Below are positions 1 to 38,370 of a DNA stretch of 38,370 bases, piece after piece; within the stretch, counting starts at the first letter, position 1, and each line of letters opens with the position of its first letter. The notes beneath the pieces are model-generated. The model made no database searches, was not told the DNA's origin, and saw only the letters and a list, made by a program, of their open reading frames with translations. The DNA lies in the NCBI GenBank assembly GCA_017471045.1, contig JAFUWZ010000054.1:1-38370 (forward strand), read 5' to 3'. Source of the stretch: Bacteroidales bacterium. Lineage in GTDB: Bacteria > Bacteroidota > Bacteroidia > Bacteroidales > UBA932. Position numbers and translations under genes: made by a program.

Positions 1-704
1 GTCCGCACCAAGATGTCATGGACGAGGTTCTTACAGTTCTCCAGTATTATGCCCGGCCGTTTCTCGTAAGCAAGGATCAACGGGCTTATGTTGATGCCGA
101 CCGTATTGCCTTCGACAAATCCTTCCGGAAGGATTGCTTCTTCCCGTTTCAGACAAAAAGCCGGATCCGGAAGCAAGCGCACCTTTGACAGTCCCGCTCT
201 TTTTAATGCTTCAAAGCTGAGGCTTTCGCGGGCGACAATCCATTCATATCCACGCAGATCCTCCAGCAGCGCCCCTCTCAGGGATGCCGGATCAATGGAG
301 CATCCCCAGAGGCAGCTCCGGATCTTTTTCTTTCTCATTTCCTTATTGATCAGAAGCATGAAGACGTTCTGTCCATAACAATAGTTATCCCCACCGATAG
401 ACAAGGCAAAATCACAGTCTTGGGCCATATCCATAACCGGTCGGAAAACCAGTTTATCGAAAGCATCCTCCTCCCCAAAGAAATGGTACCGAACAAAGGC
501 TTTCCAGTACGCCGGCTGAGCCCGGTCCAGGGAAGTCCTGTCATCGAACAGGTCGCAAGAGTTATCCAGAGCATAGCGCCGGTCTTCTTCCACGGCCGAT
601 GAGGCGACCAGGACATCAGCCCCGGTCAAGGCGACGGTGGCTCGGACAATCGCCTCACAACCATGATTGCCGCTTCCGCCATGTGGATAAAGCAACAGCT
701 TCAT
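1..704 (-). CDS. Polysaccharide pyruvyl transferase family protein (3' end missing)
   Basis: The frame is open from an ATG at 704 to the window edge, giving 234 codons; the C-terminus lies outside. The protein starts MKLLLYPHGGSGNHGCEAI, a glycine-rich start typical of pyruvyl transferases of the WcaK/CsaB type. Further matches to the family are SIGGDNYCYG (about residues 109-118), LWGCSID and LPDPAFCL. Members of the family transfer pyruvate from phosphoenolpyruvate to a sugar to form a ketal, which adds negative charge to capsule or exopolysaccharide. The start overlaps the stop of the upstream GT2 gene (ATGA), so the two are probably translationally coupled. An in-frame ATG at 719 is possible but fits the family start less well. 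The sugar acceptor cannot be inferred. Confidence 0.85.
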   Translation of the reverse strand, partial: MKLLLYPHGGSGNHGCEAIVRATVALTGADVLVASSAVEEDRRYALDNSCDLFDDRTSLDRAQPAYWKAFVRYHFFGEEDAFDKLVFRPVMDMAQDCDFALSIGGDNYCYGQNVFMLLINKEMRKKKIRSCLWGCSIDPASLRGALLEDLRGYEWIVARESLSFEALKRAGLSKVRLLPDPAFCLKREEAILPEGFVEGNTVGINISPLILAYEKRPGIILENCKNLVHDILVR

Positions 705-1678
705 CTTTTTCGCGTCCATCGGAAGAAAAGATAGAAAAGAAACGCCTTGCGCCAGAGAATAGCCCGTTTGATCCACGGGGCACAAGCAATATTATCTTGA
801 TAGTGTTTGAGATCACCCATTTCAGGAATGGACAAAATGCGTTTCAATCTGATGTATGCGAACCTGTCAGCCCGACGGAGATCGAAGACGCCGTCATAAA
901 CGATTCCCCATAGGCGGCGATAGAGATAATGCAAGATATCCTCACTGACCAGCCCCTTCCGATAGTGAAAAAGGTACAACTCCTTCCACTGGCCATAATC
1001 ATTGTCGAAACGATCGCTTCGGAAACTGGTGGACAGCGTACCTTCGTGTTTGTTATAAAGATAAAGCGCTTCGGGCACGGAAACCAAAGACCCGATGCCA
1101 TCCAGGTAAGCTAAATTGAACAGAAGATCTTCTCCATAACTTAATCCGGCCGGGAAAGAAAGCGCATGATCCCGGATGATTGTCCGCCGGTACAACTTTG
1201 CGCATGGCCCGAACAGCAGATTGCCTTGCTCGAGGGACAGGAAGTCCATACTTCCGGACGCATCCAGTGCTATTGTTTTTTGCTGTTCCGGTCTCGCCTC
1301 AGCTATCTCGCCATTGGGGTAGCGAGTCATCATTCCGCAGACGGATAAATCAGATCCGGTCACAGTTACGGCTGTGAACAAGGAGGAAAGATACTTCTTC
1401 TCAAGCCGATCATCACTGTCCACAAATGAGATCCAATCCCCTGAGGAGACATCGAGCCCCTTATTCCGAGCAGACGAGACTCCCTTCCTTTCTTGATGAA
1501 TGACTCGGAACCGCGGATCCTTTGCGGCGAAGTCGTCACATAGCGCTCCGCTTCCATCAGTCGATCCATCATCTACAAGGATACATTCCCAATCGAAATA
1601 CGTCTGCCCAAGGATAGAGCAAAGGCAATCCTGCAGGAACGGAATCGAATTGTAGACAGGAATAATAATGGAAATCAT
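701..1678 (-). CDS. GT2 family glycosyltransferase
   Basis: This 325-aa protein begins MISIIIPVYNSIPFLQDCL, the usual start of a GT-A fold family 2 glycosyltransferase. It carries DDGSTDGS (about residues 37-44), FVDSDD (the DXD-type metal and nucleotide-sugar site, about 88-93) and GEDLLFN in the acceptor half. It probably adds one sugar to the repeat unit of the surface polysaccharide on the cytoplasmic face of the inner membrane; a basic, aromatic C-terminus could contact the membrane. The start overlaps the end of the GT4 gene (ATGA) and its own end overlaps the pyruvyl transferase start. Donor and acceptor are not predictable from sequence. Confidence 0.92.
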   Translation of the reverse strand: MISIIIPVYNSIPFLQDCLCSILGQTYFDWECILVDDGSTDGSGALCDDFAAKDPRFRVIHQERKGVSSARNKGLDVSSGDWISFVDSDDRLEKKYLSSLFTAVTVTGSDLSVCGMMTRYPNGEIAEARPEQQKTIALDASGSMDFLSLEQGNLLFGPCAKLYRRTIIRDHALSFPAGLSYGEDLLFNLAYLDGIGSLVSVPEALYLYNKHEGTLSTSFRSDRFDNDYGQWKELYLFHYRKGLVSEDILHYLYRRLWGIVYDGVFDLRRADRFAYIRLKRILSIPEMGDLKHYQDNIACAPWIKRAILWRKAFLFYLFFRWTRKR

Positions 1679-2823
1679 CCCTCCAACATAGCCTCAATCG
1701 GACCAACTGCTTTTTCAAGGGAGAAATCCAGACTCCTTTGCAAAGCGGCTTCATGATAGCGGGACAAGACTTCAGAATCCGTGAGGACCTCCTTGAGAGC
1801 ATGATACAGCGCGATCTCTTCATTGTCCGATATCAGCCCGCAAGTACCATCCAGCAGCAGTTCATCCATCCCGGAGCACGCCGTCGTCACGACCGGCAAT
1901 CCAAGGATAACGGCTTCCGTTGCAGCCGTGCTATACCCCTCTGTAAGGGAAGAGCATACAAACAGGTCACATTTTGGCAAAAAACAGTATGGGTTCTTCT
2001 GGAATCCCCACAAGACGACGGAACGATCCAACTGGTACAGGGTGATAAGTCCTTGTAATGCTTCATGTTGGTCTCCTTCTCCCAGGATCCACAGTTCCGC
2101 AGGGATCCCATCATCCAGAATCTTTTTAAAAACGCGGATCAGCCTGTCGAATGCCTTTTGAGGAGCCAACCTTCCGATGGAAACAAGCCTGAAACAGGTC
2201 CCGTTCCGATCGGGGACATCCGGGGAAGAGAGTTGCGACAGACGGAGTATCTCCTCCCTGTCTATCGGGTTGTGATAGACACGGACCGGAGTCTTGACAC
2301 GGGGGAACTCCCGTTTGAATTTGGAACCGGAAGACTTCGAGACAGCAATGATCAGATCGAAACGATTATAGATCTGCTCTTCGTCAGTTTTGTTTCGATA
2401 AATGGAGCCTGTCCAATGATCGGCTTTCATGTCGTTATGAACCCAGGCAATTCTCCTCGCGCCCTTGTTGGAGGATCCGGAGAGAATACGCGTTGCATTC
2501 CCTTCCAAAAAGGCAACTTCAACATCATTGCCGTGCGGGATATAAAGATTATACACCCAACGCACCGGGAGCCAGTTATAAATCAGTTTGTATTTGATTT
2601 TATACAGCAGCAATGACAGTCCGGATAAGCGGGTATAATCCTCCAGTACAGATGAGAAATGAACGTGAGACGGTACATCTTCCAAATACTTCCCGACCCG
2701 CGTGATACAGCACAGAGACATATCGAACCGGCTCGCATCCAAATGCTTAAGCAATGTGATGAGGACTTTCTCGGCTCCTCCTCCAGCCAAAGACTCAATG
2801 ACAAACAAGATTTTCTTACGCAT
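1675..2823 (-). CDS. GT4 family glycosyltransferase
   Basis: The protein has 382 aa from MRKKILFVIESLAGGGAEKV, with the GGGAEKV loop typical of the N-terminal domain of GT-B family 4 enzymes. The C-terminal domain has SIGRLAPQKAFDRLI and the donor-binding E-x7-E pattern in SLTEGYSTAATEAVILG, followed by LPVVTT. Family members use nucleotide sugars and retain the anomeric configuration; here it should extend the capsule or O-antigen-like glycan. A longer ATG at 2862 exists, but the conserved start and the 8-nt overlap with the upstream ATPase gene favour 2823. It ends in an ATGA overlap with the GT2 gene. The exact sugar is unknown. Confidence 0.92.
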   Translation of the reverse strand: MRKKILFVIESLAGGGAEKVLITLLKHLDASRFDMSLCCITRVGKYLEDVPSHVHFSSVLEDYTRLSGLSLLLYKIKYKLIYNWLPVRWVYNLYIPHGNDVEVAFLEGNATRILSGSSNKGARRIAWVHNDMKADHWTGSIYRNKTDEEQIYNRFDLIIAVSKSSGSKFKREFPRVKTPVRVYHNPIDREEILRLSQLSSPDVPDRNGTCFRLVSIGRLAPQKAFDRLIRVFKKILDDGIPAELWILGEGDQHEALQGLITLYQLDRSVVLWGFQKNPYCFLPKCDLFVCSSLTEGYSTAATEAVILGLPVVTTACSGMDELLLDGTCGLISDNEEIALYHALKEVLTDSEVLSRYHEAALQRSLDFSLEKAVGPIEAMLEG

Positions 2824-4087
2824 CAGGATATAGTGTTTCAAGTCCCATGAGACCGCTGTCATTCAGACTCATTGGCCTTGCGAAAGCGTCAGCATTACCC
2901 TCTGCGTGAAGGAAAGCAGCGTGTCGGGCTCCCAACTGGTATTCCGACCCTGGCTGTTGCAGGACAATATCGACGACGTAATTTCCTCTGCACAAATATT
3001 TGGGAAGCACAATGTCCTTACTTATGCTAAAATGTCCTGATTTGAACGCCAGTGGAGACCCTTTATAAACCCCTTCGTTCAGACTTGCCAGCGGAACATC
3101 CATCGGACTTTTCAGGAGCACAATAAGATCCGTCTTGAAATCGATGCTGCTTTGCCCTTCCACTCTCACAGGAAGAATGGTCTGCCCGGCATGAAGGATC
3201 GAATGATCGTCTTCAGTCCCATTGACCACAATCCGATCGATCTGCAAATGGGGTTTTGCCCAGTGAATATGATTGATTATCTTTTCTTTCTGCTCCTTGT
3301 TTTGCAACATGTAATGGTCGATGGCCTCCGCAACCCCGCCATCAAACACCACCCCTCCCCGATCCAGCACGACACCGCGCTGGCAGAGGCTCCGCACGGC
3401 TGCCATATTGTGACTGACGAAGAGGACCGTCCGACCTTCGCCGCGGCTCACGTCCTGCATTTTGCCGACGGCTTTTTTCTGGAACTCGGCGTCGCCGACG
3501 GCGAGGACCTCGTCCACGACGAGGATTTCGGGCTCCAGGAAAGCGGCGACGGCAAAACCCAGGCGCACCGTCATGCCGGAGGAGTACCGCTTGACGGGAG
3601 TGTCGATGTAGCGCGCGACGCCGGCGAAGTCCACGATATCGTCAAACTTGGCGCGGATCTCCGCCCGCGTCATGCCCATGATGGCCCCGTTCATGTAGAT
3701 GTTCTCTCGGCCGGTCATCTCCTGATGGAAGCCCGTCCCCACCTCCAGCAAGGAAGCGATGCGGCCCCAGGCGCGGATCTCTCCGGTGGTGGGGGCCGTG
3801 ACCTGGGAGAGGAGCTTGAGGAGCGTGGATTTCCCGGCGCCGTTCTTGCCGATGATGCCCACGACCTCACCCTCTTCCACATCAAACGAGATATCCTTCA
3901 GGGCCCAGACGAAGCCGGACCCGCCCTTGCTGGCGCGGTCATTGGTCTCCCCCACCCGCAGGTAGGGGTCCTCGCGCCGGCGGATCCGGGTCTGCCACCA
4001 GCGGTTCAGGTCGTGGGACAGGGTGCCCGTCCCCACACTCCCCAGCTGGTACAGCTTCCCGACGTGGTCAAACTCGATGGCGTTCAT
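2816..4087 (-). CDS. ABC transporter ATP-binding protein, Wzt-like, for polysaccharide export
   Basis: This is a 423-aa ATPase of the Wzt/KpsT/TagH class. Walker A is GIIGKNGAGKST (about residues 78-89), the signature motif is YSSGMTVRLGFAVAA and Walker B is ILVVDEVLAVGD, followed by the switch histidine in LFVSHNMAAV. Residues from about 240 onward form an extra domain in the position of the Wzt C-terminal carbohydrate-binding domain, which in O9a/O8 systems recognises the finished chain. With the permease encoded just upstream it would export the undecaprenyl-linked polymer across the inner membrane. The genes overlap by 4 nt (ATGA), which suggests coupled synthesis in equal amounts. The specificity domain is assigned by position and length only. 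Confidence 0.93.
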   Translation of the reverse strand: MNAIEFDHVGKLYQLGSVGTGTLSHDLNRWWQTRIRRREDPYLRVGETNDRASKGGSGFVWALKDISFDVEEGEVVGIIGKNGAGKSTLLKLLSQVTAPTTGEIRAWGRIASLLEVGTGFHQEMTGRENIYMNGAIMGMTRAEIRAKFDDIVDFAGVARYIDTPVKRYSSGMTVRLGFAVAAFLEPEILVVDEVLAVGDAEFQKKAVGKMQDVSRGEGRTVLFVSHNMAAVRSLCQRGVVLDRGGVVFDGGVAEAIDHYMLQNKEQKEKIINHIHWAKPHLQIDRIVVNGTEDDHSILHAGQTILPVRVEGQSSIDFKTDLIVLLKSPMDVPLASLNEGVYKGSPLAFKSGHFSISKDIVLPKYLCRGNYVVDIVLQQPGSEYQLGARHAAFLHAEGNADAFARPMSLNDSGLMGLETLYPDA

Positions 4088-4941
4088 ACCGTATCCATGA
4101 ATGTCCGCTCCACGCGGTTGAAGACGATCACGGCCACGAAAAGGGCCACCGCCATGAAGACCGCGCTGTACAGCAGTCCACCCCAGGAGAGGGAGCCGCA
4201 GCCCAGGCAGCCGTATTTGAAGGCCTCAAAGACCGGGGTGAGCGGGTTCAGCTCCAGGACGGTCCGGAACTTGTCCGAGGCGACGCTCAGCGGATAGATG
4301 ACCGGCGTCGCGTACATGAAGAGCTGCAAGCCGAATCCCACGAGATAGCGCAGGTCGCGGTATTTCGAGGTCACGGACGAGATGATCAGCCCCCAGGAGA
4401 GCGCATGCCCGGCCAGGAGCAGGATATACAGCGGGAACAGCAGCAGGGTCGCGTTGACATGCAGCCCCTGCCCGGCGATCCGGTAGCCGGCGTACACCAG
4501 CACGAACAGGACAAGCTGGATGCCCATCTTCACCAGGTTAGAGGTCAGGCCCGCCAGCGGGACCACGAGCCGGGGGAAATAGACCTTCCCAAAGACAGAG
4601 GCGTTGGTCGCAAACACGTTGGACGAAGCGTTGAACGAATCGCTGAAATAGTTCCACAGCATGATGCCGGACAGGTAGAAGAGTGGCTGCGGCGCCCCGT
4701 CGGTGGAGATGCCGGCGAGCCCGCCGAATACGAACATGTACATCACCGTCGTCAGTACCGGCTGCACCAGGAACCACAGCGGACCCAGGACCGTCTGCTT
4801 GTAGTACGTGACAATGTCCCGGCGGACATACATGTACCACAGGTCCCGGTAGCGCCACAGGGCCTTCAGGTCCACCTCCAGCAGTCCTTTCCGCGGCCGG
4901 ATGACCAGCGGCTGCCTATTTGCCGGCTTCAGCGTCTCCAT
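4084..4941 (-). CDS. ABC-2 type polysaccharide export permease, Wzm-like
   Basis: From METLKPANRQPLVIRPRKG the protein has 285 aa, normal for Wzm/KpsM permeases. A conserved amphipathic entry segment (LKALWRYRDLWYMYVRRDI, YKQTVLGPLWFLVQP) is followed by about six membrane segments, for example VLTTVMYMFVFGGL, VKMGIQLVLFVLVYAGY, LLLFPLYILLLAGHALSW and LLYSAVFMAVALFVAVIVF. It forms the channel for the ATPase encoded just downstream. The ATG at 4941 overlaps the end of the kinase gene by 26 nt; a longer upstream frame runs antisense-like through the Tyr-rich tail of that gene and has no permease character. A Wzm/Wzt pair together with a Wza/Wzc pair suggests ABC-dependent rather than Wzy-dependent export, although the rest of the locus is outside the window. 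Confidence 0.93.
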   Translation of the reverse strand: METLKPANRQPLVIRPRKGLLEVDLKALWRYRDLWYMYVRRDIVTYYKQTVLGPLWFLVQPVLTTVMYMFVFGGLAGISTDGAPQPLFYLSGIMLWNYFSDSFNASSNVFATNASVFGKVYFPRLVVPLAGLTSNLVKMGIQLVLFVLVYAGYRIAGQGLHVNATLLLFPLYILLLAGHALSWGLIISSVTSKYRDLRYLVGFGLQLFMYATPVIYPLSVASDKFRTVLELNPLTPVFEAFKYGCLGCGSLSWGGLLYSAVFMAVALFVAVIVFNRVERTFMDTV

Positions 4942-7279
4942 AGCCGTAATAATGGTATCCGTAACGGTGATACCCGTAGCGGCCGCTCTTGGCGTCGGTC
5001 CCGTTGAGCAGAAGGACGAGGTTGTTGAACTTCTTGTCCGTGTACCACTGGTCGATCTCCGGGAGGAGAGACTTCTCCAGCAGCCGCGCCCGGACGACAA
5101 AGAGGGTCAGGTCCGCATAGCGGCCGATGATGGCCGGATCAGCGACCATCTCCACCGGCGGGCAGTCCAGGAACACGTAGTCATACTCGCCCCTCACCGT
5201 CTCGATCAGCTGGGCAAACCGCTCAGTATAAAGCAGCTCCGAAGGATTCGGCGGCAGCGCGCCGCAAGGGAGGACATCCACCCCGCCCAGCGGGACGATG
5301 AGTTCATGGAAGTCGGGATACTTCCCGCTCAGGTAGCCGGAGATCCCCTTGTGGGGCCGCCCGGCATAGGCGCTGAGGCTGCTGCGCCGAAGGTCCAGGT
5401 CGATCATGAGCACCCGCTTGCCCTTGAGGCCGACGACGGCCGCCAGGTTGGCCGTGACGAATGTTTTCCCGCTCCCCGGGTCCATGGACGTGAGCATGAT
5501 CACTTTATGGGCGGCATCAAAGCCCAGCAGAAACTCCAGGTTGCTGCGGACCACGCGGAACGACTCGTTGACGATGTCCCGCTTGCCTTCCGAGATGACC
5601 ACCTCCGGCTCCTCATCCTTCTTGAGGCTGCGCCGGCCGGCCTGGGGGATCTCCCCGGCGAAGGGGACCTGCAGGGACTTGAGCTCCTCCCGATTCCGGA
5701 CGGTCGTCGTCAAGACCTCCCTGAGGGCAAGGATGACGGCGGGAAGGGCCAGTCCCAGCAGCAGGGCCATCAGGTAGATGTTCTTGGCCACCGGCTCCAC
5801 GGGGGTCCAACTGCCGTGCGCCGGCTCGAGCACCTGTGTATTGTAGGCCGTGAAGGCCTGCGAGAGTTCGTTTTCCTCCCGTTTCTGCAGGAGGAAGAGG
5901 TACAAGGACTCCTTGACCTTCTGCTGCCGCTCGACGGAGAGCAAGTAATTGGCCTGCCCGGGGTTTTTGGCGACCTTGCCGATCGCCTGACGCCGGATCG
6001 ACTGGACACTGCTCTGCTGGGCCTGCAGGGCGGCGAGTTCGTTGGAAAGCGAGCTGATGATGGAACTCCGCAGCGCGGCGAGCTGCTTGTTCAGGTCCAC
6101 GACCAGCGGATTCTGGGCCGACGAATAGGCCTGATGGTTGTTGCGCTGCAGGACCAGGCCGTTGTACTCGGCGATCTTCTGGAGGACCGCCCCGTTCTCC
6201 AGCGTGGAATAGAGAGGGATCTGCTGGGCATCATCCTGGAGGGCGATCATGTACTCGTACACCGGGCGTACCTGGCCGATCTTCGTGTCCAGGTCCGACG
6301 CCATGCGGGAGGTCTCACTGGCCTCGGCGACTGCCATGGCTCCGGCCTGTCCCACGTCCAGGATCAGGTTCTCCGACTTGAAGGAGGAGATGCTCTGGTC
6401 CACGTTGCCCAGCTCCTGCTCGATGACGGCAAGCCGATCCCGGATGAAGTCGTTGGTGCTCACGATCTGCTTGTTGCGCTCCAGCATCCACTGCTCGTTG
6501 TAGACGGTCAGGAGCGTGTTGAGGATATCGTCGGCCCGGGCCAGGGTGACATCCTTGTAGCGGATGTCGATGATGGAGGAGTTCTTGTCCCGCAGGTTGG
6601 GCGTGATGCGCCCCCGGACCCGCTCGCAGGCGGAATGGATGTCGGACCGGGTGACATCCAACTCGCAGGTCTGCCCTTCCCGGTAATAGGCGGAAGGCGC
6701 GGTGGCAATGCGGCCGAGCGGGGTCGCTATTGTGTCGCCCAGATGGCCCTGCACGCCCGGATCCGGCAGGGCCCGCCCGCCCTTGTTCCATCCATCAAGC
6801 GTCAGCGTCCCGTCGGCAAGCAGCCGGGCGCGGAGAGACACCCGGTCATGGTCCCCCAGGTCGCAGAACTGAAGCTGCAGGGGCAGGTCGAGGCCATACG
6901 CCGTGAGGGTGTAGAAGCGCCCCTCGCGCGTATAGTTCACGTCCAGGCCCAGTCGCCGGACCACTTGCTCGGCCACGACGCTGGAGCGCATGAGGAGGAT
7001 CTCATTGGTCAGATTGGTGGAGGTCTGGGGAATGCCCAGCTCGCGGAGCGTCTTCTCCGATCCGTCTCCGCCGGCGGGCTTGATCATGATGGAGGCCGAG
7101 CGCTGGTAGACGGGGACCTGGTTCAGGATATAGTACGCGGCGACGGCGAGGGCGACGAGCAGCGACAGGGCAAACCAATACCAGTTGCGCAGGACGATCC
7201 GGGCGGTTTTCTTGAGCACAAGGGCCGGAGAAGCGGCCTGGCGGGTCGCAGAGGAGGGAGTCGCGGACATTCTTTCCAT
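4916..7279 (-). CDS. Wzc-like polysaccharide co-polymerase with C-terminal tyrosine kinase
   Basis: This 787-aa protein has the layout of Wzc-type BY-kinases. There is an N-terminal membrane segment (about residues 30-53), a long periplasmic region with predicted coiled coil (about 54-495), a second membrane segment (NIYLMALLLGLALPAVILAL) and a cytoplasmic kinase. Kinase motifs are Walker A DPGSGKT (600-606), Walker A' MIDLDLRR (625-632) and Walker B YVFLDCPP (702-709). The tail has seven tyrosines between 768 and 780, the usual autophosphorylation cluster. Such proteins control chain length and couple synthesis to the outer-membrane exporter through cycles of tyrosine phosphorylation. The gene lies 12 nt downstream of the Wza-like gene. 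A second ATG at 7270 is an equally possible start. Confidence 0.95.
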   Translation of the reverse strand: MERMSATPSSATRQAASPALVLKKTARIVLRNWYWFALSLLVALAVAAYYILNQVPVYQRSASIMIKPAGGDGSEKTLRELGIPQTSTNLTNEILLMRSSVVAEQVVRRLGLDVNYTREGRFYTLTAYGLDLPLQLQFCDLGDHDRVSLRARLLADGTLTLDGWNKGGRALPDPGVQGHLGDTIATPLGRIATAPSAYYREGQTCELDVTRSDIHSACERVRGRITPNLRDKNSSIIDIRYKDVTLARADDILNTLLTVYNEQWMLERNKQIVSTNDFIRDRLAVIEQELGNVDQSISSFKSENLILDVGQAGAMAVAEASETSRMASDLDTKIGQVRPVYEYMIALQDDAQQIPLYSTLENGAVLQKIAEYNGLVLQRNNHQAYSSAQNPLVVDLNKQLAALRSSIISSLSNELAALQAQQSSVQSIRRQAIGKVAKNPGQANYLLSVERQQKVKESLYLFLLQKREENELSQAFTAYNTQVLEPAHGSWTPVEPVAKNIYLMALLLGLALPAVILALREVLTTTVRNREELKSLQVPFAGEIPQAGRRSLKKDEEPEVVISEGKRDIVNESFRVVRSNLEFLLGFDAAHKVIMLTSMDPGSGKTFVTANLAAVVGLKGKRVLMIDLDLRRSSLSAYAGRPHKGISGYLSGKYPDFHELIVPLGGVDVLPCGALPPNPSELLYTERFAQLIETVRGEYDYVFLDCPPVEMVADPAIIGRYADLTLFVVRARLLEKSLLPEIDQWYTDKKFNNLVLLLNGTDAKSGRYGYHRYGYHYYGYGDAEAGK

Positions 7280-7291
7280 GGCACGGGAGGA

Positions 7292-8080
7292 TTAGCGGGT
7301 CAGGAGGACAATCAGGGAAACGATATAGGAAGGCAGGCTCATCCAGAATCCCAGGGAACGGAGCGTACTGGCATTCTGGTCGGCCTGGTTGGCTTTCTTC
7401 TGGTTGGGTTCGACGTAGATCATGTCGTTCTGGCGCAGGTAGAAGACCGGAGACTCATAGAGGCTCTGCCGGTTGGTCAGATCCACGACGTAGGGCGTCT
7501 GCACCCCGTCCTCGGTCCGCAGGACCAGGACGTTTTCGCGTTTGCCGTAGAGGGTCAGGTCGCCGGCGAGCGTAAGCGCTTCCAGCAGGTTGATCTGGTC
7601 GTTGGGGATCTGGATCCGGCCGGGATGTCCGACTTCACCGAGCGCATAGAAGGATAGGTCGTAGAACTCCACGACGACCGTCGGGTCCAGCAGCAGCTTG
7701 GACGAGAGCAGGCGGTACTTGACTTCGTCTGCGACTTCCTGTCGGGTCAGGCCGGCGACATGCACCGGGCCGAGCGTCGGGATCTCCACGGTCCCTTCGG
7801 TGTCGACGGTGTAGGGATGGCGGTCGCTTTCGGACCGGGAGCCGCTGGTCGTCCGGTCAGAGAGGTTGAACAGATCCGTCAGTTCGCGGTCGCGGCTGAA
7901 TACCGTGATCTGGAGCCGGTCTCCGGGTTGGAGGGTCAGGGGCTGCGGGGGCTGGATGCGCGTAGCTACCTCAGGCTCGATGTCCTGGAGGTAGCTGATG
8001 TTGGCCACCTGGCTGCAGGCGGACAACAAGAGAACTCCTGCGAGCAAGGCGCCCGTCAGGACTCTGGATATCACCTTCAT
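7292..8080 (-). CDS. Polysaccharide export lipoprotein, Wza-like
   Basis: From MKVISRVLTGALLAGVLLL the protein has 262 aa, with a lipobox LLSAC and so a lipidated cysteine near residue 23. It contains the Poly_export and SLBB pattern: LQPGDRLQITVFSRD, VDTEGTVEIPTLGPVHVAGL, then GEVGHPGRIQIPNDQINLLEAL. A late hydrophobic stretch (LGFWMSLPSYIVSLIVLL) may insert in a membrane. The family forms the outer-membrane conduit for capsular polysaccharide and works with Wzc. Seven extra codons upstream (ATG at 8101) would overlap the leader terminator and are rejected. It is the first capsule structural gene after that terminator, so its expression, and that of all genes after it, should depend on antitermination. 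Confidence 0.93.
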   Translation of the reverse strand: MKVISRVLTGALLAGVLLLSACSQVANISYLQDIEPEVATRIQPPQPLTLQPGDRLQITVFSRDRELTDLFNLSDRTTSGSRSESDRHPYTVDTEGTVEIPTLGPVHVAGLTRQEVADEVKYRLLSSKLLLDPTVVVEFYDLSFYALGEVGHPGRIQIPNDQINLLEALTLAGDLTLYGKRENVLVLRTEDGVQTPYVVDLTNRQSLYESPVFYLRQNDMIYVEPNQKKANQADQNASTLRSLGFWMSLPSYIVSLIVLLTR

Positions 8081-8099
8081 AGGGGGAAAAGTTGGGATC

Positions 8100-8142
8100 A
8101 AAAAACGGCTACGCCGTCAGCTTCAACACTGAAGCCGCTGAC
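8100..8142 (-). terminator. Intrinsic terminator in the leader before the capsule export genes
   Basis: On the minus strand a stem GTCAGC/GCTGAC with inner TTCA-GTGT-TGAA (8142-8116) is followed directly by ACGGC-GTA-GCCGT (8117-8105) and a run of six T (8105-8100), ending 20 nt before the Wza-like start codon. The two hairpins share two bases, so they may compete. This fits the known role of UpxY proteins, which prevent early termination in capsule operon leaders. The second stem is short (5 bp), so its efficiency is uncertain. Confidence 0.6.
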
Positions 8143-8190
8143 AATCAGACACTTATTTTTTTGCGCCAAATCAGTAACAGATTTCCTTCA

Positions 8191-8218
8191 GATCGCCCAC
8201 TTCACACTGCGGGCGATC
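8191..8218. repeat. Inverted repeat in the capsule leader
   Basis: GATCGCCC (8191-8198) and GGGCGATC (8211-8218) form a perfect 8-bp stem with a 12-nt loop. There is no T run beside it. It lies between the small ORF and the leader terminator and could be a pause or antiterminator element. Confidence 0.5.
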
Positions 8219-8438
8219 CGAAATACAAAAATAATAAAAACTTTATAAAGTCTATCTTAATACCCCCCCCCCCCCAAAAAAAATTCTTCACAGACTTCTT
8301 TCGTATCGCATAAGAATTGGCTGCCCCTTTGGTAAAGTCAACAGAATGTCTCTTGCGGAGATTGTTCTCTGCAATCATTACGAGACGCTTGGCAGCTTTA
8401 TCCCGCAACACGGGTACTGCTTTCACTTCGACAGCCAT
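8202..8438 (-). CDS. Small protein of unknown function between upxY and the export genes
   Basis: The ORF begins 22 nt after the upxY stop, on the same strand, and codes for 78 aa. The first 50 residues look like a real protein: MAVEVKAVPVLRDKAAKRL, then VDFTKGAANSYAIRKKS, charged and alpha-helical in character. I recall similar small Bacteroidales proteins of about 50 aa but cannot name the family. Residues 55-59 are coded by T8 and G13 runs on the minus strand (plus-strand C13 at 8263-8275 and A8 at 8276-8283). One G fewer ends the protein after WGGGVLR and one G more after WGGGGY, so only the hydrophobic tail of about 19 residues depends on the run. The tail may therefore be unselected. 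Confidence 0.5.
   Translation of the reverse strand: MAVEVKAVPVLRDKAAKRLVMIAENNLRKRHSVDFTKGAANSYAIRKKSVKNFFWGGGGIKIDFIKFLLFLYFGSPAV
8226..8233 (-). promoter_or_regulatory. Possible -7 element for the capsule leader
   Basis: CAAAAATA on the plus strand reads TATTTTTG on the minus strand and matches TAnnTTTG. No good TTTG is seen about 20 nt further upstream, so this is a weak candidate for a promoter just after the homopolymer run. Confidence 0.25.
8263..8283. repeat. Homopolymer run C13 followed by A8
   Basis: Thirteen C (8263-8275) are followed by eight A (8276-8283), the longest simple run in the window. It lies inside the small ORF after upxY and upstream of the leader terminator. Such runs change length by slipped-strand mispairing. 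They are also a common place for assembly errors, so the exact count needs checking. Confidence 0.85.
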
Positions 8439-8460
8439 CGTTTTTTGTACGGAGGACTCG

Positions 8461-8970
8461 TTACAATTTTTCGAGGTAGGCTTTGGGGATGAGGGTGCGG
8501 GTCCAGAGGACGCCCATCAGGCTGACGGCCACGTAGGTGCGGCCGGTCAGTTCGATAATGTAGCCCTCCACGCCGCTGAGCGGTCCCTTGCAGACCCGGA
8601 CCCGCTCGCCCGGCTGCAGGGACTGACCGACGAGACCGCCGTGGTCGGTCGACAGGTCGAAGACACGCCGGAAATCCTCCATCTGCTTGTCCGGGATCAC
8701 CATCATCCGATGCGTCGCACAGTCCGTCAGGAAACTCATCGGAAGCTTGCTCTCACTCACCAGGGCGCAGGCACGCTCCTTGTCCGTCCGAAGGAACAAC
8801 AGATTGGGGACGACCGCCTTCTCTGTCGTCCTTTGGGGGGGGGTGCGGGGAGCGGCGTGGAGCCGGACCGTCGGGAGAAATATCTCGATCCCGCGGCCGG
8901 TCAGATAGTCACGGAGCTTGATCTCGTGACGGAAATACCGGGTCTTGGCGACAAACCAGTGCTCTTCCAT
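8461..8970 (-). CDS. UpxY-type transcription antiterminator (NusG paralogue)
   Basis: This 169-aa protein has the NusG N-terminal domain (HWFVAKTRYFRHEIKLRDYL, GIEIFLPTVRLH) and a C-terminal KOW segment (GERVRVCKGPLSGVEGYII, then LKAYLEKL-like end). NusG-like proteins at the start of Bacteroidales capsule loci (UpxY) bind RNA polymerase and stop early termination in their own leader. Its place directly before a terminator-bearing leader and the export genes supports this role. Codons 43-46 contain a run of nine C in the coding strand (8835-8843), so a one-base slip would remove the rest of the NGN domain and the KOW domain. It starts 72 nt after the vWA gene of the fimbrial operon, with no visible promoter between. 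Confidence 0.92.
   Translation of the reverse strand: MEEHWFVAKTRYFRHEIKLRDYLTGRGIEIFLPTVRLHAAPRTPPQRTTEKAVVPNLLFLRTDKERACALVSESKLPMSFLTDCATHRMMVIPDKQMEDFRRVFDLSTDHGGLVGQSLQPGERVRVCKGPLSGVEGYIIELTGRTYVAVSLMGVLWTRTLIPKAYLEKL
8835..8843. repeat. G9/C9 run inside upxY
   Basis: Nine G on the plus strand encode T-P-P of upxY. The run is in frame as given. A change of one unit would truncate UpxY near residue 45-60. Confidence 0.8.
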
Positions 8971-9013
8971 GGCTTTTCAAGCCCATCGCCGGCCCGGGGA
9001 GGGGTCGGCGACG
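8971..9013 (-). promoter_or_regulatory. Hairpins between the fimbrial operon and upxY
   Basis: On the minus strand CGTCGCCGACCC (9013-9002) pairs with GGGCCGGCGATG (8995-8984) with one G.U and one mismatch. It is followed by a small hairpin, GGCTT-gaa-AAGCC (8983-8971), that ends at the upxY start codon. There is no T run, so this is a poor intrinsic terminator. It may mark the end of the fimbrial message or mask upxY translation. Confidence 0.4.
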
Positions 9014-9042
9014 GTCAATTGGCAGGGTGATCCGACGGGGAA

Positions 9043-11220
9043 CTACGGGTTGGAGCCTGTGCCGGGATTGAATACGTTGCGGACACCGTGCTCGACCTCC
9101 TTCAGGTTCTCTCTCGGCACATTGACGAAGATGAAAGGGTTGGAGATGATATCGCCCTTTTGGAGCGGCGCCGTGTACATCGTACCGACCTCAGGGGTAT
9201 AGCTCCAACTCCACACATCTTCCTTGATCCTGTAGACAAAGTCAGGATCGAGGCCGACCACCTTCACCATGGGGATCTCTGTCCCGTTGTCATTGTATTT
9301 CAAAGTGAGACCGTTATTGACGGCCACTTTCGTGAAATGGTTCCACGTATAAGCATCAACGGAATTACCCACATTCTCGGCATCCTCCGGATCAGCATAA
9401 TAGATTGTAAACACAGCATTATCAGAGCCGACGAGTCCCTTTTTCGCGATCCAGATCTGGACGGGAACCTTGACGGTCGGCTGGTTGAAAGTCGCAATCT
9501 GCTTCTTCTCGCCAGGATTGTCAGGATCGTCGATGTAGATGCCGGATGAACTGTCGTTGGTCGTAACCTCCGGGCCGCCGACCGCATCTTCATTGGCTTT
9601 GATATTGAAACTGATTATCTGTTTATAACCACCCATGTGCTCCTCATCCACATAGTAGCAATAATGGGCGCTGTAGTCAAAGCCGCTGGTCCGGACAATG
9701 CCTTCGGAGAGCGCATCCCCATCCAGCCCGATCGCGGGAAGACCATACTCCGTAGCGTTCTTCGCGTCGCCGAAGAGCAGATAAGTCTTGCCGTCGGTAT
9801 GCGTGAACTGTCCGCTGACAGGCGCAATCTTCACGCTCACGTCGTAAGAGCCGTCTGCAAGAGCCGGAATGTTGAAAGAAGTGGACACAACGTCGACAGT
9901 CACAGCTGACTCGGAGGAGACGCTGGTATTCTCGGCACCCCCGGAGGCCTCATCGGCAATGGCGGAGAAAATATCAGACAAATCTGCACCGGAGGCGAGT
10001 TTGTAGTACTTGTCTGAGTCTTTTGTCCCGGCATTTGTCATGCTTGTTGCGCCAGGATAGTTCGAGGAAACGTAATTCATGAAATTCACGGTCTGGCTGT
10101 CCGGATTCTCAATCAGGCCGATGGAATAGACAGATCCGGTCTTTTTGCCTTGACTATCTGTCATGTCTTTGACGATCTTGGCCTGACTGATCGCCGTATT
10201 TGCGACGTTTGTATCAAAAGTGCTGACGCCGGGCGTTCCATCCGTAAACAGGACAACCACCTTGCTCGCATCATCCCGGCCGGATATGGCAGTCAGTTTT
10301 TGGACGGCTTCGGTCATGCCCAGTCCTGTCTGCGTAGATGAGCCCGTAGTTAAATTACGGATGGCCTCGACAGCAGAAGAAACACTCTCCTCATTGCTAA
10401 CTGCGCTGAACGGGAACTCGGTCTTCGCTGAACTTGCAAAAGAGACAATGGCAATCTGGTGCCCGACGGATTCGATTTCATTGCCGTCCGCATCATGAGT
10501 ATCATTATACACAACATTATTGACAAACTTTTCTGACGCTTCCTTCAGCGCTTCAAGCTTGCTTTGATCGCGGTAAATCACACATTGATTCGTGACAAAA
10601 TTTTGAGCCAAACCAGTCTTGCTACAGTTAACCGCATTCGAAGTCCATCTGATAGTAGAGCCTGTCCCTGAAGTTAGAGTCGTCAACTGGACTGGACCAT
10701 TTGCACTCAAATAGTAGTTAGACCCACCCTTCGAATAACGCAAAAAATAACGAGTCGTACTATTATAACCACTAGGATCAGGATGCGAACCAGTGTAGGT
10801 ACTTAACTGATAGTAGGCATCACCATCTTTATAATAATACTTATAGCCCTTGTTTTCTGTAGAACCACCACTCACGTCTGCGCTTTTTCCATCGCGCACA
10901 TTCGAATAAGAAACACTTGACGCCGTTGTATAGGTACCCGGCAGCGGTGCGAGCATGGATCCGGAGACATCCAACACCAGCGCAATATCCGCCGGTCGCA
11001 TCGTTTTGGTGATGGTCACGTTACCGAGGACGAACGCCTCCAGCTGGATGGTATACTGATCGACGGTACCACTTACCGGTTCAGCAGATTTGCGGAAGCA
11101 CACGCCGTTCTCTTCCTGATAGGTACCGGGGTCAAGCTTCTGGGCAGAAGCCGTCAGGCCGCCCACAAGGGCGAAAAAGAGGGTAGCCGATACCGCTATA
11201 GGATTGAATATGTTTTTCAT
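9043..11220 (-). CDS. Secreted vWA-domain fimbrial protein, Mfa5-like
   Basis: The 725-aa protein has a signal peptide (MKNIFNPIAVSATLFFALVG, cleavage near ASAQ) and a von Willebrand A domain. The MIDAS residues are D84-V-S86-G-S88, a Thr in the GSSTQTGLGM segment (about 292-301) and D327 in FTDGTPG. Between the first MIDAS strand and the next helix lies an insert of about 120 residues (92-215), rich in Tyr, Ser, Thr and Gly and coded by noticeably AT-richer DNA. The C-terminal half resembles repeated beta-sandwich (Cna-B-like) segments. In Porphyromonas gingivalis a vWA protein (Mfa5) is an accessory tip component of Mfa1 fimbriae; this gene follows a fimbrillin-like gene by 48 nt. A tip adhesin is the best guess; the ligand is unknown. 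Confidence 0.85.
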   Translation of the reverse strand: MKNIFNPIAVSATLFFALVGGLTASAQKLDPGTYQEENGVCFRKSAEPVSGTVDQYTIQLEAFVLGNVTITKTMRPADIALVLDVSGSMLAPLPGTYTTASSVSYSNVRDGKSADVSGGSTENKGYKYYYKDGDAYYQLSTYTGSHPDPSGYNSTTRYFLRYSKGGSNYYLSANGPVQLTTLTSGTGSTIRWTSNAVNCSKTGLAQNFVTNQCVIYRDQSKLEALKEASEKFVNNVVYNDTHDADGNEIESVGHQIAIVSFASSAKTEFPFSAVSNEESVSSAVEAIRNLTTGSSTQTGLGMTEAVQKLTAISGRDDASKVVVLFTDGTPGVSTFDTNVANTAISQAKIVKDMTDSQGKKTGSVYSIGLIENPDSQTVNFMNYVSSNYPGATSMTNAGTKDSDKYYKLASGADLSDIFSAIADEASGGAENTSVSSESAVTVDVVSTSFNIPALADGSYDVSVKIAPVSGQFTHTDGKTYLLFGDAKNATEYGLPAIGLDGDALSEGIVRTSGFDYSAHYCYYVDEEHMGGYKQIISFNIKANEDAVGGPEVTTNDSSSGIYIDDPDNPGEKKQIATFNQPTVKVPVQIWIAKKGLVGSDNAVFTIYYADPEDAENVGNSVDAYTWNHFTKVAVNNGLTLKYNDNGTEIPMVKVVGLDPDFVYRIKEDVWSWSYTPEVGTMYTAPLQKGDIISNPFIFVNVPRENLKEVEHGVRNVFNPGTGSNP

Positions 11221-11268
11221 GACTCTATATTCTTGGATTGATAACTGTATTGCATCTTCCTTTATCTG

Positions 11269-13173
11269 CTAAAGGTCATTCAATTTGTCGACGGAGACGT
11301 GCAACTCCTCTGCCCAAGCCTCGGCGTAAGTCTTGGTCGGGTCACCGTTCTCATCCACCGGGACACGGATCGCCTGCACCAGGACATCCATCTCCAAATG
11401 GACGTTCCGGGCCATCCGGCGCTCGCCGGTTGCATCCGCAATATAGAATACGGGAGAGGCCCCTACCGTGTAGCTCTCGAAGAGAGGCGCCGTCTCAGGC
11501 AGAACCGAGTCGCCGGGACCGATCGGATCCATATAGTAATAGTATTTGTCGTGACGGATCCAGCCGTTTAAGGGATCTCCCGGCGCAGTCTTGGAGCCCA
11601 TCGGAGGCAAGCCCACGAAGGTGCCGTAACCGCTGTATTCGGGATAGGCATCGTTGTGGTACACCTTGGTCCCCCCCTCCAGAGTGAAGTCCTTGTCGTT
11701 CCAGGTCGGGACCTGCTTGTAATTGGTATAATTACCGAGACCGCCCTCCGCATCCGGATAACCCATGAGCACGGTATTCTCAGACTGATACACGCCCTCG
11801 GCTGTCTGGACCTGTCCGACCCAGTTGGCAATGATATTGACACGCACATACTCCTTGACGTTTCCAAGGTTCTTGATCACGACGTTGCTCTTGACCGTGC
11901 TGGCCGAGTTCATCTCGTCCGTAATCTTGATGCCGACCACGTCGGGCTTGATCGTGAAGGTGCGCAGCTGCCCGGCCTTCCACTCGGTGCCGCTCAGCCG
12001 GTGCCCCAGATCGAGGGTGACCTCGTTGCCGTCATTGACGTCATCGCCCGAAACGATCTTGACGGTGACCTTGACCTGCACGTCGTCGGAAAGCGTCTGC
12101 GGGATCAGCCAGAAGGTCATCGAGGCATTCTCGTCGTTGATGTTCTTGTCCAGGCCGTCCCTGTCGCCGGCGCCGGTCGAATAGCTGTAGAAACTGTCGG
12201 GGAATTTGTGCTCGCCCGCGCCGAAGTCGACCAGGTCACCGTCGCCGAACGCCTGATAGATGGGCGCATCGGCCGTGGAGCGATTCGGGGTATCGCCCAG
12301 GTCCCAGGAGACGGCATCCGAGGAGGAATACGTCGAAGCCTCGTCAGTGTAGTCGTCATTCTCCTTGCCCGGAGTGACCGTGCAGGTGCCGCTGTTGACC
12401 AGGCCGATGAATTCGACCTTGGTGATATAGGTGCGGGTCTTGGTCGGGTCGACGCTTCCGTCCTCCTTGAGGCTCAGCTCGTTGCCCATGCGGAACTTGA
12501 TGCCCGTCAGCGCGTGCTGGAAGAAGACCGGATAGCCGCCGGTGCTCGGACGCTCGGCCTTGACGATGGGACGGCTCGCGAAGAGGATGTCCTGCTGGGC
12601 CGTCGCCTGGGCCGGGGTCTCGTAGTCAAAGCGGATCGTACCCTGGCCGTCCGCGTAGCCGTAGCTGTACCCGCTCGCCCCGGCCTGGTCGGCGGGCATA
12701 CGCATGAACAGGTGGAGCGTCTCGTTGTCTCCCCAGGGATCCGAGTCGAACTTCCGCACCCAGGTCTCGCTGCCTTCCTGTGCATAAACAGATCCGTCCG
12801 GAATCACCTGCTCACCCAGGGACGAGCCGCTGATCTGGTAGGCGTTCAGGTTGAACGCGCCGTACAGGGACCCCACATTGGTCGTGTAGGCCGGCGTTCC
12901 GCGGGTCGCGGGAACCTCGCCCGGCACACCTTCGAGCGTGGACAGGATCTCCTCCATATAGAGAATCTTGCCGATGGAGGGGACTTTCATCTCGTAGTCG
13001 GTCACACTCACCTCGGCTACCTCGGAGCTTCGCGTCGCGAGGCTGCTCATGACAAACGAGAGATCGTTCTCGCCGATGGTGGCCTCTCCCCCGTTGGGGC
13101 GTTCTTCCTGGACGCAGGAAGAGAGTGCAATCGTTGAGAGCACTGCAATTGCGATGGCGTAAATCTTTCTCAT
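11269..13173 (-). CDS. Fimbrillin family lipoprotein (Mfa-like)
   Basis: This 634-aa protein has an SPII signal (MRKIYAIAIAVLSTIALSSC) with the lipidated Cys at 20. The N-terminal domain has the pattern of Mfa_like_1/fimbrillin proteins: short ATR/ATRGTP segments and VGSLYGAFNLNAYQ. A long beta-rich region follows, with FQHALTGIKFRMGNE and later STVKSNVVIKNLGNVKEYV. Such proteins are exported as lipoproteins, cleaved by a gingipain-like protease at Arg and polymerised by strand exchange into the fimbrial shaft. It lies 12 nt after the 63-aa gene and 48 nt before the vWA gene. The C-terminal part after about residue 390 is less typical, so it could be an anchor or accessory subunit rather than the shaft. 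Confidence 0.8.
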   Translation of the reverse strand: MRKIYAIAIAVLSTIALSSCVQEERPNGGEATIGENDLSFVMSSLATRSSEVAEVSVTDYEMKVPSIGKILYMEEILSTLEGVPGEVPATRGTPAYTTNVGSLYGAFNLNAYQISGSSLGEQVIPDGSVYAQEGSETWVRKFDSDPWGDNETLHLFMRMPADQAGASGYSYGYADGQGTIRFDYETPAQATAQQDILFASRPIVKAERPSTGGYPVFFQHALTGIKFRMGNELSLKEDGSVDPTKTRTYITKVEFIGLVNSGTCTVTPGKENDDYTDEASTYSSSDAVSWDLGDTPNRSTADAPIYQAFGDGDLVDFGAGEHKFPDSFYSYSTGAGDRDGLDKNINDENASMTFWLIPQTLSDDVQVKVTVKIVSGDDVNDGNEVTLDLGHRLSGTEWKAGQLRTFTIKPDVVGIKITDEMNSASTVKSNVVIKNLGNVKEYVRVNIIANWVGQVQTAEGVYQSENTVLMGYPDAEGGLGNYTNYKQVPTWNDKDFTLEGGTKVYHNDAYPEYSGYGTFVGLPPMGSKTAPGDPLNGWIRHDKYYYYMDPIGPGDSVLPETAPLFESYTVGASPVFYIADATGERRMARNVHLEMDVLVQAIRVPVDENGDPTKTYAEAWAEELHVSVDKLNDL

Positions 13174-13185
13174 GATGCCCGTGCT

Positions 13186-13377
13186 TTAGAATTCAAAATA
13201 CGAGACGTTGCTCACCGGGTCACTATCCGGTGATGTGCCTTCCGGTGCCGTGACAGACTCAAGTTCATCTACCATGACGGCGGTCGGGAAGGAACTGCAC
13301 ATAAGACCCTCCAACTCCAACTGAGCAGGGCTCAATTGCGGAGTCTGGTACTTCCGATACTTTCTTCTTTCTCTCAT
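13186..13377 (-). CDS. Small protein heading fimbrial operon 1
   Basis: This is a 63-aa protein without a signal peptide: MRERRKYRKYQTPQLSPAQL at the start and SNVSYFEF at the end. It shares length, position and scattered motifs (K[YF]xTP near the start, LExxxL, SYxE[FY] near the end) with the 63-aa protein at 15807-15998 that heads the other fimbrial operon. The two genes also have homologous leaders. The product is basic at the N-terminus and acidic at the C-terminus. I do not know its function; a regulatory or chaperone-like small protein of fimbrial loci is an inference from repeated context only. Confidence 0.7.
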   Translation of the reverse strand: MRERRKYRKYQTPQLSPAQLELEGLMCSSFPTAVMVDELESVTAPEGTSPDSDPVSNVSYFEF

Positions 13378-13472
13378 TTTGGTATCTGTTTATTACTTAT
13401 TTCCGACAGGGCGACAAGTTGCCGCTTATGCTCGCATTTACGATGATTTGTCTTTTAATTCCCAATTAAATG
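13375..13472 (-). promoter_or_regulatory. Conserved leader of fimbrial operon 1
   Basis: From 13472 to the start codon the minus strand begins CATTTAATTGGGAATTAA, holds GGAAATAAG, and ends ATACCAAAATG. The leader of operon 2 (15711-15809) has the same three blocks in the same order and almost the same length (98 and 99 nt). TTAATT-GGG-AATTAA is a perfect palindrome and could be an operator or RNA hairpin. Confidence 0.7.
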
Positions 13473-13482
13473 ATACACACTA

Positions 13483-13491
13483 CCCCCCCCC
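13483..13491. repeat. C9 run in the leader of fimbrial operon 1
   Basis: Nine C on the plus strand (G9 in the transcript) lie between the promoter at 13544-13575 and the conserved leader. The run is not present before the operon 2 leader. Length change would alter promoter-to-leader spacing or RNA folding. Confidence 0.8.
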
Positions 13492-13543
13492 AGGAATACT
13501 CCCAGATCGGATCTCGCATGCTATCCCATTCGTATTCAAGTTG

Positions 13544-13575
13544 CAAAGTAATCACTTATTTCTCTTTTTTCCAAA
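13544..13575 (-). promoter_or_regulatory. Promoter of fimbrial operon 1
   Basis: On the minus strand TTTG (13575-13572), 20 nt, then TTACTTTG (13551-13544) matches the Bacteroidetes -33/-7 pattern with one change in TAnnTTTG. Transcription should begin near 13540, leaving a leader of about 163 nt. Confidence 0.6.
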
Positions 13576-13759
13576 CATTTTTGGCTTTTTCTCACTCTGT
13601 GTTGTTTGTGGCGGGCGTTTTCAGGCCAATGGTTAAGTCCTCTGGGCACCGTCTGAAAAACAGGAAATCCCTCCCGGCTCCCGAAACAGCCGAATGAGAT
13701 GGGCCTACGGCACTTAACCGTCCGTCCGCATTTCCCTTTTAGCGACAAATTAATCCTAA

Positions 13760-13789
13760 TTGGAAATCACTGAAAAAGCTTTACCTTTG
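13760..13789 (+). promoter_or_regulatory. Plus-strand promoter without a downstream gene
   Basis: TTG (13760-13762), 19 nt, then a perfect TACCTTTG (13782-13789). No protein gene on the plus strand follows before 15807. Transcription would start near 13793, exactly where a strong hairpin begins. Confidence 0.5.
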
Positions 13790-13792
13790 AGT

Positions 13793-13970
13793 CCGTGTCT
13801 GGGGTCTTCTTCCGGCTTACAGCCTTCAGTCAACCCCAGACAGTGATAAGACTCGGATGGTAAACTCATCCCAGGGATAACAACATATGGTCAACTTTTA
13901 CCAGTAATAATCTATAAACCCGAGTCAACCAAAATCAGGACACGACATTTCCGTGCCCGCAGGGGCGTTT
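13793..13970 (+). ncRNA. Candidate structured RNA beside the toxin-antitoxin pair
   Basis: A perfect 10-bp stem TGTCTGGGGT (13796-13805)/ACCCCAGACA (13833-13842) stands at the predicted start. GACTCGG (13850-13856) pairs with CCGAGTC (13920-13926) and encloses GGATG/CATCC (13855-13859/13867-13871), which competes with it by two bases. A GC hairpin GCCC-GCAG-GGGC followed by GTTTT (13955-13970) could end the transcript. No open frame of note is present. It meets the toxin gene tail to tail. The structure is seen; that it is transcribed and functional is inference, and no known RNA family was recognised. Confidence 0.35.
13944..13959 (+). repeat. Direct repeat, left of the toxin-antitoxin pair
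   Basis: GACATTTCCGTGCCCG matches GACCTTTCCGTGCCCG at 15334-15349 with one change. The copies lie just outside the two ends of the toxin-antitoxin genes in the same orientation. Confidence 0.5.
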
Positions 13971-13990
13971 TCCGCAGCGTCAGGGGGCAT

Positions 13991-14695
13991 CTATACCTTT
14001 GCCTTGCTCTTAAGGTTTTCGGCCTCGAGGGCAACTTTGATCCGGTCCCGAATCTCTTCGGCAGAAACGTCGTATGTAGGAATCATCCTGTCAAAGTCCT
14101 TTTCTCTCCGGAACAATTGCGGTGAAAGGAGGCGGGAATACATAGCCCTGGAACGGATCTGATGACGGGAGAGATAACTTGCATAACTGATGGCTTCTTC
14201 AAGTTTGCATCCTCTCTCCAGCAGGCAGTAAATATCGTAATAGTCCCGGAATACTGTCCTGACGCAGAGGGCAAACACCTTCATCCCCAACAAATCTTGT
14301 AAATCCGGAGCCTTCAAGTTGTTGAACTGGAGACCAAGATGGATCGATTTGACGGGGTTTTCTGGGCGGTAAAACGATAACTTTACTTTACCTTCGTTAA
14401 TGAATACTTGAAGGTGGTCTTCTCCCAGGATTTCTTCCCTGGCGTCTGGGAACGTGGCTTTCACTTCGCCGAGGATGGCTGCGAAATCGAGCTGTGGACG
14501 TTCTTTCCGAAGGCCGAGCAACTCAAAATCCAGATCTTCACTCAAGCGGTGATTCATCTGTATGGACTGTCCTGTCCCTCCACAAAGGAAGAGATCCTTA
14601 ATGCAATCCAGTTCTGAGACGTCTGCGAATACCTCTTTCGTAGATTCAGTCAGTCCTGCCGCTATCTTTTCAGGAAGGTCAATAAGCGTGGGCAT
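13991..14695 (-). CDS. AbiEii/AbiGii-type nucleotidyltransferase toxin
   Basis: The 234-aa protein has the nucleotidyltransferase core LCGGTGQSIQMNHRLSEDLD (about residues 37-56): the GG-T segment and the catalytic D-x-D in DLDFEL. A later conserved K-x-x-x-L/F segment (DLLGMKVFALCVRTVFRDYYDIYCL) is typical of AbiEii/MenA-like toxins, where Lys and Asp contact the nucleotide. Proteins of this family add nucleotides to tRNA or other acceptors and arrest growth, giving abortive infection during phage attack. The ATG lies 17 nt inside the end of the XRE gene, so the pair is translationally linked and the antitoxin is made first. The toxin target is not known for this subgroup. Confidence 0.85.
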   Translation of the reverse strand: MPTLIDLPEKIAAGLTESTKEVFADVSELDCIKDLFLCGGTGQSIQMNHRLSEDLDFELLGLRKERPQLDFAAILGEVKATFPDAREEILGEDHLQVFINEGKVKLSFYRPENPVKSIHLGLQFNNLKAPDLQDLLGMKVFALCVRTVFRDYYDIYCLLERGCKLEEAISYASYLSRHQIRSRAMYSRLLSPQLFRREKDFDRMIPTYDVSAEEIRDRIKVALEAENLKSKAKV

Positions 14696-15254
14696 ATCTG
14701 GAGATGTATTTGTCAGGGTTGTTGATTCGGAACAGTTTTACGGCTAGTATGTAATTCAAGACATCCATCCGCTTGCCTTGACTGACCAGACGCTCTTTCC
14801 AGACCCGCTTGATGTGGGCTCTGCTCCATATTCCAGACAAAAGCGGCAGGTCTTCCAGATCAAGATGAGTGAGAGCGGCTTCGATGACAGCATCATCGTC
14901 CAGGCTATCCGGAATACCCTGGTAAGACCAAAAGCCACCATTGGCTTTGATCTTCTCCAAGATGATATGCCGCATCTCTTTCATGCTCTCCGTTTGTTTT
15001 TCACTGATTTCTTTCGAAACCAGATACCGGGTCTGTGCCAATGCTATGGTTCCGGAGGGGAGATCCAACGCCTCGTCGATCCGGACAGATAGAGAGATGG
15101 TTGCCTCACGCTTTCCGTTAAGGATGGCGGAGATGGTCTGAAAGTGTTCGCCGACCCGGGCAGCCAGTTCTGTCTGGCTGATTCCAAGCTCAGTTATCCG
15201 CCCTCGGATCACCTCACCCACGGAAGGAACTGAAATGTCGATCATACTTTGCAT
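14679..15254 (-). CDS. XRE-family antitoxin/regulator of the AbiEii toxin
   Basis: This is a 191-aa protein with a Cro/C1-type helix-turn-helix at about residues 15-70 (ELGISQTELAARVGEHFQTI, then ILNGKREATISLSVRIDEAL), which resembles HigA-like antitoxins. The C-terminal half (about 95-191: GGFWSYQGIPDSLDDDAVIE, IKRVWKERLVSQGKRMDVLN) resembles the DUF6922-type domain often found before AbiEii toxins. It should bind its own promoter and neutralise the toxin. The start is set by the promoter: ATG 15272 lies upstream of the -7 box, so 15254 or 15245 must be used. With 15254 the message would be almost leaderless, as seems true for two other genes in this window. Confidence 0.85.
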   Translation of the reverse strand: MQSMIDISVPSVGEVIRGRITELGISQTELAARVGEHFQTISAILNGKREATISLSVRIDEALDLPSGTIALAQTRYLVSKEISEKQTESMKEMRHIILEKIKANGGFWSYQGIPDSLDDDAVIEAALTHLDLEDLPLLSGIWSRAHIKRVWKERLVSQGKRMDVLNYILAVKLFRINNPDKYISRYAHAY

Positions 15255-15259
15255 CACTA

Positions 15260-15291
15260 CAAAGATATACAATCAAAATAAATTAAACAAA
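15260..15291 (-). promoter_or_regulatory. Promoter of the toxin-antitoxin operon
   Basis: On the minus strand TTTG (15291-15288), 20 nt, TATCTTTG (15267-15260) is a perfect Bacteroidetes promoter. The start of transcription is expected near 15256, two bases before ATG 15254. Autoregulation by the XRE protein is likely. Confidence 0.75.
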
Positions 15292-15326
15292 TCTGTTTAT
15301 TATTATTGACCTCGTCCTATCCGAAT

Positions 15327-15503
15327 CTACCCGGACCTTTCCGTGCCCGGCAAAGCCCCGAAGGGCATCGCGGTCACGTTTCCGGCACTTTCTGCCCTGT
15401 CAATGATCATTTCGTCCGATGCCCCTTCGGCCTTGAGAGCGGTCGTAAAGAGGAAGTAATGGATACCGTGTGAGCCGAGATGGTTCAGACCGGATGATCC
15501 CAT
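15327..15503 (-). CDS. Hypothetical 58-aa ORF upstream of the toxin-antitoxin pair
   Basis: An open frame from ATG 15503 to TAG 15327 codes for 58 aa, starting MGSSGLNHLGSHGIHYF and ending NVTAMPFGALPGTERSG. The composition looks protein-like (FLFTTALKAEGASDEMIIDR is a plausible helix). I do not recognise a domain, and no promoter or ribosome site is evident. The direct repeat at 15334-15349 forms its last codons, and a stem of CCGAAGGGCATCG (15358-15370) with its complement at 15417-15430 lies inside. It may be a remnant of a longer gene or of a mobile piece rather than an active gene. Confidence 0.3.
   Translation of the reverse strand: MGSSGLNHLGSHGIHYFLFTTALKAEGASDEMIIDRAESAGNVTAMPFGALPGTERSG
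15334..15349 (+). repeat. Direct repeat, right of the toxin-antitoxin pair
   Basis: Second copy of the 16-nt repeat described at 13944-13959, with one difference, in the same orientation. The two copies enclose 1.37 kb with both toxin-antitoxin genes. Confidence 0.5.
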
Positions 15504-15710
15504 CCCGCACGGAGACGACGGGATTATGTCGGATATAAATAATGGCCCGATGCTAAACCGCTAAACGTAGGATTACCTATAAAAGAAAATCTCCAGAAGG
15601 GGTCGCCACTTAGCGTACCCTCTATTGAGCGCGCTCAAATAAGTGCCGGAAGTCAGCCTGTTAGATCGGGCAAATGTCGCCCGTGCAGCTCTGATGTTCT
15701 TTCTTCTCGC
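15504..15710. other. Gene-free stretch before fimbrial operon 2
   Basis: No credible gene is seen. It holds a perfect 14-nt palindrome TTGAGCGCGCTCAA (15625-15638), a possible operator, and a small stem CGGGC/GCCCG (15667-15671/15679-15683). No TAnnTTTG match was found for operon 2, so its promoter is either divergent from consensus or regulated by another factor. Confidence 0.4.
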
Positions 15711-15809
15711 CATTTAATTGGGAATTAAGCGCCCGATAAATGCTTATCAAACATTACGCGACCCATCGTATCACTTAGGAAATAAGAAACAAAACAATAT
15801 ACCAAAATG
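15711..15809 (+). promoter_or_regulatory. Conserved leader of fimbrial operon 2
   Basis: It begins CATTTAATTGGGAATTAA (15711-15728), has TAAATGC in the first third, GGAAATAAG near 15777-15785 and ends ATACCAAAATG. It is the counterpart of the operon 1 leader at 13375-13472, with the same spacing from palindrome to start codon. Sequence upstream of the palindrome is not shared. Confidence 0.7.
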
Positions 15810-15998
15810 AAGAGAAAAGCAAAATTTGTGACGCCGCGGGTCACACAGTCTGTCCCGGTCTATCTGGAGACGGATGTGCTTCAGATTCAGACCGGATCGA
15901 CCCTGTACGATCAGGAGGCGGTCTCCATGGGCATCGGCTCCGAGAACTATGATCTCGGAGCCGGTGAGGGTGGTTCTTACATCGAGTATTCTGAGTAA
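15807..15998 (+). CDS. Small protein heading fimbrial operon 2
   Basis: This 63-aa protein begins MKRKAKFVTPRVTQSVPVYL and ends EGGSYIEYSE. It has no signal peptide, a basic N-terminus and a glycine-rich acidic C-terminus. It is the counterpart of the 63-aa protein at 13186-13377: same length, same first-gene position, a KxxTP motif, an LE-containing middle and an SYxE[FY] end. Only 12 nt separate it from the fimbrillin gene, as in operon 1. Its function is unknown; small first genes in fimbrial operons could act in regulation or in early assembly steps. Confidence 0.7.
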   Translation: MKRKAKFVTPRVTQSVPVYLETDVLQIQTGSTLYDQEAVSMGIGSENYDLGAGEGGSYIEYSE

Positions 15999-16010
15999 AG
16001 AAGGGAAGCT

Positions 16011-17630
16011 ATGAGAAAACTATCCGCATTGTTCCTGCTGAGCGCAGGCATTCTCCTGGCCGGATGCCAGGAGACCCCTGTCCGCCCGGACGATCATACC
16101 GACGGGCAGGGCATCGCACTTGCCGTCGTATCCGGCAATCCCGCCACGCGTACCGCGTTCAGCGGCGAAGGGACCGGTACGCCCGGCAACCTGACCTGGG
16201 AGCGCATCGACTGGGTCGAAGGCGACCAAATCCTGATCTGGAGCGACTACGCCACCGTCCGCGAGGGCGGGAACGGCCATGCTGCCACCTATACCCTCAC
16301 GAACGTCCACACCGATGGCGACAAGTCGCGCGCCAGCCTGAGCGATCCCGCCGGCACAGGCCTCCGCTATGTCGACGGGCAGGACAGCTACACGTTCTGG
16401 GGCCTTTATCCGGCCTCGGCTGTCAGTACAGCGCCGACCGAGGGCAGCCTGAGCTTCATAGTCCCCGAGACGCAGACCGGCGAGAAGTCGGCCGATGCTA
16501 CTACGGGCAACATCACCTATGCGCCCGACATGAACCAGGCCGTGATGCTCGCCGCCATCGAGGGCGCCAAGCCCAACCAGAAGGTGGACATCCCCTTCTA
16601 TCCGGCCTATACCGTCTTTGAGATCAGCCTGCTGGTGGACCCGAACTATACCGGTACGGATCCGGTATACCTGCACCACCTGACCCTCACGTCTTCGTCC
16701 GACCTGGCCGGCACGGTCTCGGCTTCCCTGGCGACAGGCACGCGCACCTTTACGGCTGACGGCACCGCTGACTACGCCTTTGCGACCGAGGGCAAGACCT
16801 ACACCGTCGGCGCCAGCACCTATACGCCTTCCGCCACGGCCAAGACCGTGACCTTCAACCTGCCCGAAGCCGTCGTGCTGGAGAAGGACAAGACGCTCAA
16901 GCTCACCCTCATCACCCTGCCGCAGAACGTCAACGACCTCACGATCGGCATGTACATGGGCGAGGACGGCAGCGACGTGCGCACCGGCACCCTCAAGACC
17001 GGCACCGGCACCGCGAAAAAGAACCTCGCCTTTGCCGCCTGCCAGAAGCACAACCTCCGCGGCGTGCTCCTCAAGCCTCATGACTGGGAGTTCTCCCTGC
17101 TGACCTTCAACTTCGAGAATCCCTGGGAGAAGGTCGAATTCGACACCGTTTCCTCCCAGGATTATCCGCAGTCCACGCAGTTCGAGCCTACCGGAGACAT
17201 CACAAACCTGCGCGACCATCTCCGGACGGTCAATAATGTCAGCGCCGGCTACAACGGCTACCGCCAGTGCTGGATCTTCACCCAGGACGGCACGGCGACC
17301 GTCACCTTCAAGGTGATGCTTCCTGCGGGAGGCAGCTGGAAGGTCGAGCCGCAGGGCGATGTCTCTTCGTTCGTGATCAGCCCCGCCCTGACGGGAGAGA
17401 TCGGCAACGACGGTACGACCCGGGTCACTTTCACCCTCTCTCCGGCCGACGGCGCCTTTGGCGTAGGGAAGGATCCGAAGGCCATCTATTTCAAGACCTT
17501 CGTGACCAACTCCGCAGGCACCACCTACAGCCTCGACTCCGAAACACAGCTCTACGACATGCGCGGCTATCATTATTTCATCATCAATACAGCCGACGCT
17601 GTGACCGTAGACGGGTTGATCAACCAATAA
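16011..17630 (+). CDS. Fimbrillin family lipoprotein (Mfa_like_1 type)
   Basis: The 539-aa protein has an SPII signal (MRKLSALFLLSAGILLAGC, lipidated Cys19). The mature N-terminus has the usual fimbrillin sequence with a cleavable ATR site (NPATRTAFSG) and the block LTWERIDWVEGDQILIWSDY, seen in many Bacteroides Mfa-like fimbrillins. Two beta-sandwich domains follow (about 40-350), then a C-terminal region (VEFDTVSS to the end) with a third beta domain. It may be the shaft subunit or a bridging subunit of the second fimbria. The next gene starts 9 nt after the stop, so the operon is tight. GC content is high and uniform, unlike the tip gene after it. Confidence 0.82.
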   Translation: MRKLSALFLLSAGILLAGCQETPVRPDDHTDGQGIALAVVSGNPATRTAFSGEGTGTPGNLTWERIDWVEGDQILIWSDYATVREGGNGHAATYTLTNVHTDGDKSRASLSDPAGTGLRYVDGQDSYTFWGLYPASAVSTAPTEGSLSFIVPETQTGEKSADATTGNITYAPDMNQAVMLAAIEGAKPNQKVDIPFYPAYTVFEISLLVDPNYTGTDPVYLHHLTLTSSSDLAGTVSASLATGTRTFTADGTADYAFATEGKTYTVGASTYTPSATAKTVTFNLPEAVVLEKDKTLKLTLITLPQNVNDLTIGMYMGEDGSDVRTGTLKTGTGTAKKNLAFAACQKHNLRGVLLKPHDWEFSLLTFNFENPWEKVEFDTVSSQDYPQSTQFEPTGDITNLRDHLRTVNNVSAGYNGYRQCWIFTQDGTATVTFKVMLPAGGSWKVEPQGDVSSFVISPALTGEIGNDGTTRVTFTLSPADGAFGVGKDPKAIYFKTFVTNSAGTTYSLDSETQLYDMRGYHYFIINTADAVTVDGLINQ

Positions 17631-17639
17631 GCTATTGCC

Positions 17640-19976
17640 ATGAAAAAATTCATCAACTATATCTGTATCGTGGCCCTGCTGGCCGCCGTCTCCTGCAACC
17701 GGACGGAGCAACCGGAGTTCCCTTCTGCGAAGGGTGACCTGACCTTCCATCTGCTCTCCTCCGACCTGGTCACCCGTGCGACGGAGCCCGGAGACGATAC
17801 CTACAACGAAAACACGATCGAAACCATCGACTGGTTCTTCTTCAGCGACGCCGCCGGTGAGACGATCCTCCTGGAGGGCCGCGAGGGCACGACGGGGACG
17901 ACACTTACGGATCCAACGCTCTCCTTTGATACCTCCGAGGCCGCATATGACGCACTCAAAAAGACCTTTTACGCCTACTTCCTGGTCAACTATCCCGGGA
18001 CGGTGGCGCACGACGGTTCCCTGAAACTCTCGGACATCCTGCAGCTTCCTGTCACGGGGACCGACTTCGAGGCCGCTTCGACACCGGTCTTCGTCATGGA
18101 CTCTTACGAGAAAGCGGATACGGATGGCCTGATCCTGATGAAACCCTCCTCCAAGGATGAAGCGCGGACGCAGACGGTCACGCTGACCCGCGTCGCCGCC
18201 AAAATGGTGCTCAACATCAACGTCGCCCACTCCGTCGCCGGTATGGGCGACGAGGTCTGGACCCCGGATATCTACACGCAGGGCGGCGTGCCGCAGCTGC
18301 AGGCCTATTTCGTCAATGCGCTCAAGACCAGCACGGTCGCCGGTACGCCGGCCGTACGCAACGGCAAATTTGTCGCTTCGACGGGCTCCTTCAGCGACTC
18401 CGACAAGTATTTCTCCTACAGCACTTCGCACGCTTGGGTGGACAACGGGGCCAATGCCGCCGGCACGGCGGACAGCCTCTCCACGACTCCGTTCTATACC
18501 TATCCGCAGGCCTTCAAGCGGGCGAAGAACGGCGAGCCTTACTTCAAGATCTTCCTCCCTTGGACCTCCTCCAAGAAGGGGACCAACAACTTCTACTACA
18601 AGGTGCTCGTCCCCGGACTGGACACGCTCAAGCGCAACAGCTTCTACCACGTCAACCTGGACCTGGACGTCATCGGCGGCACTACGGACGACTATTTCCT
18701 GGCAGCCAGCACCTACCTGGTCGCCGAATGGTTCTCGCCCGGCGACATGGGACAGACCGGCATCTCCTCGGCCCGCTTCCTTGACATCGCCCAGGATACG
18801 ATCAAGTTCTACAACCAGGACACGATGGCCGTGGCGGTCACTTCGAGCCATGTGATCAGCGCTTCGATTACTTCGGCGACGAAATATGATTTCAAGAACA
18901 ATCGTTCGGTCACAGTCAGTTCCAGCGACTACTCAATTGTATCCTACGGCAAGAATACCTTTACGATCAAACACAATTTGGATCGGGAGATCTCACATTC
19001 AACGTTTGACTGTTCATTGATTACCTTCCAGGTGCGTGTCATCCACGAGGATAACGGTCAGCAGAAAGTCGAGACCGTGACCGTGATCCAGTATCCTCCC
19101 ATTTATATTGAACAAGAACTGTCTAATAGCTACGCATTTGTAAATGGGACAGGAGCGACTTTGGGATCCGAATCAACTCATTCGTCAACACCTGTTTACA
19201 ACAATAATAATCCCCGAAACAGTATCGGAAGTCTTCCTAATAGAGCATATATTAACGATGCTACGACGGGAAATCGTAACAGAAAACAATATACTGTGTA
19301 TGTTTCTGTTCTTCCAGAAGACTCCTCTTATACAATTGGAGATCCTAGAGGAAATGCTAGGGGAAGCAACGGAAAACCGCAGAACTTGACAGGACTTACT
19401 TCAAACTACCGACCTACGGCAACAAATAGCCAAAACATAATTGCACCTGCATTTAAAATGGCATCTTCTTATGGAAGAACTGCTGATCTGGAGTTTGATC
19501 GCGCAGAAGAGAGATGTGCCGCATATCAAGAGAATGGTTACCCCGCTGGTCGGTGGAGAGTTCCAACTGTAGCAGAGATAGAATTTGTGATCTCCCTATC
19601 AGAGTATGAACATATTCCTGCATTGTACACAACAGGGCATGCATCTGGCTATACTGCACGGACATCTCGGGATTATCCCAATGGTTATCGTATCTTTGAT
19701 TCATATTGGGCTGGTGGTATGTATGCTTACGCTGGTTCAGTGTATAAAAATGAAAGTGGAGCAGCAACAGCAGAAAGCCTAACGTCTTCAAATCTTTATG
19801 ACTCACCGGTATATCGTAAGCAAGTCAATGGGACTTATTACTTCTATACCAGTGCCGTCCGCTGCGTCTACGACGTGTGGTACTGGGGTGATAACCCTCT
19901 TAATAACAACGGCCAACAGGTCTCCAAGACCGGCAACCGTGCGACAAATTGGCTGGGTTACAACTACATGGACTAA
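17640..19976 (+). CDS. Large fimbrial lipoprotein with variable tip-like C-terminal domain
   Basis: The protein has 778 aa with an SPII signal (MKKFINYICIVALLAAVSC). The N-terminal part (about 25-370) resembles FimA/Mfa subunits: VTRATEPGDD, NTIETIDWFFFSDAAGE, VTLTRVAAKMVLNINV. The C-terminal part (about 485-778) has GRWRVPTVAEIEFVISLSEY and AVRCVYDVWYWGDN, a pattern of DUF4906/FISUMP-like proteins found at the tips of Bacteroidales fimbriae; a C-type-lectin-like fold is possible. DNA from about 19110 to 19830 is much more AT-rich than the rest of the gene, with a sharp change at both ends, while the last 40 codons return to high GC. This suggests that the exposed domain was exchanged by recombination. 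Confidence 0.78.
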   Translation: MKKFINYICIVALLAAVSCNRTEQPEFPSAKGDLTFHLLSSDLVTRATEPGDDTYNENTIETIDWFFFSDAAGETILLEGREGTTGTTLTDPTLSFDTSEAAYDALKKTFYAYFLVNYPGTVAHDGSLKLSDILQLPVTGTDFEAASTPVFVMDSYEKADTDGLILMKPSSKDEARTQTVTLTRVAAKMVLNINVAHSVAGMGDEVWTPDIYTQGGVPQLQAYFVNALKTSTVAGTPAVRNGKFVASTGSFSDSDKYFSYSTSHAWVDNGANAAGTADSLSTTPFYTYPQAFKRAKNGEPYFKIFLPWTSSKKGTNNFYYKVLVPGLDTLKRNSFYHVNLDLDVIGGTTDDYFLAASTYLVAEWFSPGDMGQTGISSARFLDIAQDTIKFYNQDTMAVAVTSSHVISASITSATKYDFKNNRSVTVSSSDYSIVSYGKNTFTIKHNLDREISHSTFDCSLITFQVRVIHEDNGQQKVETVTVIQYPPIYIEQELSNSYAFVNGTGATLGSESTHSSTPVYNNNNPRNSIGSLPNRAYINDATTGNRNRKQYTVYVSVLPEDSSYTIGDPRGNARGSNGKPQNLTGLTSNYRPTATNSQNIIAPAFKMASSYGRTADLEFDRAEERCAAYQENGYPAGRWRVPTVAEIEFVISLSEYEHIPALYTTGHASGYTARTSRDYPNGYRIFDSYWAGGMYAYAGSVYKNESGAATAESLTSSNLYDSPVYRKQVNGTYYFYTSAVRCVYDVWYWGDNPLNNNGQQVSKTGNRATNWLGYNYMD

Positions 19977-19991
19977 CAAAGGGAAACGATT

Positions 19992-21989
19992 ATGAAAAAA
20001 GCATTCACCATACTTTCCGCAGCGCTGCTCCTGTTGGCAGCGTGCAACCGGGAGCCGGCCGCTCCCACCCAGGCTGCAGAGCCGCTCCCGGACGGGACGA
20101 TGGCCGCGGTCCGATTCACGGTCGAATTCCCCGAGACCATCCTCGAGACCCGCACCAACGGGGAGATGGGCGACCAGCCCGACATCACCGAGCTGTACCT
20201 GGCGATCTGGGGAGCTGGCGGTAATTCGCTCAACCACTGGATCCCCGCGACCCTCGAGACGCTCAGCAGCGACAACCGGGACGGCGTCAGCCGCGCGACC
20301 TATAAGGCGATGATCCCCCTCTCCAGCGAGCAGATGCCCATCCACTTCATCGCCAACCCGCCTGCAGAGCAGAACCCGCCGCAGATGGGCGTGGACCAGA
20401 AGACGCTGATGGACAAGATGGTCACCCGCGATTCGACCATCAGCGGCCAGAAGGCGCGCATCGGGGCCTATTGGCAGAAAGTGACGCTCGCGAGCGTCGT
20501 CGCCAAGACGGATGCCAGCGGCAACCCGGTCAAGGAGGAGAACGGTGAGTACATCGTCGATGTCACCAAGACCTACAAGTTGGGCACCACGACGCCCGGC
20601 CTTGTGGATGTCCCGCTGGTGCGCAATTTCGCCAAGGTCCGCTACTCTTCGCCCGGTCCCACCGAAGCGAGTTACAAGGGCTTCCAAGTCATCGCCTGGA
20701 CGCTCATCAACGTCCCGTCATCCGGCTACATCGCCCCGTACCAGAGCACGAGCGCCTTCGACAATGCCTACACCGTGATCGGCAACTATCTCAAGCAGGG
20801 CGCCGACGGGACTTCCGGCGATTTCTACACCTACCTCCAGTCGACTTCCTACCCGGGCTACCAGACGCTCAATTCGATCGATACCGGCAAGCCCGCCGAG
20901 CCGACAAGCTGCCCGGAGGCCATGTATATGTATGAGCGCGCGATCCCGGACGGGCTGAACCCGCAGACGGCGGTGATCGCAAAGATCCAGTGGGATACGG
21001 ACGCATCCAAGATCACCAACGCCGATAACAAGTCCCTCTCCGGCAAAACGTACTGGTACAAGATCGAGCTCCAGAACACCGAGCACGAGTATTTCCCGTT
21101 CCGGCGCAACATCTACTACAACATCGTCCTGCAGGACATCATCGGTGACGGTGAGCAAACCTTCGATAAAGCTTATAGCGGGAACTTTTTCGGCGACGTG
21201 TCTTCGTCGCTGGAGACGGCCAACCTCAACGAGGTATCCAACAACCAGACCCGCATCGCAGTCAACCAGATGGACTTCGTCCACATCGGAGAGGAGGCAC
21301 GCAGCTTTGACGTGTATTTCCGCTTCTTCCCGGATGCGAAGTCTGACTCGGGTGTCGTGACCACGGTCGACAACAGTGCCACCTCCGGCAGTTATGTCCA
21401 TGTCTCGGTCCGAGCCGACGACCAGTATGCGGCTGCGATCGACACCGTCGAGTACAAGTCCGCCCAGGACGGCTGGGGCCACATCGTTGTCACGGTCAAG
21501 GGGTCCGGTACCAACACGCTCCGGAGCAAGCTCCGCGTCGAGGGCGCGGCAAACGGCAAGCGCAAGATCTACCGCGACATCACCTTCACCGTGATGCAGA
21601 AGCAGAATCTGGGGGCCGCCACGGCCGTATCGACTCCAGACGGGACAACGGGCAAAAACAAGACGGTCACGCTCACCATCGATCTTCCCGAAGGGTTGAG
21701 CTATTCGATGTTCCCGCTGCAGTTCAAGATCGAGCCAAAGAACAAGAACCTCTCGACCAGCGACTTCTCCCTGCCGGTGCAGTACGGTACCTCCGCCTAT
21801 GACTCGTCGAAGAATTCGTACTATTTCATCAAGACGATCAATTTCTCGGAGTACGCCTCGGTCGTCAACGGCAGCTACCAGTACACGACCAGCTTCCCTT
21901 GCACGATGTTCACCACCCAGGACGGCTCCAACGACGTGTCCATGATGGTGACCAACATCCAGGGCTTCTTCAACCCGCTGCCGCTGTAG
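19992..21989 (+). CDS. Fimbrial lipoprotein, FimA/Mfa-like N-terminus
   Basis: This 665-aa protein has an SPII signal (MKKAFTILSAALLLLAAC, lipidated Cys18). The start of the mature chain (VRFTVEFPETILETRTNGE, DITELYLAIWGAGGN) matches the first strands of FimA/Mfa-type domains with an Arg cleavage site. The middle has PLVRNFAKVRY, a block often seen in fimbrial subunits of this group, and PFRRNIYYNIVLQDI. The C-terminal 250 residues are beta-rich with several NNQT/NxT sites. It is the last gene of operon 2 and is followed by a strong hairpin. It could be an accessory subunit next to the tip; the order in the fibre cannot be told. Confidence 0.75.
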   Translation: MKKAFTILSAALLLLAACNREPAAPTQAAEPLPDGTMAAVRFTVEFPETILETRTNGEMGDQPDITELYLAIWGAGGNSLNHWIPATLETLSSDNRDGVSRATYKAMIPLSSEQMPIHFIANPPAEQNPPQMGVDQKTLMDKMVTRDSTISGQKARIGAYWQKVTLASVVAKTDASGNPVKEENGEYIVDVTKTYKLGTTTPGLVDVPLVRNFAKVRYSSPGPTEASYKGFQVIAWTLINVPSSGYIAPYQSTSAFDNAYTVIGNYLKQGADGTSGDFYTYLQSTSYPGYQTLNSIDTGKPAEPTSCPEAMYMYERAIPDGLNPQTAVIAKIQWDTDASKITNADNKSLSGKTYWYKIELQNTEHEYFPFRRNIYYNIVLQDIIGDGEQTFDKAYSGNFFGDVSSSLETANLNEVSNNQTRIAVNQMDFVHIGEEARSFDVYFRFFPDAKSDSGVVTTVDNSATSGSYVHVSVRADDQYAAAIDTVEYKSAQDGWGHIVVTVKGSGTNTLRSKLRVEGAANGKRKIYRDITFTVMQKQNLGAATAVSTPDGTTGKNKTVTLTIDLPEGLSYSMFPLQFKIEPKNKNLSTSDFSLPVQYGTSAYDSSKNSYYFIKTINFSEYASVVNGSYQYTTSFPCTMFTTQDGSNDVSMMVTNIQGFFNPLPL

Positions 21990-22020
21990 CGACCAGGCCT
22001 CGTTTTCATCAATGAAAAAC

Positions 22021-22054
22021 AATCGGGAGCAAGGGGTACGCCTTGCTCCCGATT
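22021..22054 (+). terminator. Terminator of fimbrial operon 2
   Basis: AATCGGGAGCAAGG (22021-22034) and CCTTGCTCCCGATT (22041-22054) form a perfect 14-bp stem with a 6-nt loop, 31 nt after the last fimbrial stop. The T run is poor (ATTCTGTTATG). It may also serve the convergent DUF5723 gene. The sequence from 22055 to 22281 holds no gene that I can support. Confidence 0.75.
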
Positions 22055-22281
22055 CTGTTATGTAAGGCCCTCCTGCGCTGCATCTTGTGTTCCTGGAATT
22101 GGAGCGGCTTACAATCGATAGGAATCATCCGGAGCAGTGCCGGAGCATGTGGGAGAAGATAGCCTTTGCGTTCCGGCGTATTTCTTTCTTGCGCGACCGC
22201 CCGAAGGAGTTTTGTGAGGAGTTCTTCCGGCCTCAGGCCTGTTACCCGGATCTTGGCTGCAACACCCGGAAAAATCGCATT

Positions 22282-23760
22282 CTACACGCCCGCCCCTTCC
22301 GCGCTGCGGCGGGGACGGATCCGGTGGGCGGGCCCTTGGCGTTTCTGGCCGAAGACCATGTTCAGGCCGATCATCAGGTTGAAATTGAGGTTGTCGCGGG
22401 GGAAGGCGACGAGCCCGCCGTCGGAGTCAAAATAGTCCCGCAGCCGGTGCTGGGCCCGGGGTTCCGAACTCACGAAGAAGGGCGAAGACATCTCCGCGCC
22501 GACATAAAGGGCCAGCAGCGGCAGGCGCAGGTTGAGCAGCGTGCTGAGTTTCGGACCGAAAGAGCCGTAGGCGGCGCTCCCGGACCAGCCGAACCAGTGC
22601 ACCGGTTCCAGGTTGACCGCACCCCGCAGTTCCGCCCAGGAGTACTTCCCTTCGCTGCGGACGGTGCCGAGCAGGCCGGCGGAGAACCAGTCGGAAGGAT
22701 GCGCCTTGGCGCCGAGATAGAGGGTCGCGGGCAGGAAGTCCATCGGCGAGCCTTTGTCGGTCCGGTGGAATTCGATCAGCCGGTTCAACTCTTCCAGTTT
22801 GGCATCGAGCTGGCCCTGGAGGTTGTCGTTGCCCTCGAAGGAGATGTTGTCGAAGCCGGCATATTCCCAGCTGCCGGCGGTGCCCATCCGGGCGTCCATC
22901 TTCCAGCGGATGAAGCCCAGGTCGGTCACGGACGCGGAGAGCTGCAGCCAGGGCAGCACGTCCCAGGTCGTGCCCAGGTCGAGCGCGAGACCGCCCCCGC
23001 TGGGACGGAACTGCTTGATGTCGAAATCGTCGAAATCAAAGGTATCGGTGATGGCGACCGACCCGGAGGTCTGCGTCGCGGGGAGGTTGCTCGCCAGCAG
23101 CCGGCCGTCGGTCGAAACATACCAGCGGCCTCCGCCCAGGGTCACGTCAAAGCGGTCGAAACGGGCATCCGCGTAGGCCAGGCCCACCAGCGCCTTGACC
23201 TTGCCGCCGATGCGCAAGCGCTCCGTCACCGGGAAGGAGATGCCATAGGCGGCTTCCGCGTAGGCGCGCGCCCGGGCGCCGAAGCCGGCCAGGTCGTAGT
23301 CCGCCCCGTCGGTGCTCCCGTCCTTGAGGAAGCGGAACAAGTCATAGGGCGCCGCAGCGCTCTCGTTGAGATGCAGGTTGAGGCTGAAACTATGGAACTG
23401 ATCCTTCCGGGTCCAGAAGCCGAAGTTCAGAATATCCACTTCGGCATTGATATTCTCGGTATTGTGCCGGTGGATCTTGCCCAGGAAGGTGTCCGAGGAC
23501 ACGCCTTCGCTCAGGAAGGTCTCGACGGCACCGCCGCGTGTCGGATAAAGGAAGGTCGTGGCACCCAGGTTGCTCTGCATCTGCAGGTCGATGTGACCCA
23601 CACCCAGGCCGAAATAGCTGCGGTTGGCGCAAAGGGCCGGATTCATCGTGTGCCCGTAAAGGTAGGTATCCATGAAATAGGCGCCGCGGAAGGCGTTTTG
23701 CGCCAGCACGGGAAGGATCGGCAGCATCAGGGCTGCGAGCAGCGAAAGCGTTCTTTTCAT
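22282..23760 (-). CDS. DUF5723-type outer-membrane beta-barrel protein
   Basis: From MKRTLSLLAALMLPILPVLA the protein has 492 aa with an SPI signal (cleavage near VLAQN). The mature start AFRGAYFMDTYLYGHTMNPA is the typical opening of DUF5723/PorP-like Bacteroidetes barrels, with a conserved N-P-A followed by many amphipathic strands (LDLGTTWDVLPWLQLSASVT, RLRIGGKVKALVGLAYAD). The family is predicted to sit in the outer membrane; PorP/SprF members work with gliding or type IX secretion proteins, but for DUF5723 the role is not known. A longer upstream ATG (23790) adds ten atypical residues. It lies 16 nt after a lipoprotein gene, probably in one transcript. Confidence 0.8.
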   Translation of the reverse strand: MKRTLSLLAALMLPILPVLAQNAFRGAYFMDTYLYGHTMNPALCANRSYFGLGVGHIDLQMQSNLGATTFLYPTRGGAVETFLSEGVSSDTFLGKIHRHNTENINAEVDILNFGFWTRKDQFHSFSLNLHLNESAAAPYDLFRFLKDGSTDGADYDLAGFGARARAYAEAAYGISFPVTERLRIGGKVKALVGLAYADARFDRFDVTLGGGRWYVSTDGRLLASNLPATQTSGSVAITDTFDFDDFDIKQFRPSGGGLALDLGTTWDVLPWLQLSASVTDLGFIRWKMDARMGTAGSWEYAGFDNISFEGNDNLQGQLDAKLEELNRLIEFHRTDKGSPMDFLPATLYLGAKAHPSDWFSAGLLGTVRSEGKYSWAELRGAVNLEPVHWFGWSGSAAYGSFGPKLSTLLNLRLPLLALYVGAEMSSPFFVSSEPRAQHRLRDYFDSDGGLVAFPRDNLNFNLMIGLNMVFGQKRQGPAHRIRPRRSAEGAGV

Positions 23761-23776
23761 AAGGCCGTCCTCCTCT

Positions 23777-24400
23777 CTACAAGTCCACACTGAAACCTTC
23801 CGGCATCTTCAGCACCACCTGCGTCAGCGTGATGCCCTCGTCCGTGGTCGGGGCTTCCCCTTCGAACCCGGCACCGGTGCGGCCGGTGAAGTTGAGATGA
23901 AGGCCCTCCAGCGTCGTATATTGCTGCGTACAGACGAGACGGATCACGACGGGATTGGACGAGGGGCTGCCCTTCTTGCCCGAGGCGATCATGGGCGTAC
24001 GGTCCGCTTCGACGGAGACCTGCACGTCCGGACAAACCTGCCCTTCGGCATTCAGGGCGGTGACGCTGAAACTCAGGTCCAGCGGCAGGGTGTTGAGGAT
24101 CACGGTATGGAGCTCCGCCTCCTTGAAATACATTTGCTCGCTGAAATTGAAACTGACGCCGGTGATCTCCGCGCTGCCGGACAGGGAATAGGTCCCCGGA
24201 GCGAACTGAATCATGGCGGCGCCCTGCGCCTTCAGGATGGTTTCGAGCGTCAGCTCTTCGAAATTGCCGATCGGGACTTCCATGTTCTTAAACACAATCC
24301 CGTCCATCTTGATGTTGCCCAAGTTGAACTCGGGGTCCACGCAGCCTTGACAAAGTGCCACCGCAATGCCCAAGGCCCAAATCCACGGTCTGATACGCAT
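23777..24400 (-). CDS. Lipoprotein of unknown function, partner of the DUF5723 gene
   Basis: This 207-aa protein has a short SPII signal (MRIRPWIWALGIAVALCQGC) with the lipidated Cys at 20 followed by VDPEFNLGNIKMD. The rest is beta-rich, with LSGSAEITGVSFNFSEQMYF and VTLTQ-like strands near the end, similar in feel to domains of putative adhesins. It is followed after 16 nt by the DUF5723 barrel gene, and a -7 element precedes it by about 20 nt, so the two probably form an operon. I do not recognise a named domain. A periplasmic or surface accessory protein of the barrel is the simplest guess. Confidence 0.7.
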   Translation of the reverse strand: MRIRPWIWALGIAVALCQGCVDPEFNLGNIKMDGIVFKNMEVPIGNFEELTLETILKAQGAAMIQFAPGTYSLSGSAEITGVSFNFSEQMYFKEAELHTVILNTLPLDLSFSVTALNAEGQVCPDVQVSVEADRTPMIASGKKGSPSSNPVVIRLVCTQQYTTLEGLHLNFTGRTGAGFEGEAPTTDEGITLTQVVLKMPEGFSVDL

Positions 24401-24420
24401 AATAAGATTCGATTAGAGTA

Positions 24421-24428
24421 CAAAGATA
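24421..24428 (-). promoter_or_regulatory. -7 element for the lipoprotein/DUF5723 operon
   Basis: TATCTTTG on the minus strand is a perfect TAnnTTTG, placing the start near 24417 and a leader of about 17 nt. No clear TTTG is found at -33. A strong hairpin (24452-24480) begins 23 nt upstream of it. Confidence 0.5.
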
Positions 24429-24451
24429 CCGTTTTTTAACAACATTCCGTC

Positions 24452-24480
24452 CCCTCCGTCCCGAAATAAGGGACGGAGGG
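24452..24480. repeat. Palindromic hairpin between the PAP2 and lipoprotein genes
   Basis: CCCTCCGTCCC (24452-24462) and GGGACGGAGGG (24470-24480) form a perfect 11-bp stem with a 7-nt loop. It may end the nitroreductase-glycosidase-PAP2 transcript. The same stem type occurs at 28325-28366 and, with compensating changes, at 28388-28422. Confidence 0.75.
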
Positions 24481-24545
24481 AGCAAAAAAGGCATGAATTG
24501 CTGCCTAAGTCCCAGAAAAACGGACGTAGGGATCAGTTCCAAGGT

Positions 24546-25520
24546 TCAGAAGGTGCAAGCGAACGACAAGCCATAAGGGGTCGGAAGGACGGCGAGCGCT
24601 GAAACCCTGGTGCGAGAGCCCGTGCCGGCACGGGACCCTGCGCGGGTGCGGGAGCCGTCGAGGCCGAACCAACGGCGCTCGAGCGGCATGAGCCAGAAGC
24701 CGATGTCAGCGCTCAAGATGCCGATGGCGGCGCCGCCCAGCAGGTCATTGGTCCAATGCCGGTCGTTATAGAGCCGCATCAGCGCCGTGGTGGCCGCCAC
24801 GGCATAGGCGCCGGCGCCCCACCAGCCGCCGTATTCGCGCCGGACCAGTTCCGCACCCATGAAGGCTGTCGCCGAATGCCCGGACGGGAAGGAATTGCGC
24901 GCCTCGCTGTCGGGCCGCTGCTCCCGCACCGAATACTTGACCGCGTTGGTCAGGATGCCCTGTGCCGCATAGGCGGTCGCCGTGATGCAGAGGCGCTCGG
25001 CGAAGTTGTGCCCGGACTTCACGCCGAAGCCCAGCAGCACATTACCCGTGACCGGGAGATACTGGATCCAGTCGTCGAAGTGCAGCCGCTGCCCGCCGCT
25101 GAGCTCCTGGGCCCAGCTGCGGACCGGCGCGTTGACATGCGCCTTGTACCAGGGACTGAAGGCCCCGAAGGTTCCGGCGGCGCCCAGCACGCAGGGGGCG
25201 ATCAGCTGCCGGCCGTGAAACGTCTCGCTGAGACGGGCTCCGGGGGGGGGGGGAGAAAGGGCCTCGTTTGCCCCTGCCGCCGCCGATGATGACCGATGGC
25301 CTGCGTCGGGGCCGTGCGCCGTGCCTCCCTGACCGACCGCCGTCGGAAGGGTCGGGGGCGCGCCCGGAGCGTCCGGAGATACAAATTCCGCCGCTTTGTG
25401 CGCGGTGGCCACAGTTTCAGCGTCCGGAGGCACAAATTCGCCGTTTTCGTGCGCAAAAGCCAGCGCCGGTCCCAGTCCCAGGGCCAGCGCGACAGACCAT
25501 ATAAGGCGTATGCGATTCAT
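24546..25520 (-). CDS. PAP2 family phosphatase with repeat- and run-containing N-terminus
   Basis: The 324-aa protein has a signal peptide (MNRIRLIWSVALALGLGPAL, near AFAHE) and the three PAP2 motifs: K-x6-RP in KYSVREQRPD, PSGH in NSFPSGHSA and R-x5-H-x3-D in RLYNDRHWTND. Such enzymes remove phosphate from lipids, for example lipid A (LpxF) or undecaprenyl diphosphate, at the periplasmic side. Residues 25-95 form a low-complexity linker with two imperfect repeats (EFVxPDA) and a proline run coded by C12 (25242-25253). A one-base change there would shift the frame before all catalytic motifs. The start overlaps the glycosidase stop by one base (TGATG). Substrate is not known. Confidence 0.85.
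   Translation of the reverse strand: MNRIRLIWSVALALGLGPALAFAHENGEFVPPDAETVATAHKAAEFVSPDAPGAPPTLPTAVGQGGTAHGPDAGHRSSSAAAGANEALSPPPPGARLSETFHGRQLIAPCVLGAAGTFGAFSPWYKAHVNAPVRSWAQELSGGQRLHFDDWIQYLPVTGNVLLGFGVKSGHNFAERLCITATAYAAQGILTNAVKYSVREQRPDSEARNSFPSGHSATAFMGAELVRREYGGWWGAGAYAVAATTALMRLYNDRHWTNDLLGGAAIGILSADIGFWLMPLERRWFGLDGSRTRAGSRAGTGSRTRVSALAVLPTPYGLSFACTF
25242..25253. repeat. G12/C12 run in the PAP2 gene
   Basis: Twelve G on the plus strand code for four prolines (residues 90-93) in frame. A length change not divisible by three would remove the catalytic domain, giving an on/off switch if the run varies. Confidence 0.85.
25368..25451 (-). repeat. Two 33-nt imperfect tandem units in the PAP2 N-terminus
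   Basis: Units at 25368-25400 and 25419-25451 share about three quarters of their bases, including the block for EF-V-x-PDA. They lengthen the linker between the signal peptide and the phosphatase domain. Confidence 0.6.
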
Positions 25521-27445
25521 CAGAATGAAAAGTTCTTGTCAGCCAACCCGAACTGGCAGAGGCCGAAAAGGCCGGCATTCCAGCCTTGGAGCAGGAAGCC
25601 CAGATTCTCGCCGGTCAGGCTGTTGAGATGCTCGTTGGCCGCCCAGTCGCCGGAGTCCACGAGGTCCGCGCGAGCCACCTGCTTGACCAGGGCGATGGCT
25701 TCCCGGCGGCGGCCCAGAGTCAGCCGGGCCCAGTCGTCGGCAAAGCTCAGCCACGGCCAGACGCCGCCGTTGTGGTAGGTCGCCGGAGCATAGCCGAATG
25801 CCGCGGGATAGTAGGGATAAGTTTCGCAGATGCCGTAGGGCGTTGCATTGGTCCGGTTCAGGGAATGGATGATGCGGCGGGCACGGTCCCGCGGGACGAC
25901 GCCCAGCAGGATCCCGACAGTCTGGTCCTGCAGGAGCCGGTCGTCGCTGCGGCCGTCGTTCCAAAGCTGGCAATAGTAACGCCCGTTCCACAGGCCGCCT
26001 TGCTCGCGGGGAAGGTTGATCCGGCTATAGGCCCGGTCGGCGGCGGCCGCATATTTCGCTTCGGCGGACCCGTCCCGGAGTTCGGCCGCCATCCGGGCCA
26101 TGCGCCGCATCGCGGCGGTATAGACCAGGCACGCATAGGGCGAATACTTGCGTCCCTCCACGCCGGACACGTCTTTCCAGTCCGCCCAGGTCGATGTCTG
26201 CATCGGAAGGCCGGTTCCTTCGAGGTCGCGCGAGAGCAGCCAGTCGGCTGCCTGCTTCAGGGCATCCCAATGCGTCTCGATCAGGTCCCGGTCATGGTGG
26301 TAGCTGAAATAGCGGTAGCTGCGCAGGAGGAAGAAGGCGTTGATGTCGATGTCGTCCTTGCGGTCGATCCGGGGCAGCAGGCAGGTCGGGATCTTGCCGC
26401 CGGGGCGCATGCCGGCGATACTTTCCTCAATCATCGTCCGCTCCGCCTGCGGGAAGAGCACGAGATGAAGCCAGGAGGCCCAGTAACTGTCCCGTTGGTT
26501 GAGTTCGCAGTAACCGAGCGTCACGACCTTCTCCTTGGCCGTACACTTGGTCAGGGCCACGCCGGGGACCATGTACCAGCGCAGATACTCGTCCAGCTCG
26601 GGGTCCCCGGTCCGGGGAATCTGCTCCTCAAAGGCGCAGGTGGCCTGTTTGAGGGTATCCCAGTGGGTATAGGTATAGCGCCAGAGGTCTTCGGTGGAGC
26701 CAAAGTCCGTAGCGACATAGCCCCTCTCATCATAGAGGACAAGGGCCAGCTTGATGGTCCGGCTGCCGGAGCCGGGTACGACGACGTCCACCCGGGTATT
26801 CCCCCAGGCGTCGTGTTCGAGGGATGTATCGGCGCATAGCCACTGGGCGGGCGTATGACAGGCTGCCATGAAGAGCGGGGCACCCTCTTCATCCGTTTCC
26901 AGGACAGACTCGATGAGGCACCCTCGGACCTGCCAGTTCAGCCAATCCCGAAGGTAAGAGGGTGAGCGGCCGAGGGTATCGGGGGTCCAGCAAAGGGAGA
27001 GCGTTTCCGGCACGTCGGTCGGATTGGTCAGCGTCAGTTCCAGCTGCAGGACCGGGAGGGTCGTGACGTTCAGGTCATCGACCCCCAGCGGAGCCCAGGT
27101 CTCATAATGGACCGCACTGCGGATTGCGCCGTGGCCGGAAAGGTCGGCCCGCACGAAGGGGAAGAGGCGACGCACGTCCCGCTGTGCATAACTGGATAGC
27201 GGGTAGGCCGTCCCGTCCTTGACGAGGGAGAGCCGCAAGGCGCCGAGGTCCGTCAGCCAGTCGCCGAGCTTGCCGCGGTTGTGGAGGACGCGGCCGAAGA
27301 GGTCTCCGTCCGCCGAGACATTCGCCGTAACGGCGAAATTGGCGACCGGGAAACCGTCCAGGGCGTCCTGCGTGCCCGCAGCCGGCAGATGTACGGCAGA
27401 CAGCAGGCCACAGAGCGCCGCGACTATCCAGGAACGGATCTTCAT
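25520..27445 (-). CDS. Secreted six-hairpin glycosidase-like protein (glycogen-debranching/trehalase-like fold)
   Basis: The 641-aa protein has a signal peptide (MKIRSWIVAALCGLLSAVHL, near PAAGTQ). An N-terminal beta domain (about 25-260) is followed by an (alpha/alpha)6 barrel (about 270-641) with motifs such as ELNQRDSYWASWLHLVLFPQ, STWADWKDVSG, LWNDGRSDD and HNGGVWPWLSFADDWARL. This is the layout of GH63/GH116/GH94-type or amylo-alpha-1,6-glucosidase-like enzymes; acidic residues in the barrel (for example D in WNDGRSDD and E in NEHLNSLTGENLG) could be catalytic, but I cannot fix the family or substrate. It should work in the periplasm. It starts 9 nt after the nitroreductase gene and overlaps the PAP2 start. 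Confidence 0.75.
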   Translation of the reverse strand: MKIRSWIVAALCGLLSAVHLPAAGTQDALDGFPVANFAVTANVSADGDLFGRVLHNRGKLGDWLTDLGALRLSLVKDGTAYPLSSYAQRDVRRLFPFVRADLSGHGAIRSAVHYETWAPLGVDDLNVTTLPVLQLELTLTNPTDVPETLSLCWTPDTLGRSPSYLRDWLNWQVRGCLIESVLETDEEGAPLFMAACHTPAQWLCADTSLEHDAWGNTRVDVVVPGSGSRTIKLALVLYDERGYVATDFGSTEDLWRYTYTHWDTLKQATCAFEEQIPRTGDPELDEYLRWYMVPGVALTKCTAKEKVVTLGYCELNQRDSYWASWLHLVLFPQAERTMIEESIAGMRPGGKIPTCLLPRIDRKDDIDINAFFLLRSYRYFSYHHDRDLIETHWDALKQAADWLLSRDLEGTGLPMQTSTWADWKDVSGVEGRKYSPYACLVYTAAMRRMARMAAELRDGSAEAKYAAAADRAYSRINLPREQGGLWNGRYYCQLWNDGRSDDRLLQDQTVGILLGVVPRDRARRIIHSLNRTNATPYGICETYPYYPAAFGYAPATYHNGGVWPWLSFADDWARLTLGRRREAIALVKQVARADLVDSGDWAANEHLNSLTGENLGFLLQGWNAGLFGLCQFGLADKNFSF

Positions 27446-27454
27446 CTGTCTGCT

Positions 27455-28249
27455 TTAGAAGAATTTGACGATCTCATCGAGCGGACGGCGGTCGGGGCGC
27501 TTCGGGTCATCCTTGCGGTAGCCCAAGGCGATGACGGCCATCACCGTTTCATTCTCCGGAATGGAGAAAGTCTTCCGCAGCGCATCGGCATCGCGGCCCC
27601 CCATGATCAGGGTGTCGAAGCCCATCGCACGCGCCTTCAGGACGAGGAAAGCATTGCTCAGGCCGCAGTCGTGGCCGCCCCAGACATTGCCGATCGGGTC
27701 GGCGATCCTGCCGTCCACGAATCCCGACTTCTCATTTTCGAAAGAGGAAACGATCAGCGCCGAGACGCCTTCCAGCCGGTCGGCATTGCGTCCGACGGCC
27801 TTCTTGACGGCAGCGATCTTTTCGGCGCTCATGGCGACGTAATACTTCGTCGGCTCATAATTGATCCAGGACGGAGCCTCTTGCGCAGCGGCGATCACCT
27901 CGCGCACTTCGGCCTCGGAGATCTTCCGGGTCCCATCATAACTCCGCACGCTGCGGCGGGACGCCACGACTTCGTCGAAAGTCGGAGCCTGGCAGCACGC
28001 CGGTTTTCCTGCCTCCTGGCAGCAAGCGGCTTTCTGACCGCTTTGGCAGCATGCGTCTTTCTGCTCAGCCTGGCAGCACGCCGGCTTGTCGGACGACTGC
28101 CCGCAGCACTTCCCTTTCTCCTGCTGGCAGCATTCGGCCTGCTGGCCCTCCTGGCAGCAATCTTTCTGGCCTTTCTGGCCTCCGTTACACGCGGCCAGGC
28201 CCAAACACAGGGCCACGGTCGCCATCATTGTGAAAAACTGTTTCATCAC
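27455..28249 (-). CDS. Nitroreductase-family lipoprotein with an N-terminal Cys-Cys repeat domain
   Basis: The 264-aa protein has an SPII signal (MMKQFFTMMATVALCLGLAA, lipidated Cys21). Residues 31-87 form a striking repeat: seven CC pairs at 31, 40, 48, 58, 67, 76 and 85, six of them CCQ, spaced 8-10 residues. From residue 88 a nitroreductase/FMN-dependent oxidoreductase domain follows: RRSVRSYD, EAPSWINYEPTKYYV, VWGGHDCGLSNAFLVLKARA and VIALGYRKDD. Family members use FMN and NAD(P)H, usually in the cytosol, so a lipid-anchored form exported to the periplasm is unusual. The CC repeat could bind metal ions or carry disulfides that exchange electrons with the flavin; this is inference. It starts an operon with the glycosidase and PAP2 genes. 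ATG 28246 is an alternative start. Confidence 0.85.
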   Translation of the reverse strand: MMKQFFTMMATVALCLGLAACNGGQKGQKDCCQEGQQAECCQQEKGKCCGQSSDKPACCQAEQKDACCQSGQKAACCQEAGKPACCQAPTFDEVVASRRSVRSYDGTRKISEAEVREVIAAAQEAPSWINYEPTKYYVAMSAEKIAAVKKAVGRNADRLEGVSALIVSSFENEKSGFVDGRIADPIGNVWGGHDCGLSNAFLVLKARAMGFDTLIMGGRDADALRKTFSIPENETVMAVIALGYRKDDPKRPDRRPLDEIVKFF

Positions 28250-28287
28250 GATCTGTTTTTTATAGGCAATACGCCCTTTTTGATCTA

Positions 28288-28317
28288 CAAATCTATCGAA
28301 AAACCTGCAAAAACAAA
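28288..28317 (-). promoter_or_regulatory. Promoter of the nitroreductase operon
   Basis: On the minus strand TTTG (28317-28314), 18 nt, then TAGATTTG (28295-28288), a perfect TAnnTTTG with spacing slightly short of the usual 19-21. Start expected near 28284, leader about 35 nt. Confidence 0.55.
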
Positions 28318-28320
28318 AAT

Positions 28321-28462
28321 GGAGCCTCCGTCACTGCACCCAACGTCCCATCCTGACGGACGGAGGGCGCATTTTACCCCCTTTTTCGCTCTCAACGTCC
28401 CTCGTTTCGGGACGTTGGGAGCAGTGGCTAACTTCTCAGGCTAACCCCCATGCGGAGGCTCC
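28321..28462. repeat. Nested palindromic block with competing hairpins
   Basis: Three colinear pairings enclose one another: GGAGCCTCCG (28321-28330) with 28453-28462, CACTGC (28332-28337) with 28421-28426, and CCCAACGTCCC (28339-28349) with 28409-28419. A local hairpin, GCTCTCAACGTCCC (28388-28401) with GGGACGTTGGGAGC (28409-28422), uses the same right arm. CCTCCGTC (28325-28332) also pairs with GACGGAGG (28359-28366), the same stem as at 24452-24480. Confidence 0.65.
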
Positions 28463-28707
28463 GGAAAGCCGGCCATGAAACGAAACGGTCGGAGGAGGGA
28501 TTGGGAGAGATCGTTCCCCCATTCTCCGGATCCAAGGCCGGCCACGACAAAAGTGTGAGCAGATTGGTGCCGGCCATTGCGCCAGCGTGTGTACACTCCC
28601 ACTCTGACAGGCCTCACAACCTCCACTCTGACGGAGATTTGAATCAGCATAGGATAAGTTCTCATTGGCGTTATGTAAAATGTCCAACCCGCCAAAATTT
28701 CCTGCAT

Positions 28708-28737
28708 AAAAAAGAGAGCAGTCCGAAAACTGCTCTC
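28708..28737 (-). terminator. Terminator of tRNA-His
   Basis: On the minus strand GAGAGCAGT (28737-28729), loop of 6, ACTGCTCTC (28722-28714), then six T (28713-28708). It lies 9 nt after the tRNA 3' end. Confidence 0.9.
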
Positions 28738-28746
28738 AAAATCATT

Positions 28747-28823
28747 TGGGGTGCGATGTGGGGCTCGAACCCACGACACCCAGAACCACAATCTGGTGCT
28801 CTACCAACTGAACTAATCGCACC
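28747..28823 (-). tRNA. tRNA-His (anticodon GTG)
   Basis: The minus strand folds as a complete cloverleaf with CCAGA/TCTGG anticodon stem and loop TTGTGGT, giving anticodon GTG. The extra 5' G that marks tRNA-His faces C73, the T loop is TTCGAGC, and a 3' CCA (28749-28747) is encoded. Without CCA it ends at 28750. Confidence 0.97.
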
Positions 28824-28838
28824 GTTTCAGATGGACTG

Positions 28839-28869
28839 CAAATATACAAAAATATTTTTAGCTTGCAAT
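28839..28869 (-). promoter_or_regulatory. Promoter of tRNA-His
   Basis: On the minus strand ATTG (28869-28866), 19 nt, TATATTTG (28846-28839). Start near 28835, 12 nt before the mature 5' end. Confidence 0.6.
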
Positions 28870-28900
28870 AGACCCCGCCAGATTATTCTCTCAAATTATT

Positions 28901-28908
28901 TATATTTG
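28901..28908 (+). promoter_or_regulatory. -7 element before the carboxypeptidase-regulatory-like gene
   Basis: TATATTTG ends 6 nt before the ATG at 28915, so the predicted message has a leader of about 3 nt. No good TTTG at -33 is seen. Confidence 0.5.
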
Positions 28909-28914
28909 TCACGT

Positions 28915-30198
28915 ATGAAACGACTGATACAGCTTTTGATCCTGATTTTCTTTCCCCTGGTCCTCGCGGCGCAGGGCGGGGGCGGGGATTTGCCCGGCCA
29001 GGCTTTCCGCACCTTGTACGGGAAGGCCGTTGATGCGCGCACGGGGGACCCGGTCGCCTTTGCCTCCGTCCGGATCGAGGACAGCGGCCTGTCCAACGTG
29101 ACCAACGCGGAGGGCTTCTTCTCTCTGAAAATCCCGGGAGGGACACCGGATGCCGCCGCCATCTCCATCCAGCACCTGGGCTATCAGAGTGCGGTGCGGA
29201 GCGTGGCACAGTTCCAAGGCAGTACGGCCGGGCAGCCGCTGCTCCTCCCCCTGGTCCCGGTCTCCCTCGCGCTGGATCCGTCCGTGATCCGGTCCATCGA
29301 TCCCCATGTCCTGCTGAATACGGCCTACCGGCACGTCAAAGACAACTACCCCCAGCAGCACGAGCACCTGACGTCCTTCTACCGCGAACTGATCCGGAAA
29401 GGGAGCAAGTACCTGGTCCTCAATGAAGCCATCGTGGATGTGGACAAGGCTCCCTATAGCGGCTTCCAGAGCGACCGGGCGGCCATCTACAAGGGCCGGG
29501 GCAGCAAAAACTTCCAGGCGGCCGACTCGCTCTTCGTCAAATTCCAAGGCGGCATCACCGGCACGCTGCGCGGAGATATCGTCAAGGATCCATTCATCGG
29601 CACCAGCCTCGCCTCGGCCCCGGATTATTACACGATGTCCATCGAAGGTTCGACCACCCTGGACGGCCGGGACTGCATCATCCTCGCGTTCCACGAAAAA
29701 CCCGGCCAGGAAGAGATCCTTTTCGACGGACGGCTCTTCATCGACAGTGAATCCTTCGCCATCGCGCGCGTGGAGTATGGCATGAACGTCAAGGGACGCG
29801 AAGCAAAAGCCGCCACCCGTTTCGTCGTCAAGAAACCCGCCGACTGGAAGATCGACGTGGACAAAGCCCATTATACCCTCAACTTCAAGCCTTTCGGCGG
29901 ACGCTGGCACTTTGACTACAGCCGGCTGGACCTGGTTTTCAACGCCCGGCGCAAGCGTTCGCTCTTCCGCCACAGCTATTCGGTCCTCTCGGAGATGGCT
30001 GTCACGGACATCCGGGAGGAAACCTTCTCGATCCCGAATCAGCAGAAAGTGAAGTTCAATGACATCCTCTCCGAGCAGGTGAGCGACTTCACGGACCCGG
30101 ACTTCTGGGGCAGCTACAACATCATCGAGCCGGATCAGACCATCGATGCGGCGATCCGTCGCATCATCCGCCAGCTCAAAAACCGGAAAAATCCCTAA
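28915..30198 (+). CDS. Carboxypeptidase-like regulatory domain protein
   Basis: From [20 protein letters not shown] the protein has 427 aa with an SPI signal. Residues about 35-110 form a CarboxypepD_reg-like beta-sandwich ([35 protein letters not shown]), as found before TonB-dependent receptors. The remaining part ([40 protein letters not shown], then many beta strands to the end) is typical of Bacteroidetes proteins that carry this domain without a receptor barrel; it may be periplasmic or outer-membrane attached. The function is unknown. The far longer frame beginning at 28450 reads through the tRNA and is rejected; the -7 box before 28915 fixes the start. glpK follows after 10 nt. Confidence 0.8.
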
Positions 30199-30208
30199 CC
30201 GAACTGAT

Positions 30209-31687
<1,479 letters not shown>

Positions 31688-31691
31688 AGAT

Positions 31692-32420
31692 ATGACACTC
31701 TTCACCAAATGCGTATTCGAGTGGCTCGGCACGATGGTGCTGATCCTGCTCGGCGACGGCGTCTGCGCCGGCAATTCCCTCAACAAGACCAAGGGCCAGG
31801 GCGGCGGCTGGGTGGTCATCACCCTCGCCTGGGGCTTCGCCGTGATGTGCGGCGTATTCATCGCCGGTCCCTATTCGGGCGCCCACCTCAACCCGGCGGT
31901 GACGCTCGGCCTGGCGATCGCAGGCAAATTCGCCTGGAGCGAGGTCGCCGGCTACATCGTGGCCCAGATGTTGGGCGGATTCTGCGGTGCCGTGCTCGTC
32001 TATCTGTTCTACAAGGACCATTACGATGCGACGGAGGATCCCGACACCCAGCTCGGCACCTTCTGCACGATGCCGGCGATCCCGAACCGCTGGCGCAATT
32101 TCTTCTGCGAGTTCGTCGGCACCTGGCTGCTGGTGTTCGTGATCCTGATGTTTGCGACCCGGGAGAATACCCCGGCGGTCGGGATGGGCAGCCTGGGCGC
32201 ATTCCCGGTGACGGCGCTGATCATGGCGATCGGCATGTCGCTGGGGGGCACGACGGGATATGCAATCAATCCGGCGCGTGACCTCGCACCGCGCTGCGCA
32301 CATGCGCTCCTGCCGATCAAGGGCAAGCGGGACAGCGGCTGGAGCTACAGCTGGATCCCGGTCCTCGGTCCGCTCTGCGGCGGCGCCTTTGCTGCCCTGA
32401 CCTGGCTGCTGCTCTTCTAG
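31692..32420 (+). CDS. glpF: Glycerol facilitator (aquaglyceroporin)
   Basis: The 242-aa MIP-family channel has six membrane segments and both half-helix motifs: HLNPAVT (about residues 65-71) and INPARDLAPR (about 193-202). The Asp after the second NPAR is a mark of glycerol facilitators as opposed to water-only aquaporins. It lets glycerol and small polyols diffuse through the inner membrane; the kinase encoded just upstream then traps glycerol as the phosphate. The pair is a normal glpKF module. No terminator is evident between its stop and the convergent miaB gene. Confidence 0.95.
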   Translation: MTLFTKCVFEWLGTMVLILLGDGVCAGNSLNKTKGQGGGWVVITLAWGFAVMCGVFIAGPYSGAHLNPAVTLGLAIAGKFAWSEVAGYIVAQMLGGFCGAVLVYLFYKDHYDATEDPDTQLGTFCTMPAIPNRWRNFFCEFVGTWLLVFVILMFATRENTPAVGMGSLGAFPVTALIMAIGMSLGGTTGYAINPARDLAPRCAHALLPIKGKRDSGWSYSWIPVLGPLCGGAFAALTWLLLF

Positions 32421-32458
32421 GGAGCGCCTGACCGCGAGACCGGCATCAACCGTCTATG

Positions 32459-33910
32459 CTAGACCAGCCGGGCGAGGAGCGTCGCGCTGGTGCAGTCCAC
32501 GACCTCCACCTCGACATAGTCGCCGGGCTTGAGCGGCGGCAGGGCGAGGGCACCCTCCCTTGCAGGATGCAGGGAAAGGACGCCCTGCCGGGCAGAATGC
32601 ATCCTGCAAGGGAGGGTGCCCTCGCCCTGCAGGTGGCCGTCGTTGCCCGGGACCGATGAGCGCTGCGGGAAGACGCACATCTTGTTGTTGGACGCGCGCC
32701 CGCAAAGCTCCGCCGGATTGCGCTTCGACGGCCCCTCCACCAGGACGGTAAAACGCTTGCCGACGTCAGCGCGATAGCTTTCCAGGCTCTTGCGGTTCTG
32801 CAGCGCGATGATCTCATTCAGGCGCCGCGTCTTGGTCGCCGGATCCACGTCGTCGGGATATTTGCGCGCCGCGATCGTGCCCGGACGCTCCGAATACTGG
32901 AACATGAACGCCGTATCGAACCCCACTTCCTCCATCAGCGACAGCGTCTGGGCGTGGTCCTCCTCCGTCTCGGAGCAGAATCCCGCGATCACGTCCGTCG
33001 TCAGGCCGCAGCCGGGCATCAGTTCCCGGATCCTGGCCACGCGCTGCAGGTACCATTCCCGCGTATAGCGGCGGCGCATCTTCCCGAGGATGCGGTCGCT
33101 GCCGGACTGGACCGGCAAGTGGATGTGCTTGCAGATGTTGTCGTGGCGCGCCATCGTCTCCAACACGGCATCCGAGATATCCTGCGGATTGGAAGTGGCG
33201 AAGCGTACGCGCAGCCGCGGGCTGATCTGCGCGACCCGCTCCAGCAGGTCGGCGAACGTCACGTCCGGGAGTCCCTCTTCTTTCCAAAGGTAAGAATCGA
33301 CGTTCTGGCCCAGCAGGGTCACCTCCTTGTAGCCGTTCGCAAAGACTTCGCAGGCCTCGCGCACGATGGTGCGGGGGTCGCGGCTGCGCTCCACGCCCCG
33401 GGTGTAGGGCACGACGCAGTAGGAGCAGACGTTGTTGCACCCGCGCATGATGGAGATGAAGGCGGAGACGCCGCTCCGGTCGGTCCGGACCGGGGAGATG
33501 TCCGCATACGTCTCGTCGCGGGAGAGGATGACGTTGATCTGCGGGCTGTCGGGACGCACGGCGGCAAGCATGTCCGGAAGGCTGCGGTAAGCGTCCGGGC
33601 CCGCGACCAGATCTACCTTGCGCGTCTCCAGAAGCTGGTCTTTGAGGCGCTCGGCCATGCAGCCGAGAATCCCGATGACCACGTCCGGACGCGCCTTCTT
33701 CTGCTGGTTGAAGACCTCGATCCGGCCCCAGATCCGCTGCTCGGCGTTGTCACGGACCGAGCAGGTATTGGCCATGATGACGTCGGCCTCATCCATGCGC
33801 TCGGTACGGGCATAGCCATGACGGGCCAGGATGGAAAAAATGACCTCCGTGTCATTGACGTTCATCTGGCATCCGTAGGTCTCGATGTATAATTTGCGTT
33901 GCTGAGCCAT
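32459..33910 (-). CDS. miaB: tRNA-2-methylthio-N6-dimethylallyladenosine synthase with an inserted palindromic segment
   Basis: From MAQQRKLYIETYGCQMNVND the protein has 483 aa. The UPF0004 domain holds three Cys for the auxiliary cluster (YGCQMN, NTCSVRD, LGCMAERL); the radical-SAM motif is MRGCNNVCSYCVVPYTRG (C-x3-C-x2-C), and QNVDSY, HLPVQSGS and DVIAGF follow. A TRAM domain ends the protein. The enzyme methylthiolates i6A37 in tRNAs that read UNN codons. Between VFPQ and KPGDYVEVEVVDCTSATLL, where relatives have about ten residues, there are about 43, including an in-frame 33-bp inverted repeat (32539-32630). Both sides of the insert stay in frame, so the enzyme may still work. A longer start at 33973 is upstream of its -7 box. 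Confidence 0.95.
   Translation of the reverse strand: MAQQRKLYIETYGCQMNVNDTEVIFSILARHGYARTERMDEADVIMANTCSVRDNAEQRIWGRIEVFNQQKKARPDVVIGILGCMAERLKDQLLETRKVDLVAGPDAYRSLPDMLAAVRPDSPQINVILSRDETYADISPVRTDRSGVSAFISIMRGCNNVCSYCVVPYTRGVERSRDPRTIVREACEVFANGYKEVTLLGQNVDSYLWKEEGLPDVTFADLLERVAQISPRLRVRFATSNPQDISDAVLETMARHDNICKHIHLPVQSGSDRILGKMRRRYTREWYLQRVARIRELMPGCGLTTDVIAGFCSETEEDHAQTLSLMEEVGFDTAFMFQYSERPGTIAARKYPDDVDPATKTRRLNEIIALQNRKSLESYRADVGKRFTVLVEGPSKRNPAELCGRASNNKMCVFPQRSSVPGNDGHLQGEGTLPCRMHSARQGVLSLHPAREGALALPPLKPGDYVEVEVVDCTSATLLARLV
32539..32630. repeat. 33-bp perfect inverted repeat inside miaB
   Basis: The left arm (32539-32571) begins GCAGGGCGAGGGCACC and is exactly matched in reverse complement by the right arm (32598-32630), which begins TGCATCCTGCAAGGGAG. 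The loop is 26 nt and has CGCCCTGCCG (32581-32590), which can also pair with the outer left arm (32537-32546). The whole element is read as protein in miaB. It has the form of a palindromic mobile element. Confidence 0.9.
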
Positions 33911-33933
33911 CGTATTCTGTGATAGGGTGCGGG

Positions 33934-33941
33934 CAAAGATA
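33934..33941 (-). promoter_or_regulatory. -7 element of miaB
   Basis: TATCTTTG on the minus strand, start near 33930, leader about 20 nt. It is back to back with the plus-strand element at 33963-33970, 21 nt away. Confidence 0.55.
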
Positions 33942-33962
33942 GGTTTTTTCGGTGAATATCCA

Positions 33963-33970
33963 TATATTTG
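33963..33970 (+). promoter_or_regulatory. -7 element of the lipoprotein-SPOR-rpoN operon
   Basis: TATATTTG ends 5 nt before ATG 33976, predicting a leader of about 2 nt. A run of six T (33944-33949) lies in the -33 area. Confidence 0.55.
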
Positions 33971-33975
33971 CACCT

Positions 33976-34479
33976 ATGCAAGTATCCAGAAGCCTCTATC
34001 CGATCCGGCTCGCGGCGCTCCTCGCGCTGCTGATCATGTCCGTGGCCTGCAACAAGTTCAAGGAACTCGACGTGACTTCCTGCGAGGTGGCGTCGCTCAC
34101 CCCGAAAGGTTTCCGTTCGGTCGACGCCGTCCTGTCCGTCGGCGTGCACAACCCGACGCTCGCTTTCACCTTGTCCGATATCGCCGGCAGCATCCGCAAC
34201 GGAGACCTGACCATCGCGACTTTCACCGGAGGGCCCGTGACGGTCGCGAAGAAGAGCGACGGCGTGTACAACCTGCCCTGCACCCTGATGCTGGAAGAGG
34301 GCCTGTCGCTTTTCGAGATCATCAACCTGATCAAGACGATGAATTTCGGCGGATACACGGTCGACGTCTCCGGCGAAGTCTCGCTCACCAACGGCCTGAA
34401 AAAGAAACTTTCCTACGAAGATATCCCGCTCGAATCCCTGCTGGACAAGAGTTCGCTCCGGGAGTCGCTCAAACTCTAG
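33976..34479 (+). CDS. LEA-like lipoprotein of unknown function
   Basis: From MQVSRSLYPIRLAALLALLI the protein has 167 aa with a lipobox (MSVAC, lipidated Cys25). The mature part has a single beta-sandwich with the pattern of LEA_2/WHy domains: LDVTSCEVASLTPKGFRSVD, LSVGVHNPTLAFTLSDIAGS and YTVDVSGEVSLTNGLKKKLS. Such domains occur in bacterial periplasmic proteins, where their role is not settled. The SPOR-domain gene follows after 5 nt, so a link to the cell envelope is likely. The start at 33976 is set by the promoter, since ATG 33952 lies upstream of the -7 box. Confidence 0.75.
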   Translation: MQVSRSLYPIRLAALLALLIMSVACNKFKELDVTSCEVASLTPKGFRSVDAVLSVGVHNPTLAFTLSDIAGSIRNGDLTIATFTGGPVTVAKKSDGVYNLPCTLMLEEGLSLFEIINLIKTMNFGGYTVDVSGEVSLTNGLKKKLSYEDIPLESLLDKSSLRESLKL

Positions 34480-34484
34480 CGCCC

Positions 34485-35048
34485 ATGAAAAAGTTTACGC
34501 TTTTCCTCACGATAGGCCTGCTGACCGGCCTTGCCCTGCGCGCCCAGGACAAACCCGCCGGCATGGTCGCGGTCGATTCGATCGTGTACCGCCCGTCTGC
34601 GGTTTCCGACGCCTCCCTGGAGGGCAAGTCCATCTTTTCCGTCCTTACCGGAGAGGCCAAGGGCGTCACCATCAGCCAGGACCCCAGCATCGTGACGGCG
34701 ATGAATTCGCACATTTCCTACAACCGCAGGAAGAAATACACCGGCTACCGGGTCCGGATCTTCTTCGACAACAAGCAGGATTCGCGCGGTGCGTCCGAAG
34801 CGGCGATGCGCCGTTTCCAGGGCGCCTTCCCCGGTTATTCGGCCTACCGCAGTTTCACCAGCCCGCATTTCAAGGTGACCGTGGGTGACTTCCGGACCAA
34901 GTCCGAAGCCGTCCAGCTGCTGAGCCGCGTGAAGGGGATGTTCCCGAGCGCCTTTATCGTCAAGGAGCAGATCAATTATCCTTCCGCCGACCGCCGCAGC
35001 GCTTTCGTCACCGATACGGTCCAGGTGTACAGACCCGCCGCCAAATAG
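34485..35048 (+). CDS. SPOR-domain protein
   Basis: This 187-aa protein has a signal peptide (MKKFTLFLTIGLLTGLALRA, near LRAQDK). The C-terminal region from about residue 90 is a SPOR repeat domain: KYTGYRVRIFFDNKQDSRGA, then FPGYSAYRSFTSPHFKVTVG and DFRTKSEAVQLLSRVKGMFP. SPOR domains bind peptidoglycan stripped of stem peptides at division sites. The N-terminal segment (VAVDSIVYRPSAVSDA) has no named domain. It is the middle gene of the lipoprotein-SPOR-rpoN set; rpoN starts 10 nt after its stop. Confidence 0.85.
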   Translation: MKKFTLFLTIGLLTGLALRAQDKPAGMVAVDSIVYRPSAVSDASLEGKSIFSVLTGEAKGVTISQDPSIVTAMNSHISYNRRKKYTGYRVRIFFDNKQDSRGASEAAMRRFQGAFPGYSAYRSFTSPHFKVTVGDFRTKSEAVQLLSRVKGMFPSAFIVKEQINYPSADRRSAFVTDTVQVYRPAAK

Positions 35049-35058
35049 AAAGGAAGCG

Positions 35059-36477
35059 ATGATCAAGCAGGGACTGGAACTTAAACAGCAGCAGAAACTT
35101 TCTCCACTGCAGATCCAGACGATCCGTCTGATCGAGACTCCGATCGTGGAGCTCGCGCAGGCCGTACGGAACGAGCTGGACAACAATCCCGTGCTTGATG
35201 ACGACCGCAAGGGCGACGAGAAAGAGGAATCGGACGAGCAGCCCAAGGATGTCTCGATCGACGAGATCAAGGACGACGGCGACATTCCCGCCTACCGCCT
35301 GCAAGTCAACAACTGGGGCAAGGACGAGCGCCCCGAGTACAACACCTTTTCCGTCAAGGAAAGCTTCACCCAGAGCCTGATGGACCAGCTGGGCTTCCGT
35401 CAGTTGTCCCCCCACGAATACGAGATCGGCAAATTCATCATCGGCAGCCTGGACGAAGACGGCTATCTGCGCCGGGATGATGCGTCGCTGGTCGACGACC
35501 TGGCCTTCCGCGCCAATATCATCACCGACGAGGAGGAAATCAGGCGGATCCTCGCCGTCATCCAGGAGTTTGAGCCCGCGGGCGTGGGCGCGCATGACCT
35601 GCGCGAATGTCTGCTCCTGCAGCTGCGCAGCAGCGAACGGACCGAAGATACCGTCCATGCCGAGACGATCCTGCGCGACTATTTCCCGGACTTCGCCGCC
35701 AAGCATTTCCAGAAGATCATGAACCGCATGGGGATCGACAAGGATCAGCTCAAGGCGGCGGCCAGGCGCATCGGCAAGCTCAATCCGGCGCCCGGCGGCC
35801 AGGTGGATGACTCCTACTCCGACCAGGCGCAGCAGGTCGTGCCGGACTTCGTGCTGGATCTCGCCCCGGACGGCAGCCTCCTCCTCTCGATGCCCCGTTT
35901 CCCGATGCCGGAGATCAAGGTCAAGAAAAAATACTCGGATATCCTGGAAACCGCCAAGACCACGAACGACCCCAAGGTCAAGGAGGCCGCCGTGTTCGTC
36001 AAGCAGCGGGTGGATTCCGCCAAATGGTTCGTCGAGGCACTCAAGCAGCGTCACAATACGCTCCAGACGACGATGCAGACCATCGTCGATTTCCAGCACG
36101 ACTATTTCGTGGACGGCGACGAGTCCAAACTCAAGCCGATGGTCCTCAAGGATATCGCCGAGATCACCGGATTCGACATCTCCACGATTTCCCGGGTCGT
36201 GAGCAGCAAATATATCGAGACCCATTTCGGCATCTTCCCGCTGAAGTATTTCTTCTCCGAAGGTTTGGAGAACAAGGAAGGCGAAGAGGTCTCGACGCGC
36301 GGTCTCAAGAAGGCCCTCCAGGAACTGGTCGACGGGGAAGACAAGTCCAAACCCCTGACAGACGACCAGCTGGTCGATGCGCTCTCGGCCAAAGGCTTCA
36401 AGGTCGCCCGCCGCACCATCGCCAAATACCGCGACCAGCTCGGCATCGCCAAGGCGCGGCTCCGCAAGGAATTATAG
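35059..36477 (+). CDS. rpoN: RNA polymerase sigma-54 factor
   Basis: The 472-aa protein has the three regions of sigma-54: a Gln/Leu-rich N-terminus for activator response (LKQQQKLSPLQIQTIRLIET), an acidic linker (about residues 45-85), the core-binding domain and the DNA-binding part with a helix-turn-helix (LKDIAEITGFDISTISRVVS) and the RpoN box (ARRTIAKYRDQLGI). It directs polymerase to -24/-12 promoters, which need an AAA+ activator; no activator gene is seen here. It ends convergent with radC, overlapping by 6 nt. Confidence 0.96.
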   Translation: MIKQGLELKQQQKLSPLQIQTIRLIETPIVELAQAVRNELDNNPVLDDDRKGDEKEESDEQPKDVSIDEIKDDGDIPAYRLQVNNWGKDERPEYNTFSVKESFTQSLMDQLGFRQLSPHEYEIGKFIIGSLDEDGYLRRDDASLVDDLAFRANIITDEEEIRRILAVIQEFEPAGVGAHDLRECLLLQLRSSERTEDTVHAETILRDYFPDFAAKHFQKIMNRMGIDKDQLKAAARRIGKLNPAPGGQVDDSYSDQAQQVVPDFVLDLAPDGSLLLSMPRFPMPEIKVKKKYSDILETAKTTNDPKVKEAAVFVKQRVDSAKWFVEALKQRHNTLQTTMQTIVDFQHDYFVDGDESKLKPMVLKDIAEITGFDISTISRVVSSKYIETHFGIFPLKYFFSEGLENKEGEEVSTRGLKKALQELVDGEDKSKPLTDDQLVDALSAKGFKVARRTIAKYRDQLGIAKARLRKEL

Positions 36478-37161
36478 GACCTGCACCGTCCGCTCGTCCG
36501 TAAAGCTGTAATAAGCGTCGTCACATACGATGATGTGGTCGAGGAGCGTCAGTTCCATCGACCGGGCGGCTTTCTGCAGGGCCTTGGTCTCGGAAATGTC
36601 GGCCTGGCCCGGGCGCGGATCGCCGGAAGGATGGTTATGGACCAGGATCAGGCCCTGGGCCCCCCGGTCGAGGGCCCGGCGGATGATATCCTTCACGTCG
36701 ATGGTGGTCGCCACACTGCCGCCGAGGGTCATCTGCTGACGGTCAATCAGACGCTGCGCCTGGTTGACCATCAGGACCCAGCACTCTTCGTGGGTCAAGC
36801 CTTTCAGGGTGGGGATCATGATCTGATAGACCTGTTCCGGCGTCCGGATGGGATCGGCCGGATGCGCCTGGGTTTCGTCCAGGAACCGGCGTCCCAGTTC
36901 GAAAGCGGCGAGGAGGGTCGCAGCCTTGTCCGACTTGATCCCCGGGAGGGCGCACAGGTCCTCCCGACAGAAGGCGGCCAGACGGGTCAGGCGGCCGCCG
37001 GCCCTGCTGAAGAGCCGGTGTGCCAGGTCCAGGACATTGGCGTCCCGGGTGCCGGTACGGAGGAGGATGGCCAGGAGTTCGGCGGTGCCGAGGGCGCGGG
37101 GGCCACGGGCGAGGAGTTTCTCGCGCGGGCGCTCGCTGGGGCTGAAGTCTGAAATTTTCAT
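36472..37161 (-). CDS. radC: RadC-like JAB-domain protein
   Basis: From MKISDFSPSERPREKLLARG the protein has 229 aa, the usual length. The N-terminal helix-hairpin-helix part contains RALGTAELLAILLRTGT and LCALPGIKSDKAATLLAAFE. The JAMM/MPN+ metal site is LVHNHPSGDPRPGQADI (H-x-H-x10-D). Long thought to act in DNA repair, the family has no proven activity in most bacteria; a metal-dependent peptidase or nuclease has been proposed. A longer start at 37299 reads into the inverted repeat and is rejected. Confidence 0.93.
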   Translation of the reverse strand: MKISDFSPSERPREKLLARGPRALGTAELLAILLRTGTRDANVLDLAHRLFSRAGGRLTRLAAFCREDLCALPGIKSDKAATLLAAFELGRRFLDETQAHPADPIRTPEQVYQIMIPTLKGLTHEECWVLMVNQAQRLIDRQQMTLGGSVATTIDVKDIIRRALDRGAQGLILVHNHPSGDPRPGQADISETKALQKAARSMELTLLDHIIVCDDAYYSFTDERTVQVL

Positions 37162-37237
37162 AGTTCGGTTGTATCGAGCCTGCAAGATAGCTCCCGCAAA
37201 CGGAAAAATCTTTAAAAAACATAAAAATATACCCGCC

Positions 37238-37307
37238 GAAGCGCTGTGCAGTTTCGGGAGCAGAATCTTTGCCCTTCGGGAAAGCTCCCGAAATTGCACG
37301 GCGCTTC
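37238..37307. repeat. 24-bp inverted repeat between radC and the HAD gene
   Basis: The arms at 37238-37261 (GAAGCGCTGTGCAG then TTTCGGGAGC) and 37284-37307 are complementary at 22 of 24 positions, one mismatch being a G.U in RNA. The loop is 22 nt. It lies upstream of both divergent genes, 77 nt from radC and 37 nt from the HAD gene. Confidence 0.85.
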
Positions 37308-37320
37308 AGCAAAAAAGTAT

Positions 37321-37328
37321 TACCTTTG
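37321..37328 (+). promoter_or_regulatory. -7 element of the HAD gene
   Basis: TACCTTTG, start near 37332, leader about 13 nt. The TTG at 37294-37296, inside the right arm of the inverted repeat, could serve as a distant -33 element. Confidence 0.5.
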
Positions 37329-37344
37329 TAAAAAGACAGATCGT

Positions 37345-38235
37345 ATGCGTGCCAACTACAACCAGACACTGACCCTGGCGCAGCGCGAAGGCCTGCGACG
37401 CCTCAAACATATCGCCCTCGACATGGACGGCACCCTCTACCTCGGCAGCCGCCTCTTCCCCTTTACCCTTGACTTTCTCGACCGGCTCGGCAGGATCGGC
37501 ATCGGACACTCCTTCCTGACCAACAACCCGACCCGCTCTGTCGCCGACTACCTCACAAAACTCGCCGGGCTCGGCATCTCGGCCACCGAAGACAACATGT
37601 ACACCACTTCGCTCGCCGCGATCGACTACATCAAGGAGCATCACCCGCAGGCCCGGCGCCTCTTCATGCTGGGCACCCCCAGCATGGTCAGCCAGTTCGA
37701 GAAAGCCGGATTCGAGGCCTGCGCCGACGATCCTGCCGACGTGCCGGACGTGCTGGTCGTCGCCTTCGACACAACACTGGTTTACTCCCGTCTCTGCCGG
37801 GCGGCCTGGTGGGCCAGCCAGGGCATCCCCTACGTGGCGACCAACCCCGACCGCGTGTGCCCGACCGACCAGCCCACCGTACTGGTGGACTGCGGTTCCC
37901 TGCAGAAATGCATCGAGCACGCCACCCTCCGCCGGCCCGACATCGTCCTCGGCAAACCCGACCCCACGATGCTCTACGGCATCTGCCACCGCCACGGCAT
38001 CCGGCCCGACGAGATCGCGATGGTCGGAGACCGGATCTATACCGACACGGCCATGGCCCACAACGCCGGCGCATTCGGGGTCCTGACCCTCTCCGGCGAA
38101 ACGACACTCGATACAGCCCTTGCCGTCGCCGCCGACGCCGCCATCAACCCGGCTCCGGAGTTTTATCCCCCGGACCTGATCATCCGCGACGTAGCCGAAC
38201 TCGCCGACCTCCTCGAATCCGTCCGCCGCTCCTAA
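37345..38235 (+). CDS. HAD-IIA family phosphatase (NagD-like)
   Basis: The protein has 296 aa from MRANYNQTLTLAQREGLRRL. HAD motif I is ALDMDGTLYLG (nucleophile Asp, about residue 26), motif II is FLTNNPTRS, motif III is the Lys in GKPDPTMLY and motif IV is MVGDRIYTDTAMA. The spacing with a cap between motifs II and III (C2 type) is that of NagD and phosphoglycolate/4-nitrophenyl phosphatases, which act on small cytosolic phosphate esters. The substrate is not predictable. The start at 37345 follows the -7 box; the upstream ATG 37246 lies within the inverted repeat and is rejected. Confidence 0.9.
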   Translation: MRANYNQTLTLAQREGLRRLKHIALDMDGTLYLGSRLFPFTLDFLDRLGRIGIGHSFLTNNPTRSVADYLTKLAGLGISATEDNMYTTSLAAIDYIKEHHPQARRLFMLGTPSMVSQFEKAGFEACADDPADVPDVLVVAFDTTLVYSRLCRAAWWASQGIPYVATNPDRVCPTDQPTVLVDCGSLQKCIEHATLRRPDIVLGKPDPTMLYGICHRHGIRPDEIAMVGDRIYTDTAMAHNAGAFGVLTLSGETTLDTALAVAADAAINPAPEFYPPDLIIRDVAELADLLESVRRS

Positions 38236-38240
38236 CCCGT

Positions 38241-38313
38241 GGTAAGTGATCAACTTACCTTCAGTCAGTTACGAATTACCCTTGCAACGTTTGTCCGCAA
38301 GGGTAATTCGTAA
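38241..38313. repeat. Tandem hairpins after the HAD gene
   Basis: GGTAAGT-gatca-ACTTACC (38241-38259) is followed by a perfect 17-bp stem: TTACGAATTACCCTTGC (38269-38285) and its complement (38297-38313) with an 11-nt loop. No T run follows, so this is not a classical terminator. The remaining 57 nt to the window end show nothing I recognise. Confidence 0.8.
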
Positions 38314-38370
38314 TACATTCGCTATCAATCCCTTGTCCATCACGACCTAAGACCAAAGGCCGGTGCGGCA

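What the first reader, a model, noticed from the sequence alone, without database searches (positions are those of the whole stretch)
32539..32630. In-frame palindromic element inside miaB
A perfect 33-bp inverted repeat with a 26-nt loop lies in the TRAM domain and adds about 33-36 residues without breaking the frame. This is like the Rickettsia palindromic elements that insert into genes and stay translated; I know of no such case in Bacteroidales. Perfect arms suggest recent arrival. If other copies exist, this is a new class of protein-coding palindromic repeat.
Basis: partly seen in the sequence, partly recalled or inferred. Interest (0 to 1): 0.8.

Follow-up and report, generated by a model that had tools for sequence, protein, structure and literature searches.

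The report
Palindromic elements inside Bacteroidales genes
A short, perfectly mirror-symmetric piece of DNA has slipped into a tRNA-modification gene without breaking its reading frame; it is one of dozens of relatives in this bacterium whose tip stays much the same from copy to copy while the two matching sides differ together, a new variant of a rare kind of genome parasite that sits inside protein genes.

Summary
In detail: 33/33-bp arms at 32539-32571 and 32598-32630, 26-nt loop, in frame in miaB. The nearest relative is exactly 120 nt (40 codons) shorter there, and none of 107 measured relatives has so long a tail (30-52 residues against 73). AlphaFold2 leaves the insert disordered between two TRAM strands. 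It is not a single event. A covariance model built without the miaB copy finds 46 matches in the own genome, miaB included (E=7.9e-9), 34 and 39 places in two sister genomes, and none in six others of the genus. Other genomes carry hairpins with other caps. In each family the loop (cap) is conserved, while the stem (mostly 16-33 bp) differs from copy to copy yet stays nearly perfectly paired. Many copies sit in frame in housekeeping genes (dnaX, rsmH, cysS, fmt, atpG, radA, folC). At five sites shared by two species the arms differ but remain paired (30 of 37 changed pairs compensated), while some cap variants are shared by all copies of one genome. So perfect arms do not mean recent arrival. 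It works like Rickettsia palindromic elements but differs in anatomy. My reading: a selfish palindromic element whose stem is kept perfect by arm-to-arm copying; the mobiliser is unknown.

The parts
32539..32571 (+). left stem arm of the palindromic element (33 nt)
   Evidence: R1 match 32550-32619, E 7.9e-9, 4.8e-10
32572..32597 (+). cap (loop, 26 nt) with an inner mini-hairpin GCCC-TGCC-GGGC; the part shared with other copies
   Evidence: mini-hairpin in the folds
32598..32630 (+). right stem arm (33 nt), exact reverse complement of the left arm
32459..33973 (-). miaB, tRNA-2-methylthio-N6-dimethylallyladenosine synthase, host gene; residues 440-476 predicted disordered between TRAM strands 432-436 and 486-494
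32539..32630 (-). part of the MiaB reading frame made by the element: LQGEGTLPCRMHSARQGVLSLHPAREGALAL
37235..37310 (+). second member of the same family in the window, not assigned to a coding frame; loop AGAATCTTTGCCCTTCGGGAAA, arms 27 bp with 3 mismatches
   Evidence: (E 2.7e-10)

Best explanation
The hairpin in miaB is one copy of a dispersed family of small palindromic elements of this Bacteroidales genus. Each consists of a conserved cap (about 19-71 nt with one to three mini-hairpins, depending on the family) on a stem of mostly 16-33 bp. The miaB copy arrived after the split from the sequenced relatives and is tolerated because it keeps the frame and reads as a disordered loop between two TRAM strands (shown: absence in relatives, frame, other copies; inferred: translation and tolerance). 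After insertion the two arms drift but stay complementary, most likely because one arm is repeatedly copied onto the other by template switching or snap-back repair (inferred from compensated changes at shared sites). The cap is held constant by whatever recognises or copies the element; cap variants shared by all copies of a genome point to homogenisation or to a trans-acting factor (inferred). No benefit to the host gene is needed: the element behaves as selfish DNA.
For: Absent in relatives: of 109 other MiaB loci, 107 could be measured and have 30-52 residues after the anchor against 73 here; L012 is 120 nt shorter. Family: 46 R1 matches (E<=0.1) in the own genome, miaB included although not in the training set; G095 34, G188 40 (39 distinct places), six other genus genomes 0. 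Cap constant, arms variable: G019, 11 copies, mean loop identity 0.986 against left-arm identity 0.53; 30 of 31 copies picked by loop alone have at least 14/18 arm pairs, these 30 averaging 17.17 against 9.25 (maximum 11.17) with right arms shuffled. At five shared sites 30 of 37 differing pair columns are compensated on both sides. In frame: 18 of 31 loop2 copies pass a codon-usage test, none with a stop, 12 unclear, 1 at an edge; 17 of the 18 use 2 of 6 open frames, in which third codon positions pair with third positions. Inserts lie between conserved blocks of RsmH, HisH, prephenate dehydrogenase and CysS. Insert disordered: pLDDT below 50 at 440-476. A mild excess of inverted matches beyond the arms (12 of 75 with 7 bp or more against 6.4; 48 of 2000 shuffles reach it) fits templated copying. 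Template switching is described as homogenising inverted-repeat arms (PMC8604942, PMC8794818, abstracts).
Against: No mobiliser found: at 12 Y1-transposase loci the best R1 match is E 0.16. No target-site duplication signal in 75 elements. No spacer inversion in five shared-site pairs, which template switching would sometimes cause. Constant caps at old sites are not explained by arm copying alone. Shared sites were matched by flanks and position, not junction by junction, and could be independent insertions at favoured positions. One of 31 loop2 copies (L135) is only 7/18 paired in the common geometry; the hisH copy has only an 11-bp arm.
Confidence: 0.6

Rival explanations
1. Structured functional site: cap and stem are a protein- or RNA-binding DNA/RNA structure kept by selection at each place (chromosome organisation, replication or mRNA control); stems covary because the structure is selected.
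For: Cap mini-stems also covary: GTCGC/GCGAC to GTTGC/GCAAC in 4 of 6 G069 copies; eight different paired forms of the middle mini-stem in the loop-B family, of which the search pattern itself fixed CCCA/TGGG. Cap kept at shared sites. Cloverleaf-like fold of one loop-B copy.
Against: In-gene copies lie in both orientations (9 sense, 8 antisense among 17), which speaks against an mRNA role; they sit in unrelated genes, and each cap tested is found in a minority of the genomes searched.
Confidence: 0.2
2. The stem is made anew at each insertion or re-insertion: only the cap travels, and each arrival writes a fresh palindrome. Shared sites are repeated arrivals at favoured positions.
For: Arms of paralogs with near-identical caps (0.53 identity in G019) are about as different as arms at shared sites (13, 12, 10, 8 and 12 of 18); some cap variants are genome-specific; fmt and cysS show the same six cap differences.
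Against: Arms share a weak consensus within a family; shared sites keep orientation in 5 of 5 pairs.
Confidence: 0.15
3. Classical MITE moved by a known transposase, the arms being terminal inverted repeats.
For: Size, palindromy and dispersal fit; RAYT-like Y1 transposases are present.
Against: Arms not conserved between copies; no target-site duplication signal; no R1 hairpin at 12 Y1-transposase loci, several of which have other short hairpins nearby.
Confidence: 0.08
4. Assembly or library artefact (fold-back chimera).
For: A few copies are cut by contig ends.
Against: Same family in several assemblies, same gene sites in different species with different arms, no stop in the 18 loop2 copies assigned as coding.
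Confidence: 0.02

Closest known systems
Rickettsia palindromic elements (RPE)
   Same: Small palindromic repeats that enter ORFs in frame, in unrelated housekeeping genes; orthologs share sites (PMC3767692 and PMC10969869, passages seen).
   Different: RPEs are recognised by sequence profiles trained on known RPEs (PMC3767692, passage); here only the cap is well conserved. RPE arms are reported to lose identity over time (PMC6649704, discussion read); here arms diverge but stay complementary. Reported from Rickettsia and Wolbachia (PMC3767692, passage), here Bacteroidales.
Coding palindromes of Nematomorpha mitochondria
   Same: Perfect inverted repeats in coding genes, kept perfect while the sequence varies; arm conversion or template switching proposed (PMC6649704, abstract and discussion read).
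   Different: There both arms encode conserved parts of the protein and I saw no shared cap or dispersed family in the parts read; here the hairpin is extra sequence with a shared cap.
REP/REPIN with RAYT
   Same: Dispersed hairpins in a genome that has RAYT-like genes.
   Different: REPs are described as 20-40-bp palindromic repeats sorted by shared sequence (PMC3733652, start of abstract in listing); the present hairpins are absent from 12 Y1-transposase loci and their arms are not conserved.
Bacterial MITEs with intragenic ORFs (ERIC, RU-1)
   Same: Small non-autonomous elements, some intragenic (PMC10969869 passages; PMC2759123 listing only).
   Different: No target duplication signal and no conserved termini here.

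Membership tests
Rickettsia palindromic elements | repeated palindromic element of about 100-150 bp | tested here: met
   repeated: 46 R1 matches; size 92 nt here and roughly 50-130 nt in the sets, so partly shorter than RPEs
Rickettsia palindromic elements | inserted in ORFs in frame | tested here: met
   miaB 120 nt longer than L012; 18 of 31 loop2 copies in frame by codon test, 12 unclear, 1 edge. Translation itself not observed.
Rickettsia palindromic elements | family recognisable by one conserved sequence over the whole element | tested here: not met
   left-arm identity 0.42-0.53 against cap identity 0.954-1.000 within four genomes
Rickettsia palindromic elements | sequence homology to a described RPE family | not tested
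   no RPE sequences were fetched; Ogata 2002 is not held
REP/REPIN-RAYT | hairpin associated with a RAYT (Y1 transposase) gene | tested here: not met
   12 of the 41 listed PF01797 matches examined, best R1 match E 0.16
REP/REPIN-RAYT | conserved arm sequence | tested here: not met
MITE | target-site duplication | tested here: not met
   75 elements: 3 with repeats of 4 nt or more against about 4.7 expected; 3-nt repeats 21 against 15.3, reached by 145 of 2000 shuffles
MITE | terminal repeats shared with a parent IS | not tested
   no search of insertion sequences by terminal repeat was made; arms differ between copies
Known structured RNA (Rfam 15) | match at gathering score | tested here: not met
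   window: only a tRNA elsewhere; seven loci: none; sub-threshold hits only

The most novel reading that the evidence does not exclude
A new class of mobile nucleic acid: the inherited and copied unit is a structured cap (one to three mini-hairpins, cloverleaf-like in the largest family), while the long perfect stem is not inherited but rewritten at each site. Caps evolve in concert across dispersed copies of a genome although their stems do not, which calls for a machinery that copies or enforces the cap. The hosts carry the palindromes as disordered loops inside essential enzymes.
Probability: 0.3. Interest if true: 0.92.

Novelty: new variant of a known kind. Interest (0 to 1): 0.78.

Why it matters
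In-frame palindromes in bacterial genes are known to me chiefly from Rickettsia and Wolbachia. Dozens per genome in a Bacteroidales genus, with stems that differ in both arms together while the cap stays fixed, give a natural test of how long perfect palindromes are kept in genomes (template switching or selection). Essential enzymes seem to have taken up new disordered peptides repeatedly, and it is open what moves and homogenises the cap.

Tried and rejected
Arm sequence as the repeat: no second copy. RAYT/REP as mobiliser: not associated at 12 loci. Known Rfam RNA: none at gathering score (sub-threshold 44, 92). Target-site duplications: no significant excess. Template copying beyond the arms: one 11-bp case (L154; 0.03 expected at that length) and a mild overall excess. 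A viral source: the exact loop2 23-mer has 0 matches in viral contigs. First coding test compared the wrong flanks for antisense frames; discarded and replaced. Loop-A pattern in 400 genomes: 10 matched, but only G000, G095 and G188 had real arms; the single matches of the other seven had arms of 3-8 nt.

Rows dropped or changed: 7 of 69 relatives were blank because my read-through stopped early; re-read 109 loci, 107 measurable (two did not fit the anchor). Some relatives are one species from two collections. Structure alignment A3 holds 25 of the 28 sequences first tried (L013, L066 and L088 dropped, L012 coordinates changed). Loop2 set: 31 of the 33 sites. A1 holds 13 of the 15 hairpins (the weakly paired L164 and L170 left out, which favours pairing in R1). 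G000 set: 45 elements, being 42 of the 46 R1 matches (left out: C63, C70 at a contig end, weak C49:38605, armless C33), one extra and two found by loop pattern. Loop-B: 15 distinct of 16 places (L375 repeats L374), one of them (L361) without arms. G188's 40 matches contain one place on both strands.

Full report
1. Observation. It folds far better than shuffles (-50.3 kcal/mol as DNA, z -11.5, 0 of 200; as RNA: -84.6, z -11.7). The minus-strand ORF 32459-33973 runs through it and is MiaB: PDB 7mjv over residues 21-438, NCBIfam TIGR01574 at 453.6 bits, cut-off 355.3, 89% identical to the MiaB of L012 in the alignment.

2. Empty site. In a first alignment 62 of 69 relatives could be read at the C-terminus and none has the insert. 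A second reading located MiaB in 109 other loci (some of them one species from two collections); in the 107 that could be measured the tail after the MCVF-type anchor is 30-52 residues, against 73 here. The longest, L112, and L053 have longer, unrelated linkers in which the census listed no hairpin. So the site is a length-variable linker, but the palindrome was not seen in another species' miaB. The nearest relative, L012 (a goat abomasum Bacteroidales MAG), is exactly 120 nt shorter between the same anchors. The hairpin accounts for 92 nt; about 28 nt beside it are also missing in L012. AlphaFold2 (25-sequence alignment, mean pLDDT 77.3) gives residues 440-476 below 50, between TRAM strands 432-436 and 486-494. 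A disordered, harmless loop is the natural reading; activity was not tested.

3. What repeats is the loop, not the arm. The whole element has no second full copy in the own genome, but its loop does: two further copies of the GCCCTGCCGGGC-type loop lie in one glycoside-hydrolase-like ORF (my recognition, no family call) on C13, each with different arms. A sister loop, GGAAAGAACCCTTCGGGGAA, occurs in G000, G095 and G188, mostly with arms above 20 bp that differ from copy to copy. A covariance model (R1) from 13 such hairpins, with neither of the two window hairpins among them, finds 46 matches (E<=0.1) in the own genome, including the miaB site (E 7.9e-9) and window 37241-37304 (E 2.7e-10); the two weakest are doubtful. 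It finds 34 in G095 and 40 in G188 (39 distinct places), and none in G019, G016, G013, G033, G003 and G012. Only 150 first-look candidates per genome are scored, so counts are lower bounds. R1 rewards pairing, so the pairing of its hits is not independent evidence. Of 45 own-genome elements, arms are 11-39 bp (42 of 45 between 16 and 32), with 0-6 mismatches; 33 of 45 have two or fewer.

4. Unbiased test of pairing. A second cap, loop2 (38 nt), was searched by loop sequence alone: 33 sites in 7 of 61 genomes, 0 in the reversed-pattern control. Of 31 sites read, 30 have at least 14 of 18 arm pairs, these 30 averaging 17.17; shuffling their right arms gives a mean of 9.25 and at most 11.17 in 2000 trials. 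The exception, L135, has 7. In G019 (11 copies) caps are on average 98.6% identical, left arms 53%; of 466 left-arm differences between copies 443 are perfectly paired in both. A third cap, loop B (62-71 nt, three mini-hairpins in the fold of one copy), gives 16 places in 7 of 61 genomes. Of 15 distinct ones, 14 have arms of 23-30 bp with 0-2 mismatches, all different, and one has none; the middle mini-stem takes eight paired forms, its CCCA/TGGG base being fixed by the pattern. Loop2 and loop B share the stretch GTCGCGAAGCGAC. So the class spans several lineages of the genus with different caps.

5. In genes and in frame. With a codon-usage test trained on 282 long ORFs (number printed), 18 of 31 loop2 copies are in-frame coding on both sides, 12 are unclear, 1 is at a contig edge, and none is coding with a stop. 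17 of the 18 use just two frames of six (9 sense, 8 antisense), read as SASLRDPVRANAP or GAFARTGSRSDAE, although the loop is open in all six. In these frames third codon positions pair with third positions, so compensated changes can be synonymous in both arms. Five more copies are unclear by that test but lie in ORFs named by homology, read in the same two frames: in rsmH and radA inside the matched region, in atpB, rnfG and fabD beyond its end. PDB alignments put the insert between conserved blocks of RsmH, HisH, prephenate dehydrogenase and CysS. In CysS, 20 other genomes lack the element, including G003, the closest; some have other linkers there. In the own genome 7 of 45 elements pass the same test, 36 are unclear, 1 is coding with a stop, 1 is at an edge; among the unclear, miaB, dnaX and two more hairpins in folC lie in ORFs named by homology. 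The hisH element is a weak one (11-bp arm).

6. Evolution at shared sites. Five loop2 sites are shared by two species each: fmt, an ORF that I recall as alpha-2-macroglobulin-like (no NCBIfam model), atpG, cysS and a membrane-like ORF (my recognition). Flanks are 68-85% identical; positions were compared, not junction by junction. Left arms agree at 13, 12, 10, 8 and 12 of 18 positions, yet pairing is 16-18 of 18 in every copy; of 37 differing pair columns 30 are compensated on both sides. Perfect arms therefore do not date an insertion. Caps behave otherwise: all five G028 copies carry C at cap position 24 where the other 26 copies carry A, four of them at sites whose partner species has A; fmt and cysS show the same six cap differences. 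Not every cap variant is uniform within a genome: G005 has three cap forms among three copies. Either caps are homogenised within a genome, or they follow a trans-acting partner, or sites are re-invaded.

7. Mechanism. Shown: insert absent in relatives, family membership, in-frame placement, compensated differences, near-constant caps. Inferred: arm-to-arm copying by template switching keeps the stem perfect. This process is described for inverted repeats in yeast genes and RNA genes (PMC8604942 abstract; PMC8794818 abstract and opening). For it: a mild excess of inverted matches beyond the arms (12 of 75 against 6.4, 48 of 2000 shuffles). Against a simple version: no spacer inversion in five pairs; in the dnaX linker two copies are sense and one antisense, but not clearly at the same position. 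The mover is unknown: Y1 transposase matches occur in carriers and non-carriers (13 of 16 genomes), the R1 hairpin is absent from the 12 loci examined, and no target duplication is seen.

8. Comparison with the known. It works like Rickettsia palindromic elements: in frame, in housekeeping genes, with shared sites among relatives (PMC3767692 and PMC10969869, passages). It fails the whole-element conservation criterion, and homology to RPE sequences was not tested. It resembles Nematomorpha coding palindromes in the upkeep of perfect arms (PMC6649704, abstract and discussion). The listings shown by the PMC searches named no such elements in Bacteroidales; only the top rows were seen and subscription papers are mostly not held, so a description elsewhere is possible.

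9. Limits. Translation and mobility are not observed.

Noticed in passing
window 28332-28426; L313 (own genome C30): A hairpin (28388-28422, GCTCTCAACGTCCC/GGGACGTTGGGAGC) nearly matches the hairpin beside a RAYT-like Y1 transposase ORF of the own genome: probably a REP/REPIN of that RAYT.
   Followed up: partly
L305, L307, L308, L310 (other genomes of the genus): RAYT-like ORFs with other short hairpins nearby, on either side of the match in L307, L308 and L310.
   Followed up: no
L235 (own genome C19), folC: Three palindromic elements within one folC ORF, all open in frame.
   Followed up: partly
L002 (own genome C13): Two elements with the miaB-type cap about 1 kb apart in one glycoside-hydrolase-like ORF, in opposite cap orientation.
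   Followed up: partly
own genome C49:1-52, C63:4954-5001, C70:52328-52360: Hairpins cut by contig ends, suggesting that they break assemblies and that copy numbers are underestimates.
   Followed up: no
L200:12016-12102 and L207:3673-3753: Two own-genome hairpins with yet another similar loop (GTCCATYCTCGCTKCGCTGCGGCTGA) and different arms.
   Followed up: no
L070:3453-3527: In a more distant Bacteroidales MAG, an 18-bp perfect hairpin just after miaB, whose loop shares the GGGYAAATGC motif with loop2.
   Followed up: no
L112 and L053: MiaB linkers at the same place about 20 and 11 residues longer than usual, without a listed hairpin: a naturally length-variable site.
   Followed up: partly
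window 38269-38313: Perfect 17-bp hairpin TTACGAATTACCCTTGC with an 11-nt loop near the contig end; not found by R1.
   Followed up: no
G005:C74:20246-21473: MiaB of G005 is found as two pieces with a gap between query residues 311 and 329.
   Followed up: no
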